A stretch of DNA of 64,000 nucleotides from Massilia polaris (GTDB lineage: Bacteria > Pseudomonadota > Gammaproteobacteria > Burkholderiales > Burkholderiaceae_D), in the NCBI RefSeq assembly GCF_012927275.1, contig NZ_JABBGG010000002.1:124001-188000 (forward strand). Reading direction: 5' to 3'. Under the pieces are notes generated by a model, which saw nothing but the letters and a program-made list of their open reading frames with translations, was not told the DNA's origin and made no database searches. Shown here in pieces: positions 1 through 64,000 of this stretch (position 1 is its first letter; each line of letters begins with the position of its first letter). Position numbers and translations under genes: made by a program.

Positions 1-870
1 GGCCACGTGCGGGAAGCGTTCCACCAGCAGGTCGCGCAGCATGGCGTGCAGCGCGTTCAGGCTGGTGCGTGCATTGAGCGCCACGTTGTAGACCTGGTTG
101 GCGGCCGCCGGGTCGGTCGCCAGCGCGGCCAGCAGGTTGGCCTGCACCACGTTATCGATGAAACAGAAATCGCGGCTGGTCTCGCCGTCGCCGTTAATGA
201 ACAGCGGCTCGTTGCGGATCAGCGCGGCGATCCATTGCGGGATCACGGCGGCGTAGGCGCCATCCGGGTCCTGGCGCGGGCCGAACACATTGAAATAGCG
301 CAGGCCGATGCTGTCGGTGCCGTAGCAACGGCCGAACACGTCGGCGTACAGCTCGTTGACGTACTTGGTGACCGCATACGGCGACATCGGGTTGCCGATG
401 GTGTCCTCGACCTTGGGCAAGTCCGGATGGTCGCCATAGGTCGAGCTGGAGGCGGCGTAGACGATCCGCTTGACCCTGGCGTCGCGCGCGGCCGCCAGCA
501 TGTTGAGGAAACCGCTGACGTTGACATCGTTGGTGGCCTGCGGATCGCTGATCGAGCGCGATACCGAGCCCAGCGCCGCCTGGTGCAGCACGTAATCGGC
601 CCCGGCGACAGCCCGGGCGCAGTCGGCCGGATTGCGGATGTCGCCTTCGATGAAGGTAAAATTGGCGGCCGCGCCGGCGCCGGCGCCGGCCAGCGCCAGC
701 TCCAGGTTGCGGCGGTAGCCGGTGGCGAAATTGTCCAGGGCGGTCACGCGCTGCCCCAGGCGCAACAGCGCCTCGACCAGGTGGGAGCCGATGAAGCCGG
801 CCGCACCCGTGACCAGCCAGTGGCCGCGGTGGCCACCGAGGTACTGTTGAACGTCCGCGTATTTACTCAC
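1..870 (-). CDS. UDP-N-acetylglucosamine/uronate 4-epimerase, 3' end outside window
   Basis: Extended short-chain dehydrogenase/epimerase, 290 residues visible, C-terminus cut by the window edge. The N-terminal Rossmann motif TGAAGFIG lies at residues 21-28 and the catalytic Tyr165-xxx-Lys169 in SPYAVTKY. An asparagine/arginine-rich [10 protein letters not shown] segment follows, as in WbpP/TviC enzymes that interconvert UDP-GlcNAc(A) and UDP-GalNAc(A). A GTG start at 870 fits because the Rossmann fold begins about 18 residues later and there is no in-frame ATG before it. It follows the dehydrogenase gene by 19 bp, so the two probably supply one uronic-acid sugar nucleotide for the polysaccharide, as TviB/TviC do for Vi antigen. 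Exact sugar specificity cannot be told from sequence. Confidence 0.85.
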
Positions 871-889
871 AATGCCCCCGTGCCATGCA

Positions 890-2179
890 TCACAGGCGCC
901 AGACGCTGTAGCCAGCCGACTTCAGCGCATCCTGGTCGAACAGCGACTTGACGTCGATAAAGCAGCCGCCCTTGCTCAGCTTGTGCTGGAAATCTTCCAG
1001 CGGACGCGCCAGCAGTTCCCGGTGCGACACGGCGGCCACGATGGCGTCGGCGCGCGGCAGCCGGTCCCAGCTTTCCAGTTCGATGTGGTACTCGTGGAAT
1101 GCTTCGCCGGCATCGGCGACCGGGTCGTGCACGTGCACTTCGACGCCGTAGGCCTTCAGTTCGGCCACGATGTCGGCCACTTTCGAATTGCGCAGGTCAG
1201 GGCAGTTTTCCTTGAAGGTCAGGCCGATCACGTTGACCTTGGCACCCTTGACGTTGAAACCGGACGCGATCATCGACTTGATGGTCTTTTCGGCGACAAA
1301 CTTGGCCATGCCGTCGTTGATGCGGCGGCCGGCCAGGATCACCTGGGGGTGGTAGCCGATCATTTCGGCCTTGTGGGTCAGGTAGTAGGGATCGACGCCG
1401 ATGCAGTGGCCGCCCACCAGCCCCGGACGGAACGGCAGGAAGTTCCACTTGGTGCCGGCGGCCTTCAGCACTTCCAGCGTATCGATGCCGATCTTGTCGA
1501 AGATAATCGCCAGTTCGTTCATCAGCGCGATGTTCAGGTCGCGCTGGGTGTTTTCGATGACCTTGGCCGCTTCGGCGACCTTGACGCTGGAGGCGCGGTA
1601 GACCCCGGCGGTGATGATCGATTCATACAGCTGCGCGACCTTGTCGAGGGTGTCGGCGTCGTCGCCGGACACCACTTTCAGGATCGTGGTCAGCGTGTGT
1701 TCCTTGTCGCCCGGATTGATGCGCTCCGGCGAGAAGCCGACGTGGAAGTCCTGCTTCCATGTCAGGCCCGAATGCTGCTCGAGGATCGGGATGCAGACTT
1801 CCTCGGTGGCGCCAGGATAGACGGTCGATTCGAACACGACGATCGCGCCTTTCTTCATGTGCAGGCCGACCGTCCTGGAGGCGCCAGCCAGTGGGCCGAA
1901 GTCCGGGTTGTGGGCGATGTCGACCGGGGTCGGGACCGCCACCACGATGTAGTCTGCCTCGGCCAGTGCGGCCGGGTCGGTGGTGACCTGAAGCTGCTCT
2001 GCCGCACGCATCTGTCCGGTGCTCAACTCGCCGGTGGGGTCAATATGACGCCGGTAGCTGTCGATCTTGCTCTCGGACAAGTCGAAACCGATGGTTTTGC
2101 GTTTCTTGCCAAATTCCACTGCCAGCGGCAGGCCCACGTAGCCCAGCCCGACAACGGCCACAACCTTTGCTGCTTCCAT
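890..2179 (-). CDS. UDP-N-acetyl-hexosamine 6-dehydrogenase (TviB/WbpO-like)
   Basis: A 429-residue nucleotide-sugar dehydrogenase that oxidises UDP-HexNAc to the uronic acid with two NAD+. The N-terminal NAD motif is GLGYVG (residues 11-16), and the catalytic cysteine is Cys259 in the [11 protein letters not shown] motif. The C-terminal UDP-binding domain carries [13 protein letters not shown]. The ATG at 2179 was chosen because the NAD-binding strand begins a few residues later; the upstream in-frame extension has no similarity to the family. It is the first gene of a two-gene unit with the epimerase. Family members closest in motif are TviB/WbpO (UDP-GlcNAc or UDP-GalNAc dehydrogenases). 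A UDP-glucose dehydrogenase is less likely given the partner epimerase, but not excluded. Confidence 0.88.
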
Positions 2180-2235
2180 ATTGCCCCCAAAATTTATTAT
2201 TACTGTTGTAAGTATAGCAAGTGCAGGGCGCCATT

Positions 2236-2252
2236 TTGTTGTAGAACAACAA
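2236..2252. promoter_or_regulatory. Inverted repeat TTGTTG-N5-CAACAA upstream of the dehydrogenase gene
   Basis: A perfect 6-bp inverted repeat with a 5-bp spacer lies 57 bp upstream of the ATG at 2179, within the 200-bp gap between this gene and the acetyltransferase. The same half-sites in the opposite order (CAACAA-GT-TTGTTG) lie upstream of the PEP-CTERM gene. It could be an operator; a chance AT-rich repeat is possible. The rest of the gap (2180-2379) holds no gene I can support. Confidence 0.35.
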
Positions 2253-2379
2253 CCGCACATCGATCCGGCCATGGAAAAATCCGCTGATCAGGGAAGCGTC
2301 AATTCATTGTCCTTGGTTTCTTTCCGTGCCGTAATCAGAATTGCAATTATACAAATAAAAAACAATCGCGCTGTTGCTT

Positions 2380-3093
2380 TTACGCCCTTCCCGTTTCGCC
2401 AGGTTGCTGATGGTCCTGGGCCGGCGCCAGGCGGAATTTCGGCGCGCCCGCCGCGCCCACCGATAGCTGCACAAACGGCAATTGTGTCGCCAGCGTCAGT
2501 TGCCACTTGCCGCAGACCAGGAACAGCGCGGTGGCGATCCGGCGCGCGCCCAGGCGGCGGTGGGCCGCCCCGGACGCGGCGTTGAAGGCCGAGATGCGGC
2601 TGCACGACCAGCGCACGCCCAGGCTGTGCAACAAGAGGTTGGCGCGGTCCCACAGGCGCGGGAACGCCATGGTGAACTGGTGCTTTGGAAATATCTGGAC
2701 GTCGAAGTCCCAGGCCACGCCCTCGCCGGGTGAAAACACCGCCCTCACCTCGTCCTCCTGGTAGTCGGCCAGGGTGAACCACAGGTAACCGAGCAGTACG
2801 CCGTCCTTCCAGGCGGCCAGGCAGCGCCCGCCGCGCCGGTAGCGTTCGGCGATGACGGTGGCCGGACGGTCGAACTGGCTTGCGTCCAGCTCGCCCTCCA
2901 TGACTTCACGCACGTCGATCGCCGCGCCACGGCCTTTACTGAAAGGCACGGTCGTCACCGGCTGTGCCACAAGGTAATATCTGAACAGGCGGACGCGCCG
3001 CGCGCTGATGAGCGCGAGCCCGCGCGACAGTGCATACCAGCCGCTGTTGACCCAGCCAATCTGCCGCACGGTTTGTTGAAATTGTTTTCGCAT
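2380..3093 (-). CDS. GNAT-like acyltransferase of the polysaccharide locus
   Basis: A 237-residue soluble protein that I read as a GNAT-fold acyltransferase. Support is indirect: a CLAAWKDGVLLGYLW stretch (about residues 93-107) matches the central beta-strand pattern of GNAT enzymes, and a later segment with SRISAFNAASGAAHRRLGA resembles the strand-helix of the acyl-CoA site followed by the usual same-species copy-number region. No signal peptide or membrane segment is evident. The gene lies alone between the sugar-dehydrogenase unit and the divergent glycosyltransferase trio, so modification of a sugar or of the polymer is plausible. The substrate is unknown, and the family call is tentative. 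Confidence 0.5.
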   Translation of the reverse strand: MRKQFQQTVRQIGWVNSGWYALSRGLALISARRVRLFRYYLVAQPVTTVPFSKGRGAAIDVREVMEGELDASQFDRPATVIAERYRRGGRCLAAWKDGVLLGYLWFTLADYQEDEVRAVFSPGEGVAWDFDVQIFPKHQFTMAFPRLWDRANLLLHSLGVRWSCSRISAFNAASGAAHRRLGARRIATALFLVCGKWQLTLATQLPFVQLSVGAAGAPKFRLAPAQDHQQPGETGRA

Positions 3094-3242
3094 GACTCTT
3101 TAGGGCAAGCGGGCCGCTTGGGCGTGCAAATGATATGCCCAGGCACCGGGTCGACGAGCCCATGACCTTGTAGCAATATGGTACCACAGCATTTATTATC
3201 GTTGTGACATTTGAATTGAATTTTTTACAAGTGCGACCTTCC

Positions 3243-3271
3243 TTGACGGTGCCTGTCGTGCTCGTTACACT
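3243..3271 (+). promoter_or_regulatory. Sigma-70 type promoter of the glycosyltransferase-flippase unit
   Basis: TTGACG (3243-3248) and TACACT (3266-3271) are separated by exactly 17 bp. The predicted start of transcription lies about 27 bp before the ATG at 3307, which is preceded by a GAGGAG ribosome site. The 213-bp divergent gap to the acetyltransferase gene contains no other clear promoter on this strand. Confidence 0.65.
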
Positions 3272-3306
3272 TCATTGTCTTTTATGCATATTTTTCGAGG
3301 AGCGGC

Positions 3307-5376
3307 ATGTTATCGGTCGTAATGGCAACGTGCAACGGCGCACTCACCCTGCCCAAAGTGCTGGCCGCCTATGCGCGCCTCGAGCATCCCGGCGAGGCGT
3401 GGAAGCTGTTCGTTGTCAACGATGGCAGCACCGACGGCACCGGCGCGATCCTCGCCGGTTTCGCCGCCGCCCTGCCGCTGACCGTGATCGACCAGGACCG
3501 CAAGGGCAAGAATGCCGCGCTCAATGCCGCGCTCGCGGTGGCGCTGGCCAATCCCGGCTGCCAGCTGCTGGTGTTTACCGACGACGACGCCACGCCCGAG
3601 CCGGACTGGCTGATGCGGCTGGCCGATTGCGCGCGCGCCCAGCCCGGCTATGCGATCTTCGGCGGCGCGATCTACCCCGACTGGGCGGTGGCGCCGCCGG
3701 ACTGGGTACTCAACAAGGTTCCGCTTGGCATCACCTACGCCGTCACCACCGCCGCCAGCGGTCCGGTCTTCCCGGGACTGGTATGGGGCGCCAACATGGC
3801 GGTACGGCGCGCCGTGTTTGATGCCGGACACCGTTTCAACGCCAGCATCGGCCCGTCGGCCGGCGCCTATGCGATGGGTAGCGAAACCGAATTCAACCGC
3901 CGCGTCAGCGAAGCCGGGTTCAAGTCCTGGTTTTGCGCCGAAGCGAAGACCGGCCACCATATCCGCGCCAGCCAGCTGGCGCCGGAATTCATCCTGCAGC
4001 GCGCCTACAAGTTCGGGCGCGGGGCCCGTGCCCAGGAAACGGGTTCCAGCCAAGCCCGGCTGTTCGATGTCCCGCGCTGGACGCTGTCCAAGTACGCGCA
4101 TGAAATGCTGGCGGCGCTCAAGGCGCGCCTGGCCGGCGACCAGGAGCGCCTGTTCGCGGCGCGCTGGGAGCTGCACTACCTGCGCGGCTATTTTTTCCAG
4201 GCATGGAAGGCCAAGGGCCAGCCGCGCGTCATGCTCACCAGCTGCTCGGGCGAGCTGGGCGGCATGGAAATGCGCATGGCGCAGGAAGCCAGGCTGCTGG
4301 CCGCGGCCGGCGCCCGGGTGGTGGTGGCGACGCCGCCCTTCCGCGGTTTCGAGCGCTTCGCCGACGCGCTGCACGGCGGCCGGATCGCGGTCGGCATCTT
4401 CGACCCGCCGCAGTTCGGCGAGCAATGGCAATGGCGGCGCTTCAACAAACTGCGCGCCTCGCTGACTGGCACCTGGCAGATGCGGCGCCACCGTCCCGAC
4501 CTGGTCCACGTGGCATTCTGCTGGACCACCTACGGCGCCTCGGCGCTGTGGCTGGCGCACCGCTGCGGCATCCCGACCGTCATCAGCGTGCATAACGCCT
4601 TCCCGAAAAAGACCTTCTCGGCCTGGCACGACCGCCTGTTCCGCGAAGCGTTTACCAGCGTGAAGGGCATCTACGCGGTATCCGATTCCGCGATGGACCA
4701 TTTCGTCGCCATCTTCGGCAAGTACATCGGCCCGGCCACCCGGCTGCAGGTGATCCCGAACAGCGTCGACATCGGCCGCTTCATCCCCTCGCCCGCGCGC
4801 CGCGACGCCGCCCGCGCCAGGCTCGGCCTGCCGCGCGACGCCCTGGTGCTGGGCTCGGTCGCCCGGCTGTCGCCGCAGAAACGCCCGGACGCCCTGATCG
4901 ACCTGTTCGCGCGGCTCAGGCAGACTTACCCGGACCTGTACCTGGTGCTGGCCGGCACCGGCCCGCTCGAGCAGCAGCTGCGCGACCAGGTCGCCGCGCT
5001 CGGCCTGGACGGCGCCGTGATCTTCGCCGGCTTCGTCGGCGACGTCGAAATGATGCTGCCGGCCTTCGACCTGCACTTCCTGCTGAGCCGGAACGAGGGC
5101 TTCGGCATTTCCACCATCGAGGCGATGGCATGCGGGGTGCCGGTGGTCGGCACCGACGTGCCCGGCACCGCCGATATCCTGCGCGGCAGCGAGGGCGGCA
5201 TGCTGGTGCCGCTCGACGACGCCGACCTCACCCACGACCAGGTGTCGCGCCTGCTTGCCGACCCGGCGCGGCGCGCCGCGATGGCCATCAAGGCAAGGCA
5301 GGAAATGGAGTCGACCTATTCGGCGGAAATCTTAAAGGGCCGCATCGACGCGTTTTACCAGGGGTTGTTGACGTGA
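3307..5376 (+). CDS. Bifunctional GT2-GT4 fusion glycosyltransferase
   Basis: A 689-residue protein with two complete glycosyltransferase modules. Residues 1 to about 260 are a GT2 (GT-A) domain: VVNDGSTDGT near residue 37 and the metal-binding DDD at 92-94 in FTDDDATPEPDW. From about residue 303 a GT4 (GT-B) domain begins with PRVMLTSCSGELGG, and carries the nucleotide-sugar signature EGFGISTIE (E-x7-E, about residues 597-605) followed by AMACGVPVVG. Each half is of normal family length, so this is a fusion rather than a misread. A GAGGAG ribosome site precedes the ATG. It overlaps the flippase gene by 4 bp. It probably adds two successive sugars of the repeat unit at the cytoplasmic face; donors are unknown. 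Confidence 0.88.
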   Translation: MLSVVMATCNGALTLPKVLAAYARLEHPGEAWKLFVVNDGSTDGTGAILAGFAAALPLTVIDQDRKGKNAALNAALAVALANPGCQLLVFTDDDATPEPDWLMRLADCARAQPGYAIFGGAIYPDWAVAPPDWVLNKVPLGITYAVTTAASGPVFPGLVWGANMAVRRAVFDAGHRFNASIGPSAGAYAMGSETEFNRRVSEAGFKSWFCAEAKTGHHIRASQLAPEFILQRAYKFGRGARAQETGSSQARLFDVPRWTLSKYAHEMLAALKARLAGDQERLFAARWELHYLRGYFFQAWKAKGQPRVMLTSCSGELGGMEMRMAQEARLLAAAGARVVVATPPFRGFERFADALHGGRIAVGIFDPPQFGEQWQWRRFNKLRASLTGTWQMRRHRPDLVHVAFCWTTYGASALWLAHRCGIPTVISVHNAFPKKTFSAWHDRLFREAFTSVKGIYAVSDSAMDHFVAIFGKYIGPATRLQVIPNSVDIGRFIPSPARRDAARARLGLPRDALVLGSVARLSPQKRPDALIDLFARLRQTYPDLYLVLAGTGPLEQQLRDQVAALGLDGAVIFAGFVGDVEMMLPAFDLHFLLSRNEGFGISTIEAMACGVPVVGTDVPGTADILRGSEGGMLVPLDDADLTHDQVSRLLADPARRAAMAIKARQEMESTYSAEILKGRIDAFYQGLLT

Positions 5377-6815
5377 GCAAAACCCGGGCGGCGCTGCTCA
5401 TCTCCTTCGTTGAAAAATATGCGTTGCTGATTCTTGGAATCATCGGCAGCATGACCCTGGCCCGCCTGCTGACGCCGGAAGAAACCGGCGTCTATTCCAT
5501 CGGCGCCACCCTGCTTGGCATCGCCCACGTGATGCGCGATTTCGGCGTCGGCCAGTACCTGATCCAGGAGCGCGAACTGACCCAGGACAAGCTGCGCGCC
5601 ACCCTGGCGGTGAGTTTTGCGGTGGCCTGGTCGCTGGCCGTCATGATTATCTGCGCCAGCCACCCGCTGGCCTGGTTCTTTGACGACCAGCGCCTGGTGC
5701 CGGTGATGCAAGTCATGTCGATCAATTTCTTCCTGATCCCGTTTACCTCGACAGTGCTGCCTTTGCTACGCCGCGAGATGCGCTTCGGGCCGATCTGCTT
5801 CATCAACATCGTCAGCGGCACGGTCAGCTTTTCGGTCGCCGTCAGCCTGGCGTGGAACGGCTTCGGCTACATGAGCCTGGCATACGCTTCGGCCTGCGCC
5901 TCGATCGCGACCCTGCTGGCCAGCGTCCGCTTCCGGCCGCCCGGTTTCCCCTGGATACCGTCGTTGCGCGGCATCCGCCGGGTCGCGAAGTTCGGCGCCT
6001 TCTCGACCGGCGGCACGCTGATCGACGAAATCGGCGTGGCCGCACCGGAACTCATCATCGGCAAGTTCATCGGCATGGACGGCGTCGGCATCTTCAGCAA
6101 GGCGGCCGGCACCCTGGCGATCTTCGGCCGCGCCGTCACCAGCGTGGTGTCGCCGGTGGCCTACGCGCTGTTCGCGGAACAGTCGCGCGGCGGCGGCGAC
6201 GTCAAGGGCGCCTACCTGACCACGGTCGCGCTGATGACGGCGTTCTCGATGCCCTTCTTCGGTTTCATCGCGCTGATGGCCTTCCCCACCGTGCGCGTGA
6301 TGTTCGGCCCGCAGTGGGATGGCGCGGCGCCCTTGTTGCGGATCATGTGCCTGTCGTCCGCGCTGTTCAGCGCGATCAGCATGGCGCGCTACCTGTTCGT
6401 CGCGACCGGCCACGTCAAGGCCCAGGCCAAGCTGGACGCCTCCACCGTATCGGTCCGGGTCGCCATGCTGCTGGCCGCCGCGCCGTTCGGCCTGGTCGCG
6501 GTGGCGTGGGCGATCGTGCTGGGCGCCCTGTTCCGCCTGTACCTGACCGTGCGCATGCAGTACCAGGTCAGCGGCATCACCGTGTTCGACCTGTTCTCGG
6601 CCTGCCGCAAGAGCGCCCTGCTGGCACTGCTGTGCTCGGCCGGCCCCCTGGCCGCCTTCATGCTGGGCGGTCCGGTGCTGGTGAAACTGCTCGTCGCCGC
6701 ATCGCTGAGCGCACTGCTGTGGGTGGCCGGCCTGTTCATGCTGCGCCATCCGCTGGCCCCCGAGGTCCGCGCCATCGGCCAGAAAATTCCGCTGTTCGGC
6801 GCGAGGAAGCGCTGA
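5373..6815 (+). CDS. Polysaccharide repeat-unit flippase (Wzx/MOP superfamily)
   Basis: A 480-residue, highly hydrophobic protein of the MOP/Wzx polysaccharide transporter family, with about 12-14 predicted membrane segments. The N-terminus (LLISFVEKYALLILGIIGSMTLARLLTPEE) has the typical first two helices and the RLLTPEEfG-like loop of lipopolysaccharide flippases. It starts with GTG at 5373, overlapping the previous stop codon as GTGA, which implies translational coupling. It should move lipid-linked repeat units across the inner membrane, working with the glycosyltransferases around it. No polymerase is adjacent on this strand; the O-antigen-ligase-like protein at 8873-10225 may be the Wzy-type partner. 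Confidence 0.87.
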   Translation: MSKTRAALLISFVEKYALLILGIIGSMTLARLLTPEETGVYSIGATLLGIAHVMRDFGVGQYLIQERELTQDKLRATLAVSFAVAWSLAVMIICASHPLAWFFDDQRLVPVMQVMSINFFLIPFTSTVLPLLRREMRFGPICFINIVSGTVSFSVAVSLAWNGFGYMSLAYASACASIATLLASVRFRPPGFPWIPSLRGIRRVAKFGAFSTGGTLIDEIGVAAPELIIGKFIGMDGVGIFSKAAGTLAIFGRAVTSVVSPVAYALFAEQSRGGGDVKGAYLTTVALMTAFSMPFFGFIALMAFPTVRVMFGPQWDGAAPLLRIMCLSSALFSAISMARYLFVATGHVKAQAKLDASTVSVRVAMLLAAAPFGLVAVAWAIVLGALFRLYLTVRMQYQVSGITVFDLFSACRKSALLALLCSAGPLAAFMLGGPVLVKLLVAASLSALLWVAGLFMLRHPLAPEVRAIGQKIPLFGARKR

Positions 6816-7870
6816 TGCGCGTCGGTGTGTTGTCCTACCCGATGCTGTTCCAGCGCCACGGCGGCCTGCAGGTACAGGTCACGGAAACGGTCAGCGCGCT
6901 GCAGCAGCTGGCCGGCGCCGCCCTGTCGGTGGAGCTGGCCGACCCGGTGCGCGCCAGCCTGGCCGGCTACGATGTGCTGCACGTATTTTCCGCCATCAAC
7001 GGCAACCACCGCATCATCGAGACCGCGCGCGAGCTCGGCGTGCCGGCCGTGCTGTCGCCGCTGCTGTCGCCCGCGTGGAACGGCGCCTCCGCGCTGCGCG
7101 CGCGCATCGCCACCGGCGTCGCGCGCCACCTTACCGGCGGCGACGTGCAGACCAGCTTCAGCCAGATCGAGGGCGCGCTGCGCAAGGCCGACCTGCTGGT
7201 CGCGCTTGGCGAGCCGGAACGGGCCGCGATGCGCTCTGCCTTCCGCATCCCGGACCAGCGGATCCGGATTGTCCCGAACGGCATCGGCGCGCGTTTTTTC
7301 AGCGCCGATGGCGGCCTGTTCCGTGACCGCGCCGGCCTGCACGGCGATTTCGCGCTGATGGTGGGCGCGGTGTCGCCCTACAAGAACCAGCTCGGCGTGG
7401 CCGCCGTGCTGGCCGCGATGGGCCTGCCGTTCGCCGTGATCGGCACGGCCGAGCAGCGCGACCAGGGCTACCTGCGACAGCTGCAGGCCACCAGCGGGGT
7501 GCGCTACCTCGGCGGGCTGGCCCATGACGATCCCCTGCTGGCCTCCGCGTACGCAGCCGCCAGCGTGTTCGTGCTGCCGAGCAAGGGCGAAGTGCTGCCG
7601 CTGACGGCGCTGGAAGCGCTGGCCAGCGGCACCCCGGTCATGCTGACCGACCAGAGCGCGCTGGACCTCGCCGATAGCGGCTTCGCATTCAGGAAAGTGA
7701 AGTGGGATGACGGCGCCGGCCAGCAGGCGGCGATTGCGGCGCTGGTGGCAGGCAAGCCCGAGCGCAAGCGGGTGCAGGACCTGGTGCGGCACATGACCTG
7801 GCCCGGCGTGGCCCGGGAACTGCTGGCGATCTACCAGCAGGCGCGCGCCATGCACGCCGCCAACGGCTGA
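6815..7870 (+). CDS. Glycosyltransferase family 4
   Basis: A 351-residue GT-B glycosyltransferase. The N-terminus RVGVLSYPMLFQRHGGLQVQV is the acceptor-side Rossmann start of GT4 enzymes. PNGI and a VGAVSPYKN segment mark the inter-domain region. LPSKGEVLPLTALEALASG holds the donor-site E-x7-E. The start overlaps the flippase stop by one base (TGATG), the third coupled gene of the unit. It ends 13 bp before the end of the convergent deacetylase gene. Role: addition of a sugar to the lipid-linked repeat unit; donor and linkage unknown. Confidence 0.85.
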   Translation: MRVGVLSYPMLFQRHGGLQVQVTETVSALQQLAGAALSVELADPVRASLAGYDVLHVFSAINGNHRIIETARELGVPAVLSPLLSPAWNGASALRARIATGVARHLTGGDVQTSFSQIEGALRKADLLVALGEPERAAMRSAFRIPDQRIRIVPNGIGARFFSADGGLFRDRAGLHGDFALMVGAVSPYKNQLGVAAVLAAMGLPFAVIGTAEQRDQGYLRQLQATSGVRYLGGLAHDDPLLASAYAAASVFVLPSKGEVLPLTALEALASGTPVMLTDQSALDLADSGFAFRKVKWDDGAGQQAAIAALVAGKPERKRVQDLVRHMTWPGVARELLAIYQQARAMHAANG

Positions 7871-7883
7871 CGCCGGCGATTCC

Positions 7884-8876
7884 TCAGGCCGCGGCCGCGC
7901 GCTCGGCCTTGACGGTCAGGTTGCGCGCCATCCGCATCAGATAGCCCGTCCGGCTCAGGTCCCATGGCGTGAAGCGCGGCAGCTGGAACAGGTCGGGCAC
8001 GCCGTCGTAGCGTCCCCACGCGGTCGACACCGCGGCGTCGAACTTCAGGTCGCGCACCATCGCCGCGTGCCCGGCATGGTAATCGGCGTTCGGCTTGCCG
8101 TTCGGATACGCAAACAGCCTGACCTCGTCGCCGATGATCTGCTCCAGCTGGTGCTTGCCCTGCGCGATTTCCTCGCGCGCCGCGCCGGCGTCCAGCCGCG
8201 CCAGGATGGGATGGTTGACGGTGTGGCCGCCGATCCCCATGCCGGCCTGGTGCATCATCCTGACCTGGCCGTCGCTCATCATGGCGTTGGCCGGCAGCGC
8301 CACCTGGTGGGTGGCGGCAAGCCGCAGGGCCAGCTCCAGCCTTTCTTCCAGCGCACGATACTTCAGCTTGCCGATCAGGGCGGAAATCGCCGCGCGGCGC
8401 TGTTCGTTGCTGCCGAGGCCGATCACGCCGAGCCCGGCCGCCCGCGCGTCCAGCGCCGGCGCGCGGCAGCCGCGCACCAGCTCGGTGATGACGTCGTTGA
8501 ACATCAGGCCGCCGTTCAGGAAGCCGGTCGCGATGAAGAAGGTGGCATGCACGCCGTGGCGCTGCAGGATCGGCAGCGCGACCTCGGCGTTGTCGGCATA
8601 GCCGTCGTCGAAGGTGATGCAGGCCGCGCGCGGCGGCAGGGTTCCGCTGCGGATGCGCTCGATCGCGCCGGCCAGCGGCAGGATGTCGAAGTGCGACTTC
8701 AGGACACCGATTTCGCGGTCGAAGCGATGCTGGTCGACTTCGCCCGGGAACAGCGGGTCGGGCGCGGCGGACACGCGATGGTAGATCACGATCGAGAGCG
8801 GGCCGCTGCCGCCCGGCGACAAAGCCCTGAGCAGGGGCCGGCTGGCGCGCGCGGCGAGTGCCTGGGACAGCTTCAA
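7884..8876 (-). CDS. Polysaccharide deacetylase (NodB domain)
   Basis: A 330-residue carbohydrate esterase 4 protein. The first catalytic motif ITFDDGYADNA and the metal-binding GGHTVNHPILA (HxxxH type) are both present, with a FAYPNG segment near the C-terminus. No signal peptide is obvious, although the N-terminus is short and basic. It most likely starts with TTG at 8876, which overlaps the TGA of the upstream gene as TTGA; an AAGGAT ribosome site lies 5 bases before it and no ATG is suitably placed. It is the last gene of the long XrtA operon. It should remove N- or O-acetyl groups from the polymer or its precursor. Confidence 0.85.
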   Translation of the reverse strand: MKLSQALAARASRPLLRALSPGGSGPLSIVIYHRVSAAPDPLFPGEVDQHRFDREIGVLKSHFDILPLAGAIERIRSGTLPPRAACITFDDGYADNAEVALPILQRHGVHATFFIATGFLNGGLMFNDVITELVRGCRAPALDARAAGLGVIGLGSNEQRRAAISALIGKLKYRALEERLELALRLAATHQVALPANAMMSDGQVRMMHQAGMGIGGHTVNHPILARLDAGAAREEIAQGKHQLEQIIGDEVRLFAYPNGKPNADYHAGHAAMVRDLKFDAAVSTAWGRYDGVPDLFQLPRFTPWDLSRTGYLMRMARNLTVKAERAAAA

Positions 8877-10225
8877 CGGGATCCTTCGTGACGGCGCGCC
8901 GCCGCCGGCGCCGGCACGGCGGCCGCAGCGGCGGCCGCAGCGGCGGCCGCGGCGGCGGCGGCGGCCGGCGCCTTGTGTTTCTTCCGTTCCTTGATCTCGG
9001 CGGCGACGATCAGGCTGGTGGCAACCATCGCCGCCATCAGGTAATACGGAACGTCGAAATACGCCAGGCTCAGGAAAGCGCCGCCGACGCCGAATCCGAG
9101 CATGCTCACCTGTAGCATGGTGGCCAGGTCGGATGCCCAGCGCAGGTCCGGATAAGGCTTGGTGTCGCGGATGATGCGCGCACCGGCCCGCCAGGCGCTC
9201 CAGGCCAGCGCCAGGTAAATCAGCAGGCCGACGAAGCCGTGCTCGCCCAGCACCTGGAAATACAGGCTGTGCGCGGCGTGCACGTCGTCCGGGATCGGCG
9301 CGTAGCGCAGGAACACGGCGTAGTCGTAGATGTCGAACCCGCCCCCCACGATCGGGCGGTCGAGCGCCAGGTTATACGCCATGTTCCAGGCATTGATCCG
9401 TCCCTGCGCCGAGCCGTCGGTCTCGTACTGCGAAATGGTGTCGATGCGGGCAAACCATTTTTCCGGCATGAAGTTCAGCATCAGCGGGGCCGCGGCCAGG
9501 AACAGCACGCCAAGGGTGACCTTGTGGCGGCTCTTAAGCCAGAAGAACACCACCATCGCCCCGATCGCCAGCGCGGCGCCGCGCGAATAGCTGCCCAGCG
9601 CGGACAAGGCGCACAGCAGCATCGCACCGATCAGGCCGGCCCGGAGCCAGCGCCTGGTGCTGATGGTGAACAGGTAGTAAATGACCGGGATCACCATCAC
9701 CAGTGCCAGCGCCAGTTCGTTATTGCCTTCAATGAAGGTTCCGGCGGGGCCCCACACCATCTCGTTGCCGCCGCTGCGGATGGTGAAAATGCCCCCCTTG
9801 ATGCCATAAAACCCGAGCGACACGGCGACGGTCCAGACCAGCGCCTCGACCTGCTTGCGCGTCTTGATCAGCATCATGACCACCAGGTTCATGCCGAGGA
9901 TCTTGTAGACCTTGGTCAGCTGCGGAATATTGTCGGCGCCGTTGATGGCGAAGATCGTCGTCACGCCGACCCACACCCCGAACAGGATGAAGATGGTGGT
10001 GACCGGCGATGGCGGCAGGCGATGCTTGTCCTTGCTCAGGATCATGCTGGCGACGGTGGCGCAGGCGATGATCGCGGCGAACGGCATGGTGCGCGCGAAG
10101 CCCCATCCCTGCGAATGCAGGTTCATGACGCTGATCCAGATCCACATGATGGCGCCAAGCCAGGGGCGCTTGAAGATGAACGGCAGCGAACCGAAGACCA
10201 TCAGGGTGACAAGGATATCGCGCAT
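8873..10225 (-). CDS. O-antigen ligase/polymerase-like protein, exosortase A system-associated
   Basis: A 450-residue polytopic membrane protein with about 10-12 hydrophobic segments and a Wzy_C type periplasmic loop containing GRINAWNMAYNLALDRPIVG and the HSLYFQVLGEHG motif (residues about 310-322) typical of O-antigen ligases. It matches what I recall of the exosortase A-linked putative O-glycosylation ligase family. It probably polymerises repeat units or transfers glycan to protein or lipid. The C-terminal tail after the last helix is unusual: a run of about 17 alanines encoded by a 12-bp repeat (8918-8967). ATG at 10225 overlaps the upstream TAA. Confidence 0.85.
   Translation of the reverse strand: MRDILVTLMVFGSLPFIFKRPWLGAIMWIWISVMNLHSQGWGFARTMPFAAIIACATVASMILSKDKHRLPPSPVTTIFILFGVWVGVTTIFAINGADNIPQLTKVYKILGMNLVVMMLIKTRKQVEALVWTVAVSLGFYGIKGGIFTIRSGGNEMVWGPAGTFIEGNNELALALVMVIPVIYYLFTISTRRWLRAGLIGAMLLCALSALGSYSRGAALAIGAMVVFFWLKSRHKVTLGVLFLAAAPLMLNFMPEKWFARIDTISQYETDGSAQGRINAWNMAYNLALDRPIVGGGFDIYDYAVFLRYAPIPDDVHAAHSLYFQVLGEHGFVGLLIYLALAWSAWRAGARIIRDTKPYPDLRWASDLATMLQVSMLGFGVGGAFLSLAYFDVPYYLMAAMVATSLIVAAEIKERKKHKAPAAAAAAAAAAAAAAAAVPAPAAARRHEGSR
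8918..8967. repeat. In-frame 12-bp tandem repeat encoding polyalanine
   Basis: Three consecutive copies of a 12-bp unit (GGCGGCCGCAGC at 8918 and 8930, one base different at 8942) run into a GGC triplet tract. Read on the minus strand they encode the polyalanine C-terminal tail of the ligase-like protein. All units are multiples of three, so length change would not shift the frame. Confidence 0.9.
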
Positions 10226-11631
10226 TATGCCAGCGCCTCCTGCGCCAGGTTGCCGGCCGTGGCGACCTTGCTGACCACATAGCGGAACTTGCCGGATTTT
10301 TCAGGCAGGATCGCATCGACCTGCAGCACCTCGATCCGGACCGCGCCGCCCAGGCGGGCGCGGAAGCCGGCCTCGATCGCCGCGCGCAGCGCCGCATCGA
10401 GCGCGCCGTCGAGCACCACCTGGACCTCGGTATGGTCGAGGTCATGCTGGGTGATCTTGAACGCCTTCACTTGGGGCAGGTCGCGCAGGATGTAGACCAG
10501 CGCCAGCCCGTGCATCACGGTGCCGTCCCGGGCCACCAGGAAGTCGGTGCTGCGTCCCTGGATCTCGCGCAGCAGCGGCAGGCCGCGCCCGCAGCCGCAG
10601 GGCGCGCTGGCGAGCACGCCGATGTCGCCGGTGCGGTAGCGCACGAACGGGAAGTCGCCGGTGGCCAGGTGGGTCACGACGATCTCGCCGGCCTGGCCGC
10701 GCGGCAGCGGCTGGCCGGCGGCGTCGATGATCTCGACGATAATGTCTTCGGCCGTGATATGCATGCCGCCCTGCGGGCACTGGTGGGCGATGAAGCCGGC
10801 GTCGCGCCCGCCGTAGCCGTTGGCCACCGGGCAGCCGAAGGTCGCGCCGATCAGCTCGCGCTGCTCGTCGTATAGCCGCTCGGAGGTCACGAAGGCGACC
10901 TTGATGCCGAGGTCATCCATGCGCTGGCCGCGCAGGCGCGCGTGGCGCGCGATATGCGCCAGCGCCGACGGATAGCCGAACAGCATGCGCGGGCGGCGCC
11001 GGCGGATCTGCGCGATAAAGCCGTCCAGCCTGGCCTCGGACATCTGGAACGCCGGCAGCAGTTCGGTGCGCAGGGCGCGGTCGCGCACGGCGCGCAGCCG
11101 GTCCTGGTTGCCCAGTTCGATCGGCGAGCCCCACACCACGATTTCCGGGTCGCCGATGTCGACGCCCCACCAGCGCGTGGCGCGCCACTTGGCGGCGACG
11201 TCATGGCTGACCCGTTCCTTGCCGATGAAGAAAATCAGCGGCTCGCCGCTGGAGCCGCCGGTATTGAAGCGCGCCAGCCCGACCGCGTCGGCCGCCTTCA
11301 TGGCGTCGGTGTTGGCGCGGATCACGCCCTTGTCGAGCAGCGGCAGGCGTGCCAGGTCGGCCAGCGAGTGCAGGTCGCGCGCCGGGTCGAAGCCGATGCG
11401 GGTGAACAGGGCGGCATAGTAAGGCACCTGGGCCTGCGCGCGGCGCAGCAGCTGGCGCAGGCGCTCGAGCTGGAGCCCGGCCAGCCGGGCCTCGCTCCAG
11501 TACTGGGTCTGCTCCATGCGCCGGCGCACGCCGACCGTGGTATGGCGCTTGAGGCGCTCGTGCAGCGGAAACAGGACGCGCGACACCAGCCGCGTGTACG
11601 GGCCGGGCTGCGGCAACGGTGGCTTGGTCAT
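10225..11631 (-). CDS. PaaK/CapK-family adenylate-forming enzyme
   Basis: A 468-residue member of the phenylacetate-CoA ligase/CapK superfamily. Visible motifs are the AMP-loop RFNTGGSSGEPLIFF (about residues 120-134), NGYGGRDAGFIAHQC, FVRYRTGDIG and the CGCGRGLP cysteine cluster shared with PaaK. The ATG at 11631 was chosen because it forms an ATGA overlap with the preceding gene. CapK-like proteins occur widely in capsule and XrtA polysaccharide loci; they presumably activate a carboxylic acid for attachment to the polymer. The acid is unknown. It is probably not a catabolic phenylacetate ligase, since no paa genes are near. Confidence 0.82.
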   Translation of the reverse strand: MTKPPLPQPGPYTRLVSRVLFPLHERLKRHTTVGVRRRMEQTQYWSEARLAGLQLERLRQLLRRAQAQVPYYAALFTRIGFDPARDLHSLADLARLPLLDKGVIRANTDAMKAADAVGLARFNTGGSSGEPLIFFIGKERVSHDVAAKWRATRWWGVDIGDPEIVVWGSPIELGNQDRLRAVRDRALRTELLPAFQMSEARLDGFIAQIRRRRPRMLFGYPSALAHIARHARLRGQRMDDLGIKVAFVTSERLYDEQRELIGATFGCPVANGYGGRDAGFIAHQCPQGGMHITAEDIIVEIIDAAGQPLPRGQAGEIVVTHLATGDFPFVRYRTGDIGVLASAPCGCGRGLPLLREIQGRSTDFLVARDGTVMHGLALVYILRDLPQVKAFKITQHDLDHTEVQVVLDGALDAALRAAIEAGFRARLGGAVRIEVLQVDAILPEKSGKFRYVVSKVATAGNLAQEALA

Positions 11632-12767
11632 GAGGGGATCGCCGCGGTGGAAGTGGATTTGGCAAGGATGGTGTGGTACACCTGCAGCAGGCGCGGACGC
11701 ACACTGTCCCATGTGTATTGCTGGGCGCAGCGCAGGCCGGCGGCGCGCATCGCCTCGGCCAGCGCGGCGTCGTTGAGCAGGCGCAGCACGGCGTCGGCCA
11801 TCGCTTGCGGGCTGGCCGGCGGCACCAGCAGCGCGGTGCTGCCGTCATCGACCATGTAGGGCACGCCGCCGACGTTGGTGCTGACCACCAGTACGCCGCT
11901 GGCCAGCGCTTCCAGCACCGAGTTGGGCATGTTGTCGACCAGGCTGGGGTTGAGCATCACGTCGGCGCCGCGGTACAGCGCGGCCATCTGGTCGGGATCG
12001 AGGCGGCCGGCGAAGGTCACCGCGCTGCCCAGCGCCAGCTCGGCGGCGAGCTGCGCGAGGCGCGCGCGTTCGGGGCCGCAACCGGCCACCACCAGCCGCG
12101 CCAGCGGATGCGCCGCCCTGACGATGGCGAAGGCGCGCAGCGCGGTGGCGTTGTCGTAGATCGGTTCGAGGTTGCGCGCCACCAGCAGCGACAGCGGGCG
12201 CGCGGGCGGCGCCGGCGCCGCGCTGAAGCGTTCCAGGTTGATGATGTTGGGGACCACGGTGGCGGCGAAGCCGAACTTGCCGAACACCGCGCCGAGGAAG
12301 CCGGATGGCACGATCAGCGCATCGGCGCGCACCAGGCTGGGGCGGACCCAGGCCTCGGCCGCATCGAGGAAGGTGCCGGCTTCGCCGCCCCGGTAGTTGA
12401 TCACCACCGGGCAGCCGCGCAGGCGGCCGATCCAGATCGCCGGTGCCGCGTACAGATGCCACGACAAGCCGGAATTTGCCATCACGTGGAACAGGTCCTG
12501 GCGCCCTGCCGCGCGCCACAGCGCCGCCACGAAAGGCAGCAGCCGCACCACCGCGCGGATGCCCTTCAGGCGGCCGGCCCAGGCCGGCCGGCAGGCGGCG
12601 TTAACCTGGATAAGCTCGACCTGGTGGCCCTCCGCGCGCAGCAGCCGGGCCAGCTGGACGGTCTGGTTCGCCATGCCGCCGGCAGGGGGCGGCAAGGGAC
12701 CCACCAGGCCAATGCGCAGCGCGCTGGCGGGTCCCGATGAGCGTCCTGTGATTGATGTGCTAGACAA
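11628..12767 (-). CDS. Glycosyltransferase family 4
   Basis: A 379-residue GT4 enzyme. LRIGLVGPLPPPAGG near residue 17 is the N-terminal GT-B strand and glycine-rich loop. VVPNIINLERF, NLEPIYDNATALRAF and SLVDNMPNSVLEALASG mark the donor domain; the usual first Glu of E-x7-E is replaced by the VDN sequence, as in some subfamilies. No ATG lies before the conserved N-terminus, so the start is most likely the TTG at 12767. It overlaps the PaaK-like gene by 4 bp and follows the next glycosyltransferase by about 115 bp, a gap without a gene. Role: assembly of the repeat unit. Confidence 0.82.
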   Translation of the reverse strand: MSSTSITGRSSGPASALRIGLVGPLPPPAGGMANQTVQLARLLRAEGHQVELIQVNAACRPAWAGRLKGIRAVVRLLPFVAALWRAAGRQDLFHVMANSGLSWHLYAAPAIWIGRLRGCPVVINYRGGEAGTFLDAAEAWVRPSLVRADALIVPSGFLGAVFGKFGFAATVVPNIINLERFSAAPAPPARPLSLLVARNLEPIYDNATALRAFAIVRAAHPLARLVVAGCGPERARLAQLAAELALGSAVTFAGRLDPDQMAALYRGADVMLNPSLVDNMPNSVLEALASGVLVVSTNVGGVPYMVDDGSTALLVPPASPQAMADAVLRLLNDAALAEAMRAAGLRCAQQYTWDSVRPRLLQVYHTILAKSTSTAAIPS

Positions 12768-12882
12768 AATAATCCCGTTTGGCTGGTTGGTATGTTGGCC
12801 GCCGCGCGCGCTCCGCGCCTGCGACTTGCCATTCTAACGATTCCGGCGCCGATCCCATGTTCTATATGCAATAAAAGATGCC

Positions 12883-14148
12883 TCAAACAAGCGTGTTCAA
12901 GCGCGGGCTGAGCCCGCCATACACGGCGCGGTAGCGCGCCACGCTGCCGGCCCAGGTGCGTTCGCGCTCGACAAAGCTGCGGCCGCGCGCGCGCAGCATG
13001 GGCCAGCTGTGCGGCGCGTCGAGCAGCGCCAGCACCGTGCGCGCCAGGGCGGCCGCGTCGCCGGCCTCGAACAGCACCCCGGTCTGGCCGTCGGCGATGA
13101 GTTCGCGGTGGCCGCCCACGTCCGAGGCCGCCAGCAGCCGCCCCTGCGCCATCGCTTCGAGCGGCTTGAGCGGCGTGACCAGCTCGGTCAGGCGCATTTT
13201 CAGGCGCGGATAAACCAGCACGTCGACCAGGTTGTAGTAGCGCTGGACCTGGTCGTGCGGCACCCGCCCGGTAAAGATCACCTTGCCGGCGATCCCCAGC
13301 TGGCGCGCCTGGGCCTTCAGCAGCTCCTCCTGCGGGCCGCCGCCGACCAGCAGCGCGCGGGTGTCCGGGTTGGCCGCCAGCATGGCGGGCATCGCGGCCA
13401 ACAAGACATCCAGTCCTTCGTAGGCATAGAACGAGCCGATGAAGCCCAGCACCTGCTTGCCCTGCAGCCCCAGTGCGGCCGCCAGCGCCTCGTCGCGCTC
13501 GCCGGCGACGCTGAAATCGTCGACGTTGACGGCGTTCGGGATCACCGTGATTTTTTCGGCCGCGATGCCGCGCCCGACGATGTCGGCGCGCAGCCCTTCG
13601 CAGATGGTGGTCACCGCGGCCACCCGCTTGATGGCATAGGTTTCCATCGCGCGCGTGAGGCGGTAGCGCAGGCCCCATTCGCGGCTGGTGCCGTGGTCGA
13701 CCGCGGCGTCTTCCCAGAAGGCGCGGATTTCATACACCACCGGGATGCCGAGGCGGCGCCCGACCCGCAGCGCCGCGAGCGCGTTGAGCGCCGGCGAGTG
13801 GGCGTGCAGCACGTCGGGCCTGCACTCGCGCGCCACTTCCAGCAGGCGTGCGGCCAGTGCGTCGATCAGCGCCAGTTGGCGGAACGCCGGCGCCGACGCC
13901 AGCAGGCCGCGCGCCGGTTTGGTGCGGTAGAAGGCCAGGTCGGCGACCTGCTCCAGCCCGCCCTCAGTCGCGCCCTGCTTGGGACCGGTCAGGTGGAAGG
14001 TCTGCCAGCCCTGCGCGCGCTGCTGCTGCAGGATCGCGCGGGTGCGGAAGGTGTAGCCGCTGTGCAGCGGGATCGAATGGTCCAGCACGTGCAGCACGCG
14101 CAGCGGCGCCGCCGCCGCGCTGGCGCTGGCCAGGGGCTTATTCTCCAT
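12883..14148 (-). CDS. XrtA/PEP-CTERM system glycosyltransferase, Daro_2409-like (TIGR04063 type)
   Basis: A 421-residue GT4 enzyme. It begins with VLHVLDHSIPLHSGYTFRTR, a signature I associate with the exosortase A-linked Daro_2409 family. Other motifs are HAHSPALNALAA, YEIRAFWEDAAVDHG, TVIPNAVN and the donor region RLTELVTPLKPLEAMAQG. The start ATG at 14148 overlaps the end of the amidotransferase gene by 11 bp. It acts in the cytoplasm on the lipid-linked glycan. The subfamily name rests on recall of sequence pattern and on position in the operon. Confidence 0.87.
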   Translation of the reverse strand: MENKPLASASAAAAPLRVLHVLDHSIPLHSGYTFRTRAILQQQRAQGWQTFHLTGPKQGATEGGLEQVADLAFYRTKPARGLLASAPAFRQLALIDALAARLLEVARECRPDVLHAHSPALNALAALRVGRRLGIPVVYEIRAFWEDAAVDHGTSREWGLRYRLTRAMETYAIKRVAAVTTICEGLRADIVGRGIAAEKITVIPNAVNVDDFSVAGERDEALAAALGLQGKQVLGFIGSFYAYEGLDVLLAAMPAMLAANPDTRALLVGGGPQEELLKAQARQLGIAGKVIFTGRVPHDQVQRYYNLVDVLVYPRLKMRLTELVTPLKPLEAMAQGRLLAASDVGGHRELIADGQTGVLFEAGDAAALARTVLALLDAPHSWPMLRARGRSFVERERTWAGSVARYRAVYGGLSPRLNTLV

Positions 14149-16039
14149 ACGTTTCCTTGCGCAGGAAAGCTTCGAACATCAGCACGGTCCAAATCGGGGC
14201 GCTGTAGTCGCGCCGGCCCGACTGGTGCTGCTCGACCAGCTCGGACAGGTACTCGCGGTTGAAGATGCCGGTGTCGGCCAGGGCTGGCCCCAGCAGCGAG
14301 GTGCGCACGCGCTCGCGCAGCGGGCCGCGGAACCAGGCCGCCAGCGGCACCGAGAAGCCCATCTTCTTGCGGTACAGGATCTCCTCCGGCAAGTAGGGCT
14401 CGAGGCTCTTCTTGAAGATGTACTTGCCTTCGCTGCCCTTGAGCTTGAGCTCGGGCGACAGGCCGGAAATCCACTCCACCAGCTTGTGGTCCAGCAGCGG
14501 CACCCGCACTTCCAGCGCGTGCGCCATGCTGGCGCGGTCGACCTTGGTCAGGATGTCGCCCGGCAGGTAGGTCTTCATGTCGAGGTACTGGACCATCGAC
14601 AGCGGGTCGTCGGTGGGCGAGGCCGCCGCGTGGCCGCGCATCACCTCGATCGCGCGGTAGCCCTGCAGCTTGCTGCGGAACTGGTCCGAGAACAGGCGCG
14701 CGCGCATGGCGTCGCTCATGATCGACACGCCGTGGAAGTAGCCTTCCACCAAGTCGCGCGACAGCGCCTCGAAAGTGGTCTTGGCGCGCAACACGCGCGG
14801 CGCCCAGTCGGCCTTCGGGTAGTATTTTCCGAGCGGCCCGAACACCATGCGGCGCATGCCCGCCGGGATCTGGGCGCGCACCTTGTTCTCCGCCATCGCA
14901 TAGCGGTAGCGGCGGTAGCCGGCCAGGTTCTCGTCGCCGCCGTCGCCCGACAGCGCCACCGTGACGCGCTTGCGCGCCAGCTGGCACACGCGGTAGGTCG
15001 GGATCGCGGAACTGTCGGCGTAAGGCTCGTCGTACAGGTCGGCCAGGGTGTCGAGCAGCGCATAATCGTCGGTGTCGACGGTGTCGGTGTGGTGCGCGGT
15101 CTGGTACTGGCGCGCCACCTTTTCGGCGTATTCGGATTCGTCGAAGTCCTTGTGCTTGAAGGCGATCGAGCAGGTGTTGACCGGCTGATCCTTCATCAGG
15201 CCGGCCATCATCGCCACCACGGCGCTCGAATCGACGCCGCCCGACAGGAAGGCGCCCAGCGGCACTTCGGCCTTCAGGCGGATCTTCACCGCCTCGCGCA
15301 GGCGCTCGACCAGCTCGTTGCTGGCATCCGATTCAGTCATCCCGGCGTGCGCCTTGAACGGCACGTCCCAGAACTGCTTCGGCGCCGGCACCGGCTGGCC
15401 GATCTTCACGGTCAGGGTATAGCCCGGCGACAGCTTGGCGGCGCCGGCGTAGATGGTTTTCGGCTCCGGCACGTAGCCGTAGGCGAAGTAATCCTCGACC
15501 GCCTGCGGGTCGATCGCGCGCGGCAGGTCCGGGTGGGCGCGCAGCGACTTCAGCTCGGAGCCGAAGATGAACATCCCGTCCGGCAGCAGCGCATAGTAGA
15601 ACGGCTTGACGCCAAGGCGGTCGCGCGCCATGAACATGGTCTGCGCCTTGCGGTCCCACACGGCGATCGCGAACATGCCGCGGAAACGGTGCACGCACTC
15701 CTCGCCCCACGCTTCCCAGGCATGCACGATGGTTTCGGTGTCGCTTTTGGTGCGGAACGCGTAGCCGAGCGCCTGCAGCTCGGCGGTCAGCTCCGGGTAG
15801 TTGTAGATCTCGCCGTTGAACACCACGCCGACGTCGCCGGCGGCGTTGAACATCGGCTGCTGGCCGCTCAGGATGTCGATCACCGACAGCCGGCGGTGGC
15901 CGAAACCCACGCCCGCTTCGGTGTACACGTCGCCCTCGTCCGGACCGCGGTGGTGCTGGGTCTCGTTCATGCGCCTGACCAGTTCCGGGTCGATCGCGCG
16001 GGCCCCGCGCGTATCAAAAATGCCGACTATTCCACACAT
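14138..16039 (-). CDS. XrtA/PEP-CTERM system amidotransferase (asparagine synthase-like)
   Basis: A 633-residue class II glutamine amidotransferase. MCGIVGIF gives the N-terminal nucleophile Cys2, which fixes the start at 16039. NGEIYNY and SDTE are the glutamine-binding motifs, and SGGVDSSAVVAM is the PP-loop of the synthetase domain, followed by SGDGGDENLAGY. Length and motifs fit the exosortase A-associated amidotransferase family. It presumably amidates a carboxyl group, perhaps the uronic acid supplied by the dehydrogenase/epimerase pair; that link is inference. It overlaps the preceding glycosyltransferase gene by 13 bp. Confidence 0.9.
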   Translation of the reverse strand: MCGIVGIFDTRGARAIDPELVRRMNETQHHRGPDEGDVYTEAGVGFGHRRLSVIDILSGQQPMFNAAGDVGVVFNGEIYNYPELTAELQALGYAFRTKSDTETIVHAWEAWGEECVHRFRGMFAIAVWDRKAQTMFMARDRLGVKPFYYALLPDGMFIFGSELKSLRAHPDLPRAIDPQAVEDYFAYGYVPEPKTIYAGAAKLSPGYTLTVKIGQPVPAPKQFWDVPFKAHAGMTESDASNELVERLREAVKIRLKAEVPLGAFLSGGVDSSAVVAMMAGLMKDQPVNTCSIAFKHKDFDESEYAEKVARQYQTAHHTDTVDTDDYALLDTLADLYDEPYADSSAIPTYRVCQLARKRVTVALSGDGGDENLAGYRRYRYAMAENKVRAQIPAGMRRMVFGPLGKYYPKADWAPRVLRAKTTFEALSRDLVEGYFHGVSIMSDAMRARLFSDQFRSKLQGYRAIEVMRGHAAASPTDDPLSMVQYLDMKTYLPGDILTKVDRASMAHALEVRVPLLDHKLVEWISGLSPELKLKGSEGKYIFKKSLEPYLPEEILYRKKMGFSVPLAAWFRGPLRERVRTSLLGPALADTGIFNREYLSELVEQHQSGRRDYSAPIWTVLMFEAFLRKETYGE

Positions 16040-17223
16040 GTTTTTTCCGGTTTCCTCGTTTGATGTTTCTGTTCGCACAACTGGTCGTACAGGCCGAGGT
16101 AGGCGGCGACCATGGCGTCCATGGCGTAGTGGCGCAGCACGCGCGCGCGCCCGGCCTGGCCGTGCTGCGCGGCCAGGCCGGGCGCGGCGACATACCGCGC
16201 CAGCGCATCGGCCAGCGCCTGCGGGTCGGACGGCGGCGCCAGCGCGCCGGTGACGCCGTCTTCAATGACTTCCGGGATCCCGCCGACGCGGGTGGCCGCC
16301 ACCGGCAGGGCGCTGGCCATCGCCTCCAGCGCCGCGCCGGGGGTGCCCTCGGCGATCGAGGCCATGGCGAACACGTGGAAACCGCGCAGGATCTCGGCGA
16401 CGTCGGCGCGCGACCCGGGCAGCCAGACTTCCCGTTCGAGGCCGGCCTGCGCCGCGCGCGCCCGCAGCGCCGGCAGCAGCGGGCCGTCGCCGACAATGGC
16501 CAGGCGCAGCCGCGCGCGCTGTTCCGGCAGCTGTTGACGCAGCAGGATGAAGGCTTCCAGCAGGGTGGCGTGGTCCTTGACTTGCTGGATGCGGCCGACG
16601 CTGCCGATGACGATGCAGCCGTCGCCGAACGGGCCGGGGGCGGGCGCGTCGCCGTGCTCGCGCGGGCGGAACCTGGCGGTGTCGATGCCGTTCGACAGCA
16701 GCCGGCTCTTGGCGGACGGTACCCCGATCACGTCGCTATGCCATTTCACCATGGCCGCCGAATTGGCGTAGTAACAGTCGTAGAACGGCAGCATCAGCCG
16801 GCGCAGCAGGTTATGCCTGGCGTTGAGGCCATGCGGATCATGATGGTCGCGCCCGTGGGCGCCGTTGATCCGTACCGGCACGCCGGCCAGCAGCGCCACC
16901 GGCGCATATTCGATCGCCGACAGGTTGTAGGTGTGGATGATGGTCGGGTTCAGGCGGCGCAGCAGCGACCACAAGGCCAGGTGGGTGCCGGGCGACAGGC
17001 CGGGCTGCTTGTGCAGCGCATGCAGCGTCACGCCCTGGCGGCGGATCTTGTCGGCGAACGCGGTGTAGTCGGTCAGGCACACCACCGCATGGCGGTAGCG
17101 GGTGGCGCACATGCGGTTGATGCGCTCGACCAGCAGCGACTCGAGGCCGCCGAAATCGAGCCGGTAAATCAGGTGCACCACCAGCGGCGGCGCCTCCTGC
17201 ATCGCGCTGCGCGCCGCCGTCAT
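16027..17223 (-). CDS. XrtA/PEP-CTERM system glycosyltransferase (TIGR03088/stp2 type)
   Basis: A 398-residue GT4 enzyme with the N-terminal pattern VVHLIYRLDFGGLESLLVERIN, which I recognise from the EpsH1-associated sugar transferases. HTYNLSAIEYA, SNGIDTARF, VGRIQQVKDHATLLEAF and EGTPGAALEAMASALPVAATRVGG follow in the canonical GT-B order. The ATG at 17223 forms an ATGA overlap with the exosortase gene stop. It is predicted to be cytoplasmic and to build the glycan. Confidence 0.88.
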   Translation of the reverse strand: MTAARSAMQEAPPLVVHLIYRLDFGGLESLLVERINRMCATRYRHAVVCLTDYTAFADKIRRQGVTLHALHKQPGLSPGTHLALWSLLRRLNPTIIHTYNLSAIEYAPVALLAGVPVRINGAHGRDHHDPHGLNARHNLLRRLMLPFYDCYYANSAAMVKWHSDVIGVPSAKSRLLSNGIDTARFRPREHGDAPAPGPFGDGCIVIGSVGRIQQVKDHATLLEAFILLRQQLPEQRARLRLAIVGDGPLLPALRARAAQAGLEREVWLPGSRADVAEILRGFHVFAMASIAEGTPGAALEAMASALPVAATRVGGIPEVIEDGVTGALAPPSDPQALADALARYVAAPGLAAQHGQAGRARVLRHYAMDAMVAAYLGLYDQLCEQKHQTRKPEKTCVE

Positions 17224-18767
17224 GGCTGGCTCCGGGTGCGTTCGAGCGTGGTTTCCAGCGCCGCCAGGTTGGCCGCCAGGAAGGCGCGCATGGCCTCGCG
17301 CGCCGCTTCCGGCCGCTCGTCGAACGGCGCCGACACCACCAGTATCGCGCCGTCGTCGCGCTTGCTCATCAGTTTTTGCCTTACCTGCAGTAGCTTGCCG
17401 GTGTACGGGCTGGCGGTGGCGGTGCCGTCGATCCAGTACCAGTGCCATACCAGGACCCTGGCGCCGGAGCGCGCGAACAGCAGAACTTCGCGCAGCGCCA
17501 GGCGGCGTTCGCCGAGCAGCTCGGTGCGGGTAACCGGCGTTTCCTGACGCCACAGCTTGTGCGATTCCGGCGCCACCAGGCGGTTGCTTGAGCTGATCAG
17601 CTCGGTGCCGGCCGGCCCGCTGCGGTAGAAGAACAGGTCGAGCGCCACCGCCTGGCCGCCGTTCTGGTAGGACTGGTGCAGCTCGGCGCTGGCACCCTTG
17701 AAGTGGGGCTGCAAGCGGGCCGGCGCGACGGCCGGCTCCCACGCCGGCGTGAACGAGGCCAGCTCGACCGGCGCCTGGGCGCCGTGCGCCGGGCGGCCAA
17801 GATAACTGCCGTACGCCGGCCACAGCGCCAGGCTGAAGGCGAGCGCGGCGGCCATGGCGCCGATGCGCGCCGGCGCTGGCCAGGTCACCGATGGCGCGGC
17901 CGCCGCGACGACCGGGGCCGCCGGCCTGTCCTCGCGCCAGAAGCTGCCGATCCAGAACAGCAGGAACATCACGATGCCGAAGAACACCCAGCCGTAGATC
18001 AGGTGGTCGACGCCGACCGCCAGGGTCATGCCGGACAGGTGGCCGATCATGACGATGGAATAGGCGCGCAGGCCGTTGGCCACGATCGGCACCAGGATCG
18101 AAAACAGCACGAACAGCGCGCGCCTGCCGGCCGAACGGTAGCTCAGGTAGGCATACAGGCAGCCCAGGGTGAACGAGGAAATCAGGTAGCGCACGCCACT
18201 GCAGGCTTCCACCACCGACCAGTTGCCGGTCGGGAGGCTGAAGCTGTTACCTTCGCGGAACACCGGGATGCCGCTGGCGCGCACCGCGTCGACCGTGAAA
18301 TCGGCCGTCACGCCGATCAGCGGGTCGATCAGGGATTCGCCGAACGGCACGCCCAGCAGCAGGAACAGCAGCGGGAAGGCGATCACGCGGGCGATGCGCA
18401 GCCCCAGCACGGCCAGCACGCAGAGCGGCAGCATCGCGGCCAGCGCGAACTGGCGCACGATCGATACCCCGCCAATGCTGCCCAGCAGCCAGGCCGCGCC
18501 GCACACGGCCAGCAGCAGCAGGGCCGGCCAGAACGGCGCGACGGGCAGGTTCTGCAGCTCGGCGCGGCGGCGCCAGATCATCCATGCGCTGAGCGGGACG
18601 ATCACGAAGCCGTGGGCGAAAGTTTCCGAGCGCTGCCAGATGCCGACGATCGACGCGGCGGTCGAAAAATACACCAGCAGCGGCAGCAGCAGCGCCGCCC
18701 CGATCAGGGCGAACAAGGCGTACTGCGGGGCCGGACGGGCCGGCGCGAGCGTCATGCTGGCTTCCAT
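17220..18767 (-). CDS. xrtA: Exosortase A fused to EpsI domain
   Basis: A 515-residue membrane protein. Residues about 15-290 form the exosortase: eight or so hydrophobic segments with the catalytic triad Cys189 (SVVEACSGVRYL), Arg234 (VANGLRAYS) and His243 (IGHLSG). After a cytoplasmic linker, a final helix near residue 310-325 leads into a periplasmic EpsI domain with PHFKGASAELHQSY, LFFYRS and LVWHWYWIDG. The start at 18767 is chosen for its TGGGAGG ribosome site; a second ATG at 18755 would give an ATGA overlap. Exosortases cleave PEP-CTERM proteins for anchoring or export; the substrate in this window is at 32135-32986. EpsI fusions are common in the XrtA type. Confidence 0.93.
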   Translation of the reverse strand: MEASMTLAPARPAPQYALFALIGAALLLPLLVYFSTAASIVGIWQRSETFAHGFVIVPLSAWMIWRRRAELQNLPVAPFWPALLLLAVCGAAWLLGSIGGVSIVRQFALAAMLPLCVLAVLGLRIARVIAFPLLFLLLGVPFGESLIDPLIGVTADFTVDAVRASGIPVFREGNSFSLPTGNWSVVEACSGVRYLISSFTLGCLYAYLSYRSAGRRALFVLFSILVPIVANGLRAYSIVMIGHLSGMTLAVGVDHLIYGWVFFGIVMFLLFWIGSFWREDRPAAPVVAAAAPSVTWPAPARIGAMAAALAFSLALWPAYGSYLGRPAHGAQAPVELASFTPAWEPAVAPARLQPHFKGASAELHQSYQNGGQAVALDLFFYRSGPAGTELISSSNRLVAPESHKLWRQETPVTRTELLGERRLALREVLLFARSGARVLVWHWYWIDGTATASPYTGKLLQVRQKLMSKRDDGAILVVSAPFDERPEAAREAMRAFLAANLAALETTLERTRSQP

Positions 18768-20002
18768 TGCGCGCCTCCCATGCCGGTGGCCGCTGCCGCG
18801 GGCTGGGCGGCGCCGGCCTTGAGCATGTCGATGACCGGCGCCAGGTTGCGGGTCCAGCTGTAGCTGTCCTCGACCCGGGCGCGGGCCGCCTCGCCCATCC
18901 GTGCGCAGGGCGCGTCCAGCGCGGCGCCGACGGCGGCGCCAAATTCGGCCGCCTCCGTCGCCAGCAGCAGCTCGGCGCCCGGCCTGGCGGCGATGCCTTC
19001 CAGCGCCTGCGGCGAAACCACGATCGTCTTGCCCATCGCCATCGCCTCCAATACCTTGTTCTGGATGCCGCGCGCCACCCGCAGCGGGGCGACGCATACG
19101 GCGGCGTGGGCCACGTACGGGCGCACGTCAGGGACCGTGCCGGTCACTATCACGCCCGGCAGCGACGCCAGCTGGGCCACTTCCGCGGGGGGCCGGGCGC
19201 CGACGATGTAGAAGGCGGCGCCGGCATGGCGCGCCTTGAGGGCCGGGAAGACCTCGCGCGCGAACCAGCTGACCGCATCGACGTTCGGCCAGTAGTCCAT
19301 GGCGCCGCAAAACACCACCGCATGGGCCCCGGCCGGATACGGGTTGTCGTAGGCGCGGTGCGGGCTGAAGTAGTTGGTATCGACGCCGTTGCTGAAGTAA
19401 GCGGTGCGCGCCGCGCTTTCCGGCGCCAGCTGGCGGAACAGCGCCGCCTCGGGTTCGGACACGAACAGCGCGGCGCCGCAACCGGCGGCCACCGTGCGCT
19501 CGTAGCGCAGCAGCTGGCGCGCTTCGCGGGCGTACACCAGGTTCATCGGGAAACGCTTTTTCTCGGCGTACTCGCGCCATTTTTCCGAGTCGACATCGCA
19601 GAAGTCCACCACGCGGCGCGGGCCTGGCACCCCTTCAGCGTACTGGGCCATTGCCGACGAGAACACCAGCGCACGGTCGATGCGGTGGATGCGCACGGCA
19701 TCGGCGACCCAGCGCGCCAGGCCGGCGTCGCGGTAGTAGTCGAGCGACAGCGAACGCTTGCTCAGCAGCGCGCCGAGGCTGCGGATCCGCGCGGCGGTCG
19801 GATTGAGTGGAGCGAAATGGCTGCTGGCGCACAGTTGCTGCACCCGCGGCACGTGCTGCCAGTCGTCGGCGTCGTCGACGAAGGTGGCCAGGTGGACCTT
19901 GAAATGCTGCGACAGCTGCTGCAGCAGGTGATATGAACGGATCTTGTCGCCCTTGTTCGGTGGGAACGGGATCCGGTGAACCAGCATTAACAGGGATTCC
20001 AT
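18752..20002 (-). CDS. XrtA/PEP-CTERM system glycosyltransferase (TIGR03087/stp1 type)
   Basis: A 416-residue GT4 enzyme. It opens with LVHRIPFPPNKGDKIRSYHLL, the hallmark of the stp1 group in exosortase A loci. VDFCDVDSEKWREYA, SNGVDTNYFSP, VFCGAMDYWPNVDAV and the donor site RGIQNKVLEAMAMGK are all present. It overlaps the exosortase gene by 16 bp and lies 3 bp after the FemAB-like gene. Position next to exosortase is conserved in this type of locus. Confidence 0.9.
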   Translation of the reverse strand: MESLLMLVHRIPFPPNKGDKIRSYHLLQQLSQHFKVHLATFVDDADDWQHVPRVQQLCASSHFAPLNPTAARIRSLGALLSKRSLSLDYYRDAGLARWVADAVRIHRIDRALVFSSAMAQYAEGVPGPRRVVDFCDVDSEKWREYAEKKRFPMNLVYAREARQLLRYERTVAAGCGAALFVSEPEAALFRQLAPESAARTAYFSNGVDTNYFSPHRAYDNPYPAGAHAVVFCGAMDYWPNVDAVSWFAREVFPALKARHAGAAFYIVGARPPAEVAQLASLPGVIVTGTVPDVRPYVAHAAVCVAPLRVARGIQNKVLEAMAMGKTIVVSPQALEGIAARPGAELLLATEAAEFGAAVGAALDAPCARMGEAARARVEDSYSWTRNLAPVIDMLKAGAAQPAAAATGMGGAQWKPA

Positions 20003-20005
20003 CGC

Positions 20006-21091
20006 TTACCCCAGGTGTTTGACGATGTGGGGACCGAGCCGGTTGGCCAGGCTGACCGGCATCTTTTTCCACAGCTTGATGAACAGCTGGTACTTCGGAT
20101 TGAGCGGATTGTTGTCCGGCAGCTCGCTCGACTTGTACAGCCGGTACTCGTAGGCGAGCGGGGTCGGCGCGAAGCCCCAGTTTTTCTTGAAATCGAAGGC
20201 GCCGGTGCCCAGCTTGCTGCGGCCGAAGTCGAAGATGCGCGCGCCGCGCGCGGCCGCGGCCTGCATCAGGTTCCAGTACATGAAGTCGTTGCCGGCGCAC
20301 TCGCGCGCGGCCGGCATGCCGCCGCCGTAGTAAGGCAGCACTTCGTCGCGGAAGTAGAAACTCAGCACGCCGGCGATCAGTTCGCCGCCGCGCACGATGA
20401 TGCGGATCTCGCAGTCGTCGCCGAACACTTCCTTGATGATGCGGAAGTAGGACTTCGGGAAAACCGGGGTGCCGAGGCGGTGCACACTGGTCGAGTAGGC
20501 GGTGAAGAAGCGGTCGACGTCCGCGTCGAGCTCGCCCTGGAGGCCCAGCTTGATGCCCTTGCGGATCATCGCGCGCTGCTTGCGCGGCACCGCGTTCAGG
20601 TTTTCCTCGTCGTCGGCCGAGATCTGCTTGCGGAAGGTGACGTACAGGTCTTTCTGGCGCCAGCCGGGGTCGCTCGCGTGGGCGCTCACCAGGTTGCGGT
20701 ATTCGAGGTGGCCGACGCCGAGCGCCACGGCGAGCGCGTCGGCGGCGGCGTCGAGCATGCCGCGCGCCGGCCCGGCGCTGGCCACCACGCCGCCCAGCAC
20801 GCAGAACGGCAGCGAACCGAGCGAGTGGCCGAACAGGCGGCTCTTGATCTGCGCCAGCGGCAGCACGCCGGTAATCCGGCCCTGGTCCTCGACGTAGTAA
20901 AACCAGGTCTTGTGGCCGTAGCTGCGCTCGATGACTTGCTGCCATCCGGACAAGTGGAAGAAGCTGGCCTGCGGCTGCGAGCGCACGAAGGCGTCCCAGC
21001 GGGCGCGGTCCGCCGGTTCGAGCAGGCGCAGCACCGGCGCGGCCACGGCGGCGGCGCCCTTGGCGCGTGCTGCTTCAATAATCGAGCTCAT
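20006..21091 (-). CDS. FemAB-like XrtA/PEP-CTERM system-associated protein
   Basis: A 361-residue protein of the FemAB/GNAT-6 group, tandem acyltransferase folds that in Firmicutes transfer aminoacyl groups. Here SFFHLSGWQQVIERSYGHKTWF starts the first lobe and GAFDFKKNWGFAPTPLAYEYRLY ends the second. The ATG at 21091 gives an ATGA overlap with the deacetylase gene. Members linked to exosortase A probably transfer an amino acid or acyl group to the polysaccharide or its precursor; this role is inferred from fold and context. Confidence 0.88.
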   Translation of the reverse strand: MSSIIEAARAKGAAAVAAPVLRLLEPADRARWDAFVRSQPQASFFHLSGWQQVIERSYGHKTWFYYVEDQGRITGVLPLAQIKSRLFGHSLGSLPFCVLGGVVASAGPARGMLDAAADALAVALGVGHLEYRNLVSAHASDPGWRQKDLYVTFRKQISADDEENLNAVPRKQRAMIRKGIKLGLQGELDADVDRFFTAYSTSVHRLGTPVFPKSYFRIIKEVFGDDCEIRIIVRGGELIAGVLSFYFRDEVLPYYGGGMPAARECAGNDFMYWNLMQAAAARGARIFDFGRSKLGTGAFDFKKNWGFAPTPLAYEYRLYKSSELPDNNPLNPKYQLFIKLWKKMPVSLANRLGPHIVKHLG

Positions 21092-21963
21092 GGCTTGCCT
21101 AAAAAAATGCGGTCCATCCGGTCCCACGCGAAGTCCTGGGTCAGCTGGCGGATGCGCCCTTCCATCCGCGCCAGGTTGACATAGTGGCGGAACCGCGACT
21201 TCATGCCGACGCCGGCGGGACGGGGCTGGCCAGGATCGATTTCCCATGGATGGAAATAGAAAATCGCACTCTGCCGGTCGACGTCGTTGACGCGCCGCAT
21301 CATCGAGCGCGACAGCGCATACGGCAGCAGCCGGAAATAGCCGCCGCCGCCAGCGGGCAGCTTGCGCCGCATCAGTTGTACCGTCGTGATCGGCACTTCC
21401 AGCAGCCCGCCCGGCCCGTTCGGGCGGAACGCGAAGCGCGGCGCCTCGGGCATGCCGTAATGGTCGTGCTGGATCGGATAGATGCTGGAGCTGTAGCGGT
21501 AGCCCGCCTCCTGCAGCACGTCGAGCGCCCATAAATTGGCGCGGCCGATCGAGAAACTGGGGGCACGGTAGCCAAGCACGGCCTGGCCGGCGATGTCTTC
21601 CAGTATCGCCTTGCTGCGCCGCACGTCGGCGCTGAATTCGGCGCGGCTCTGGTCGGACGCGCGCAGGTGGCCGTAGCCGTGGCTGGCCACTTCATGGCCG
21701 CCGGCGGCGATGCTGCGCACCACCTGCGGGTAGCGTTCGGCAATCCATCCCAGCGTGAAGAAGGTGGCCTTGACGTCGCGCCCGGCGAGGATCTCGAGGA
21801 TGCGCCCGACATTGCGCTCGACCCGGCACTCGCGCGCCTCCCAGCTGTCGCGCGCGATCACCGGCGCGAACGCCGAGACCTGGAAATAGTCCTCGACGTC
21901 GATGGTCATGGCGTTGCGGATGCCGGCGGCGGCCAGCGCCCCTGCGCGGTGGCGGTCGTTCAT
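21088..21963 (-). CDS. XrtA system polysaccharide deacetylase (TIGR03006 type)
   Basis: A 291-residue CE4 enzyme without signal peptide. AMTIDVEDYFQVSAF supplies the catalytic Asp pair, VASHGYGHLRAS the zinc-binding histidines, GYRAPSFSIG the third motif and IFYFHPWEIDPGQP the fourth. The pattern is that of the exosortase A-associated deacetylases, distinct from the NodB protein at 7884-8876. The ATG at 21963 makes an ATGA overlap with the ATPase gene. Substrate is presumably the locus polysaccharide. Confidence 0.91.
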   Translation of the reverse strand: MNDRHRAGALAAAGIRNAMTIDVEDYFQVSAFAPVIARDSWEARECRVERNVGRILEILAGRDVKATFFTLGWIAERYPQVVRSIAAGGHEVASHGYGHLRASDQSRAEFSADVRRSKAILEDIAGQAVLGYRAPSFSIGRANLWALDVLQEAGYRYSSSIYPIQHDHYGMPEAPRFAFRPNGPGGLLEVPITTVQLMRRKLPAGGGGYFRLLPYALSRSMMRRVNDVDRQSAIFYFHPWEIDPGQPRPAGVGMKSRFRHYVNLARMEGRIRQLTQDFAWDRMDRIFLGKP

Positions 21964-22973
21964 TCTGGCTGGTTGTCCGCTGGGTGGACCGGGGCCGGCA
22001 GTGCGCTGACGATCTTCTTCAGGATCGACAGCACCGAGGACATGGATTTCTCCATCTTCATCATGCGCTCGTCCATGTAGCCCGGGTTGTCGCTGCCGGA
22101 CGCGGCCATGCCGGCCAGCTCGCCGGCGTCGGCCAGCGGCGCCAGCGCGGCCGGCGGGACCAAGTGCTCCTGCTGGATGTCGCTGATGACTTCCTCGACA
22201 TCCTTTTCCTTGAGCGCGTGCAGCTCTTCCAGGTAGCCCATCAGCAGCAGGCGGTCGCACAGGCCGTTGACCTTGCGCGGGATGCCGCCCGAGTACTCGT
22301 GGATCGCGGCGTAGGCGTTGTCGCTGAAGGTAGGGTCCTCGCACCAGCCGACCGTGCGCAGGCGGTGTTCGATGTAGGCGCGGGTTTCGCCGGCGTCCAT
22401 CGGTCCCAGGTGGTAGCTGGCGGTGACGCGCTGGCGCAGCTGCTGCATGCCGGCGCTGTGCAGCGTGGTGCGGAATTCAGGCTGGCCGAGCAGGAAGGTC
22501 TGCAGCAGCGCGTTCTCGCCGGTCTGGAAATTGGACAGCATGCGCAGCTCCTCGACCGCGCGCGGGGTCAGGTTCTGGGCTTCGTCGACCACCAGCAAGG
22601 CGCGCTTGCCTTCCTTGTCGCAGGCGCGCAGGAATTGCTCGAGGCGCGACAGCATCGCGGTCTTGCTCGAACTTTCGTAGGGCTGGCCGAACGCCGCCAG
22701 CACGGTGCGCAGGGTGTCGTCGGCATCGAGGTGGGTGTTGACGATGTGGGCGGCGACGATCTGCTCGGACGGCAGCTGGTTGAACAGGTTGCGCACCAGC
22801 GTGGTCTTGCCGGCCCCGACTTCACCGGTAATGACGATGAAGCCCTCGCCGTGCGACAGGCCGTACTCGAGGTAGGCCATGGCGCGCTTGTGGCCCTTGC
22901 TGCCGAAGAAAAAATGGGGATCGGGGCGCAGCCTGAACGGCTTGTCGCTTAACCCGTAATAGGATTCATACAT
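21960..22973 (-). CDS. XrtA-associated AAA-type ATPase (TIGR03015 type)
   Basis: A 337-residue ExeA/GspA-like ATPase. MYESYYGLSDKPFRLRPDP is the conserved start of this family. Walker A is TGEVGAGKTT (about residues 49-58) and Walker B is ALLVVDEAQN (about 125-134); PRKVNGLCDRLLLMGY is the sensor-2 region. A glutamine/methionine-rich tail with a proline-rich end follows. It is expected to act with the tyrosine kinase and chain-length protein in assembly or export of the polymer; its exact job in XrtA loci is not established. Confidence 0.91.
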   Translation of the reverse strand: MYESYYGLSDKPFRLRPDPHFFFGSKGHKRAMAYLEYGLSHGEGFIVITGEVGAGKTTLVRNLFNQLPSEQIVAAHIVNTHLDADDTLRTVLAAFGQPYESSSKTAMLSRLEQFLRACDKEGKRALLVVDEAQNLTPRAVEELRMLSNFQTGENALLQTFLLGQPEFRTTLHSAGMQQLRQRVTASYHLGPMDAGETRAYIEHRLRTVGWCEDPTFSDNAYAAIHEYSGGIPRKVNGLCDRLLLMGYLEELHALKEKDVEEVISDIQQEHLVPPAALAPLADAGELAGMAASGSDNPGYMDERMMKMEKSMSSVLSILKKIVSALPAPVHPADNQPE

Positions 22974-22988
22974 GATGTCCCTGCCCGG

Positions 22989-24560
22989 CTAGAAAGTCAG
23001 TGAAAGTGCGGCCGACACGGCGTTCTCGCGGTACTCGTGCAGTTGCGAGGTGCTGCCCTTGGCGGTATGCAGTTCGACCGATGCGTTGGCGCGCTGCGAA
23101 AAGCGGCGCGTCATGGCCACCCGCAGCGCGGTGTTGCTGGCTTCGCGGCCGCGCACCGACTCCGACGTGGTATGGCTGTTGCTCAGCGACACGTTCAGCG
23201 TGCTGCGCCCGGCCAGGCGCATGCTGAACATGGCGCTGGCACCGCGCTGGCGGACGTTATCGTTCAGCGTAAGGCCGCCCAGGTCGATCGCCGGGCTGCC
23301 TTCCAGGGGCTCCGACAGCGCCTCGCGCCGGCTGCCGAAGCCGCTGAGGATGAAGGTGGTACGCGCCGTATTGAAGCCAGCCGAGGCGCGCAACTGGCGG
23401 TACAGCGAATAGCGGTTGCTGAGGTAATGCAGGTTGTCGGCCAGCGTGGGCGGCAGGTTGTTGGCGCGGATGAAGGCATCGACCACCTGGGCGCGCAACA
23501 GCGGATCGGGGAACTGCGCCGTCAGCAGGCGGTCGATGGTGGCCGCGGTATCGGTGCCGGCCGGGATCACCGACTGGCCGCGCGCATTCGAGACCGTGTC
23601 GTCGTAGCTGATGTTCCAAACCGAGCGGCGGCTGCGGTGCAGTCCGCGCAGCGAATAGCTGTCGCCAAAGAAGCGCCGGCCGGCGCTGGCGCTGAGGCTG
23701 GTGCGGGCGCTGGGCGCCCAATTGAAGCCGAGGTTCCAGAATTTACCCTTGGTCGGGCCGCCCAGCGACTGGTAATCGTATTCGTCATAGCCGGCGACGC
23801 CCGTCAGGCTGAATCCGCCCACCATCATGTAGCTCAGGTTGGCGCTGGCCGAGCGCACCGAGCTGTCGCCGAAACGCGCCTCGCTCAGTTGCTGTTCGCT
23901 CAGGTTCAGGCCCCAGCCGATGCGCCCGAACGAGCGGCCGCTGGACAGGTTCATGCTCACCGTGTCGGTGCTGCTGCGGCCGAACAGTGCGCGGCCGCTG
24001 TCGACCGTCTCGTGCGCGTAGCGTGCCTGCAGCAGCGCGGTGTTGCCGAACTGGTGGCGCAGCGAGGGGCTCAGGCGCAGGGTCTTGACGTCGGCGCGGT
24101 TGGTGCGCACGTAGTCATTGTCGTTGACCTGCGGCCCGAACGCTGAAATGGCCTGCTGCGAAATGCTGGCCGAGCCGTCGAAGAACAGCAGCTCGTCGAG
24201 CAAGGTGGCGCGGGCCGCCGCCCGCAGCTGCGAACGGGTGGTGCGGGTATCGTCGCCGTCGCCGTTAGTGGCGTAGTAGTTCAGCGCGTAGTCGGCGCGC
24301 AGCGTCAGCCGCGCACTGTTGTTGAGCAAGGAAAATCCGGGACTGACCTGGGTAATGAAGCGCGAGCGCGCGTCCTCGTCGCGGGACAGCCCGGCGTTGT
24401 CGGTGTAGGTCTGGCGCAGCCCGACCGTCGGCTGGAACTTGAATTCCGCGCGCGCCATCGGCGCCAACAGCAGGCTCAGCAGCGCAACCGGCACTGCCGG
24501 CGGGAACACGGACGACCTCACGCTGCGGATGCGGCTGATCTCAAGCGTAGTGGTAATCAT
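22989..24560 (-). CDS. XrtA/PEP-CTERM system outer-membrane beta-barrel protein (TIGR03016 type)
   Basis: A 523-residue exported protein. The N-terminus has a basic region and hydrophobic stretch ending in LLAPMARA, a likely signal peptidase I site. The rest alternates polar and hydrophobic residues in beta-strand fashion, begins KFQPTVGLRQTYTDNAGLS and ends in aromatic Phe (AALSLTF), as outer-membrane barrels do. It overlaps the kinase gene by 20 bp. Family proteins of this type occur in the same place in exosortase A loci; a role in secretion across the outer membrane is likely. Confidence 0.88.
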   Translation of the reverse strand: MITTTLEISRIRSVRSSVFPPAVPVALLSLLLAPMARAEFKFQPTVGLRQTYTDNAGLSRDEDARSRFITQVSPGFSLLNNSARLTLRADYALNYYATNGDGDDTRTTRSQLRAAARATLLDELLFFDGSASISQQAISAFGPQVNDNDYVRTNRADVKTLRLSPSLRHQFGNTALLQARYAHETVDSGRALFGRSSTDTVSMNLSSGRSFGRIGWGLNLSEQQLSEARFGDSSVRSASANLSYMMVGGFSLTGVAGYDEYDYQSLGGPTKGKFWNLGFNWAPSARTSLSASAGRRFFGDSYSLRGLHRSRRSVWNISYDDTVSNARGQSVIPAGTDTAATIDRLLTAQFPDPLLRAQVVDAFIRANNLPPTLADNLHYLSNRYSLYRQLRASAGFNTARTTFILSGFGSRREALSEPLEGSPAIDLGGLTLNDNVRQRGASAMFSMRLAGRSTLNVSLSNSHTTSESVRGREASNTALRVAMTRRFSQRANASVELHTAKGSTSQLHEYRENAVSAALSLTF

Positions 24561-25422
24561 ACGTCTCGGATCCGGGAAACTCGCGCGTTTTGTTGTAAAT
24601 CAGGCCGACATTGCTGCAGCCTTCCAGATGGCGCAGGGCTTCCTTGACCGAGTGCTGGGTGGTGCTCTGGGCTTCGACCACCAGCGCGATCTGGCCCATG
24701 TGGCTGGCCAGCGCCCGCGCTTCACTGGTGAGCAGCAGCGGCGGCGAATCGACGATCACGATCCGGTCCGGATAGCGGTTGGCGATTTCATAGACGAAGT
24801 TGCTCATGGCCTGGCTGGCCAGCAGCTCGGTGGCGCGCGGGTTGCTGGTACCGGCGGGCAGCAGGGTCAGGGTGTCGACGTTGGTGCGCAGCATCACGTC
24901 GGCCAGGTCGAGCTTCTCGTCCAACAACAAGTCCATCAAGCCGCGCTGGGGCGGCAGCCCCAGCGTGGTCAACACCGAAGGACGGGCCACGTCGGCGTCG
25001 ATCAGCAGCACGGTGTGGTCGAGCTCCATGGCGATGCTCATGGCCAGGTTGATCGAGCAGAAGGTTTTGCCTTCGCCCGGCACCGAACTGGTCACCATGA
25101 TCAGGTTACCCGGCTTTTCGTGCGGCGCGCGCGGCGCGAAGGCGCGCTGCAGCAGCGGGCGCTTGATCATGCGGAAGTCCTCGACCAGCGCGGTGCGGCC
25201 GCCGGCGGCGGTGACCAGGCCGATATGCTGCATGCGGTCCAGGTCGAGCGTGACCTGGTTGACGGTGCGGCGGGCCGGTTCCCCATCGGTGTTGGCGGCC
25301 GTTGCCGGGACGGCGTGCGCCGCCTCGATGCTGGCCGCTACGGCCGCTGCGGTGGCGGGAAGGGTCGGCCTGGCATCGGCGCCGTGATCGATGCGGCTTG
25401 CGGCTTTTTCAATAATACTCAC
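24541..25422 (-). CDS. XrtA-associated tyrosine autokinase (BY-kinase, TIGR03018 type)
   Basis: A 293-residue cytoplasmic BY-kinase. Walker A is TSSVPGEGKTFCSINLA, Walker A' is LLIDADVARPSVL and Walker B is RIVIVDSPPLLL. The C-terminal end YDYHYA supplies the tyrosine cluster for autophosphorylation. The first 60 residues are an alanine-rich linker that probably contacts the membrane partner at 25447-26985. The kinase cycle of such proteins controls polymer chain length and export. Confidence 0.92.
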   Translation of the reverse strand: MSIIEKAASRIDHGADARPTLPATAAAVAASIEAAHAVPATAANTDGEPARRTVNQVTLDLDRMQHIGLVTAAGGRTALVEDFRMIKRPLLQRAFAPRAPHEKPGNLIMVTSSVPGEGKTFCSINLAMSIAMELDHTVLLIDADVARPSVLTTLGLPPQRGLMDLLLDEKLDLADVMLRTNVDTLTLLPAGTSNPRATELLASQAMSNFVYEIANRYPDRIVIVDSPPLLLTSEARALASHMGQIALVVEAQSTTQHSVKEALRHLEGCSNVGLIYNKTREFPGSETYDYHYA

Positions 25423-25446
25423 GGGTATTCTCCTTGATCGTCCACA

Positions 25447-26985
25447 TTACAGTTGCGGACGGATAAATAAGGCCGCCATGACCGCGCCGTACGCGCTAAA
25501 CAGCACCAGGACAGCGGCGCCGAAGGCATAGGTACGCTTGGCGCGGCGCACTTTCTGCTCCTCGGTCCAGTTCATGCTGATACTGCCCAGCACAGGGATG
25601 CCGGCCACTTCGCGCAAGCTGTACTGGGTCATGAAGGTCGGGCGGACCTGGCTCATCAGGAGCGCGGCGCCGAGGCCCGCGACCAGGGCGCCGAGGAACA
25701 CGAAGGAGAACAGGCGCATGCGGTTGGGGCCGGCCGGAACCGACGGCACCGTCGGCGGGTCGATGACGCGGAAGGTCAGGATGTCGGTAGCCGAGCTGAG
25801 TTCGCCGGACAACTTGGCGGCCTCGCGGCGGCTCACCAGTTGCTCGTAATTGGCCTTGTTGATCGCGTAGTCGCGGTTGAGCTGGGCCAGTTGCGCCTCG
25901 ATCTCGGGCGCGCGGGTGCTGTTGGCACGCACCCGCGCCACGCGGCTGGCATATTCCGCCACCCGCGCCCGCAGCGAGGCCACGCGCGCTTCCTCAACCG
26001 AGAGCGCGACATTCATCTGTTGCAGCATCGGGCTGTAGTTGACGCCCGGATCGTTGTTGCGCTTGACGCGCTTGGACTCGTCCACCTTGCGCGCTTCCAG
26101 CTGGGCGATCAGGCGCTTGCCGGACACGATGTCGGGATGCTCCTCGGTAAATTGCATGCGCAGCGCATCGAGGTTTTTCTCCAGCGCCGCGATGCGGCCG
26201 TCGATCTCCGGATTGACCAGCGTGTCGGCGCTCGGCGCGCTCGGCGGGGCCGGCTCCTCGCCGCCAATCTGGCGTTTGATCGCTTCGCGCGCCTGTTCGG
26301 CTTCGGTCAGCTCGAGGCGGGCGGCGCTGAGCATGTCTTCAAGTTGCACCATGTTGCCGCTGAAATCGCTGTCGCCCCCGCGCGGCAGGATGTTGACGTT
26401 GTTGATCCGGAATTCCTTGACGACGTTCTCGGCCTGGATCAGCCTGTCCTCGTAGCTCTTGATCTGCTCATCGATGAACTGGATCGCCTTTGCCGAATCC
26501 TGCGCCTTGCCGCCGGAGCTGCCCTCCACGAAGATGGTCAGCAGCGACTGCACCACATCCTTGCCGAGCTTGCGGTTGGGGTTGTTGTACGAGATCGTGT
26601 AGATGTCGTCGCGCTCGGTACCGGCGATGCTGATGTTGGCCATCAGGTCGTCGACCATTGCCTCGCTTTGCTTGGGCGTAATCGCCTTGACATCGAGGTC
26701 GACCATGCGCATCACCCGCTCCACGTTGGGACGGCTGATCAGGGTGCGCCGCATGAAGCCGACCTGCTGGTCAATGTTAGGCACGCTAGTCATGCCAGAC
26801 AGCAATGGACGCAGGATGGACTGGGTATCGACATACACGCGCGCCGTGGCCTGGTACTCGTTGGGTAGACGGTAGACGGTAATCCAGCCGATCACGGCAA
26901 CAATCCAGGAAATGGTGATGGCGTACCAGCGGTATTTCCAGATTGCCTTGAGGAAACTTGTAATGAGGACGGTCAGTTCTGCCAT
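25447..26985 (-). CDS. XrtA system polysaccharide chain-length determinant (Wzz/PCP family, TIGR03007 type)
   Basis: A 512-residue polysaccharide co-polymerase. The first helix is near residues 20-37 (YRWYAITISWIVAVIGWITV), followed by the Wzz motif YRLPNEYQATARVYVDTQS. A long coiled-coil periplasmic part (about residues 170-400) leads to the second membrane region (RLFSFVFLGALVAGLGAALL) and a final helix at the C-terminus. It heads the XrtA operon. It works with the downstream kinase to set chain length. A 367-bp gap separates it from the divergent protease gene. Confidence 0.92.
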   Translation of the reverse strand: MAELTVLITSFLKAIWKYRWYAITISWIVAVIGWITVYRLPNEYQATARVYVDTQSILRPLLSGMTSVPNIDQQVGFMRRTLISRPNVERVMRMVDLDVKAITPKQSEAMVDDLMANISIAGTERDDIYTISYNNPNRKLGKDVVQSLLTIFVEGSSGGKAQDSAKAIQFIDEQIKSYEDRLIQAENVVKEFRINNVNILPRGGDSDFSGNMVQLEDMLSAARLELTEAEQAREAIKRQIGGEEPAPPSAPSADTLVNPEIDGRIAALEKNLDALRMQFTEEHPDIVSGKRLIAQLEARKVDESKRVKRNNDPGVNYSPMLQQMNVALSVEEARVASLRARVAEYASRVARVRANSTRAPEIEAQLAQLNRDYAINKANYEQLVSRREAAKLSGELSSATDILTFRVIDPPTVPSVPAGPNRMRLFSFVFLGALVAGLGAALLMSQVRPTFMTQYSLREVAGIPVLGSISMNWTEEQKVRRAKRTYAFGAAVLVLFSAYGAVMAALFIRPQL

Positions 26986-27126
26986 TTGCTCAGTCTCTAG
27001 GGGACATGCGAATTAATTGAAGCGGCGCCCCAGGGAGCACGCCGGCCAATGTCCCGGTTTCAGCAGCGCCCGCGGCGCCCCTTTGACCGGTGAAAAATAC
27101 TGCTTTGAAGCAGAATGTCATGTCAT

Positions 27127-27154
27127 ATTGTACATGAGTCAAACTGCCGCACAA
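27127..27154 (-). promoter_or_regulatory. Possible sigma-70 promoter of the XrtA operon
   Basis: On the minus strand TTGTGC and TACAAT are separated by 16 bp, about 140 bp before the chain-length gene. The -10 box is good and the -35 box is mediocre. It would be an alternative to the sigma-54-like site 30 bp further upstream. Confidence 0.35.
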
Positions 27155-27184
27155 CGTAGTTTCCTGAACATAAGTGCAAATATT

Positions 27185-27199
27185 GCAACATGCGAACCA
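27185..27199 (-). promoter_or_regulatory. Sigma-54-like promoter upstream of the XrtA operon
   Basis: The minus strand reads TGGTTCGCATGTTGC. It has the GG and GC pairs at the exact 10-bp spacing and a perfect TTGC -12 element; the -24 element TGGTTC differs from TGGCAC at two bases. It lies 200 bp before the ATG at 26985 inside the 26986-27352 gap. That gap also contains a 14-bp inverted repeat, GCGAAA-AG-TTTCGC, at 27232-27245. No gene or RNA could be supported in the gap. Confidence 0.5.
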
Positions 27200-27352
27200 G
27201 CATGCCGATGTCAAAACTGGCAGCCGTCCCAGCGAAAAGTTTCGCACATTGAAACGTCGTCAGGGTAATAAAACGTATAGCGGACAACTTATTTACAACA
27301 ACCTATCGGCCCCGCGATGGCTTTCGGGAAAATTGTTGTTTCAAGGATGCCA

Positions 27353-28144
27353 ATGCGGTATTGTGATTTGATGATGCCAAGACATGCCCGCGAAACGCTT
27401 TTGCTGCTGTTCACACTTGTGCTGGGCGCGCCCGCGCGCGCCGACGACCTGGTCCGCACGATCCAGGCGGTGAAGCCGTCGGTGGTCGGCATCGGCACCT
27501 ACCAGCGCACGCGCTCGCCCGCGGTCCAGTTCGTGGCGACCGGCTTCGTGGTGGGCGACGGACGCAGCGTGATCACCAACGCGCACGGGATACCCGCTAA
27601 CCTGGACCTGGCCAACATGGAGACCTTGGGCGTGGTGATCGGCAATCGCGGCAAGGTCGAATTCCGCCCCGCCACGGTGGTGGCGCGCGATCCTGCCCAC
27701 GACCTGGCGCACCTGCGCATCGAAGGCGCCGCCCTGCCCGCGCTGGCGCTTGGCGGCCCCGCCGACGTCGCCGAAGGCCAATCGCTGGCATTTACCGGCT
27801 TCCCGCTGGGCATGGTGCTTGGCCTGCACGCGGCCACCCACCGCGCCTCGCTGGCGGTGATCGCCCCGATCGTGCTGCCCGCGCTAAGCTCCGGCAAACT
27901 CAACAGCCGCACGGTGTCGCGCCTGTCGGCCCCGGCCTTCCCGATCTACCAGCTGGACGCGACCGCTTATCCGGGCAACAGCGGCAGCCCGGTCTACGAT
28001 CCCCAGACCGGGGTGGTGCATGCCGTGATCAATATGGTGCTGGTCAAGGGATTGAAGGAAAGCGCGATTTCTACGCCCAGCGGCATCAGTTATGCCATCC
28101 CCGTCAAGCATGTGCGGGACTTGCTCGAGCAGGCGGCGCCCTGA
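27353..28144 (+). CDS. Secreted trypsin-like serine protease
   Basis: A 263-residue S1-type protease, exported. The N-terminus has a signal peptide (TLLLLFTLVLGAPARADD, cleavage after ARA). The catalytic triad is visible as His in SVITNAHGIPANLD, Asp in ARDPAHDLAHLRI and Ser in YPGNSGSPVYDP. No PDZ domain follows, unlike DegP. The ATG at 27353 is chosen because AAGG lies 6 bases before it; an ATG at 27371 would also leave an intact signal peptide. It sits between the XrtA operon and the export lipoprotein gene, 110 bp upstream of the latter. Processing of secreted proteins or surface matrix proteins is plausible. Confidence 0.85.
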   Translation: MRYCDLMMPRHARETLLLLFTLVLGAPARADDLVRTIQAVKPSVVGIGTYQRTRSPAVQFVATGFVVGDGRSVITNAHGIPANLDLANMETLGVVIGNRGKVEFRPATVVARDPAHDLAHLRIEGAALPALALGGPADVAEGQSLAFTGFPLGMVLGLHAATHRASLAVIAPIVLPALSSGKLNSRTVSRLSAPAFPIYQLDATAYPGNSGSPVYDPQTGVVHAVINMVLVKGLKESAISTPSGISYAIPVKHVRDLLEQAAP

Positions 28145-28254
28145 GCCCGTTGGGTTCGATACTGATGAGCGCCGCGCGGGAAAATTATCATGCTAAAATA
28201 GAAACTGTTTTACGCAACATCCGTTACCGCCCAAGACCAGAAAAGGAAATACCC

Positions 28255-28890
28255 GTGACTACATATAACAAAACGGCGCGCGCATGGTTGGCTGGATGTG
28301 CCGCGGTGGCGATTGCCCTGACGCTCGGCGGCTGCGCCAGCCGTGGCGGCGGCGCCGCACTGGCCGACGCCAAGCCTGTCACCGATCACACTTACCTGAT
28401 CGGCCCTGGCGACAACATTAACATCGTGGTGTGGCGCAATCCGGAAGTGTCGACGTCGGTTCCGGTGCGTCCGGACGGCAAGATCACCACCCCGCTGGTG
28501 GAAGACCTCGAAGCCAGCGGCAAGACCTCGACCGAACTGGCGCGCGACATCGAAAAGGCGCTGGCCAAGTTCATCCAGCAGCCGGTCGTGACCGTGATTG
28601 TCACGGGCTTCGTCAGCACCTATGGCGAACAGATCCGTGTGATCGGCCAGGCGGCCCGGCCGCAGGCGCTGCCGTACCGCCGCGACATGTCGCTGATGGA
28701 CGTGCTGATCATGGTTGGCGGCGTCACTGAGCTCGCTTCGGGCAACAAGGCGACCATCATCCGCAAAATCGACGGCAAGAACCAGGTGATTCCGGTGCGC
28801 CTGGACGACCTGATCAAGGATGGCGACATTTCCGCGAATCTCTACATGCGCCCGGGCGACATCCTGGTCGTTCCGGAGAGTTTCTTCTGA
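28255..28890 (+). CDS. XrtA system exopolysaccharide export lipoprotein (Wza/BexD family)
   Basis: A 211-residue polysaccharide biosynthesis/export lipoprotein. The signal peptide ends in a lipobox LTLGGC (Cys about residue 25). The mature protein carries YLIGPGDNINIVVWRNPEVS, the Poly_export motif, and a SLBB-like region RVIGQAARPQALPYRRDMSL. It starts with GTG at 28255, preceded by AAGGAAAT; an upstream in-frame ATG would put a long non-signal extension before the lipobox. It should form the outer-membrane export channel or its periplasmic part, partner of the chain-length protein. In many loci it is the first operon gene; here it lies on the opposite strand. Confidence 0.92.
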   Translation: MTTYNKTARAWLAGCAAVAIALTLGGCASRGGGAALADAKPVTDHTYLIGPGDNINIVVWRNPEVSTSVPVRPDGKITTPLVEDLEASGKTSTELARDIEKALAKFIQQPVVTVIVTGFVSTYGEQIRVIGQAARPQALPYRRDMSLMDVLIMVGGVTELASGNKATIIRKIDGKNQVIPVRLDDLIKDGDISANLYMRPGDILVVPESFF

Positions 28891-28900
28891 GGTCACGATA

Positions 28901-28934
28901 CCGCCGCTTCGCTCGCGGGCGGCTGTCGGTTTTT
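28901..28934 (+). terminator. Possible intrinsic terminator after the export lipoprotein gene
   Basis: A GC-rich hairpin (CCGCC 28901-28905 with GGCGG near 28918-28922) is followed 7 bases later by a run of five T. The spacing to the T-run is longer than usual, so this is weak. Confidence 0.3.
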
Positions 28935-29012
28935 CTTACAGTGCATCGCCCGACGAAGTCGCTGTATGCTGCAAGCTGCTGATATTCAAGGACATTTTAC
29001 TGGCGATGGTTT

Positions 29013-29027
29013 GGGTATGAATCTTGC
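29013..29027 (+). promoter_or_regulatory. Sigma-54-like promoter before the PqqD/HprK cassette
   Basis: GGGTATGAATCTTGC has GG and GC at the exact 10-bp spacing and a perfect TTGC -12 element. The -24 half keeps only GG and A of TGGCAC. It lies 48 bp before the ATG at 29075. Taken alone it is weak; it gains weight from the strong site before the nearby PEP-CTERM gene. Confidence 0.4.
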
Positions 29028-29074
29028 TTGATATGCCTGGAGCCGCACGGCTGCGCAACCCGAGGGAATGAAGA

Positions 29075-29740
29075 ATGAAAACGACGTCAAATAGCGATAA
29101 GCAGGCGGATGCGGGACCCGCCGCGGCTGGCGGCTTACCAGCTTCCGGCTTGGCGCGGCGCCGTTTCGCCCGTGTTGGCGCAGGCGCGACCGGCGTCCTG
29201 CTGACACTGAGCAGCCCCTCCGGTATGGCCGGGGCCGCTTGTGTCTCCGGATCGGACGGGACGTCGCACGCTGTGGCATATACCCACGCGCCCGACACGG
29301 TCGCAACCTGCGGCGGGGTGTCGCCCGGCTACTATAAAAACAATCCCGAGGGATGGCCGGCCGACATACCGGCAACGACCCACTTGAAGTTCCAGGACAT
29401 CTATGCCATCAATTCCTCCTACGCCGTTCTGGGCGGGCTGACACTGATGGAAGTATTTGAAATCGGCAATGGCAATGGCAAGGACAAGAAGCCTGGCGGC
29501 GGCCCGGTGGTTACCGAAGATCCGGATCCGGAAAACGTCGGCCGCCATTTCCTTGCCGCTTACCTGAACTTGAAATCGGACCGCGCTACCGTCCTCGACG
29601 AGCCGACCCTGAAACGCATGTGGCGCGAATACGTCGACACTGGCGGGGGCCATATCGGCTACTACCAGCCGTCCGCGACGGTAAAATGGTATGGCAAGGA
29701 CCTTGTGCATTACCTGACCACCGTGACCTTCCATAATTAA
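29075..29740 (+). CDS. Exported protein of unknown function with SPGYYKN motif
   Basis: A 221-residue protein. Residues 1-28 are polar; then ARRRFARVGAGATGVLLTLSSPSGMAGA (29-56) resembles a twin-arginine signal peptide with cleavage after AGA. The mature part contains CGGVSPGYYKNNPEGWP (about residues 79-95), similar to SPGYWKNHP motifs I recall in secreted bacterial proteins of unknown function, and a glycine/lysine linker around residue 131-140. Two cysteines (about 56 and 79) could pair. A GAGGGA ribosome site precedes the ATG. It is first in a tight cassette with PqqD-like, HprK-like and nucleotidyltransferase genes, so it could be their substrate. Function is unknown. Confidence 0.75.
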   Translation: MKTTSNSDKQADAGPAAAGGLPASGLARRRFARVGAGATGVLLTLSSPSGMAGAACVSGSDGTSHAVAYTHAPDTVATCGGVSPGYYKNNPEGWPADIPATTHLKFQDIYAINSSYAVLGGLTLMEVFEIGNGNGKDKKPGGGPVVTEDPDPENVGRHFLAAYLNLKSDRATVLDEPTLKRMWREYVDTGGGHIGYYQPSATVKWYGKDLVHYLTTVTFHN

Positions 29741-29752
29741 GCGCCATAATGA

Positions 29753-30040
29753 TTGTTTGTTTTGCAATTTTCAGAACCTGAACATCGTTGGCAGCTGACG
29801 CAAGGCCAACTGGTGCGCCACATGATCTGCGGGGACGAAGCCGTCCTTTATAACGAACTGAGCGGCGATACCCACCTCGTCGATTCGGACGTCATCGCGG
29901 TGCTGCTCGCGCTGCGGGCCGGTGCCGCCGGCGTGCCCGAGTTGTGCGCCCGCCTCGATGCCGGCGCCGATGCCGCGGCAGGCATCGGGACGATCCTGGC
30001 GGGGCTGCGCCACCTGGCACTGGTCGAATGGGCCACATGA
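29753..30040 (+). CDS. PqqD-like protein, HPr-rel-A system (TIGR04353 type)
   Basis: A 95-residue PqqD-fold protein, the peptide-binding RRE type. The conserved core LVRHMICGDEAVLYNELSGDTHLVDSDVIAVLLAL matches the PqqD pattern of a beta-hairpin followed by helices. The start is uncertain: TTG at 29753 or TTG at 29762, with no clear ribosome site, so translation may be coupled to the preceding gene 12 bp upstream. Its stop overlaps the kinase ATG (ATGA). PqqD proteins bind precursor peptides and hand them to modifying enzymes, which suggests a peptide or protein substrate for the cassette. Confidence 0.82.
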   Translation: MFVLQFSEPEHRWQLTQGQLVRHMICGDEAVLYNELSGDTHLVDSDVIAVLLALRAGAAGVPELCARLDAGADAAAGIGTILAGLRHLALVEWAT

Positions 30041-30954
30041 TCACCGTGTCCGAACTGTCGCGCGCGGAGCTGCGCCGGCGCCTGGCCAGCTCCGGGATCG
30101 CCTTGCGCACGGGCTGCTTCATTACCCGGCTGCACAGCCCCATCAGTCGCGTGGCCGACGCCATTCACCTGCTGTATGCCGACTACCCCCTGGCCGAGGA
30201 CGCTCAGTTTGCCGATTTCCATGTCAGCGTCGCGCCGTCCCAAGGCTTGCGCCGCTGGTACAAACCGCAGGCCAAGTTCTACCTCGATGGCGATTCGCTG
30301 TTCAATCCACTCCCGCTGACCCATGCCTATCCGATGCTGGAATGGGGCTTGAACTGGTGCGTGTCCACCCGCGCCCACAACTACCTGATCCTGCACGCGG
30401 CGGTTGTCGAAAGAAATGGCCTCGCCGCGATCCTGCCGGCGCCGCCCGGCTCCGGCAAGAGCACCCTGTGCGCTGCGCTGGTGAGTTCCGGCTGGCGCTT
30501 GCTGTCCGATGAACTGACGATGATCCGGCCGGCCGACGGCATGCTGGTCCCGCTACCCCGTCCTATCAGCCTGAAGAATGCCTCGATCGACGTCATGCGG
30601 CAGTTCCATCCTGCCGCCGTCATCAGCCAGCCCGTCGCCAATACCACCAAGGGCACGGTGGCGCACGTGAAGGCGCCGGCCGACAGCATCCGGCGCGCCG
30701 GCGAAGTGGCGCGGCCGGCCTGGATCGTGTTTCCCAAGTACGCGGCGGGCGCCGCCACCACGCTCGAACCGATCGCGCAGGCGCGCGCCTTCATGCGGGT
30801 GGCCGAGAACGGGTTCAACTACAGCGTACTGGCCGGCATCGGGTTCGACACGATGGCGGGATTGATCGGCCGCACCCGAAGCTACGCGTTCACCTACAGT
30901 GACCTGCACGAGGCCATCGATGCCTTTTCCCGCCTGGAGCCGCCGCCCCCTTGA
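30037..30954 (+). CDS. HprK-related kinase A
   Basis: A 305-residue protein related to the HPr kinase/phosphorylase catalytic domain. The P-loop is LPAPPGSGKSTLCAAL (about residues 135-150), followed by LLSDELTMIRP, which aligns with the metal-binding acidic region. VSISLKN-type sequence (RPISLKNASIDVM) follows as in HprK relatives. It lacks the HprK N-terminal domain, and there is no HPr nearby. In lasso-peptide clusters, HprK-like kinases phosphorylate the precursor, usually at a C-terminal Ser. The ATG at 30037 overlaps the PqqD-like stop; its own stop overlaps the next start. Confidence 0.87.
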   Translation: MITVSELSRAELRRRLASSGIALRTGCFITRLHSPISRVADAIHLLYADYPLAEDAQFADFHVSVAPSQGLRRWYKPQAKFYLDGDSLFNPLPLTHAYPMLEWGLNWCVSTRAHNYLILHAAVVERNGLAAILPAPPGSGKSTLCAALVSSGWRLLSDELTMIRPADGMLVPLPRPISLKNASIDVMRQFHPAAVISQPVANTTKGTVAHVKAPADSIRRAGEVARPAWIVFPKYAAGAATTLEPIAQARAFMRVAENGFNYSVLAGIGFDTMAGLIGRTRSYAFTYSDLHEAIDAFSRLEPPPP

Positions 30955-32024
30955 ATGCCACGCCGATCCTCCTGCACATCCTGCGTGATCCGGCGCAGGC
31001 GCCGTCGCTCACCGACGCGGACTGGGACCTGCTGGTGCGCCAGGCCGCCAGCGCCCGCCTCGACGCTACCGTACAAAGCCTGCTCGACGAACGGGGCATG
31101 CTGGCATCGGTGCCGCCCCAGGTCCAGGTCCACTTCGAATGGGCACGCACCTATGCCGACCGCCACCGCAAGGCGGTGCACTGGGAAGTGCGCCAGATCC
31201 GGGCCGCGCTGGAAGGGCTGGGGCTACCGCTGATCCTGCTGAAGGGCGGCGCCTATGCCGCTGCAGGGTTGCCGGCAGCGCGCGGCCGGGTGTTTACCGA
31301 CATCGACATCCTGGTGCCGAAGGAGCGCCTGGACGTGGTCGAGGCCGCGCTGATGATGCACGGCTGGCACGCCGTGCACCAGGACGACTATGACCAGCGC
31401 TATTACCGCAACTGGATGCATGAACTGCCGCCGATGCAGCACGTCAAGCGCGCGACCTCGATCGACGTCCACCACGCGATCCTGCCGCTGACGGCGCGGG
31501 CGCGCCCCGATTCGCGCCTGCTGCGCGAAGCCGCCGTCGCGGCAGGCGAAGACCCGGCGCTGCAGGTGCTGGCGCCAGCGGACATGATCCTGCACAGCGC
31601 GACCCACTTGTTTTACGGCGAATTCGACAACAGCCTGCGCGACCTGGTCGACATCCACCGCCTGCTGCAGGAGTTCGGCAGCCGGCCCGGGTTCTGGCGC
31701 GAACTGGACGCGCGCGCCCGCAGCCTCGAACTGGGACGTCCCTTGTTCTACGCGCTGCGCTATGCGGTGCGGCTGCTCGGCACCCCGGTGCCGGCGCAAG
31801 CGCTACGCGCCAGCGCCGCGTGGGCGCCAGGGCGGGCCCTGCTTGCACTGATCGACGCGCTGATGGTGCGCGGCCTGATGCCGCCCCACGCAAGCTGCCG
31901 GCTGCCCGGCACCGGCGCCGCACTGTTGGCGCTGTACGTACGCTCGAACTGGCTGCGCATGCCGCCGCTGCTGCTGGCGCGCCACCTGTTCCACAAAGCC
32001 TTCCTCTCCCCCCAGCCAGGCTGA
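30951..32024 (+). CDS. Nucleotidyltransferase-family protein (NTP_transf_5 type)
   Basis: A 357-residue member of the NTP_transf_5 family. The core LKGGAYAAAGLPAARGRVFTDIDILVPKE contains the GG and DxD motifs of the nucleotidyltransferase fold (about residues 99-127). HALPL-type VHHAILPLTARARPD follows and the C-terminal half is helical. The only start consistent with the conserved N-terminus is TTG at 30951, overlapping the kinase TGA as TTGA. Related proteins accompany HprK-like kinases in some lasso-peptide clusters, where they extend the phosphate. Here the target is unknown. Confidence 0.82.
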   Translation: MNATPILLHILRDPAQAPSLTDADWDLLVRQAASARLDATVQSLLDERGMLASVPPQVQVHFEWARTYADRHRKAVHWEVRQIRAALEGLGLPLILLKGGAYAAAGLPAARGRVFTDIDILVPKERLDVVEAALMMHGWHAVHQDDYDQRYYRNWMHELPPMQHVKRATSIDVHHAILPLTARARPDSRLLREAAVAAGEDPALQVLAPADMILHSATHLFYGEFDNSLRDLVDIHRLLQEFGSRPGFWRELDARARSLELGRPLFYALRYAVRLLGTPVPAQALRASAAWAPGRALLALIDALMVRGLMPPHASCRLPGTGAALLALYVRSNWLRMPPLLLARHLFHKAFLSPQPG

Positions 32025-32055
32025 CCCCGAAGGTGGCGACTTTTGCTTCGCCCAT

Positions 32056-32088
32056 AAAAAATGCCGCTCAGTCAGACTGAACGGCATT
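32056..32088 (-). terminator. Rho-independent terminator of the PEP-CTERM gene
   Basis: On the minus strand a long hairpin (AATGCCG and CGGCATT arms, extended inside by TCAGT/ACTGA) is followed by six T. It lies about 50 bp after the PEP-CTERM stop codon. Confidence 0.8.
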
Positions 32089-32134
32089 GAGTGATTGAGC
32101 TAGTCAACCAACGCTGCTTGCGCAGCGGTTTTAT

Positions 32135-32986
32135 TTATGCTTTCTTGCTGCGGCGGGAGAATGCAACACCTGCCAGTGCCAGGCCGAACAGTGCCAGGCT
32201 TGCCGGCTCTGGTACTGGCTGGAACGAAGCGTTGCCCGAACCGAGAATCGTGATATCGGTTGCATCGCTGAAGCCGTCGCCTGGAACGCCTGCGATCAGG
32301 CTGTTGACGCCATTGATGTCGGTCTGGGCCGAGCCACTCGCAAACGCGTCGCCGCCGAAGAAGCCGTTCAGTGCGATCGCGGTAGCGATCACGTCGAAGT
32401 CGCCGTTAGCCAGACCGCCAGCGATGTGGAAACCGCCGAAGTTCTCAACCAGGGTGCCGGTCAGCACAGCGATGTCATCGGTAGTGTCGCCGATCGGGGC
32501 GATGCTTTCATTCGCGCCGCCTACGGTAACGGTATTAAAGTCGGTGTCCATATCGCGGTCGACATAAATCGTGTAGTTGAAGGCGCTGAACGTGCCGTCA
32601 ATGGTGCCGCCGCCGCCAGGCGCGGTGGTTCCGGCCGCGGAGAACACGAAGTACATCGCATAGTTGTTGTTCAGGCCAGTGCCGCCGACCACAGGGCCGT
32701 TCAGGGCAGTACGGAAGGTGCCGAAGAAGCCGCCACCGGTCTCGACGAACGATGCCGATCCTGCGCCGGTATTGGTTTGATCCACTTCAGCGCCATAGCT
32801 GAAATCGATGAATTTTGCGGTGCAGGTGCCGCCGCCGCAACCTGCTTCGCCGATTGCCCCAGGATTGATCGTGAAGGTTTGCGCGGTGAACGCGAAGCCT
32901 GGCACGTGATCCGCCATTGCTGCCGAGCTCGACAGGGCCAGAACTGCTGCGGCTACCAACTTGCCGATTTTGTTTAATTTGATCAT
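32135..32986 (-). CDS. PEP-CTERM sorting domain protein
   Basis: A 283-residue secreted protein, the likely substrate of the exosortase in this window. It begins with a signal peptide (KIGKLVAAAVLALSSSAAMA) and ends with VPEPASLALFGLALAGVAF followed by the basic tail SRRSKKA, the canonical PEP-CTERM arrangement. The mature region is Gly/Ala/Thr/Asn-rich with low Lys and few Cys (a GCGGGTC pair near residue 50), as is common in these proteins. The ATG at 32986 is preceded by CGGAG. A sigma-54 promoter lies 71 bp upstream and a terminator follows. Specific function is not known; a matrix or floc-forming role is typical of the class. Confidence 0.94.
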   Translation of the reverse strand: MIKLNKIGKLVAAAVLALSSSAAMADHVPGFAFTAQTFTINPGAIGEAGCGGGTCTAKFIDFSYGAEVDQTNTGAGSASFVETGGGFFGTFRTALNGPVVGGTGLNNNYAMYFVFSAAGTTAPGGGGTIDGTFSAFNYTIYVDRDMDTDFNTVTVGGANESIAPIGDTTDDIAVLTGTLVENFGGFHIAGGLANGDFDVIATAIALNGFFGGDAFASGSAQTDINGVNSLIAGVPGDGFSDATDITILGSGNASFQPVPEPASLALFGLALAGVAFSRRSKKA

Positions 32987-33056
32987 TTTGTGGCTCCGTT
33001 TCGTTATTAGGTTATGTCGCTGGAATCTTAAAATTCGTGCTTGCCAACCTGTATAA

Positions 33057-33071
33057 GCAGCAACCGTGCCA
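33057..33071 (-). promoter_or_regulatory. Sigma-54 promoter of the PEP-CTERM gene
   Basis: The minus strand reads TGGCACGGTTGCTGC: a perfect -24 TGGCAC, five bases, then CTGC in place of TTGC, with GG and GC exactly 10 bp apart. It lies 71 bp before the ATG. RpoN control with an activator of the PrsR type is reported for PEP-CTERM genes in other betaproteobacteria. Confidence 0.78.
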
Positions 33072-33113
33072 GCGCTGTCCAATCTGTTTAAGATCAATGA
33101 CTTAAGTAACTAG

Positions 33114-33127
33114 CAACAAGTTTGTTG
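33114..33127. promoter_or_regulatory. Inverted repeat CAACAA-GT-TTGTTG upstream of the sigma-54 promoter
   Basis: A perfect 6-bp inverted repeat lies 43 bp upstream of the -24 element, a position where a sigma-54 activator could bind. It uses the same half-sites as the repeat at 2236-2252. No experimental consensus is known to me. Confidence 0.4.
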
Positions 33128-33177
33128 TCGTTAATGGCCAAGCCCTTGTAAAGTAAACCGACAGTGCGCTAGCACGC

Positions 33178-34296
33178 TTAGGGGGGCCGGTTTCCCGCGC
33201 CTGGCTTGGCCGCCCCGTGCATCAGCTGCGCCAGGTCCGGACGGGTCGAGCGCGCGACCGCGCTCTTGCCCTGTCCGAGGCGCCCCATGAAGACCGGGAA
33301 ACCGTCCTGCTTGCCCAGCACCCGGTCGAGTTGCCCGGCAAGGCCGACCGCCATTTCCTTCAGCTTGCCGGTTGCGGTGAAGTCCATGCGGCCGTTGCGG
33401 ACATAAGACGAGAAGATCAACGGTGTCATTTCCGGCTGCATCACCAGCCCGAGATTGGTCAGGGTCAGCCAGAAACGCTGCATCGCGCGACCGGCGGCAA
33501 CGTAGTCCGCCACCGATGCAGGCTGCACCTTCGCGCGGATCACGAAATGGGCCGCGCAGGCCAGGCCGGGCACCAGGTCCATCTGCAGCCGCGGCGCCCA
33601 GGTGCCCATCAGCGTGTTCATCCGCTTTAGGCGGTCCCAGCTGACCATCGCCCACTTCATCAGGTGGAGCGTCATGTTGTCGACGCCCAGCGCCTGGTCG
33701 GGCACGCCCCATTCCGAGGTGACTTTACCCCACTTGATGATGCGTTTGTGGACCGTATAGGCTTCCGGCATCAGCAGGCGCAGGCGCGCATTGTCATACA
33801 TGAGCCGCGCGGCGTCCATGCGGGCGCCGCCCTCCAGCCACTGGACCAGGTAGCCGACGCCGACCGCCTGTTCGAGCGCCTGCTTTTCGGCCGCCGTCAG
33901 CGCGCGCCTGCTCATCGGGCGGCGCTGGACGCTGCGCACCTCGATCGCGGGGATCAAGGGATCCGGCGCCAAGCCCGGCTGCTCGGTGAAGGTCACGTCG
34001 AACACCGGCTCCTTGTCGCTGCAGCCCTCGCGCAGCCGCACCTCGGCCGCGAGGCCGTGTCCGGTGGCGGCGATCGCCATGGTCTCGAGCATCGCGCCGA
34101 TCGCGACCTGGCTCGGCCATCCTTCAAGGTCGTATACGCAATGGTCGCTGGTGTCGCAGCAATGCACGCGCACCCGCATTGGGTCGATGAGTTCGAAACG
34201 CCACGGCTGGTCGTTGTCGCCGCTGGGCGCCCATTTGGCTTTTTCGAGGATGGCGACCATGCGGCCGGTGTCTGCGTGGGACTGTGCGAGGGTCAT
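33178..34296 (-). CDS. Nitroreductase-family protein (MoeY-like)
   Basis: A 372-residue protein of the nitroreductase/FMN-binding superfamily. AILEKAKWAPSGDNDQPWRFE near residue 15 is the classical nitroreductase FMN-phosphate motif (APSxxNxQPW). The RRPMSRRALTAAE region and RFWLTLTNLGLVMQPEMTPL fit the C-terminal part. Proteins of this kind are annotated MoeY and found beside ThiF/MoeB-like enzymes. The ATG at 34296 is 12 bp after the ThiF-like stop. It is likely cytoplasmic and FMN-dependent; whether it acts on a small acyl-amino acid product or on a cofactor is unknown. Confidence 0.8.
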   Translation of the reverse strand: MTLAQSHADTGRMVAILEKAKWAPSGDNDQPWRFELIDPMRVRVHCCDTSDHCVYDLEGWPSQVAIGAMLETMAIAATGHGLAAEVRLREGCSDKEPVFDVTFTEQPGLAPDPLIPAIEVRSVQRRPMSRRALTAAEKQALEQAVGVGYLVQWLEGGARMDAARLMYDNARLRLLMPEAYTVHKRIIKWGKVTSEWGVPDQALGVDNMTLHLMKWAMVSWDRLKRMNTLMGTWAPRLQMDLVPGLACAAHFVIRAKVQPASVADYVAAGRAMQRFWLTLTNLGLVMQPEMTPLIFSSYVRNGRMDFTATGKLKEMAVGLAGQLDRVLGKQDGFPVFMGRLGQGKSAVARSTRPDLAQLMHGAAKPGAGNRPP

Positions 34297-34308
34297 GATC
34301 TGTTCCGG

Positions 34309-35217
34309 CTAGTTGGAGTTGGCCTGGCGCGCGCTGGCAGCGGCGCTTTCGCGCAGCAGGCTGTCCAGGTGGCGGCGGCCGATGGCGATGGCGAGGCGCT
34401 GGATCGGGTTCTTGTTGCCGCCCGGACGCCAGGTGTGTGCCATCTTGTTGCGGTACGGATCGAACTGAAGGCCGTGCGGCGCCGCCAGCACCTTGCCGCG
34501 TTTCAGCAGGATCTTCAGGGCCTGGGTGGCGGCGATGCCGGCGCAGATCTGCACCGACATGATGGTGGACGGGCCGCGCCGCTCGGAAAAATTGACCGCC
34601 GACGGATCGACCAGGTAGGCGCGGTGCAGGCCGGCCGGCGACAACCCGACCAGGAAGCGGATCGCCTTTTCGTTCTCCGGCAGGTCGCCCCACTGGAAGT
34701 ATTCCTCGAACGTCATCTGGCCGGGCAGGAAGTTCAGCACCGCCGCGCCCGTGCCCAGCGGCGCCACCGTGGTCGACGGGATGGCGCGCGCGGCGCAGGC
34801 GGCGAAGGTCTTCTGGCGGATGTCGAACACGAAGAAGTCGAGGCCGTCGATATACAGGTCGACGCCGTCGAGGAAGGCAGGCAGGCTGGACGCATCGACG
34901 CCGTGCGGGAAAATGGTGATGTCGGCTTCAGGATTGATGTCGCGCACCATGTCGGCGATGACCTCGACCTTGGCCTTGCCGCGGGTCGACATCATGGCGC
35001 CGACCTGGCGGTTGAAGTTGGCGATGTCGTAGGTGTCGAAGTCGGCCAGGTGGAACGCGCCCACCCCCAGCCGCGCCAGCGTCACCGCATAGATGCCGCC
35101 GACCCCGCCCATGCCGGCGATGGCGACCCGGGCGCCGCGCAGCTTTTCCTGTTCCTCCCGCGTCACCCAGCCGATATTGCGCGAGAAAGCTTCAGAATAG
35201 GAAAATTGATTAATCAT
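34309..35217 (-). CDS. ThiF/MoeB-like E1 adenylyltransferase
   Basis: A 302-residue E1-like enzyme. VAIAGMGGVGGIYAVTLARLGVG is the ATP-binding glycine-rich loop, ADFDTYDIANFNRQVGAM holds the conserved Asp, Asn and Arg-Gln residues, and STIMSVQICAGIAATQALKILL matches the late helix of ThiF proteins. The CxxC zinc pairs of classical MoeB are not seen, so it differs from the housekeeping enzymes. No MoaD/ThiS-like partner lies nearby. It is 56 bp downstream of the FeeM-like gene and just upstream of the nitroreductase gene. It probably adenylates a carboxylate, perhaps of the acyl product of its neighbour; that is inference. Confidence 0.85.
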   Translation of the reverse strand: MINQFSYSEAFSRNIGWVTREEQEKLRGARVAIAGMGGVGGIYAVTLARLGVGAFHLADFDTYDIANFNRQVGAMMSTRGKAKVEVIADMVRDINPEADITIFPHGVDASSLPAFLDGVDLYIDGLDFFVFDIRQKTFAACAARAIPSTTVAPLGTGAAVLNFLPGQMTFEEYFQWGDLPENEKAIRFLVGLSPAGLHRAYLVDPSAVNFSERRGPSTIMSVQICAGIAATQALKILLKRGKVLAAPHGLQFDPYRNKMAHTWRPGGNKNPIQRLAIAIGRRHLDSLLRESAAASARQANSN

Positions 35218-35273
35218 GGGCGAAATGCCCGTGACGGGCGTGATTGTTCAGGGAAAAACTGCGGGAGTCTTGC

Positions 35274-36038
35274 TTAGCCGATATTAAACAGCCGGTTCGC
35301 AATCCCCATTTCCTCGCGTTTGGAGAAGAAGTACGGATACAGCGAACGCTCGGTGCCGGGATTTTCGCTGGTGCCGCCGAGGCGCTCAATTTCCTTGCCC
35401 ATATAGTCAAGGTTCAGCCACATCAGGTAGGCCGGCGCGTCGACACGCGGGTTGGAGCGCACTTCCGTCAGCGTCTTAAACCCGAGCATGTGCTCGTAAT
35501 AACGGCGATGGCGCGGATTGATTTCGATAAACGCATCCGTGCACTGGTACAGGTGGTGGGCATAGATATACAGGATGTGGAACAGCGACCCGAGCGCCAT
35601 TTTCGAGCGTACGGTCGGATCGAACGCCAGCTTGCTGATCTCGCAGACCCGTGCGCCACGTTCGCGGAACCCGTCGATGTGGTCCTTGAACACCTCGTCT
35701 GCAAGGATCCCGATCGGCGAGTCGATGCCGAGTGTGACTGTCCCGATGACGGCGCCCTTGTCGGAGGCCGACAGCGTAATGCGATTGGGGTTGTCATCAA
35801 TGCGGTGGGTTCCTACATATCCTCGCCATGCATACATCTTATTGATGAGCATGCTTGCATGATTTCGGCCTTCTTCCGTGTCTGCAACCCGGATACCGAA
35901 GGCTCTTTCGTTAATTGTCATCTCGCGGATGTTATCAGAGGATCCAGCACCTGTCCTGTCGAGCACGCTATCGTGCGCAGGTCTTCCCTCGGAATCGAAA
36001 CCGAATGTGATGAAGGTATCGAGGATCTTTTCCATCAT
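35274..36038 (-). CDS. FeeM-like N-acyl amino acid synthase
   Basis: A 254-residue protein of the GNAT/autoinducer-synthase fold. FGIRVADTEEGRNHASMLINKMYAWRGY (about residues 47-74) matches the N-terminal FeeM pattern, ITLSASDKGAVIGTVTLGID the acceptor beta-strand and RVCEISKLAFDP the motif that binds acyl-ACP in FeeM/LuxI relatives. FIEINPRHRRYYEHMLGF follows. FeeM enzymes condense a fatty acyl chain from ACP with an amino acid. The Met at 36038 follows a GGAG ribosome site; 36035 is also possible. It heads the triad with ThiF-like and nitroreductase genes. Confidence 0.84.
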   Translation of the reverse strand: MMEKILDTFITFGFDSEGRPAHDSVLDRTGAGSSDNIREMTINERAFGIRVADTEEGRNHASMLINKMYAWRGYVGTHRIDDNPNRITLSASDKGAVIGTVTLGIDSPIGILADEVFKDHIDGFRERGARVCEISKLAFDPTVRSKMALGSLFHILYIYAHHLYQCTDAFIEINPRHRRYYEHMLGFKTLTEVRSNPRVDAPAYLMWLNLDYMGKEIERLGGTSENPGTERSLYPYFFSKREEMGIANRLFNIG

Positions 36039-36184
36039 TTTCGCTCCAGGTTTCCCGTGCTCATGCCAGATCGCGTTGACTCATCCTACCATCGACTTTT
36101 CAGCACGCAACGAATAAATTTTTGCAGCATTATTTGTTAATTTCATGCAACCATGCCGCCCCGGGGCGGACCTGGCCAGCCTCC

Positions 36185-38956
36185 TTACAGCGACTGCTGT
36201 AGCGCGCGCGCCTCGTCCATTTTTTCGAATCCTTGCGTTTTCATGGCCTGCTCGAGCGCCTTGCGGGCACCGGCCTTGTCGCCGGACTTGGCCAGCGCCT
36301 GCGCCAAGTGCAGGCGAATGTCGGCGTCGGCTGGCGACTTGGCCGCCGCAGTTGTCAGATAGCCCAGCCCCCGTTTGACGTCGCCCCGCTGCACCAGGAT
36401 GGTGCCCACGGTGTCGAGGACGGCCGGGTTGTCGGGCGCGTTTGCCAGCGCTTTCTCTGCCGTCTTGAGCGCACGCGGATCGTTTTCCTGCTGGTAAGCC
36501 CACGCCAAGTTGTTCAGTAGTAAGGGATTGTTCGGGGCCTTTGCAACGAGCTGCTCCATCTGGGCGATCGCATCCTTGTACTGCTTTTTTGCCAACAGCG
36601 TGTCGGCCGCGTACATGTTCAGCTGCAGATCGCCGGGCGACTGCTTCTGCCACTCCGCCATTCGCACGTCAGCCTCCTTGCCCTTGCCGGAACGGATCAG
36701 CGCGCTATGCAGCTTGGCCTTGATCACGGTGACGTTCGCCAGCGCCAGCGCCTGTTCGTACGAGCGCACCGCCAGCGCATCCTTGCCCTGGGCCTGCAGA
36801 ATGCCGCCTTCCAGCATGAAGCCGGCCGGCTCTTTCGGGCGCTGCTTCTGGATCGCGCGCGCCATCGCGAGCGCCTCGTCCGGCTTGCCGCCGCGCAGCT
36901 TCAGTTCGGCGTGGGCCAGCTGGGCCTCGTGGTAGTTCGGATCGATCGCCAGCGCCTTTTTCAGGTTGGCGGCGGCCGCCGCTGGATTATCCAGCGCCAT
37001 GTGGACCGATGCGAGGCGGAACTGCGCCGGTGCCGATTTCGGGACCAGGCCGGTCAGCTTGCTGTAGGATTCGAGCGCCCCCTCGCGGTCGCCGCTGGCC
37101 AGTTGCGCCTGGCCGAGCATGTCAAGCACTTCAGGATTTTTCGGGTGGGCGACCTGGAACTTGCGTACCAGGGACAGCGCCTTTTGATTGGCGCCCGTGC
37201 GCAGGTAGTGTGCGCTGAGCAGCATCGCAGGCGCCACGCCATCCGGATTCTCGGCCAGCGCCTTTTCGCGCCACTGCGTCACTTCCGCGGGCTTACCCTG
37301 GATTTGCGCCAGTTCGGCCAGGCCGGACATCGCGTAGACACTCTTCTTGTTCTTTTCCAGGAAGCTGACCAGGTGCTTCTTCGCCAGCTCAGGCTTGTTC
37401 TCCTTCATCTCGAGCTGGGCCAGGTTGGCGACCGCCGGGAAATAGCCGGCCTCCAGCGCAATCGCCTTCTCGAAGCTGGTGCGGGCGTTCGCAAGATCTC
37501 CCTTGGCCAGGTAGACGCCTCCCATCAGATTCCGGACCGCAGGGTCGTTCGGCTGCTGCTTTGCCATTGCGTCGGCGGCAGCCAGCGCCTTGTCGAAACG
37601 CATCGCGCGCATTTCGGCCAAGACCAGCAGCTTGCCGGCCCGGGTGGATTTGCCATCGAGCCGCACCGATTCTTCCAGCTCGGCGATTGCGCGGGTATCG
37701 TCGCCCTGAGCCAGCTTGCTCACCGCCAGCGAAGTACGCAAGACGGCCGCTTCCGGGGCCATTCTTGCGGCACGCTCGAGGAACTCGCCTGCCTTGGCGA
37801 AGTCGCGGCTCTGCATCGCCAGTTCGCCGGCCAGTGCCAGGACCTGCGGATCCTTGTTGGCGTCGGCCATCAGCGGTTCCAGCGCCGCCTGGGCTTCGGT
37901 AATTTTGCCCAGTTTCATCAGCGTGGCGACCAACATTTTGCGTGCATTGGCGTTGCGCGGAACGTTTGCGACATACTTCTTCAAGTGCAGCTCGGCCTGC
38001 GGCAGCGAACCGAGCGCACTCTCGACCGAACCTGCCAGCAGGACGCTCGGCATGTGTTCCGGCGCGACGCGCAACACTTTCTGAAGCGACTCCTTGGCGG
38101 CCGCGTGCTTGCCTTGGGCATGGTCAAGCAAAGCCTGGGCATACAGCACCATCAGGCTGTTGGGCGCCGCTTTATTGGCCGCAGCCATGTCGGCCTGCGC
38201 CGCATCAAATTGCTTCGCGGCAATTTTGATGTACGCTTTCTCGATGCTGGCACTGCGATGGTCAGGCTTGACCTTCAGGGCTTGGTCGAACATGGCCAGC
38301 GCCTCGTCGTTCTTGCCTTCGGCACGCAGCAAGGCTCCCTTGAACATCCATACTGTAGGGTCGTTCGGGTTCCCGCTCGTGGCCTGGTCGGCCAGGCGCC
38401 TGGCGCCGGCGTCGTCCCCCAGCGACAGCGCGCGGCGCGCCATGCCGAGCAGCGCGGCGCCCTGTTTTGGGTTGACCTGCAGCGCCTGTTCGTACGCCAG
38501 CCTGGCCGCGTCGGCATTGCCGAGCGAAAAGTGGGCGTCGCCGCGCAGCGCCAACACGTCAGCCTTGCCGGCCGAGGAGGCGGCGGTTTCGTCGAGCACC
38601 TTCTGGAACTTGCCTTGCCCCATCAGGGCGATGGCCAGGCCGACTACGGTCTTCTCGGGCGTGGCGCCCAGTTCGGCCGCTTTGCGGATTTCCTTTTCCG
38701 CCGAAACCGCGTCGCCCATGTCGTTATACAGCGCGCCCAGGGTCAGGCGCGCTTCGACATTAGCCGGGTTCTTCAACACTGCATTCTTAAGCTGGATAAC
38801 GGCGGACTTGGTGTCGCCTGCCTGGATGAACTGCCTGGCGTCCGCGACCAGGGATTCTGAGCTTTCGGTCTTGCCGCAGCCCGCGACCGAAGCCAGCATG
38901 AGTACGGTGACGGCGGCGGTCGCCCCGGCGACCAGCGTGTTTCGTGTTTTCCGCAT
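36185..38956 (-). CDS. prsT: PEP-CTERM system TPR-repeat lipoprotein PrsT
   Basis: A 923-residue lipoprotein. The signal peptide ends in a lipobox SVAGC (Cys about residue 27). The rest is an almost unbroken array of tetratricopeptide repeats, with repeating patterns such as NPKQGAALLGMAR and KPDHRSASIEKAY, and ends DEARALQQSL. Length and the N-terminal SLVADARQFIQAGDTKSAVIQLKNAV match the XrtA-linked PrsT family. It is probably anchored at the periplasmic face of the outer membrane as a scaffold. It closes the exosortase-related region; the prsK and prsR genes that often sit beside it are absent here. It has its own leader, 38957-39060, without a clear promoter. Confidence 0.93.
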   Translation of the reverse strand: MRKTRNTLVAGATAAVTVLMLASVAGCGKTESSESLVADARQFIQAGDTKSAVIQLKNAVLKNPANVEARLTLGALYNDMGDAVSAEKEIRKAAELGATPEKTVVGLAIALMGQGKFQKVLDETAASSAGKADVLALRGDAHFSLGNADAARLAYEQALQVNPKQGAALLGMARRALSLGDDAGARRLADQATSGNPNDPTVWMFKGALLRAEGKNDEALAMFDQALKVKPDHRSASIEKAYIKIAAKQFDAAQADMAAANKAAPNSLMVLYAQALLDHAQGKHAAAKESLQKVLRVAPEHMPSVLLAGSVESALGSLPQAELHLKKYVANVPRNANARKMLVATLMKLGKITEAQAALEPLMADANKDPQVLALAGELAMQSRDFAKAGEFLERAARMAPEAAVLRTSLAVSKLAQGDDTRAIAELEESVRLDGKSTRAGKLLVLAEMRAMRFDKALAAADAMAKQQPNDPAVRNLMGGVYLAKGDLANARTSFEKAIALEAGYFPAVANLAQLEMKENKPELAKKHLVSFLEKNKKSVYAMSGLAELAQIQGKPAEVTQWREKALAENPDGVAPAMLLSAHYLRTGANQKALSLVRKFQVAHPKNPEVLDMLGQAQLASGDREGALESYSKLTGLVPKSAPAQFRLASVHMALDNPAAAAANLKKALAIDPNYHEAQLAHAELKLRGGKPDEALAMARAIQKQRPKEPAGFMLEGGILQAQGKDALAVRSYEQALALANVTVIKAKLHSALIRSGKGKEADVRMAEWQKQSPGDLQLNMYAADTLLAKKQYKDAIAQMEQLVAKAPNNPLLLNNLAWAYQQENDPRALKTAEKALANAPDNPAVLDTVGTILVQRGDVKRGLGYLTTAAAKSPADADIRLHLAQALAKSGDKAGARKALEQAMKTQGFEKMDEARALQQSL

Positions 38957-39510
38957 AGCAAATCCTGTGGCGTAAGTGGAAGGATCCTGCGATCAGGATC
39001 GAACGCATGACATAAACCTGAACGTAGCATATATCAATATTGCAACAAACGATAAGACTGGCTTGTGTCTAAAATACAACTCTTAGCCAAGAGCAACATC
39101 CCTATGCAGCGAAGCAATTACCTCGAAAATACACGATCCCAACGCTTTGGGCAATCGATCGTCGGCCTGGTTGCTGCGTGGATCAGTCGTTGACCAAACG
39201 CATCAAATACTGCTTGTAGCCGTTTCTAGCGAGTGGGTCGGCCACGCTCCGTATCCTGCACGTGAGCGCCCGTTGGCGGCCGCCGCGAGTTTGGCCTCGA
39301 TGAAACAAAACGAGACACCAACCGACAATGCTATAAATGCAATTAAAAATGCCATTAAATGGCAACAAATTTTACGGAATGGCAATTATTGAGGTGCAGC
39401 AGGAACCAACGGGGGAAGTAAAGCTAGCGCCGTAGACCGCATATCATGCGACGGAGGCAAAGCTTAGAGGGATACAGCACTAGGTAAGCAGTTGAATTTG
39501 CAGGAAAAAC
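38957..39510. other. Gap of about 550 bp without supported gene
   Basis: The sequence is more AT-rich than its neighbours. A possible small membrane peptide on the minus strand (39203-39385, hydrophobic stretch MAFLIAFIALSVGVSFCF) lacks a good ribosome site and homology I can recognise. Nothing else could be supported before the tRNA fragment at 39511. Confidence 0.5.
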
Positions 39511-39559
39511 TGGTGCGGCTGGCGGGGATCGAACCCACGACCCTCGGCTTCGGAGGCCA
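39511..39559 (-). repeat. Partial tRNA-Arg 3'-half copy, probable attachment site
   Basis: Matches the last 49 nt (anticodon stem onward through the CCA end) of the tRNA at 42906-42981 with one mismatch. Beyond it the two copies diverge. It lacks the acceptor 5' strand and D arm, so it is not a tRNA gene. Confidence 0.88.
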
Positions 39560-39611
39560 CGAAATTGTCGATTTATGTCCGTTTATCATTGTTGATTTTT
39601 TAACTAAATCA

Positions 39612-39959
39612 TTAAAATTCAAAGACATAGGAAAAATTGCCTGTTGATGCTTGTTGTTGGCGCTGATTGAAATCTGACCCACCGCGTGATACAACTCCCG
39701 CGAACGCATTCTCGCGGCGAATCCATTTATCCGGGCTGTTTGCACGTCTCGTGCTGCGCATGTGCTGCGTGCTGCGATTGAATGTCATCGTCCCTACGTA
39801 CTTTTCGTTGGAAAGCACCTGTTTTACGACGTGGGGGATCCACGCTCGGCCTGTATCGGTACGCAATCCTTCAGAGTTTAGCTGCTGCGCAATTCGAACG
39901 TCAGCCATCTGCATGTCGATGTACATGACATAAATACGGCGCGCGATTGCGACCTCCGC
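39612..39959 (-). pseudogene. Fragment of a large serine recombinase (recombinase domain)
   Basis: The frame encodes RIYVMYIDMQMADVRIAQQLNSEG followed by GRAWIPHVVKQVLSNEKYVGTM, matching the DNA-binding Recombinase domain of large serine recombinases, including the conserved IAxxLNxxG and LxNxxYxG patterns. The resolvase catalytic domain that should precede it is missing, because the sequence upstream (after 39960) belongs to the divergent GGDEF/EAL gene. The C-terminal zinc ribbon and coiled coil are also missing; the frame ends in unrelated residues at 39612. It is an inactive piece. Confidence 0.75.
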
Positions 39960-40038
39960 GCACGATCGAGAAGTTGCAGACCAAACGACCGGCGCGCAGA
40001 GAGCTATACTGGAAGGCATTTCCGATGCGGGAATCAGC

Positions 40039-42006
40039 ATGTCCGACATACCGATCGAAGACGGGAGCAGCACCCATGTGGCGGGCAATCCCAGCCATGG
40101 GCACTCGCTTGCCCGGGCCTTGCGCGCGCACAGGACGATCAGTGCCGGAAACCGGACACTGCTGCGAGCGATCGAGGAGGCCGAGTTACTGCACGACATG
40201 TGTATGGTCGCCGTGGAAGAAGGCGGCTATGCGCGCGCAGGCGTCACCTATGCCGGCAACGGACCAGACAGACCACTGCACTGGATGGTTTGGATGGGCT
40301 GCGAACATGGCAAGGCGGTCGAGATCGACGTCGATGAACTCAATTACAGCGGCTACACCTGGGCCGACACGCCACTCGGACAAGACGCAACCGCCATCGC
40401 CATCCGCACCGGAAAGGCATTTACCCGTCGCAATGTGCTAACCGGGCCGGTATTCCGCGATCCGGCCTACGATACGCTTCGCAAGCGTGCCGAACAGGGC
40501 AACTATCTGTCGTTGACGGCATTTCCCCTCGCGTGCGACGGTGAGGTGATCGGTGCGCTGTTCATGGCTGCGGCCGATTCCGATGCGTTCGACGAACAGG
40601 AAATCGGGCTGTTGAGCGAGCTCGCTGCCGACCTCGCATTCGGGATACATACGCTACGTATGCGGCGCGAGCACGACAAAGCGCAGGAGACCATCAGGCG
40701 CCTGACGCTATTCGATCCCGCAACCGGATTGCCCAACCGGGCAGGACTGCTGTTAGCGTTGCGCGAGCAGATCGCGGCCGCAAGTCAATCGCAAGGGCAA
40801 CTCGCAGTGCTGTACCTCGGCGTGGAAAAGTTTGACGAGATCGGCAACGCGCTCGGCCAAGAAGTCTGTGATTGCCTTATGCGCGGCTTGGCGGCCCGCA
40901 TAGCTTCGTACCTGCCGCACGGTACGCCGGTGGCGACGCCGGGAGAGGGCGAGTTCGCGATTATTCTCCATGATGCCGACCTCGAGCGTGCACTGGAGTA
41001 CGCTCGAGCAGTACTGGCGGTACTCGCGGCGCCGGTGGAAGCCGTGTCTGCGCTGATTGCCCCCCAGGTGGCTGCCGGGATATCGCTCTACCCGGAACAC
41101 GCGACCGGACCGGAGAGCCTGGCGCGTCGAGCCAGCGCAGCCATGCACATGGCGCAACGCACATCCATTGGTGTCGCGGTCTACCGTGCCGGCCATGACG
41201 AGGAAGTCGCAAACCGCCTGGTGATGATGGGCAGGCTGCGCAGCGCGATCGAACGCGGCGAATTCGAGTTCTATTGTCAGCCCAAGGTCGATATCCGGAC
41301 ATGCAAGCCGTGCGGCGCCGAAGCGCTGATCCGATGGCGCGATCCGGTGCACGGACTGGTAGGTCCGGCCACGTTCATTCCGCTCGCCGAACAATCCGGA
41401 CTAATCACGTCGATCTCCGGATGGATGATCGAAACGGCGTTTTGCCAGGTGCACGCCTGGAGCCAGGCCGGCTTTGCGTCTTCGCTTTCGGTCAACTTGT
41501 CTGCGCACGACATACAGGACCCGGCTCTTATCGGGCGGATCCGCCAGTTCGCCGCCACCTGGGCCGTTCCCGACAAAGCGATCCAGTTCGAGCTAACCGA
41601 GAGCGCGCTGATGGACGATCCCGAAACCGCAATTCGCTCTATGGCGCGGTTGAACGACATGGGCTTCCAAATCTGGCTGGACGACTTCGGGACCGGCTAT
41701 TCCAGCCTAAGCTACCTGCAACGATTCCCGATCCATGCCATCAAGATCGATCAATCGTTCGTGCGCGCCATGATCGTGGACAGCGGCTCGAATGCGATCG
41801 TCCACGCGACGATCGATCTCGGACATCACCTCGGCCTGCATGTTGTCGCTGAAGGCGTCGAGGACCGGGCTGTCTGGACCCGACTGGCAGAGTACGGTTG
41901 CGATATCGCGCAGGGATTTTTCGTAGCGCAGCCCATGCCGGTAGCGCATTTCCGCGACTGGAACGCCGACTGGCATAGCAGGGAGCCCGGGTGGATACAG
42001 TCTTGA
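40039..42006 (+). CDS. GAF/degenerate GGDEF/EAL c-di-GMP phosphodiesterase
   Basis: A 655-residue cytoplasmic protein. Residues about 45-205 form a GAF domain ending in LSELAADLAFGIHTLRMRREH. Residues about 230-395 are a GGDEF domain whose signature is GEGEF (about residue 300) rather than GGDEF, so cyclase activity is unlikely. Residues about 400-650 form an EAL domain with EALIRWRDP, SVNLSAHDI, ELTESALM, LDDFGTGYSS, IKIDQSF and AEGVED, all catalytic positions intact. It is therefore probably a c-di-GMP phosphodiesterase. The frame is open for 34 codons before the ATG but holds no alternative ATG, GTG or TTG, so a lost 5' part is possible. It lies inside the tRNA-bounded remnant. Confidence 0.87.
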   Translation: MSDIPIEDGSSTHVAGNPSHGHSLARALRAHRTISAGNRTLLRAIEEAELLHDMCMVAVEEGGYARAGVTYAGNGPDRPLHWMVWMGCEHGKAVEIDVDELNYSGYTWADTPLGQDATAIAIRTGKAFTRRNVLTGPVFRDPAYDTLRKRAEQGNYLSLTAFPLACDGEVIGALFMAAADSDAFDEQEIGLLSELAADLAFGIHTLRMRREHDKAQETIRRLTLFDPATGLPNRAGLLLALREQIAAASQSQGQLAVLYLGVEKFDEIGNALGQEVCDCLMRGLAARIASYLPHGTPVATPGEGEFAIILHDADLERALEYARAVLAVLAAPVEAVSALIAPQVAAGISLYPEHATGPESLARRASAAMHMAQRTSIGVAVYRAGHDEEVANRLVMMGRLRSAIERGEFEFYCQPKVDIRTCKPCGAEALIRWRDPVHGLVGPATFIPLAEQSGLITSISGWMIETAFCQVHAWSQAGFASSLSVNLSAHDIQDPALIGRIRQFAATWAVPDKAIQFELTESALMDDPETAIRSMARLNDMGFQIWLDDFGTGYSSLSYLQRFPIHAIKIDQSFVRAMIVDSGSNAIVHATIDLGHHLGLHVVAEGVEDRAVWTRLAEYGCDIAQGFFVAQPMPVAHFRDWNADWHSREPGWIQS

Positions 42007-42158
42007 TCGGTAAATCCAGCCAATGCTCGGGTGCTGAAGGACCGTGTGTAGAGGGTCACTCCGGACGGATTCGCCTGTACACACAGCGCCCACCCGGCCC
42101 TGGGCGCGGTCGTTAGCAGCTCGGCGCCCTGCCATTGACCAGTGCTCAAGGCGCAGGC

Positions 42159-42602
42159 TGTTGATTTGCACCGAAAACTGACCCACTTTGCCGCATAATT
42201 TGCACACGAAACTGACCCACGTTTAATTCACAATCCTACTCATGACATTGAGTGGGGAATTGGAGTGATCGACGTGGCATTACTAGGCATTATTCGACGC
42301 TGGCACATTCGTGACCAGGTCCCGCTAAGAGAAATCGCGAGACGCCTTGGCATCTCAAGAAACACTGTCCGACGCTATCTGCGCTCGGAAACGACAGAGC
42401 CCCTCGTACGCAGACAGGCGCTCGCCCAGCGCAATCGACAAGTACGCTTTCCAGCTTTCAGGACTACTAAAGACTGAGGCGGCCAAATCACGCAAGCAGC
42501 GGCGCACTTTGAAACAGCTTCATGAAGAACTAAAGGGGTTGGGCTTTGAAGGGTCTTACGACCGGGTTGCAGCGTTCGCCAGGGTATGGCGGGCGGGTCA
42601 AA
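42159..42602 (+). mobile_element. Truncated IS21-family element
   Basis: The left end is visible as two related repeats, TTTGCACCGAAAACTGACCCA (42165-42185) and TTTGCACACGAAACTGACCCA (42199-42219), the multiple terminal repeats typical of IS21 elements. A broken istA gene follows. The right part, including istB, is missing; the sequence changes near 42602. Confidence 0.75.
42265..42602 (+). pseudogene. istA transposase 5' fragment, frameshifted
   Basis: The first part (42265 to about 42403) encodes ALLGIIRRWHIRDQVPLREIARRLGISRNTVRRYLRSE, the IstA helix-turn-helix. The match then continues in the next frame as RRSPSAIDKYAFQLSGLLKTEAAKSRKQRRTLKQLHEEL up to about 42597. A single-base indel near 42403 explains the jump. 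The DDE catalytic domain is gone, so the protein is inactive. Confidence 0.8.
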
Positions 42603-42620
42603 CTGACAGGGTCAATTCAG

Positions 42621-42719
42621 CTAGCAAACGCACATCGCCCACATCGAGTTTGACTCTAGGATACCCAGAAGACCCAACTGCGTTGTGTAATGGAAGAGCA
42701 AATCCGGTGGGTTATCCAT
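42621..42719 (-). pseudogene. 5' fragment of a DUF2971-like gene
   Basis: From an ATG at 42719 the frame reads MDNPPDLLFHYTTQLGLLGI, then LESNSMWA, close to the HYTs-GllgIl-s-xlWaT start of DUF2971 family proteins. After about 30 residues it meets a stop and the IS21 remnant begins. The remaining 200 or more residues are missing. The family call rests on the short N-terminal motif only. The rest of the gap to the tRNA (42720-42905) shows no gene. Confidence 0.5.
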
Positions 42720-42905
42720 AGCGAGCGCGTCAGCTGAAATAGCGAATGTTCGCATTTCTGTAGCAACAAAGCAAAATTTGCAGCCGGACTCCGTTGATAA
42801 ACGGTGGGGCGATAGGTAGGGTGGGAAAGTGCGCCACAAGGTAGCACGTGGGTAGCACGAGAAAAGACTCAGAGAACCGAAAAACAATAGAACTTCATTG
42901 CTTGC

Positions 42906-42981
42906 TGGTGCGGCTGGCGGGGATCGAACCCACGACCCTTGGCTTCGGAGGCCAATACTCTATCCACTGAGCTACAGCCGC
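42906..42981 (-). tRNA. tRNA-Arg (anticodon CCG)
   Basis: A 76-nt gene with encoded CCA. The acceptor stem is GCGGCTG paired with CAGCCGC. The anticodon stem TTGGC/GCCAA encloses the loop CTCCGAA with anticodon CCG. The T arm contains GGTTCGATCC. It reads codon CGG. Its 3' half is duplicated at 39511-39559, marking it as an integration target. Confidence 0.95.
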
Positions 42982-43067
42982 GTAGGGGAATTTCTGAAGT
43001 GAGGCGAAGGATACAGTTTTTCCAACCTGCCGTCCATGGAAACTGTCGTGCCAGCCCCTGATTTCCG

Positions 43068-43096
43068 TTCCAAAGCACGTGCTTTGCGTCTATAAT
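43068..43096 (+). promoter_or_regulatory. Sigma-70 promoter of the cytochrome c gene, with palindrome in spacer
   Basis: A perfect TATAAT (43091-43096) with a weak -35 (TTCCAA, 43068-43073) at 17 bp. The 16-bp perfect palindrome CAAAGCACGTGCTTTG (43071-43086) overlaps the -35 element and spacer and could be an operator. The ATG is 57 bp downstream. Confidence 0.6.
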
Positions 43097-43152
43097 CGCG
43101 GGTTTGGCGGGCTTTTTCGCCTTGCAGCTTTGAAAATTGGTTTAAGGACATC

Positions 43153-44037
43153 ATGAGCGACGCACACAACGAACACTACTCCCCTATCCGGACTCCTGGC
43201 CAGCTTGCAGCTGCTGTCGCTGCCTTCTTCCTGGTCACCGTCATCGGCATCATCCTGCTGGTGTCCTTCGTCACCACCGGCACGCTGGAAGGCGCCGGGA
43301 CCGATAGCCAGAGCGCCGACGCAGTCGCGACCCGTCTGGCGCCCGTCGCTGACGAAGGCTTCACCCTGAAAGATGTCAACGCGCCTAAAGTATTGCTCGC
43401 TGGCGACGCGGTCTACACCGCTAACTGCGCGGCCTGCCACACCAGCGGCGCCGCCGGTGCTCCTAAGCTCGGCGACGCCGGCGGCTGGGGCGCACGCATC
43501 GCCCAGGGTTACGACACCTTGGTCAAGCACGCGGTCGAAGGTATCCGCGCGATGCCTGCCAAAGGCGGCAATCCTGACCTGGACGACGTGGAAGTGGCAC
43601 GCGCTGTCGTCTACATGGCCAACAAGAGCGGCGCTTCGTTCAAGGAGCCAGCAGTTCCGGCACCAGCTGCAGCGCCGGCGGCAGCAACTGCTGAAGCAGC
43701 GCCTGCCGCAGCTGCACCAGCCGCCGAGGCGCCGGTTGCCGCTCCTGCCGCTGCCGCAGCGGCCGCAGCACCTGCCACGCTGTCGGCCGACGCAGGCAAG
43801 AACATCTACACCGCTTCGTGCGCAGCTTGCCACGGCGCCGGCATCGCAGGCGCACCTAAGCTGGGTGACAAGGCCAATTGGGCCGCACGCATCAAGCAAG
43901 GCGACGCAGTGATGTACGAGCACGCGATCAAGGGCTTCATGGGCAAAGCCGGCATGATGCCTCCAAAAGGCGGCTCGACCGCTTCGGACGCTGAAGTCAA
44001 GGCAGCAGTCGACTACATGGTCGCCTCGTCCAAGTAA
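43153..44037 (+). CDS. Diheme cytochrome c5-type protein
   Basis: A 294-residue protein with an N-terminal anchor (LAAAVAAFFLVTVIGIILLVSFV, about residues 17-39) and two class I cytochrome c domains. Each has a CAACH heme site (about residues 93-97 and 217-221) and an axial Met region (GIRAMPAKGG and AGMMPPKGG). An Ala/Pro-rich linker of about 45 residues joins them. It is expected in the periplasm as an electron carrier to a terminal oxidase. A terminator follows immediately. Confidence 0.9.
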   Translation: MSDAHNEHYSPIRTPGQLAAAVAAFFLVTVIGIILLVSFVTTGTLEGAGTDSQSADAVATRLAPVADEGFTLKDVNAPKVLLAGDAVYTANCAACHTSGAAGAPKLGDAGGWGARIAQGYDTLVKHAVEGIRAMPAKGGNPDLDDVEVARAVVYMANKSGASFKEPAVPAPAAAPAAATAEAAPAAAAPAAEAPVAAPAAAAAAAAPATLSADAGKNIYTASCAACHGAGIAGAPKLGDKANWAARIKQGDAVMYEHAIKGFMGKAGMMPPKGGSTASDAEVKAAVDYMVASSK

Positions 44038-44056
44038 GACGCTCCAGGCTTCGATG

Positions 44057-44083
44057 AAACCGCCCAGCAAGGCGGTTTTTTTT
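44057..44083 (+). terminator. Rho-independent terminator after the cytochrome gene
   Basis: AAACCGCC and GGCGGTTT arms enclose the loop CAGCAA region and lead into eight T, 20 bp after the stop codon. Confidence 0.9.
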
Positions 44084-44150
44084 GGTCCCTCGTTTTGTCG
44101 CATCATTCGGCGGATGACGCGCTTCGCGCTCTTCCGCCCTGCCAAAAATA

Positions 44151-44185
44151 AAAAAGCCGCTTCGGGAAGTGAAGAAGCGGCTTTT
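44151..44185 (-). terminator. Rho-independent terminator of the M13 peptidase gene
   Basis: On the minus strand AAAAGCCGCTTC pairs with GAAGCGGCTTTT around a short loop, followed by T-rich sequence, 20 bp after the stop codon. Confidence 0.88.
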
Positions 44186-44204
44186 GCTTTTCAGCGGACA
44201 GCGG

Positions 44205-46247
44205 TTACCAGATGGTGACGCGGTCTTTCGGCGCCAGGTACATCTTGTCGCCTTCCTTGACGTCGAACGCTTCGTAGAAGCCGTGCTGGTTGCGCATCGT
44301 GCCGTTGGCGCGGAACTGGCCCGGCGAGTGCGGGTCGGTCTTGACCTGGACGATCTGCGCCGCTTCACGCATCTTCATGCGCCATACCTGGCCGAAGCCC
44401 ATGTAGAAGCGCTGGTCGCCGGTCAGGCCGTCGATTACCGGCGCTGGCTTGCCGCCCAGGGACAGCTTGTAGGCCTTGTACGCAATCGCCACGCCGGAGT
44501 TGTCGCCGATGTTCTCACCAAGAGTCAGCGCGCCGTTGACGTTATAGCCAGGCAGTGGGCTGAAGGCGTTGTACTGCGCGACCAGCGCGTCGGCCTTGGC
44601 CTGGAACTTGGCGCGGTCTTCGGCCGTCCACCAGTCGCGCAGGTTGCCGTCGCCATCGGACTGGCTGCCCTTGTCGTCGAAGCCGTGGCTGATCTCATGG
44701 CCAATCACCGCGCCGATCGCGCCGTAGTTGACCGCGTCATCCGCGCGCATGTCGAAGAACGGCGGCTGCAGGATCGAAGCCGGGAACACGATCTCGTTCA
44801 TCGTCGAGCTGTAGTACGCGTTCACGGTCTGCGGCGTCATGCCCCATTCGGTGCGGTCGATCGGCTTGCCCAGCTTGTTGACGTTGCGCTTGTAACCGAA
44901 GGTGCGGGCACGCATGACATTGCCAACCAGGTCGGTGCGGTCGACGCTGAGGGTCGAATAGTCGCGCCATTTTTCGGTGTAGCCGATCTTCGGCGTGAAC
45001 TTGGCAAGCTTGGCTTGCGCTTCCTTCTTGGTCTCAGGGCCCATCCAGTCGAGCGTGTCGATGCTCTGGCGGTAGGCTTCGAGCAGGTTTTTGACCAGGA
45101 CTTCCATGCGCGCCTTGCGCTCGGCCGGGAAGTGCTGGCCGACATACAGCTTGCCGACCGCTTCGCCCATCGCGGTTTCTACGGTCGCGACGCCGGTTTT
45201 CCAGCGCGGCTGGTTTTCGGCGATGCCGTTCAGCGCGGTGCCGTAAAACGCGAAGTTTGCATCGACGAACGATTTCGACATGAACTCGGAATAACCGCGC
45301 AGCAGTTGCCACTCGAAGTAGGACTTCAGGGTCGCGAGGTCGGTCTTGGCGACTACTTCGTTAAAGCCTTTCAGGTAGCTTGGCTGGTTGACGATGACGT
45401 AGTCGACCTTGTTGGCGATGCCGGCCGCGGCCAGCGCCGACTTCCATTCGTAGCCAGGGGTCAGTTCGGCGAGCTTCGCGATGTCGACCTTGTTGTAGCG
45501 CTTGACCGGGTCGCGGTTGTCGACCTTGGTCCACTGGACTTCGGCCAGCTGCGTTTCGAAGGCCAGGATGGCTTTCGCGGCGGCGGCGGCGTTCTTCTCG
45601 CCGGCCATCGCCAGCGTCGTCTCGATGTGCTTCTCGTACTTCGCGCGGGCTTCGCCCAGCTTGGCGTCGTCCAGTTTCAGGTAGTAGTCGCGGTCCGGCA
45701 TGCCAAGGCCGCTCTGGGTGACGTAGGCCGCGTAGCGGGTCGATTCGCGTGCGTCCTGCGCGATGTAGATCCCGTACGGAACCGACACGCCGATCTGCGA
45801 CAGGTGCGCGATCATCGCCGGCACTGCCTTCTTGTCGCGCAGGCCGCGGATGCGCTGCAGCTCACCGGTCAGCGGCTTGTAGCCAAGCTTTTCCAGGCGC
45901 GCTTCATCCATGAAGCTGGCGTACAGGTCGCCGATCTTGCGGGTTTCCGAACCTGCCTTGGCGCCCTTGTCCTTCTGCGCGGTCTCGATCAGCGCCAGCA
46001 GCTGCGGCTGGGTGTCGTCGCGCAGCTTGGCGAAGCTGCCCCAGCTCGATTTGTCGGCCGGGATCTCGGTCGCCTTCAGCCACTTGCCGTTCAGGTGCAC
46101 GAAGAAATCGTCCGCCGCGCGCACGGTCGGGTCGATGTACTGCACGTCGATGCCCGAGATCGGGCCGGCAGGCTTGGCGACGTCGGCCGCGCTGGCAAAG
46201 GCGGCGATCAGGCTCAGGGACAGGGTAGTCAGCAAATGTCGTTTCAC
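44205..46247 (-). CDS. M13-family zinc metallopeptidase (PepO/neprilysin-like)
   Basis: A 680-residue exported peptidase. The signal peptide is MKRHLLTTLSLSLIAAFASA. NAYYSSTMNEIVFPASILQPPFF precedes the zinc site VIGHEISHGFDDKG, and GENIGDNSGVAIAY supplies the third zinc ligand. The C-terminus PKDRVTIW matches the usual conserved ending of M13 enzymes. The start is GTG at 46247 with AAGGA 8 bases upstream. It is likely periplasmic and cleaves peptides. It is next to, but probably not in an operon with, the TonB receptor gene (80-bp gap). Confidence 0.93.
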   Translation of the reverse strand: MKRHLLTTLSLSLIAAFASAADVAKPAGPISGIDVQYIDPTVRAADDFFVHLNGKWLKATEIPADKSSWGSFAKLRDDTQPQLLALIETAQKDKGAKAGSETRKIGDLYASFMDEARLEKLGYKPLTGELQRIRGLRDKKAVPAMIAHLSQIGVSVPYGIYIAQDARESTRYAAYVTQSGLGMPDRDYYLKLDDAKLGEARAKYEKHIETTLAMAGEKNAAAAAKAILAFETQLAEVQWTKVDNRDPVKRYNKVDIAKLAELTPGYEWKSALAAAGIANKVDYVIVNQPSYLKGFNEVVAKTDLATLKSYFEWQLLRGYSEFMSKSFVDANFAFYGTALNGIAENQPRWKTGVATVETAMGEAVGKLYVGQHFPAERKARMEVLVKNLLEAYRQSIDTLDWMGPETKKEAQAKLAKFTPKIGYTEKWRDYSTLSVDRTDLVGNVMRARTFGYKRNVNKLGKPIDRTEWGMTPQTVNAYYSSTMNEIVFPASILQPPFFDMRADDAVNYGAIGAVIGHEISHGFDDKGSQSDGDGNLRDWWTAEDRAKFQAKADALVAQYNAFSPLPGYNVNGALTLGENIGDNSGVAIAYKAYKLSLGGKPAPVIDGLTGDQRFYMGFGQVWRMKMREAAQIVQVKTDPHSPGQFRANGTMRNQHGFYEAFDVKEGDKMYLAPKDRVTIW

Positions 46248-46327
46248 AGGATTGTCCTTATGGGTCTTGGAAAAAAGGCTCGTGGCCGCGGGTGCGTCTC
46301 GGGCAGGGTCTCCACCTGCCCGCTTTA

Positions 46328-48541
46328 CTACAGTTTCATCTCAAGCTTAACACTCACGCTCGGGTAGCTGCGAGCCGCCGTGAAGGAGGTCTGCGCCAGG
46401 CCGCCGGTGTAAACGACGCGGCCAGTGTCGTAGTCTTCGCCAAGCAGGTTGCTGCCCGAGACCCGCAGATGCACGTCCGGCGTGAATTTCCACAGGCCGT
46501 ACAGGTCGAGCTGGCGCTTCGGGCCGGTGCTCACACGCTCGGTCAGGCTGGTCTGCACTTCGATCGCAGGGGTCCAGTTAAAGCCGCCGCCGACGGTCAG
46601 CGGCACCGCCTTGAGGCGGTAGTCGAAGCCGATGTTGGCGGTCTGCTCGGCCTGCTGGTCGAGCCGGTTGTCCGGACCCGGAATGCCTTCGACGTCGGAC
46701 CAGAAGCGGCTGTAATTGGCGCGGAAGTCGACGTCGGGCGCGTCGGTCATCAGCTCGGCCAGCTGGAACTTGGCCTCCAGTTCGATGCCGCTGGTGCGCG
46801 CGCTGCCGATGTTGGCCGGGCTGGATACCCAGCGGCCGTTGCGCAGGCTGATCTCGCGGCGCATCAGCTTGTCGATGTTGCGAACGAAGGCGCTGGCCGA
46901 CACGATGCCGTTGCGGCCGAGGTAGTGCTCGTACGCGAGGTCGATGCCCTTGGCCAGTTCCGGCTTCAGGTCAGGATTGCCGATGCGGTCAGGGCGCGTG
47001 GCGCTGTTCAGGCGCGAGAAGGTCGGCGCCGCGATCAGGTCATTCAGGTCGGGCGACTTGTAGCTATGCGTGTAGCTGGCGCGGACCTGGTCCTTTTCGG
47101 AACCCGGGATGCGCCACACCGTATGCAGCACCGGGCTGAAAACGCTGGTGTTGTTCTCGACGTCGGTGCCGGCGCGGGTGCTTTCGGTGCGGATGCCTTC
47201 CCAGCGCAGGCCGAAGTATGCCGACCAGGTTTTGCTGATGTCCCACTCGTCCTGCACGAAGGCGGCGATGCGGCGGGTGTCGGCCGACAGGTCGGAGCCG
47301 GAATCCTCGAACTGCGGCAGGCCGTTGTCGAGCGATACGCGGGTGGTGCTGCGGCTGCCGGTTTCGACATCCCAGCCCGCGGCCAGCGTGTGACCGGTGC
47401 CTGCCGGTTTGGTGTATTTGCCGCCGAAGCTGAAGCTGGTGCTGCGCGATTCGTCGCCGTCGAAGAAGCGGTCGGTCAGCGCGCCATCGCCGCCGTAGTG
47501 GTAGCGCTCGGACTCGCTTTCGCTGCGCCCGCCGCCGAGGCCGAACTTGACGTCGGCCTTGGCGCCGCCTTCGAAACGGTGGACCCAGTTGCCGAAGCCG
47601 CGCGTGAAGGTGGAGGTGGCGTCCGACACGCCCTGCGACAGCGCGTACTCCGGCGCCACCAGTCCGATCCGCTGCGCCAGCACGCTATCGGTGGTGCCGA
47701 CGCTCTTCGCGTGCATCAGGAACTGCTGGTAGGTCAGCGTGTCGCCGTTCTCGAACTTGTACGAGACGCGCGGGCCGAGGTGCAGGCGGGTCGAGCGGCG
47801 CTCGCCGCTGCCGAAGATCTCCTGTTCCTTCTGGATATCGCCGCTCTCAAGGATGTCCTGGTCGAACGAGTAGCTTTCGTCGCGCTCGCGGCGCACGCCG
47901 GCCGAGCCGTTCAGCAGCCATGTCAGCGCGCCCTGTTTGCCGGGAACCGTCAGCGACACGTCCGGGCTGTGCAGGCCGTTCTCGATACTGTCGGTGACGC
48001 GCAGCTGGATGTCCTTCTGCTGGTAGCCCTCGCGCAGCACGATGTTGATGGTGCCGGCGATGGCGCGCGTGGAGAATTCGGCCACCGGGCCGCGCATGAC
48101 CTCGATGCGCTCGACCTGGTCGGGCGCCAGCGATTCCAGCGAAAAGCCCGGAGGCGGACGCTCGCCGTTGACCAGCATCTGGGTGTAGCCGCTGCCAAGG
48201 CCGCGCATGCGTACGCCGCCGCCGCCGCGTCCCGGCGCGCCGCCCATCGTCACGCCAGGCAGGCGCTTGAGAATTTCGCCGACATTGCTGTCGCCGTTGC
48301 GGTCCAGTTCTTCGCGTCCGAAGATCATCTTGCCTGCGGTTGAATTGCGGCGCGCCTCGGTGTCGTTGGCGCGGCTGCCGGTGACGGTCACCTGCTGCAG
48401 CTTGTTGGCGGCAGCGGCGGGAGCCGCGGGTGCGGTGTCAGGCGCCGGCTGGGCGGCGACGGCGCTTGTCACTTGCGCCACGGCGTAGCCTGCGGCGCCG
48501 TTCAGCAGCGCTGCACAGGCAATGGGAATTATTTTTTTCAT
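46328..48541 (-). CDS. TonB-dependent outer-membrane receptor
   Basis: A 737-residue receptor. A signal peptide (KKIIPIACAALLNGAAGYAVA) leads to an Ala/Pro-rich stretch, a TonB box-like QQVTVTGSRAND and a plug domain with GEILKRLPGVTMGG, VRMRGLGSGYTQMLVNGERPPP and IEVMRGPVAEFSTRAIAGTINIVL. The 22-strand barrel ends in YPSVSVKLEMKL. The ATG at 48541 was chosen over an upstream start because the signal peptide begins there. Motifs resemble siderophore receptors, but the ligand is unknown. Confidence 0.92.
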   Translation of the reverse strand: MKKIIPIACAALLNGAAGYAVAQVTSAVAAQPAPDTAPAAPAAAANKLQQVTVTGSRANDTEARRNSTAGKMIFGREELDRNGDSNVGEILKRLPGVTMGGAPGRGGGGVRMRGLGSGYTQMLVNGERPPPGFSLESLAPDQVERIEVMRGPVAEFSTRAIAGTINIVLREGYQQKDIQLRVTDSIENGLHSPDVSLTVPGKQGALTWLLNGSAGVRRERDESYSFDQDILESGDIQKEQEIFGSGERRSTRLHLGPRVSYKFENGDTLTYQQFLMHAKSVGTTDSVLAQRIGLVAPEYALSQGVSDATSTFTRGFGNWVHRFEGGAKADVKFGLGGGRSESESERYHYGGDGALTDRFFDGDESRSTSFSFGGKYTKPAGTGHTLAAGWDVETGSRSTTRVSLDNGLPQFEDSGSDLSADTRRIAAFVQDEWDISKTWSAYFGLRWEGIRTESTRAGTDVENNTSVFSPVLHTVWRIPGSEKDQVRASYTHSYKSPDLNDLIAAPTFSRLNSATRPDRIGNPDLKPELAKGIDLAYEHYLGRNGIVSASAFVRNIDKLMRREISLRNGRWVSSPANIGSARTSGIELEAKFQLAELMTDAPDVDFRANYSRFWSDVEGIPGPDNRLDQQAEQTANIGFDYRLKAVPLTVGGGFNWTPAIEVQTSLTERVSTGPKRQLDLYGLWKFTPDVHLRVSGSNLLGEDYDTGRVVYTGGLAQTSFTAARSYPSVSVKLEMKL

Positions 48542-48811
48542 TGGGCCATTCAAAATAGGTACCGCAAGCGGAGGCGGAATATGCACGCCCCACGCAGGGA
48601 TGGTGGGATGATCGCATTCTAGCTTCTGTTACCTTCCCGCAAATGCGCGGCAGCCGTTTTTTACTTTTCGATACAGAACGACACAATGTATGCATGCGCT
48701 AAGGCGCCGTTGCTTGCACGGCCGTGCGCGCTTGAGGGAATCGGGTTTATACTGGACCGTGCGCGGACTCAGGCGCAAACATTGAATTTCTAGCATCGGT
48801 CAGGTGATCTC

Positions 48812-50260
48812 ATGGGCTCAACACTTAAAAATACCAGCCTTGTCGGCCTGGGCGTCATCGCCGGCGTCGCAGTGTCGATGCAATTTTCCGCACTCGCGCA
48901 GCGCCCCGTCAATCCGGGCATGCCGCTCGAGGAGCTGCGCCAGCTGGCCGACGTTTACGGCCTGATCAAAAGCGATTACGTCGAATCGGTGCAGGACAAG
49001 AAGCTGCTGACCGACGCCATCTCCGGCATGGTCGCTTCGCTCGACCCGCATTCCGCCTATCTCGACAAGAAGGCCTTCCGCGAACTGCGCGAAGGCACCG
49101 AAGGCAAATTCGTCGGCCTCGGCATCGAGATCGCCGAAAGCGAGGAAGGCTATATCCGCATCGTGTCGCCGATCGAGGATTCGCCCGCGTACCGCGCCGG
49201 CATCAAGGCGGGCGACCTGATCACCCGCATCAATTCGGTGCCGATCCAGGGCCTCGCCATCGACGAGGCGATCAAGAAGATGCGCGGCGAGCCGAAGACC
49301 AACGTCAACCTGACCATCCTGCGCAAGGACGCGCCGCAGCCGCTGGCATTCACGATCATGCGCGAGGAGATCGTGCAGAAGAGCGTCAAGGGCAAGATCG
49401 TCGAACCGGGCTACGCATGGCTGCGCATCTCGCAGTTCCAGGAGCCGACCGTGGACGACATGGCCGCCAAGATCACGGCCCTGTACAAGCAGGACCCGAA
49501 CCTGAAAGGCCTGGTGCTCGACCTGCGCAACGATCCGGGCGGCCTGCTGCAGGGCGCCATTGGCGTGTCCGCGGCCTTCCTGCCGAAGGACGCCGAAATC
49601 GTCTCGACCAACGGCCAGCTGCCCGACTCGAAGCAAAGCTTCTACGGCCGCGCCGAATACTATGCGCTGAGCGACAACGACGCGCTGGCGCGCCTGCCGC
49701 TGGCGATCAAGAATGTACCGATGGTGGTGCTGGTGAATACGGGTTCGGCGTCGGCGTCGGAAATCGTGGCCGGCGCGCTGCAGGACTACAAGCGCGCCAT
49801 CGTGATGGGCAGCCAGACTTTCGGCAAGGGCTCGGTACAGACCGTGCGCCCGCTGACCAACGACACCGCAGTCAAGCTGACCACCGCGCGCTACTACACG
49901 CCGAAGGGACGTTCGATCCAGGCCAAAGGCATCGCGCCCGACCTGCAGGTGGATGAACACGCGGATGGGGACGGGCTGAATGGCCTGCGCATGCGCGAGG
50001 CGGACCTGGAAAAGCACCTGTCGAACGACCGCGACGAGGAAGCCGCGAGCGCGCGCAACGACGAGATGGAAGAGCAGATGCGCATCCTCGCGATCGAGCG
50101 CAAGCGCGGGCCGCTCGAATATGGCAGCACTGGCGACTTCCAGCTGAAGCAGGCGTTGAACCACCTGAAAGGCTTGCCGGTCCAGCTGTCCACGACGCAG
50201 GCGAAGACCACGCTGGCCCACCAGGCGGCCAAGCCGGCGGCGGCGGCTTCCAGGCCCTGA
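48812..50260 (+). CDS. ctpA: S41-family C-terminal processing protease
   Basis: A 482-residue periplasmic protease. The N-terminus has one hydrophobic segment (SLVGLGVIAGVAVSMQFSALA). A PDZ domain has EDSPAYRAGIKAGDLI. The Ser-Lys dyad is in NTGSASASEIVAGAL and SQTFGKGSVQTV. GKIVEPGYAWLRISQF and LDLRNDPGGLL are also family motifs. The last 90 residues form a charged then Ala/Pro-rich tail. Tail-specific proteases of this type process C-termini of exported proteins. Confidence 0.92.
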   Translation: MGSTLKNTSLVGLGVIAGVAVSMQFSALAQRPVNPGMPLEELRQLADVYGLIKSDYVESVQDKKLLTDAISGMVASLDPHSAYLDKKAFRELREGTEGKFVGLGIEIAESEEGYIRIVSPIEDSPAYRAGIKAGDLITRINSVPIQGLAIDEAIKKMRGEPKTNVNLTILRKDAPQPLAFTIMREEIVQKSVKGKIVEPGYAWLRISQFQEPTVDDMAAKITALYKQDPNLKGLVLDLRNDPGGLLQGAIGVSAAFLPKDAEIVSTNGQLPDSKQSFYGRAEYYALSDNDALARLPLAIKNVPMVVLVNTGSASASEIVAGALQDYKRAIVMGSQTFGKGSVQTVRPLTNDTAVKLTTARYYTPKGRSIQAKGIAPDLQVDEHADGDGLNGLRMREADLEKHLSNDRDEEAASARNDEMEEQMRILAIERKRGPLEYGSTGDFQLKQALNHLKGLPVQLSTTQAKTTLAHQAAKPAAAASRP

Positions 50261-50278
50261 CAGGTCCGGACTGTTCTT

Positions 50279-50307
50279 TTGTCCGGGCTAAGACAGGCGT
50301 GTAAAAT
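50279..50307 (+). promoter_or_regulatory. Sigma-70 promoter of the FabH-like gene
   Basis: TTGTCC (50279-50284) and TAAAAT (50302-50307) have 17 bp between them, 50 bp before the ATG at 50358. Confidence 0.55.
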
Positions 50308-50357
50308 CATCCCGCCTGCCGGGCACGTCCCGGCTTACCTAATTTGAAAGTCTCCCT

Positions 50358-51479
50358 ATGAAAAAAGTCGTCATCAGCGGCACTGGCCTTTTCACGCCGG
50401 CCAATTCGATCACGAATGAAGAGCTGGTCACCGCCTTCAACGGCTACGCCGAACTGTTCAACGCAGAAAACGCGCAGGCGATAGCGGAAGGCACGGTGAC
50501 CGCGATCGAACCGTCGAGCGCCGCCTTCATCGAAAAAGCGTCCGGCATCAAGTCGCGCTACGTGATGGAGAAGTCCGGCATCCTCGATCCAAAGCACATG
50601 ACCGCGCGCATTCCCGAGCGTGGCGACGACGAACTGTCGCTGCAAGCGGAAATCTGCGTCAGGGCCGCGCACCAGGCGCTCGACAACGCCGGCCGCGCCG
50701 CTGCCGACATCGACATGGTGGTGGTCGCCTGCAGCAACATGCAGCGCGCCTATCCGGCCATGGCCGTCGAAGTGCAGGAAGCGCTTGGCATCCAGGGCTT
50801 CGGTTTCGACATGAACGTGGCCTGTTCGTCGGCCACCTTCGGCATCCAGACCGCGATGTCGGCGGTCCAAAGCGGCCAGGCGCGCGCGGTGCTGGTGCTG
50901 AACCCGGAGATCACCAGCGGCCACCTCAATTTCCGCGACCGCGACAGCCACTTCATTTTTGGCGACGCCTGCACGGCGATCATCATCGAAGCGGAAGAGA
51001 CGGCGAAGGGCCGCCACCAGTTCGAGATTCTCGAATCGAAGCTCAAGACCCAGTTCTCGAACAACATCCGCAACAACTTCGGTTTCATGAACCGCTTCGA
51101 CGAGTCTGGCGTGGGCAAGGCCGACAAGCTGTTCCGCCAGCAGGGCCGCAAGGTATTCAAGGAAGTGTGCCCGATGGCCGCCGAGATGATCAAGGAGACG
51201 GTGGAACGCGCGGGCCTGCAGGTATCGGACATTTCGCGCTTCTGGCTGCACCAGGCGAACCTGAACATGAACCAGCTGATCGCGCGCATGCTGCTCGGCC
51301 GCGACGCCGGGCCGGACGAGGCGCCTGTGATCCTCGACACCTACGCGAATACTTCGTCGGCGGGGTCGATCATCGCGTTCCACACGCACCATGAGGACAT
51401 GCCGTCGGGTGCGAATGGCGTGATCTGCTCGTTTGGCGCCGGCTATTCGATTGGCTGCGTGGTAGTGCGAAAAAAATAA
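50358..51479 (+). CDS. Beta-ketoacyl-ACP synthase III-like protein
   Basis: A 373-residue thiolase-fold condensing enzyme. Catalytic residues are Cys near residue 156 ([10 protein letters not shown]), His in [12 protein letters not shown] and Asn in [10 protein letters not shown]. It is about 55 residues longer than the housekeeping FabH because of an inserted loop near residue 30-80. The longer form matches FabH-related proteins annotated as FabH2 or FabY-like, so it may start fatty acid synthesis from a different acyl group. It stands alone between ctpA and a convergent reductase gene. Confidence 0.87.
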
Positions 51480-51488
51480 TCGAACCGT

Positions 51489-51524
51489 CGTTCCCGCGGA
51501 CGCCTCGGCGGCCCTGCGGGAACG
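51489..51524. terminator. Hairpin between convergent genes
   Basis: A perfect 9-bp inverted repeat (CGTTCCCGC at 51489-51497, GCGGGAACG at 51516-51524) lies between two convergent genes. It has no T-run on either side. It resembles the repeat at 57450-57526 and may be a short dispersed palindrome acting as a terminator. Confidence 0.5.
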
Positions 51525-51527
51525 GCG

Positions 51528-53627
<2,100 letters not shown>

Positions 53628-53635
53628 CTAGCCTG

Positions 53636-54088
53636 TCAGGCTGCGTAGTAGTCGCGTCCGCGCAGCTCTGCGAAGCTTTCGGTATTCCCGATCCGCACCG
53701 TGACCGGGTTCATGCTCATTTTCGGCGACATCGCGCGCCATGCGAACAGCCATTCCTGCTCGTCGGCTTCGGCGCTGGACTTGGTAAACGCCGCGCCCAG
53801 TGCGGCCCGCACGCCGTATTCGACGGCGCCGTCGATGCCGGCCCAGTTGGGCAGCGTGCGCTGCACCGCGCGGTGCAGGCGCTCGCCGAATTCCTCGGTG
53901 TTGTGGATGACCAGGCAGCTGTCGGCCGTGTGCACGTCGAACAGCGACTTGTCCCAGGATCTGGAGAACGACAGGGTCAGGAAGTTATTCGCGGAGGTCA
54001 GCATGAACGCGCCTTCCTTCAGCGACAGTTCGAGTTCCGAACGCAGCGAGTAGCGGTACAGGGTCGGTGGGCGTTTGTAATCGTGCAT
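53636..54088 (-). CDS. Conserved hypothetical protein, 150 residues
   Basis: Not recognised. A soluble protein without signal peptide or membrane segment. It begins MHDYKRPPTLYRYSLRSELEL and has a central beta-rich stretch (FLTLSFSRSWDKSLFDVHTADSCLVI) followed by a helix (EEFGERLHRAVQRTLPNWAG). Codon use matches its neighbours and the reading frame is clean. It lies 15 bp after the DUF2721 gene and probably shares its transcript. Confidence 0.7.
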   Translation of the reverse strand: MHDYKRPPTLYRYSLRSELELSLKEGAFMLTSANNFLTLSFSRSWDKSLFDVHTADSCLVIHNTEEFGERLHRAVQRTLPNWAGIDGAVEYGVRAALGAAFTKSSAEADEQEWLFAWRAMSPKMSMNPVTVRIGNTESFAELRGRDYYAA

Positions 54089-54103
54089 AGATAATTTTTT
54101 CGG

Positions 54104-54562
54104 TTAAGAGCCATCGGCGCGCATGCGGCGCGGACGCATATGGCGCCGCGCGCGCATCGCCGTCGACGCAATGAAGATTTCGCGCAGCAGGTAGGCGAAG
54201 CTGCCAATGAGGGCGAACATGCCAAGCACGAACAGGCCGGCGACGTAGCGGTCGAGCGGCAGGTTGGTCGTGTCGCCGACAAACAGCAGCGCGATGACGA
54301 GGCAGATCAGGAACCCGCAGGTCGTGCTGAGCGTAATGGAGTAGTTGATCAGGTGCGAACGCCGGTCCAGCACGTCGAGTTCGTCGAAGTAGGGATCATG
54401 GGCGGCGATCTCGAGCCGGTCTTCCAGCACCCGCGAGCGGTCGATGATGCGCGCCAGCCGGTTGGTCAGCACCATCAGCATGGTGCACACGCCGGTCAGC
54501 AGGAATACCGGTGCAATCGCCAGCTGGATGACGTGGCCTATGTCGCTAATCTGGATGTTCAT
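54104..54562 (-). CDS. DUF2721-family inner-membrane protein
   Basis: A 152-residue membrane protein. It opens with DIGHVIQLAIAPVFLLTGVCTMLMVLTNRLARIIDRSR, the conserved DUF2721 start with first helix and TNRLARIIDR motif. Two further helices are near residues 82-98 (CGFLICLVIALLFVG) and 110-128. The C-terminal tail is arginine-rich. Function unknown. It is first of a two-gene unit. Confidence 0.85.
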   Translation of the reverse strand: MNIQISDIGHVIQLAIAPVFLLTGVCTMLMVLTNRLARIIDRSRVLEDRLEIAAHDPYFDELDVLDRRSHLINYSITLSTTCGFLICLVIALLFVGDTTNLPLDRYVAGLFVLGMFALIGSFAYLLREIFIASTAMRARRHMRPRRMRADGS

Positions 54563-54630
54563 GGGTAAGGCAACGTTGTTTTATCGGTCTTGTGGCGCTA
54601 GTGTATCAGGCGCCCCGGCCGGACAGGGGC

Positions 54631-55587
54631 TTAGTCGAAGCGGCCCATCCGCTTGAACTGCTCGGTTGCGGCCACCAGCGCCTTCGAAATGCCCGCTTCC
54701 AGCGCGCCGTGGCCGGCGTCCGGAATCATGCGCAGGCGCGATTCGGGCCAGGCCTGGTGCAGGCGGTAAGCCGACAGCGGCGGGCAGATCACGTCGTAGC
54801 GGCCCTGCACGATCACGGCTGGAAGGTGGGCGATGCGGCCGACGTTTTTCACCAGCTGGTCGTCGCTGAAGAAGCCAAGGTTGGCCATGTAGTGCGATTC
54901 GAGCCGGCCGACGCCCAGGTCGAGCGTGTCGGATGCAGGTTCTTCTTCCTGTGGCAGCAGGAATACGCGGCGGCCTTCGTAGCGGCTCCACGCGCGCGCG
55001 GCAGGCCAGTAGACTTCGGGGTCGGTGCCCAGCATGCGCTCGCTGTACGCCTTGAGCAGGTTGCCCCGCTCGGCCTCGGGAATCGGCGCCACGAATTCGT
55101 CGTACAGCTCGGGGTAGAACCAGCGCACGCCGTTCAGGAACCAGTCGACTTCAGAGGCCGTGCACAGGAAGATCCCGCGCAGGATGAAGCCAAGGCAGCG
55201 TTCGGGATGCGCTTCGCCGTAAGCCAGCGCCAGCGTCGATCCCCACGAGCCGCCGAACACCAGCCACTTGTCGATGCCGAACCTGACGCGCAGTTTTTCG
55301 ATGTCTTCGATCAGCAGCTGCGTGGTGTTGTTGCGCCACTCGCCGAGCGGCGTCGACTTGCCGGCGCCGCGCTGGTCGAACAGGATCACGCGGTAGTGCT
55401 GCGGGTCGAAGAAGCGGCGGTGCTGCGGCGACAGGCCGGCGCCCGGACCACCGTGCAGGAACACGACCGGCACGCCTTCCGGATTCCCGACCTCCTCCCA
55501 GTAGATCGTGTGCAGCTCGTCGACTTCGAGCATGCCTTGCCGGGTCGGCAGGATCGGGGGAAACAGGGATGTCGGATTCGCGGGCAT
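54631..55587 (-). CDS. pip: Prolyl aminopeptidase
   Basis: A 318-residue alpha/beta-hydrolase of the S33 family. HGGPGAGLSPQHRRFFDP is the oxyanion-hole region; GGSWGSTLALAYGEAHP holds the nucleophile Ser; VQGRYDVICPP supplies the Asp and PDAGHGA the His. Motifs and length match proline iminopeptidases, which release N-terminal Pro. The ATG at 55587 was chosen because the conserved sequence begins shortly after it. Cytoplasmic. Confidence 0.93.
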   Translation of the reverse strand: MPANPTSLFPPILPTRQGMLEVDELHTIYWEEVGNPEGVPVVFLHGGPGAGLSPQHRRFFDPQHYRVILFDQRGAGKSTPLGEWRNNTTQLLIEDIEKLRVRFGIDKWLVFGGSWGSTLALAYGEAHPERCLGFILRGIFLCTASEVDWFLNGVRWFYPELYDEFVAPIPEAERGNLLKAYSERMLGTDPEVYWPAARAWSRYEGRRVFLLPQEEEPASDTLDLGVGRLESHYMANLGFFSDDQLVKNVGRIAHLPAVIVQGRYDVICPPLSAYRLHQAWPESRLRMIPDAGHGALEAGISKALVAATEQFKRMGRFD

Positions 55588-55625
55588 GGCTGGTCTCGTG
55601 GTGGTCGAGTCCGGATTGTAGCGCA

Positions 55626-56942
55626 CTAGAAAAACGTATTCACCGCATGGTGCACGTTGTATGCGTCGTCCACCGCCAGCAGCAGCGGCCATTTGTCGAA
55701 GGTCGTGCAGGGATGCGAAATGCCGCAGCCGACCAGGTCGCCGACGACCAGCGCGTCGCACACCGGGTCGCCTTCCGGCAGCTGCAGGTACGCGTGCTGG
55801 TCGTTCATCTTGACGATGCTGCAGCCCTCGGGCAGGACAGTCGGCGCGCCGGGGCCGGGCCGGTGCGCATACAGCGGCAGCGGCAGGTCGATGTCGTAAG
55901 AGGCGTCGCGCTTGCCCATCGTGAGGATCGCGAGGCCCGGTTCCGGCCGCGACTGCACCATGCTCCAGACTTCCAGCGCGGGACGCAACCCGGGTCCGCG
56001 CGCTTCGCGTTCGTCGAGCGCGCCGATCAGGCGCTGGTAGGAGCCGTGGTCGCTGGTCAGGTAGCAGCCGCTGCGCAACACCGGCCGGACAGGGCGCGAC
56101 AGGCCGCGCATGCCGTTGAAGCCGCGCGCGACGAGGTCGAAATAGGCCGAACCGCCTGCGGACACGAGGATCTCGGCGCTGCCGAACAAGCCTTCGCCGT
56201 CGGCATCGCGCGCAAGCTGGGCGATGCGCGCGACAAAGGCTGCTACCTCGCGCACGTCGGCTTCGCGGTCGTTCGAGACCAGCAGGCCTTCATAGCCTTC
56301 GATGCCGGCCAGTTGCAGGCCCGGCGTGGCGGCGACTGCGCGCGCGACCGCCATCACTTGCTCCGGACTCCTGCATCCGGCGCGTTTGCCGGGCAGGCCC
56401 AGTTCGACCAGCAATGGCAGCGGGCGCGCAAGCGCCTGCGCGGCTGCGGCTTCACCGAGCCGCGCGACGCCGTCGAGCGAATCGACCAGTGCGGACACCT
56501 CGAAGTCCGGGTCGCCGCGCATCAGGTGCAGCACGCTGTTGATGTCGGCCTTTGCCACCAGCTGGTTGGCCAGCAGCACGCGCCGCAGGCCGAAGCGGTG
56601 CGCTACCTGGACCTGCGCTGCGGTGGCGAGCGTGATGCCCCAGGCGCCGTTGGCCAGCTGGGCGCCGAACAGCTGCGGGCTCATCGTGGTTTTGCCGTGC
56701 GGCGCAAGCGTCGCGCCGTAGCGGTCGCAGAATGCGCGCATCCAGTCCAGGTTATGCTGCAGCGCCGACGTCTTGAGCACTGCAACGGGGAAGCTGGTAT
56801 CCGCGTTCAGCACATTCCAGCCTTGCACGCCGATCGCGCCCTGGCGCAGCGGCTCGGTAATCGGAAGGCCCTTGACGCCGGGATGCAGCACTCGTTCGTC
56901 GAGTGACGACAGTGTCATGCCGCCCCGCTGGAGTGTGAACAT
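55626..56942 (-). CDS. D-threonine aldolase/D-serine dehydratase-like PLP enzyme (amino acid deaminase)
   Basis: A 438-residue fold-type III PLP enzyme. The PLP lysine lies in TLAPHGKTTMSPQLF (about residue 84). The metal-binding His and Cys of the D-threonine aldolase/DSD1 family lie in GCGISHPCTTFDKW near the C-terminus. It resembles proteins annotated as amino acid deaminase. The start at 56942 has an AGAGGT ribosome site 6 bases upstream; an ATG at 56918 is also possible. It overlaps the acetyltransferase gene by 28 bp. Substrate is probably a D-amino acid. Confidence 0.85.
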   Translation of the reverse strand: MFTLQRGGMTLSSLDERVLHPGVKGLPITEPLRQGAIGVQGWNVLNADTSFPVAVLKTSALQHNLDWMRAFCDRYGATLAPHGKTTMSPQLFGAQLANGAWGITLATAAQVQVAHRFGLRRVLLANQLVAKADINSVLHLMRGDPDFEVSALVDSLDGVARLGEAAAAQALARPLPLLVELGLPGKRAGCRSPEQVMAVARAVAATPGLQLAGIEGYEGLLVSNDREADVREVAAFVARIAQLARDADGEGLFGSAEILVSAGGSAYFDLVARGFNGMRGLSRPVRPVLRSGCYLTSDHGSYQRLIGALDEREARGPGLRPALEVWSMVQSRPEPGLAILTMGKRDASYDIDLPLPLYAHRPGPGAPTVLPEGCSIVKMNDQHAYLQLPEGDPVCDALVVGDLVGCGISHPCTTFDKWPLLLAVDDAYNVHHAVNTFF

Positions 56943-57406
56943 GGTGTTACCTCTGCTTTTTGGCTGGCCGCATGGCTGGGCCGGTCCAGTGTAAAAAAGG
57001 CTTCGGCGGCGCCGTCGCCATGACTGCGCCGCCAGCCCTGCGCGGTGTAGAAGCGGTCGGCGCGCGTGCCTGGTCCTGTGCTGAGCACGACCTTCGCATG
57101 CCCCTGTTCGAACAGGTAGCCGGTCGCCAGCGCCAGCAACTGCTTGCCGATGCCAGACCCCTCATGCGCCGGGTCGACAAACAGCGCCCAGATCGAGCCG
57201 TCGTCGCGGCTTGCATAGGCAAAGCCCGCGATGACGCCACTGCGTTCGCACACCCACCCACGGCCCAGCGCCCCGAGATAGTCGGCGTACATCTTCGGCG
57301 TGATGCGCGCAGGATCGCGCAGTTGGTTTTCGACGACGGCAAGGCGGATCGCCGACATTGCCGGGATGTCGCGCGAGCACGCGATGCGGTAGCTGGTTAT
57401 GGTCAT
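56915..57406 (-). CDS. GNAT-family N-acetyltransferase
   Basis: A 163-residue acetyltransferase. The acetyl-CoA motif lies in ALFVDPAHEGSGIGKQLLALATGYL (about residues 72-96), with the typical Q/RxxGxG/A pattern as EGSGIG, and FYTAQGWRRS as the last motif. The ATG at 57406 starts the domain. It lies just upstream of and overlaps the PLP enzyme gene, so they are probably co-transcribed. Substrate unknown. Confidence 0.87.
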   Translation of the reverse strand: MTITSYRIACSRDIPAMSAIRLAVVENQLRDPARITPKMYADYLGALGRGWVCERSGVIAGFAYASRDDGSIWALFVDPAHEGSGIGKQLLALATGYLFEQGHAKVVLSTGPGTRADRFYTAQGWRRSHGDGAAEAFFTLDRPSHAASQKAEVTPCSHSSGAA

Positions 57407-57449
57407 TGACGTTAACGGATGTAACAAGAAAAAGTACGGCACAAAATGC

Positions 57450-57526
57450 GTCATTCCCGCGAAGGCGGGAATCCATAGCACCCCGGTTCATGGGCGGCGT
57501 GGATTCCCGCCTGCGCGGGAATGACG
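57450..57526. repeat. REP-like inverted repeat pair
   Basis: Two 26-bp arms, GTCATTCCCGCGAAGGCGGG onward (57450-57475) and its near-complement (57500-57526), face each other. Each arm is itself palindromic (CCCGCGAAGGCGGG). This is the dispersed ATTCCCGCG type palindrome found in many betaproteobacterial genomes. It lies between phaB and the acetyltransferase gene and may end transcription. Confidence 0.75.
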
Positions 57527-57546
57527 GTGTACGTCTGGCTGAGCGC

Positions 57547-58287
57547 TTACGACATGTGCTGGCCGCCGTTGATCGCGATGTTAGCACCGGTGACGAATGC
57601 CGCTTCGTCCGACGCCAGGTAAGCCACCAGGCCGGCCACTTCTTCCGGCTTGCCAAGGCGCGCCATCGGGATCTGCGGAATGATCTTGGTCTCCAGGACT
57701 TCCTTCGGAATCTCGGTCAGCATCTTGGTGCCGATATAACCCGGCGAGATGGTGTTGACGGTGACGCCTTTGCGCGCCACTTCCAGCGCCAGCGCCTTGG
57801 TGAAGCCGTGCATGCCGGCCTTGGCCGCCGAGTAGTTGGTCTGGCCGAATGCGCCCTTCGATGCGTTGACCGACGAGATGTTGATGATCCGCCCCCAGCC
57901 GCGTTCGACCATGCCGTCGCAGACCGGCTTGGTCATGTTGAACACGGAGTCGAGGTTGGTCGACATCACCGCATCCCAGTTCGGCTTGTCCATCTTCTTG
58001 AAGGTCATGTCGCGCGTGATGCCGGCGTTGTTGACCAGCACGTCGATCGGGCCGACTTCCTTCTCGACCCTGGTCACGCAGGCCTGCGCCGAATCGTAGT
58101 CCGCCACGTCGCACTCGTAGGCCTTGAACCCGTAGCCCATGTCTTTCGTCGAAGCGAGCCACGATTCGACCTTCCTGTTACCAGGCGAATACGTCGTCAC
58201 GACCTTGTATCCCAGCGCGGCAAGTTTGAAACATACTGCCTCGCCCAAGCCGCCCATACCGCCAGTTACCAATGCCACTCTAGCCAT
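57547..58287 (-). CDS. phaB: Acetoacetyl-CoA reductase
   Basis: A 246-residue short-chain dehydrogenase. ALVTGGMGGLGEAV is the NADPH loop, LVNNAGITRD the NNAG motif, and SSVN-x-YSAAKAG gives catalytic Ser, Tyr and Lys. The insert sequence and the ending GANIAINGGQHMS are characteristic of PhaB. It makes (R)-3-hydroxybutyryl-CoA for polyhydroxybutyrate. It lies 46 bp after phaA. No phaC is in the window. Confidence 0.94.
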   Translation of the reverse strand: MARVALVTGGMGGLGEAVCFKLAALGYKVVTTYSPGNRKVESWLASTKDMGYGFKAYECDVADYDSAQACVTRVEKEVGPIDVLVNNAGITRDMTFKKMDKPNWDAVMSTNLDSVFNMTKPVCDGMVERGWGRIINISSVNASKGAFGQTNYSAAKAGMHGFTKALALEVARKGVTVNTISPGYIGTKMLTEIPKEVLETKIIPQIPMARLGKPEEVAGLVAYLASDEAAFVTGANIAINGGQHMS

Positions 58288-58333
58288 GTGTCTTCTCCAG
58301 TTTTTATAGGTGATCCATAACTACTCTCTACGT

Positions 58334-59512
58334 TCAGTCGCGCTCGATTGCCAGTGCCACGCCCATGCCGCCGCCAATGCACAGGCTCGCCAGGCCGCGC
58401 TTGGCGTCGCGCCGCGCCATCTCGTGCAGCAGGGTCACCAGGATGCGCGCGCCGGATGCGCCGATCGGGTGGCCGATGGCGATGGCGCCGCCGTTGACGT
58501 TGATCTTGCTGGTGTCCCAGCCCATCTGGCGGTTGACGGCGATCGCCTGTGCGGCAAACGCTTCGTTAATCTCCATCAGGTCGAGGTCCTGGTGCGTCCA
58601 GCCGGCCTTCTGCAGGCACAGGGTCGATGCCGACACCGGGCCGATGCCCATGATTTCAGGCGCCACGCCGGACGACGCATACGCCTTGATTCGCGCCATC
58701 GGGGTCAGCCCCAGTTCGCGCGCCTTCGAGGCCGTCATCATGATGACCGCGGCCGCACCGTCGTTGAGGCCCGATGCGTTACCCGCGGTGACCGTGCCCG
58801 CCTTGTCGAACGCAGGGCGCAGGCCGGACAGCGATTCAAGCGTCGCGCCATGCTTCGGATACTCGTCGGTGTCGAACATCACCGCGCCTTTTTTCGACGG
58901 GATTTCCAGCGCGATGATCTCGTCCTTGAACTTGCCCGCTTTCTGCGCCGCTTCGGCTTTCAGCTGCGACTGCAGCGCGAACTCGTCCTGCTCGGCGCGC
59001 GAGACTTCGAACTTCTTCGCGACGTTTTCGGCGGTCACGCCCATGTGGTACTGGTTGTAGACGTCCCACAGGCCGTCGACGATCATGGTGTCGACCAGCT
59101 TGGCGTCGCCCATGCGGAAACCGTCACGCGAGTTGTTCAGCACGTGCGGCGACGCGCTCATGTTTTCCTGGCCGCCGGCGATGATGATGCTGGCGTCGCC
59201 GCAGCGGATCGCCTGAGTCGCCAGGTGGGTGGCCTTGAGGCCGCTGCCGCACACCTTGTTGATGGTGTAGGACGGGATCATGTTCGGGATGCCGCCCTTG
59301 ATCGCCGCCTGGCGCGCCGGGTTTTGCCCGACGCCGGCGGTCAGCACCTGGCCAAGGATGACTTCACTGATGGTGGCGGGGTCGATGCCGGTTTTTGCCA
59401 GCAGGCCGCGGATTACGTGGGCGCCCAGCTCCGCAGCGGGGATCTTGGATAGCGTGCCGCCAAACTTGCCGACTGCGGTTCGGCCGGCGGCCACAATTAC
59501 GACGTCTTCCAT
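58334..59512 (-). CDS. phaA: Acetyl-CoA C-acetyltransferase (beta-ketothiolase)
   Basis: A 392-residue thiolase. The acyl-carrying Cys is in NKVCGSGLKATHLA, the His in NVNGGAIAIGHPIGASG, and the second Cys in CIGGGMGVALAIER at the C-terminus. The start at 59512 is chosen because GGAG lies 8 bases upstream; an ATG at 59524 is possible. It precedes phaB and supplies acetoacetyl-CoA. Confidence 0.94.
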   Translation of the reverse strand: MEDVVIVAAGRTAVGKFGGTLSKIPAAELGAHVIRGLLAKTGIDPATISEVILGQVLTAGVGQNPARQAAIKGGIPNMIPSYTINKVCGSGLKATHLATQAIRCGDASIIIAGGQENMSASPHVLNNSRDGFRMGDAKLVDTMIVDGLWDVYNQYHMGVTAENVAKKFEVSRAEQDEFALQSQLKAEAAQKAGKFKDEIIALEIPSKKGAVMFDTDEYPKHGATLESLSGLRPAFDKAGTVTAGNASGLNDGAAAVIMMTASKARELGLTPMARIKAYASSGVAPEIMGIGPVSASTLCLQKAGWTHQDLDLMEINEAFAAQAIAVNRQMGWDTSKINVNGGAIAIGHPIGASGARILVTLLHEMARRDAKRGLASLCIGGGMGVALAIERD

Positions 59513-59829
59513 GTATTTCTCCATGTTCCGGCCACTGGCCGAAGGGTTTCAGGGCACTGCGCCCAGGCGGCAAAGTTATCTATCCTAAATTGCTGATCTG
59601 GCCCGCGTTTGAGCAAAATCAATCTTATCAGCTAATTCACGAAAATCTACTGTCGCGGGCAAGTCAATTTTCCGGAAATTGCCTATACATGCCGGGGCCG
59701 CAGGTCCGCCCGTCTTGTCCCATGCTCCCGTTCAGGCAAATTTCACAGTAGAATGCACGGGCCCTGCATCCGCCGGGCTTAGTTGCCGTCAGGAACGACC
59801 GATGGCGCCGAACCCCCAGCCAGATATTT
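59513..59829. other. Divergent gap between phaA and minC
   Basis: About 317 bp with no gene. It should hold both promoters; a TAGAAT at 59749-59754 could be the -10 for minC, but no convincing -35 is at 17 bp. No terminator or RNA is visible. Confidence 0.5.
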
Positions 59830-60603
59830 ATGCTCAAAAGCCCGTCCCAACTGCCCATCGAAATCAAGATTTCCACCGTCGTTGCGATCTCCACGATCCT
59901 GCATTCGGCCGAGCCGCTGGCCATCGACGCCGCCCTGAAGCAGATGACGGGCGGCGTGTCCGACTTCTTCGAAGATGAATTCGCGGTGATCGACGTCGGC
60001 GCGATCGCCGCCGACGTGAGCCACATCGACTGGGACCAGCTCGTTGATGTCCTGAAGAAATACCGCCTGAACGCGGTCGCGGTACGCGGCGCCACCCCGG
60101 CCATGGCCGAGGCGATCCGCGCGCGCGGCCTGTCGATCGACGACGGCAGCAGCGGCGTCAAGCCGCGCGACGAAGCCGAAGCGGCGCCGGCGGCGCCGGT
60201 CCCGGCGCCCGCATCCGCCCCTGCCGCCCCTGTGGCGCCAGTCGCCGCGGCGCCACTCGGCGCGATGATCGTCGATACCCCGGTGCGCGCCGGCCAGCGC
60301 GTGTATGCGCGCGGCTGCGACCTGATCATTACCGCTGTCGTCAACAATGGCGCTGAAATCATCGCCGACGGCAGCATCCACGTGTACGCCGCCTTGCACG
60401 GGCGTGCCCTGGCCGGCGCCTCCGGCAATGCGGAAGCGCGCATTTTCGCGCTGTCGATGCAGCCGGAGCTGGTTTCCATCGCCGGGGTGTACCGTACCTT
60501 CGACGAAGGTTTCCCGCCTGAACTGGCCTTGCGGCCTGCACAAATCCGTTTGCACGGAGACCGACTCGATATACTATCGCTCAGTTCGGCTACCCGCGCC
60601 TGA
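59830..60603 (+). CDS. minC: Septum site-determining protein MinC
   Basis: A 257-residue cell-division inhibitor. The N-terminal domain begins PIEIKISTVVAISTILHS. An Ala/Pro-rich linker (about residues 120-143) joins it to the C-terminal beta-helix domain starting TPVRAGQRVYARGCDLIITAVVNNGAEIIADGSIHVYAALHGRALAG, which is the canonical MinC_C pattern. It blocks FtsZ polymerisation when recruited by MinD. It is the first of minC-minD-minE. Confidence 0.95.
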   Translation: MLKSPSQLPIEIKISTVVAISTILHSAEPLAIDAALKQMTGGVSDFFEDEFAVIDVGAIAADVSHIDWDQLVDVLKKYRLNAVAVRGATPAMAEAIRARGLSIDDGSSGVKPRDEAEAAPAAPVPAPASAPAAPVAPVAAAPLGAMIVDTPVRAGQRVYARGCDLIITAVVNNGAEIIADGSIHVYAALHGRALAGASGNAEARIFALSMQPELVSIAGVYRTFDEGFPPELALRPAQIRLHGDRLDILSLSSATRA

Positions 60604-60629
60604 AAACCAGATACTGAAAAGGACCTTCT

Positions 60630-61445
60630 GTGGCAAGAATTATTGTTGTGACGTCCGGCAAAGGTGGCGTCGGCAAGACCACCTCCAGCGCCAGCTTCTC
60701 CACCGGGCTGGCCATGCGTGGCCACAAGACCGCGGTGCTCGACTTCGACGTCGGCCTGCGCAACCTCGACCTCATCATGGGCTGCGAGCGGCGCGTGGTG
60801 TACGACCTGATTAATGTGATCAATGGCGAAGCGACCCTGAACCAGGCCATGATCAAGGACAAGCACTGCGACAACCTGTTCATCCTGCCGGCCTCGCAAA
60901 CCCGCGACAAGGATGCCTTGTCGGAAGAAGGCGTCGAGCGCGTGCTGAACCAGCTGATCAACATGGGCTTCGAGTACATCATCTGCGATTCGCCGGCCGG
61001 CATCGAGCACGGCGCCCTGATGGCGCTGACCTTCGCCGACGAAGCGGTCATCGTGACCAACCCGGAAGTATCGTCGGTGCGCGATTCCGACCGCATCCTC
61101 GGCATCATCCAGGCCAAGTCGCGCCGCGCCCAGACCGGCGCCGAGCCGGTCAAGGAGCACCTGTTGATCACGCGCTACTCGCCGAAGCGGGTCGAAGCGG
61201 ACGAAATGCTGTCCTACCAGGACGTGCAGGAAATCCTGCGCATCCCGCTGATCGGCATCATCCCGGAATCCGAATCGGTGCTGCACGCATCGAACCAGGG
61301 CAACCCGGCCATCCATTTCAAAGGTACCGACGTTGCCGAGGCGTACGAAGATGTGATTTCGCGCTTCCTCGGCGAAGACGTGCCGCTGCGCTTCACCAGC
61401 TACGAAAAGCCGGGGCTGCTGCAGCGCATCTTTGGGACGAAGTGA
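60630..61445 (+). CDS. minD: Septum site-determining ATPase MinD
   Basis: A 271-residue ParA/MinD ATPase. The deviant Walker A is SGKGGVGKTTSSAS and the switch regions are VLDFDVGLRNLD and ICDSPAGIEHGAL. The C-terminal amphipathic membrane helix is KPGLLQRIFGTK. The start is GTG at 60630 with AAAAGGA upstream. It binds membrane with ATP and carries MinC; 26 bp after minC. Confidence 0.96.
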   Translation: MARIIVVTSGKGGVGKTTSSASFSTGLAMRGHKTAVLDFDVGLRNLDLIMGCERRVVYDLINVINGEATLNQAMIKDKHCDNLFILPASQTRDKDALSEEGVERVLNQLINMGFEYIICDSPAGIEHGALMALTFADEAVIVTNPEVSSVRDSDRILGIIQAKSRRAQTGAEPVKEHLLITRYSPKRVEADEMLSYQDVQEILRIPLIGIIPESESVLHASNQGNPAIHFKGTDVAEAYEDVISRFLGEDVPLRFTSYEKPGLLQRIFGTK

Positions 61446-61446
61446 C

Positions 61447-61698
61447 ATGGCCCTGCTCTCATTCCTGTTCCCTCCGAAGCCGAAGAGCGCGACCGCCGCC
61501 AAGGAACGCTTGCAGATCATCATCGCGCGTGAACGCACCCACCGCGCCGGCCCCGACTTCCTGCCGGCGCTGCACCGCGAGCTGATCGAAGTGATTTCGA
61601 AATACACCAAGGTCAATGCGGACGACATCAAGATTTCCCTGGACCGCCAGGGCAACCTTGAAGTGCTCGACGTAAACGTGGTGCTGCCGGACAACTAA
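61447..61698 (+). CDS. minE: Cell division topological specificity factor MinE
   Basis: An 83-residue protein. It begins MALLSFLFPPKPKSATAAKERLQIII, with the MinD-binding region, and continues RELIEVISKYTKVNADDIKISLDRQGNLEVLDVNVVLP. One base separates it from the minD stop codon. It stimulates MinD ATPase to make the pole-to-pole oscillation. Confidence 0.96.
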   Translation: MALLSFLFPPKPKSATAAKERLQIIIARERTHRAGPDFLPALHRELIEVISKYTKVNADDIKISLDRQGNLEVLDVNVVLPDN

Positions 61699-61740
61699 CC
61701 GGCCTGGCCGGCCGCGCCTGCGAAAGGGCGGCCGGACTGC

Positions 61741-62244
61741 CTACGCCGGCTGCGCGCCGGACAGTTCGCGCGCCACATTGGCGCACGCCTCGACGTGCTT
61801 GTAGCCGAGGTGGCGGAACACGGCAAATCCAATGCCCGCCGCGACGATCGACCCGGCAATCGGCACGAACTTGGTCGCCGACTTGGCCGCCGACCGCACG
61901 CCCATGCGCTTGAAGACGCCGAGCAGCAGCTCGCGCGACACAATCTTTCCCACTAACATACCCCCGATGCCGACTGCCGCCTTGTAGGCGATCAGCTTGT
62001 GGCTGGGCTGCAGGCGGTCGATCTGCTCCGCCGTCAGGCCGAACGATGTATTGACTTCGTCGACCAGTTTGGCGAACAGCGACAGGTCGGACACCACGTC
62101 GATTCCCGGGATCGGCACGGCCGACACGCCGGCCGCGATGACGGCTTTGCGCCGCACCAGGCGCCGGCAGCGTTCACGTACGTCATTGATTTCCTTGGTA
62201 TTCACGGGGATTGTTCCCCACTGCGCCGCCGCAACGCTTGTCAT
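61741..62244 (-). CDS. DUF697-like membrane protein
   Basis: A 167-residue protein with two or three hydrophobic segments. VRRKAVIAAGVSAVPIPGIDVVSDLSLFAKLV and KSATKFVPIAGSIVAAGIGF match the DUF697 repeat pattern found with YcjF-like proteins. A GGGAGAA ribosome site precedes the ATG at 62244. Role unknown; it is convergent with minE and divergent from the response regulator gene. Confidence 0.75.
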   Translation of the reverse strand: MTSVAAAQWGTIPVNTKEINDVRERCRRLVRRKAVIAAGVSAVPIPGIDVVSDLSLFAKLVDEVNTSFGLTAEQIDRLQPSHKLIAYKAAVGIGGMLVGKIVSRELLLGVFKRMGVRSAAKSATKFVPIAGSIVAAGIGFAVFRHLGYKHVEACANVARELSGAQPA

Positions 62245-62440
62245 GCTCGTTCTCCCTGAATGTTTCTCTGAAGATTTATAATTACTGATATCGCGGTTTT
62301 ATACAGTGTACCTTGTTATAAATTTAGTACGGAGCACGGCTGGCCGCCCGGCTGCTTGCAGGCGTTTGGGTAAAGAAGTGTCTCTTATGTGTCTTATTTG
62401 TAAAAGCCTGTTATATTTCGAGTAACTATTCTTTAAATAT

Positions 62441-62460
62441 TTGTAGGATGTATCCTACAA
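62441..62460. promoter_or_regulatory. 20-bp perfect inverted repeat upstream of the response regulator gene
   Basis: TTGTAGGAT and ATCCTACAA are perfect 9-bp arms around GT, ending 28 bp before the ATG at 62489. A strong candidate operator, perhaps for autoregulation. It lies in the 244-bp AT-rich divergent gap 62245-62488. Confidence 0.6.
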
Positions 62461-62488
62461 TGGCGATTTACGTCAGACCTCTTCCATC

Positions 62489-63178
62489 ATGAGAATCGCA
62501 GTCCTCGACAACGATCGCAGCCAGGCGGACCTGATATGCCAGGTACTGACTGCCGCCGGCCATTCCTGCCAGTCCTGGGACAGCGGGAAGGAGCTGCTTG
62601 CGCACCTGCGCAAGGACAGTACCGACATGCTGATCCTCGACTGGCAGGTCGGCGACATGGACGGCGCCGACGTCGTGCGCAAGGCGCGTGAAAAGATGCC
62701 CGGCAATATGCCGGTCATGTTCCTGACCAGCAGCTCGGGCGAAGACGACATCGTGGCCGGCATCGGCGCGGGCGCCACCGACTACATGATCAAGCCGCTG
62801 CGCCGCGGCGAGCTGGTGGCGCGGGTGCAGGCGATGCTGCGGCGCGCCTACCCGTCCCAGAATGGTGCGGAAATGCTGCAGTTCGGTCCCTACGTGTTCG
62901 AAACGCGCCCGGGCCGCCTGCTGATGGACGGTGCCGTCATCGACGTCACGCACAAGGAGTTTTACCTGGCCTTGCTGTTCTTCCGTAACATCGGCCGCCC
63001 GCTGTCGCGCGCCTACATCCATGAAGCGGTGTGGATCCGCGAAACGCAAGTGCCGTCGCGCACCATGGACACCCACGTTTCGCGCGTCCGCAACAAGCTC
63101 CAGCTCAAGCCAGAAAACGGCTTCCGGCTGGTACCTGTCTACAGCTACGGTTACCGGCTGGAAAAACTCGGCGCGTAA
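62489..63178 (+). CDS. OmpR-type response regulator, orphan
   Basis: A 229-residue regulator. The receiver domain has the acidic pair (DND, residues 7-9), phospho-acceptor Asp51 in MLILDWQV and the conserved Lys in YMIKPL. The C-terminal winged helix ends TMDTHVSRVRNKLQLKPENGFRLVPVYSYGYRLEKL, with the usual recognition helix and YGYRL wing. No histidine kinase is next to it. A perfect inverted repeat lies in its promoter region. Confidence 0.9.
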   Translation: MRIAVLDNDRSQADLICQVLTAAGHSCQSWDSGKELLAHLRKDSTDMLILDWQVGDMDGADVVRKAREKMPGNMPVMFLTSSSGEDDIVAGIGAGATDYMIKPLRRGELVARVQAMLRRAYPSQNGAEMLQFGPYVFETRPGRLLMDGAVIDVTHKEFYLALLFFRNIGRPLSRAYIHEAVWIRETQVPSRTMDTHVSRVRNKLQLKPENGFRLVPVYSYGYRLEKLGA

Positions 63179-63282
63179 GTCACGCCGATCCGGCTTTTCA
63201 TAGTGCCAATACCGGGCTGTTCCGATGTGGGACCTTGTCCGGCACGGTATAATGGCTGCACCGCACCGCATAATGTACATAC

Positions 63283-64000
63283 ATGCAACTCCTCGCCGTT
63301 GGCCTGAACCACACCACCGCACCGGTCTCGATTCGCGAGCAACTGGCGCTTGCGCCTGACCAGCTCGGCCAGGCGGTGCAGGCTGCGCGCGGCTGGTTTG
63401 CCAAACTCGATTCGCACGGCAGCGACGAAGCGGCCATCCTCTCGACCTGCAACCGCACCGAAATGTACGCGGCCAGCCAGGTCGCCGACCCGCTCGACGC
63501 CAGCGCCCATTTCCTCGCCAGCTACCACCGCCTCGCTTTCTCCGAGCTGCGCCCGCACCTGTACATGCTGCCGCAGGGCGAAGCGGTGCGCCATGCGTTC
63601 CGCGTCGCCTCCGGCCTCGATTCGATGGTGCTGGGCGAGCCGCAGATCCTCGGCCAGATGAAGGACGCGGTGCGCCACGCCGACGAAGCGGGCGGCCTTG
63701 GCACCTATCTGCACCAGCTGTTCCAGCGCAGCTTCTCGGTCGCCAAGGAAGTGCGCAGCACCACTGAAATCGGCGCCCACAGCGTCTCGATGGCCGCCGC
63801 CGCGGTGCGCCTGTCGCAGCGCATCTTCGACAAGGTCGCCGACCAGAACGTGCTGTTCATCGGCGCCGGCGAAATGATCGAACTGTGCGCGACCCACTTC
63901 GCCGCGCAGAACCCGAAAAGCATCACCATCGCCAACCGCACCATGCAGCGCGGCGAAGCGCTGGCGCACCGCTTCAATGGCCGCGCCATCGCGCTTTCGG
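63283..64000 (+). CDS. hemA: Glutamyl-tRNA reductase, 3' end outside window
   Basis: The first 239 residues of an enzyme of about 420-430. [21 protein letters not shown] is the conserved start; catalytic Cys56 is in [31 protein letters not shown] and [13 protein letters not shown] follow; the NADPH loop [17 protein letters not shown] is near residue 188. It reduces glutamyl-tRNA to glutamate-1-semialdehyde for tetrapyrroles. A TATAAT at 63248-63253 lies 30 bp before the ATG. The C-terminal dimerisation domain is cut off. Confidence 0.96.

What the first reader, a model, noticed from the sequence alone, without database searches (positions are those of the whole stretch)
29075..32024. Exported protein + PqqD-like + HprK-like kinase + nucleotidyltransferase cassette: a possible protein- or peptide-phosphorylation system
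Four genes are in tight order (12-bp gap, then ATGA and TTGA overlaps). The three enzymes are the same trio, RRE/PqqD domain, HprK-like kinase and NTP_transf_5 protein, that tailor some lasso peptides, yet no lasso cyclase, leader protease or short precursor is here. The only adjacent candidate substrate is a 221-residue exported protein with SPGYYKN motif. This suggests phosphorylation or nucleotidylation of a secreted protein, or of an as yet unseen peptide, coupled to the exosortase region.
Basis: partly seen in the sequence, partly recalled or inferred. Interest (0 to 1): 0.72.

Follow-up and report, generated by a model that had tools for sequence, protein, structure and literature searches.

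The report
Kinase cassette for Tat-exported proteins
Beside three enzymes that probably add phosphate (and perhaps sugar) to a protein, these bacteria keep a gene for a small exported protein whose export signal looks like the handle the enzymes hold, which gives an enzyme system without known purpose a likely target.

Summary
The four genes are real and correctly placed. The three enzymes are NCBIfam's uncharacterised 'HPr-rel-A system'. Its substrate was unknown in every library and paper set searched; the exported protein is very probably it. All 50 Oxalobacteraceae loci with the kinase carry such a gene upstream of the PqqD-like gene; none of the 145 genomes without the kinase has a detectable homologue. 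Across Pseudomonadota, 51 of 58 fetched kinase loci have, in or next to that slot, a small protein with the same kind of twin-arginine (Tat) leader but a body that differs between lineages. In six of the other seven genomes a leader-only profile finds the protein elsewhere, in four with a PqqD-like gene beside it. That profile reaches E<=1e-4 in 24 of 34 kinase genomes and 0 of 80 others. Best reading: the PqqD-like protein binds the leader, the HprK-like kinase phosphorylates conserved serines in the cytoplasm, the NTP_transf_5 enzyme may build on the phosphate, Tat exports the product. Modification, site and leader binding are inferred, not shown. The exosortase link holds here and in Oxalobacteraceae but is not general (XrtA in 23 of 58).

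The parts
29075..29740 (+). Tat-leader exported protein ('cargo'), proposed substrate
   Evidence: no NCBIfam family
29144..29236 (+). Tat-type leader (about residues 24-54), twin arginine R28 R29
   Evidence: R28 R29 in 50 of 50 Oxalobacteraceae proteins; leader-only profile ranks it first in this genome, E 1.0e-6, next 0.0025; the extent is by eye
29252..29266 (+). Ser60 to Ser64, both serines invariant, proposed modification region
   Evidence: 50 of 50; role inferred
29321..29341 (+). SPGYYKN motif (residues 83-89; family consensus SPGYWKN)
29567..29569 (+). Asn165, invariant in the body
   Evidence: 50 of 50
29753..30040 (+). PqqD-like protein, proposed leader-binding chaperone (TIGR04353)
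   Evidence: 47.5 bits, cut-off 35; PF05402 negative
30037..30954 (+). HprK-related kinase A (TIGR04352)
   Evidence: 399.3 bits; H120, K141, D158, E159 in 108 of 108 aligned kinases
30951..32024 (+). NTP_transf_5 nucleotidyltransferase-like protein (PF14907)
   Evidence: 189.1 bits; K98, G99, R113, D117, D119, D172 in 95 of 95 aligned
28150..28890 (+). XrtA-system polysaccharide export protein (TIGR03027), upstream neighbour
   Evidence: 234.6 bits
17931..18707 (-). exosortase XrtA (TIGR03109), about 12 kb away
   Evidence: G000:C12:141931-142707, 350.2 bits, converted to window coordinates

Best explanation
The cassette is a substrate-plus-enzymes unit. The exported protein is made with a Tat signal that also serves as the leader read by the PqqD-like protein, as PqqD-fold domains read leaders of ribosomal peptides. 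While the protein is still in the cytoplasm the HprK-like kinase phosphorylates one or more conserved serines (in this protein most likely Ser60/Ser64 just after the predicted signal cleavage; in other lineages the serine of a C-terminal Cys-x-x-Ser motif). The NTP_transf_5 enzyme then may transfer a nucleotide or sugar onto the phosphoserine, as proposed for PsmN of pseudomycoidin. Tat exports the folded, modified protein. Here it probably ends in the exopolysaccharide/PEP-CTERM matrix. Shown: gene order, co-occurrence, leader conservation, intact catalytic residues. Inferred: that this protein is the substrate, the leader binding, the sites, the second modification, the destination.
For: Co-occurrence in Oxalobacteraceae: 48 of 48 genomes with a P0001 homologue have the kinase over cut-off; all 50 kinase loci have the gene upstream of the PqqD-like gene. 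Phylum-wide: adjacent in 51 of 58 fetched loci from 19 families. In 6 of the other 7 genomes an unlinked protein with the leader was found, each ending in the Cys-x-x-Ser motif, 4 of them beside a PqqD-like gene. Named GTDB loci: 70 of 80 complete, 3 more cut by contig ends. Leader-only profile: cassette protein is the best hit in 22 of 26 kinase genomes and second in 4; E<=1e-4 in 24 of 34 kinase genomes and 0 of 80 without. Only leaders align between lineages (28 and 43 columns). Catalytic residues invariant; His, P-loop and Asp align with HPr kinase 1jb1. tatC in this genome. Lasso precedent: PadeK phosphorylates the precursor's C-terminal Ser, PsmN adds hexoses to phospho-Ser (PMC9266682, passages).
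Against: No biochemistry. The Cys-x-x-Ser and Ser-x3-Ser motifs were noticed after sorting sequences by eye and are not the same between lineages. The Tat signal of the window protein matches no NCBIfam Tat model. PF05402 PqqD does not match. 7 of 80 named loci had no such gene in the slot, two of them (L235, L236) with an hslV-like ORF there; I did not search those genomes for unlinked copies. In 2 of 6 unlinked cases no PqqD-like gene was found beside the protein. Leader scores of the sphingomonad-like group and of G529, G531, G495 lie in the range of control hits.
Confidence: 0.66

Rival explanations
1. The exported protein is an unmodified partner (for example a matrix protein or a sensor) and the trio modifies a different target; the linkage reflects co-regulation only.
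For: The trio lies inside an exopolysaccharide locus, and target proteins other than the neighbour cannot be excluded by sequence.
Against: Association persists when the genes are unlinked: 6 of 7 phylum genomes without an adjacent gene have one elsewhere; the leader, not the body, is what is shared between lineages.
Confidence: 0.13
2. The exported protein is a ribosomal-peptide precursor: after modification the C-terminal piece with Cys-x-x-Ser is cut out and secreted as a small phosphopeptide.
For: PqqD-like protein plus HprK-like kinase recur in lasso clusters, where the C-terminal Ser is phosphorylated (PMC9266682, passages); an 82-aa protein (L163) keeps leader and a Cys-x-x-Ser end.
Against: No dedicated protease or peptide exporter was found among the scanned neighbours of the window cassette; bodies of 175 aa median length (from the twin arginine on) are kept and the SPGYWKN body is predicted as a compact helical domain, residues 61-110 and 131-200 mostly above pLDDT 80-90.
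Confidence: 0.12
3. The kinase and NTP_transf_5 act on a sugar, nucleotide or polysaccharide intermediate of the exopolysaccharide pathway, not on a protein.
For: Location in an XrtA exopolysaccharide locus here and XrtA in 48 of 50 kinase genomes against 23 of 145 others in the family.
Against: XrtA is over cut-off in only 23 of 58 wider kinase genomes; a PqqD-like partner and a leader-bearing protein are not expected for a sugar kinase; closest solved relatives by sequence are HPr kinases.
Confidence: 0.09

Closest known systems
HPr-rel-A system (NCBIfam TIGR04352 + TIGR04353)
   Same: The kinase and PqqD-like protein score above the curated cut-offs; this is the named family.
   Different: NCBIfam names no substrate in the model descriptions seen; the Tat-leader protein matches none of its models in 11 proteins scanned beyond weak Tat-signal hits.
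Lasso-peptide tailoring kinase and nucleotidyltransferase (PadeK, ThcoK, PsmK/PsmN)
   Same: HprK-like kinase with His, Lys, Asp residues, a PqqD-like domain and a nucleotidyltransferase acting on a leader-bearing precursor (PMC9266682, passages).
   Different: No lasso cyclase or leader protease seen; the proposed substrate is a whole protein of about 80-310 aa with a Tat leader; the fourth catalytic residue is Glu159 where the lasso kinases are described as His-Lys-Asp-Asp.
Tat maturation chaperones (REMPs such as DmsD, TorD, NarJ)
   Same: A dedicated small chaperone holding a Tat substrate until cytoplasmic maturation is complete (works like; PMC4464133, abstract start seen).
   Different: Different family (PqqD-like), and maturation would be phosphorylation, not cofactor loading; binding is inferred.
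PEP-CTERM / exosortase XrtA system
   Same: The cassette lies in an XrtA exopolysaccharide locus.
   Different: The exported protein has no PEP-CTERM signal by NCBIfam or Pfam and 35 of 58 kinase genomes lack XrtA over cut-off.

Membership tests
HPr-rel-A system (NCBIfam) | kinase at or above TIGR04352 cut-off | tested here: met
   399.3 bits, cut-off 200
HPr-rel-A system (NCBIfam) | PqqD-like protein at or above TIGR04353 cut-off | tested here: met
   47.5 bits, cut-off 35
HPr-rel-A system (NCBIfam) | NTP_transf_5 protein next to the kinase (as I recall the family notes) | tested here: met
   PF14907 189.1 bits at 30951-32024; NTase found in 45 of 58 phylum loci (threshold applied)
Tat substrate | twin arginine followed by a hydrophobic stretch | tested here: met
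   R28 R29 plus hydrophobic region; 50 of 50 relatives have RR
Tat substrate | recognition by the curated Tat signal model TIGR01409 | tested here: not met
   no hit for the window protein at E<=1; one relative reached 14.9 bits, cut-off 16.7
Tat substrate | tatC in the genome | tested here: met
   210.5 bits
Tat substrate | Tat-dependent export | not testable with these tools
   needs a tat mutant or reporter fusion
Lasso peptide cluster | lasso cyclase | tested here: not met
   AsnB-like gene is TIGR03108; 264.5 bits against NF033535, cut-off 525
HPr kinase/phosphatase | TIGR00679 cut-off | tested here: not met
   15.6 bits, cut-off 240
PqqD (Pfam PF05402) | match to PF05402 | tested here: not met
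   0 matches in the whole genome at E<=0.001; 0 Pfam families for the protein
PEP-CTERM protein | C-terminal PEP-CTERM signal | tested here: not met
   no hit for the exported protein

The most novel reading that the evidence does not exclude
A PqqD-like (RRE-type) protein reads a Tat signal peptide as its leader, so one N-terminal segment both recruits the modifying kinase and licenses export: a cytoplasmic protein-phosphorylation (and possibly phospho-glycosylation) pathway coupled to Tat quality control, working on many unrelated protein bodies.
Probability: 0.4. Interest if true: 0.85.

Novelty: new variant of a known kind. Interest (0 to 1): 0.72.

Why it matters
The HPr-rel-A enzymes were named without a substrate. 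A leader-defined class of Tat-exported proteins gives a direct, testable target, would join two fields (leader-guided peptide modification and Tat proofreading), and would add bacterial secreted phosphoproteins modified before export. The leader-only profile also lets the substrates be found when they are not next to the enzymes.

Tried and rejected
Rejected: lasso peptide system (no cyclase); the exported protein as PEP-CTERM substrate; XrtA as an obligatory partner (over cut-off in 23 of 58 kinase genomes, 0 of 22 kinase-lacking phylum genomes). Led nowhere: plasmid tblastn (no match); Foldseek of the SPGYWKN-body model against the PDB (3 matches, best E 3.6); the A3 model is poor (mean pLDDT 64.6) and was not used; Rfam scan of 26900-33200 (0 matches). 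Paper searches: no paper with HPr-rel-A, HprK_rel_A, TIGR04352, PqqD_rel_X, TIGR04353 or 'HprK-related kinase A'; no paper with SPGYWKN, TPGYWKN, GYWKNH or PGYWK; searches listed nothing on this cassette with a Tat protein by title or abstract start. 'Not in print' means only these searches in this open-licence library.

Rows dropped or chosen: 58 of the 61 phylum genomes over cut-off were fetched (the others: G000 and G018, Oxalobacteraceae already examined, and G366, fragments). The automatic Tat rule passed 87 of 108 slots (one, L095, in a wrong frame) against 124 of 6306 other ORFs of 75 aa or more in the same loci; a stricter first rule passed 66 of 108 against 92 of 5848 ORFs of 80 aa or more; the higher counts in the text add cases seen by eye. 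Alignment A3 (28 of 50 phylum proteins) was picked by eye for the CWxS ending, so its invariance there is partly selection; L161 and L163 were left out. A5 used 58 leaders (33 named loci, 25 phylum loci; every second one, L161 dropped); relatives of the test genomes are in it and I did not check whether any named locus is the same strain as a test genome. Control genomes lack TIGR04352 over cut-off but several have weaker HprK-like hits; G261 and G262 were dropped to meet the limit of 80. The named set (L196-L275) overlaps the Oxalobacteraceae set (for example by equal contig lengths L204, L213, L214). The Ser-x3-Ser count (112 of 117 against 41 of 359 control windows) used a pattern made after looking at the sequences; the window protein itself fails that pattern's letter class though both serines are present.

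Full report
What is there. The window holds a four-gene cassette at 29075-32024. The kinase and the PqqD-like protein pass the curated cut-offs of TIGR04352 and TIGR04353, NCBIfam's 'HPr-rel-A system'; the last gene is PF14907, NTP_transf_5. The first gene, the exported protein, has no family. The Pfam PqqD model finds nothing in this genome. The neighbourhood is an XrtA/PEP-CTERM exopolysaccharide locus: export protein, chain-length determinant, tyrosine autokinase, ATPase, amidotransferase, glycosyltransferase, putative O-glycosylation ligase, PrsT, with XrtA at 17931-18707.

Does the exported protein belong to the cassette? In 195 Oxalobacteraceae genomes the kinase is over cut-off in 50. 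A single-sequence search with the exported protein hits 48 genomes, all within those 50. I fetched the 49 other loci: in all 50 loci, the window included, a gene of this kind precedes the PqqD-like gene (for L077 seen by eye only). The proteins differ more (about 26-52% identity by tblastn to the window protein) than the kinases (49-69%). All 50 have the twin arginine, Ser60, Ser64 and Asn165.

Beyond the family. TIGR04352 is over cut-off in 61 of 398 Pseudomonadota genomes. Of 58 loci fetched (19 families by handle label), 51 have a small Tat-leader protein in or next to the same slot, including one on the opposite strand (L153) and one a little further upstream (L186). An automatic rule passed 87 of 108 slots and 124 of 6306 other ORFs. 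The bodies fall into types: the SPGYWKN type of this window; a type ending SCWxSF (alignment A3); a type ending TCFASLQ (A4); and singletons. Profile comparison between types aligns only the leader (28 and 43 columns). None of ten diverse examples has a Pfam or NCBIfam family above cut-off. In 80 named GTDB loci, 70 have a complete gene of this kind (L238 with Lys-Arg instead of Arg-Arg), 3 are cut by contig ends, 7 have none found.

A genome-wide test of the leader. A 32-position profile of leaders alone (A5, 58 leaders) was run on 26 kinase genomes whose own leaders were left out: the cassette protein is the best hit in 22 and second in 4. In the eight phylum genomes where no adjacent gene had been seen, it found one in seven: one adjacent after all (G434) and six unlinked; the eighth, G382, is 57% complete with the kinase at a contig end. 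All six unlinked proteins end in Cys-x-x-Ser-[FI], which the profile did not look for, and four have a PqqD-like gene beside them. In 80 genomes without the kinase over cut-off the best hit is E 3.0e-4; E<=1e-4 is reached in 24 of 34 kinase genomes and 0 of 80. Against a perfect rule: 7 of the 34 do not beat the best control. A whole-protein profile of the SPGYWKN type hits 12 of 398 phylum genomes, 11 with the kinase; the twelfth (G533) matches body columns inside a 760-aa frame.

Enzymes. His120, Lys141, Asp158 and Glu159 are the same in 108 of 108 kinases; Lys98, Gly99, Arg113, Asp117, Asp119 and Asp172 in 95 of 95 NTP_transf_5 proteins. The kinase segment around His120, the P-loop and Asp158 aligns with HPr kinase 1jb1 (E 7.3e-4). 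So both look catalytically intact.

How it probably works. In lasso peptide pathways an HprK-like kinase phosphorylates the C-terminal serine of the precursor, and the nucleotidyltransferase-like PsmN is needed for hexoses on that phosphoserine, with its exact role open (PMC9266682, passages). By analogy the cargo here is phosphorylated in the cytoplasm, where ATP is, before Tat export. That only the leader is shared between lineages, and that the PqqD-like gene can travel with the cargo away from the kinase, suggests that the PqqD-like protein holds the leader. Tat dependence, binding and modification are inference. Candidate sites are Ser60/Ser64 here and the Cys-x-x-Ser serine elsewhere; these motifs were recognised after the fact.

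Exosortase link. XrtA is over cut-off in 48 of 50 kinase genomes and 23 of 145 others in the family (Fisher p 1.9e-25), on the kinase's contig in 45, median 12.7 kb away, 44 of 45 within 45 kb. In the phylum set it is over cut-off in 23 of 58 kinase genomes and 0 of 22 others. None of the 35 kinase genomes with SCWxS-type cargo (34, counting L163 and unlinked cases) or without cargo (1) has it; all 23 with other types do. The system is thus not an exosortase accessory in general.

Verdict. The trio is already named; the Tat-leader substrate class is, as far as my searches go, not described.

Noticed in passing
L142, L150-L152, L160, L164-L166, L169, L171-L173, directly after the kinase gene: A TPR-sulfotransferase gene (PF13469) follows the kinase in 12 loci; 12 of 12 of their cargos have Tyr-Tyr-Ala shortly before the terminal SCWxSF/TCWxSF, but Tyr-Tyr also occurs in 4 cargos without it (L146, L159, L161, L175) and the loci are related.
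   Followed up: partly
L297:1811-2323 (- strand; G378:C66): A second cargo ending SCWTSL with its own PqqD-like gene, away from that genome's kinase cassette; the assembly has 8% contamination.
   Followed up: partly
L159:6938-9061: Kinase and NTP_transf_5 are read in one open frame, a natural fusion.
   Followed up: no
L163:6094-6255 (leader onwards): An 82-aa cargo with little more than the leader and a terminal SCLDSF.
   Followed up: no
L235 and L236: An ORF that reads like HslV (recognised from memory, not scanned) lies where the cargo is expected.
   Followed up: no
window:33178-36038 (-): Nitroreductase-like, ThiF-like and FeeM-like (N-acyl amino acid synthase) genes in a row, next to a PepA-type PEP-CTERM protein at 32135-33097.
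   Followed up: no
window:8873-10225 (-): Putative O-glycosylation ligase of the exosortase A system (TIGR03097, 490.5 bits); a possible glycosylation partner for exported proteins here.
   Followed up: no
G533:C23:21695-21964: A stretch like the SPGYWKN body inside a 760-aa frame in a genome without the kinase, so the body domain exists outside the cassette.
   Followed up: no
window:42906-42981 (-): tRNA-Arg (ccg), the only tRNA gene found in the window.
   Followed up: no
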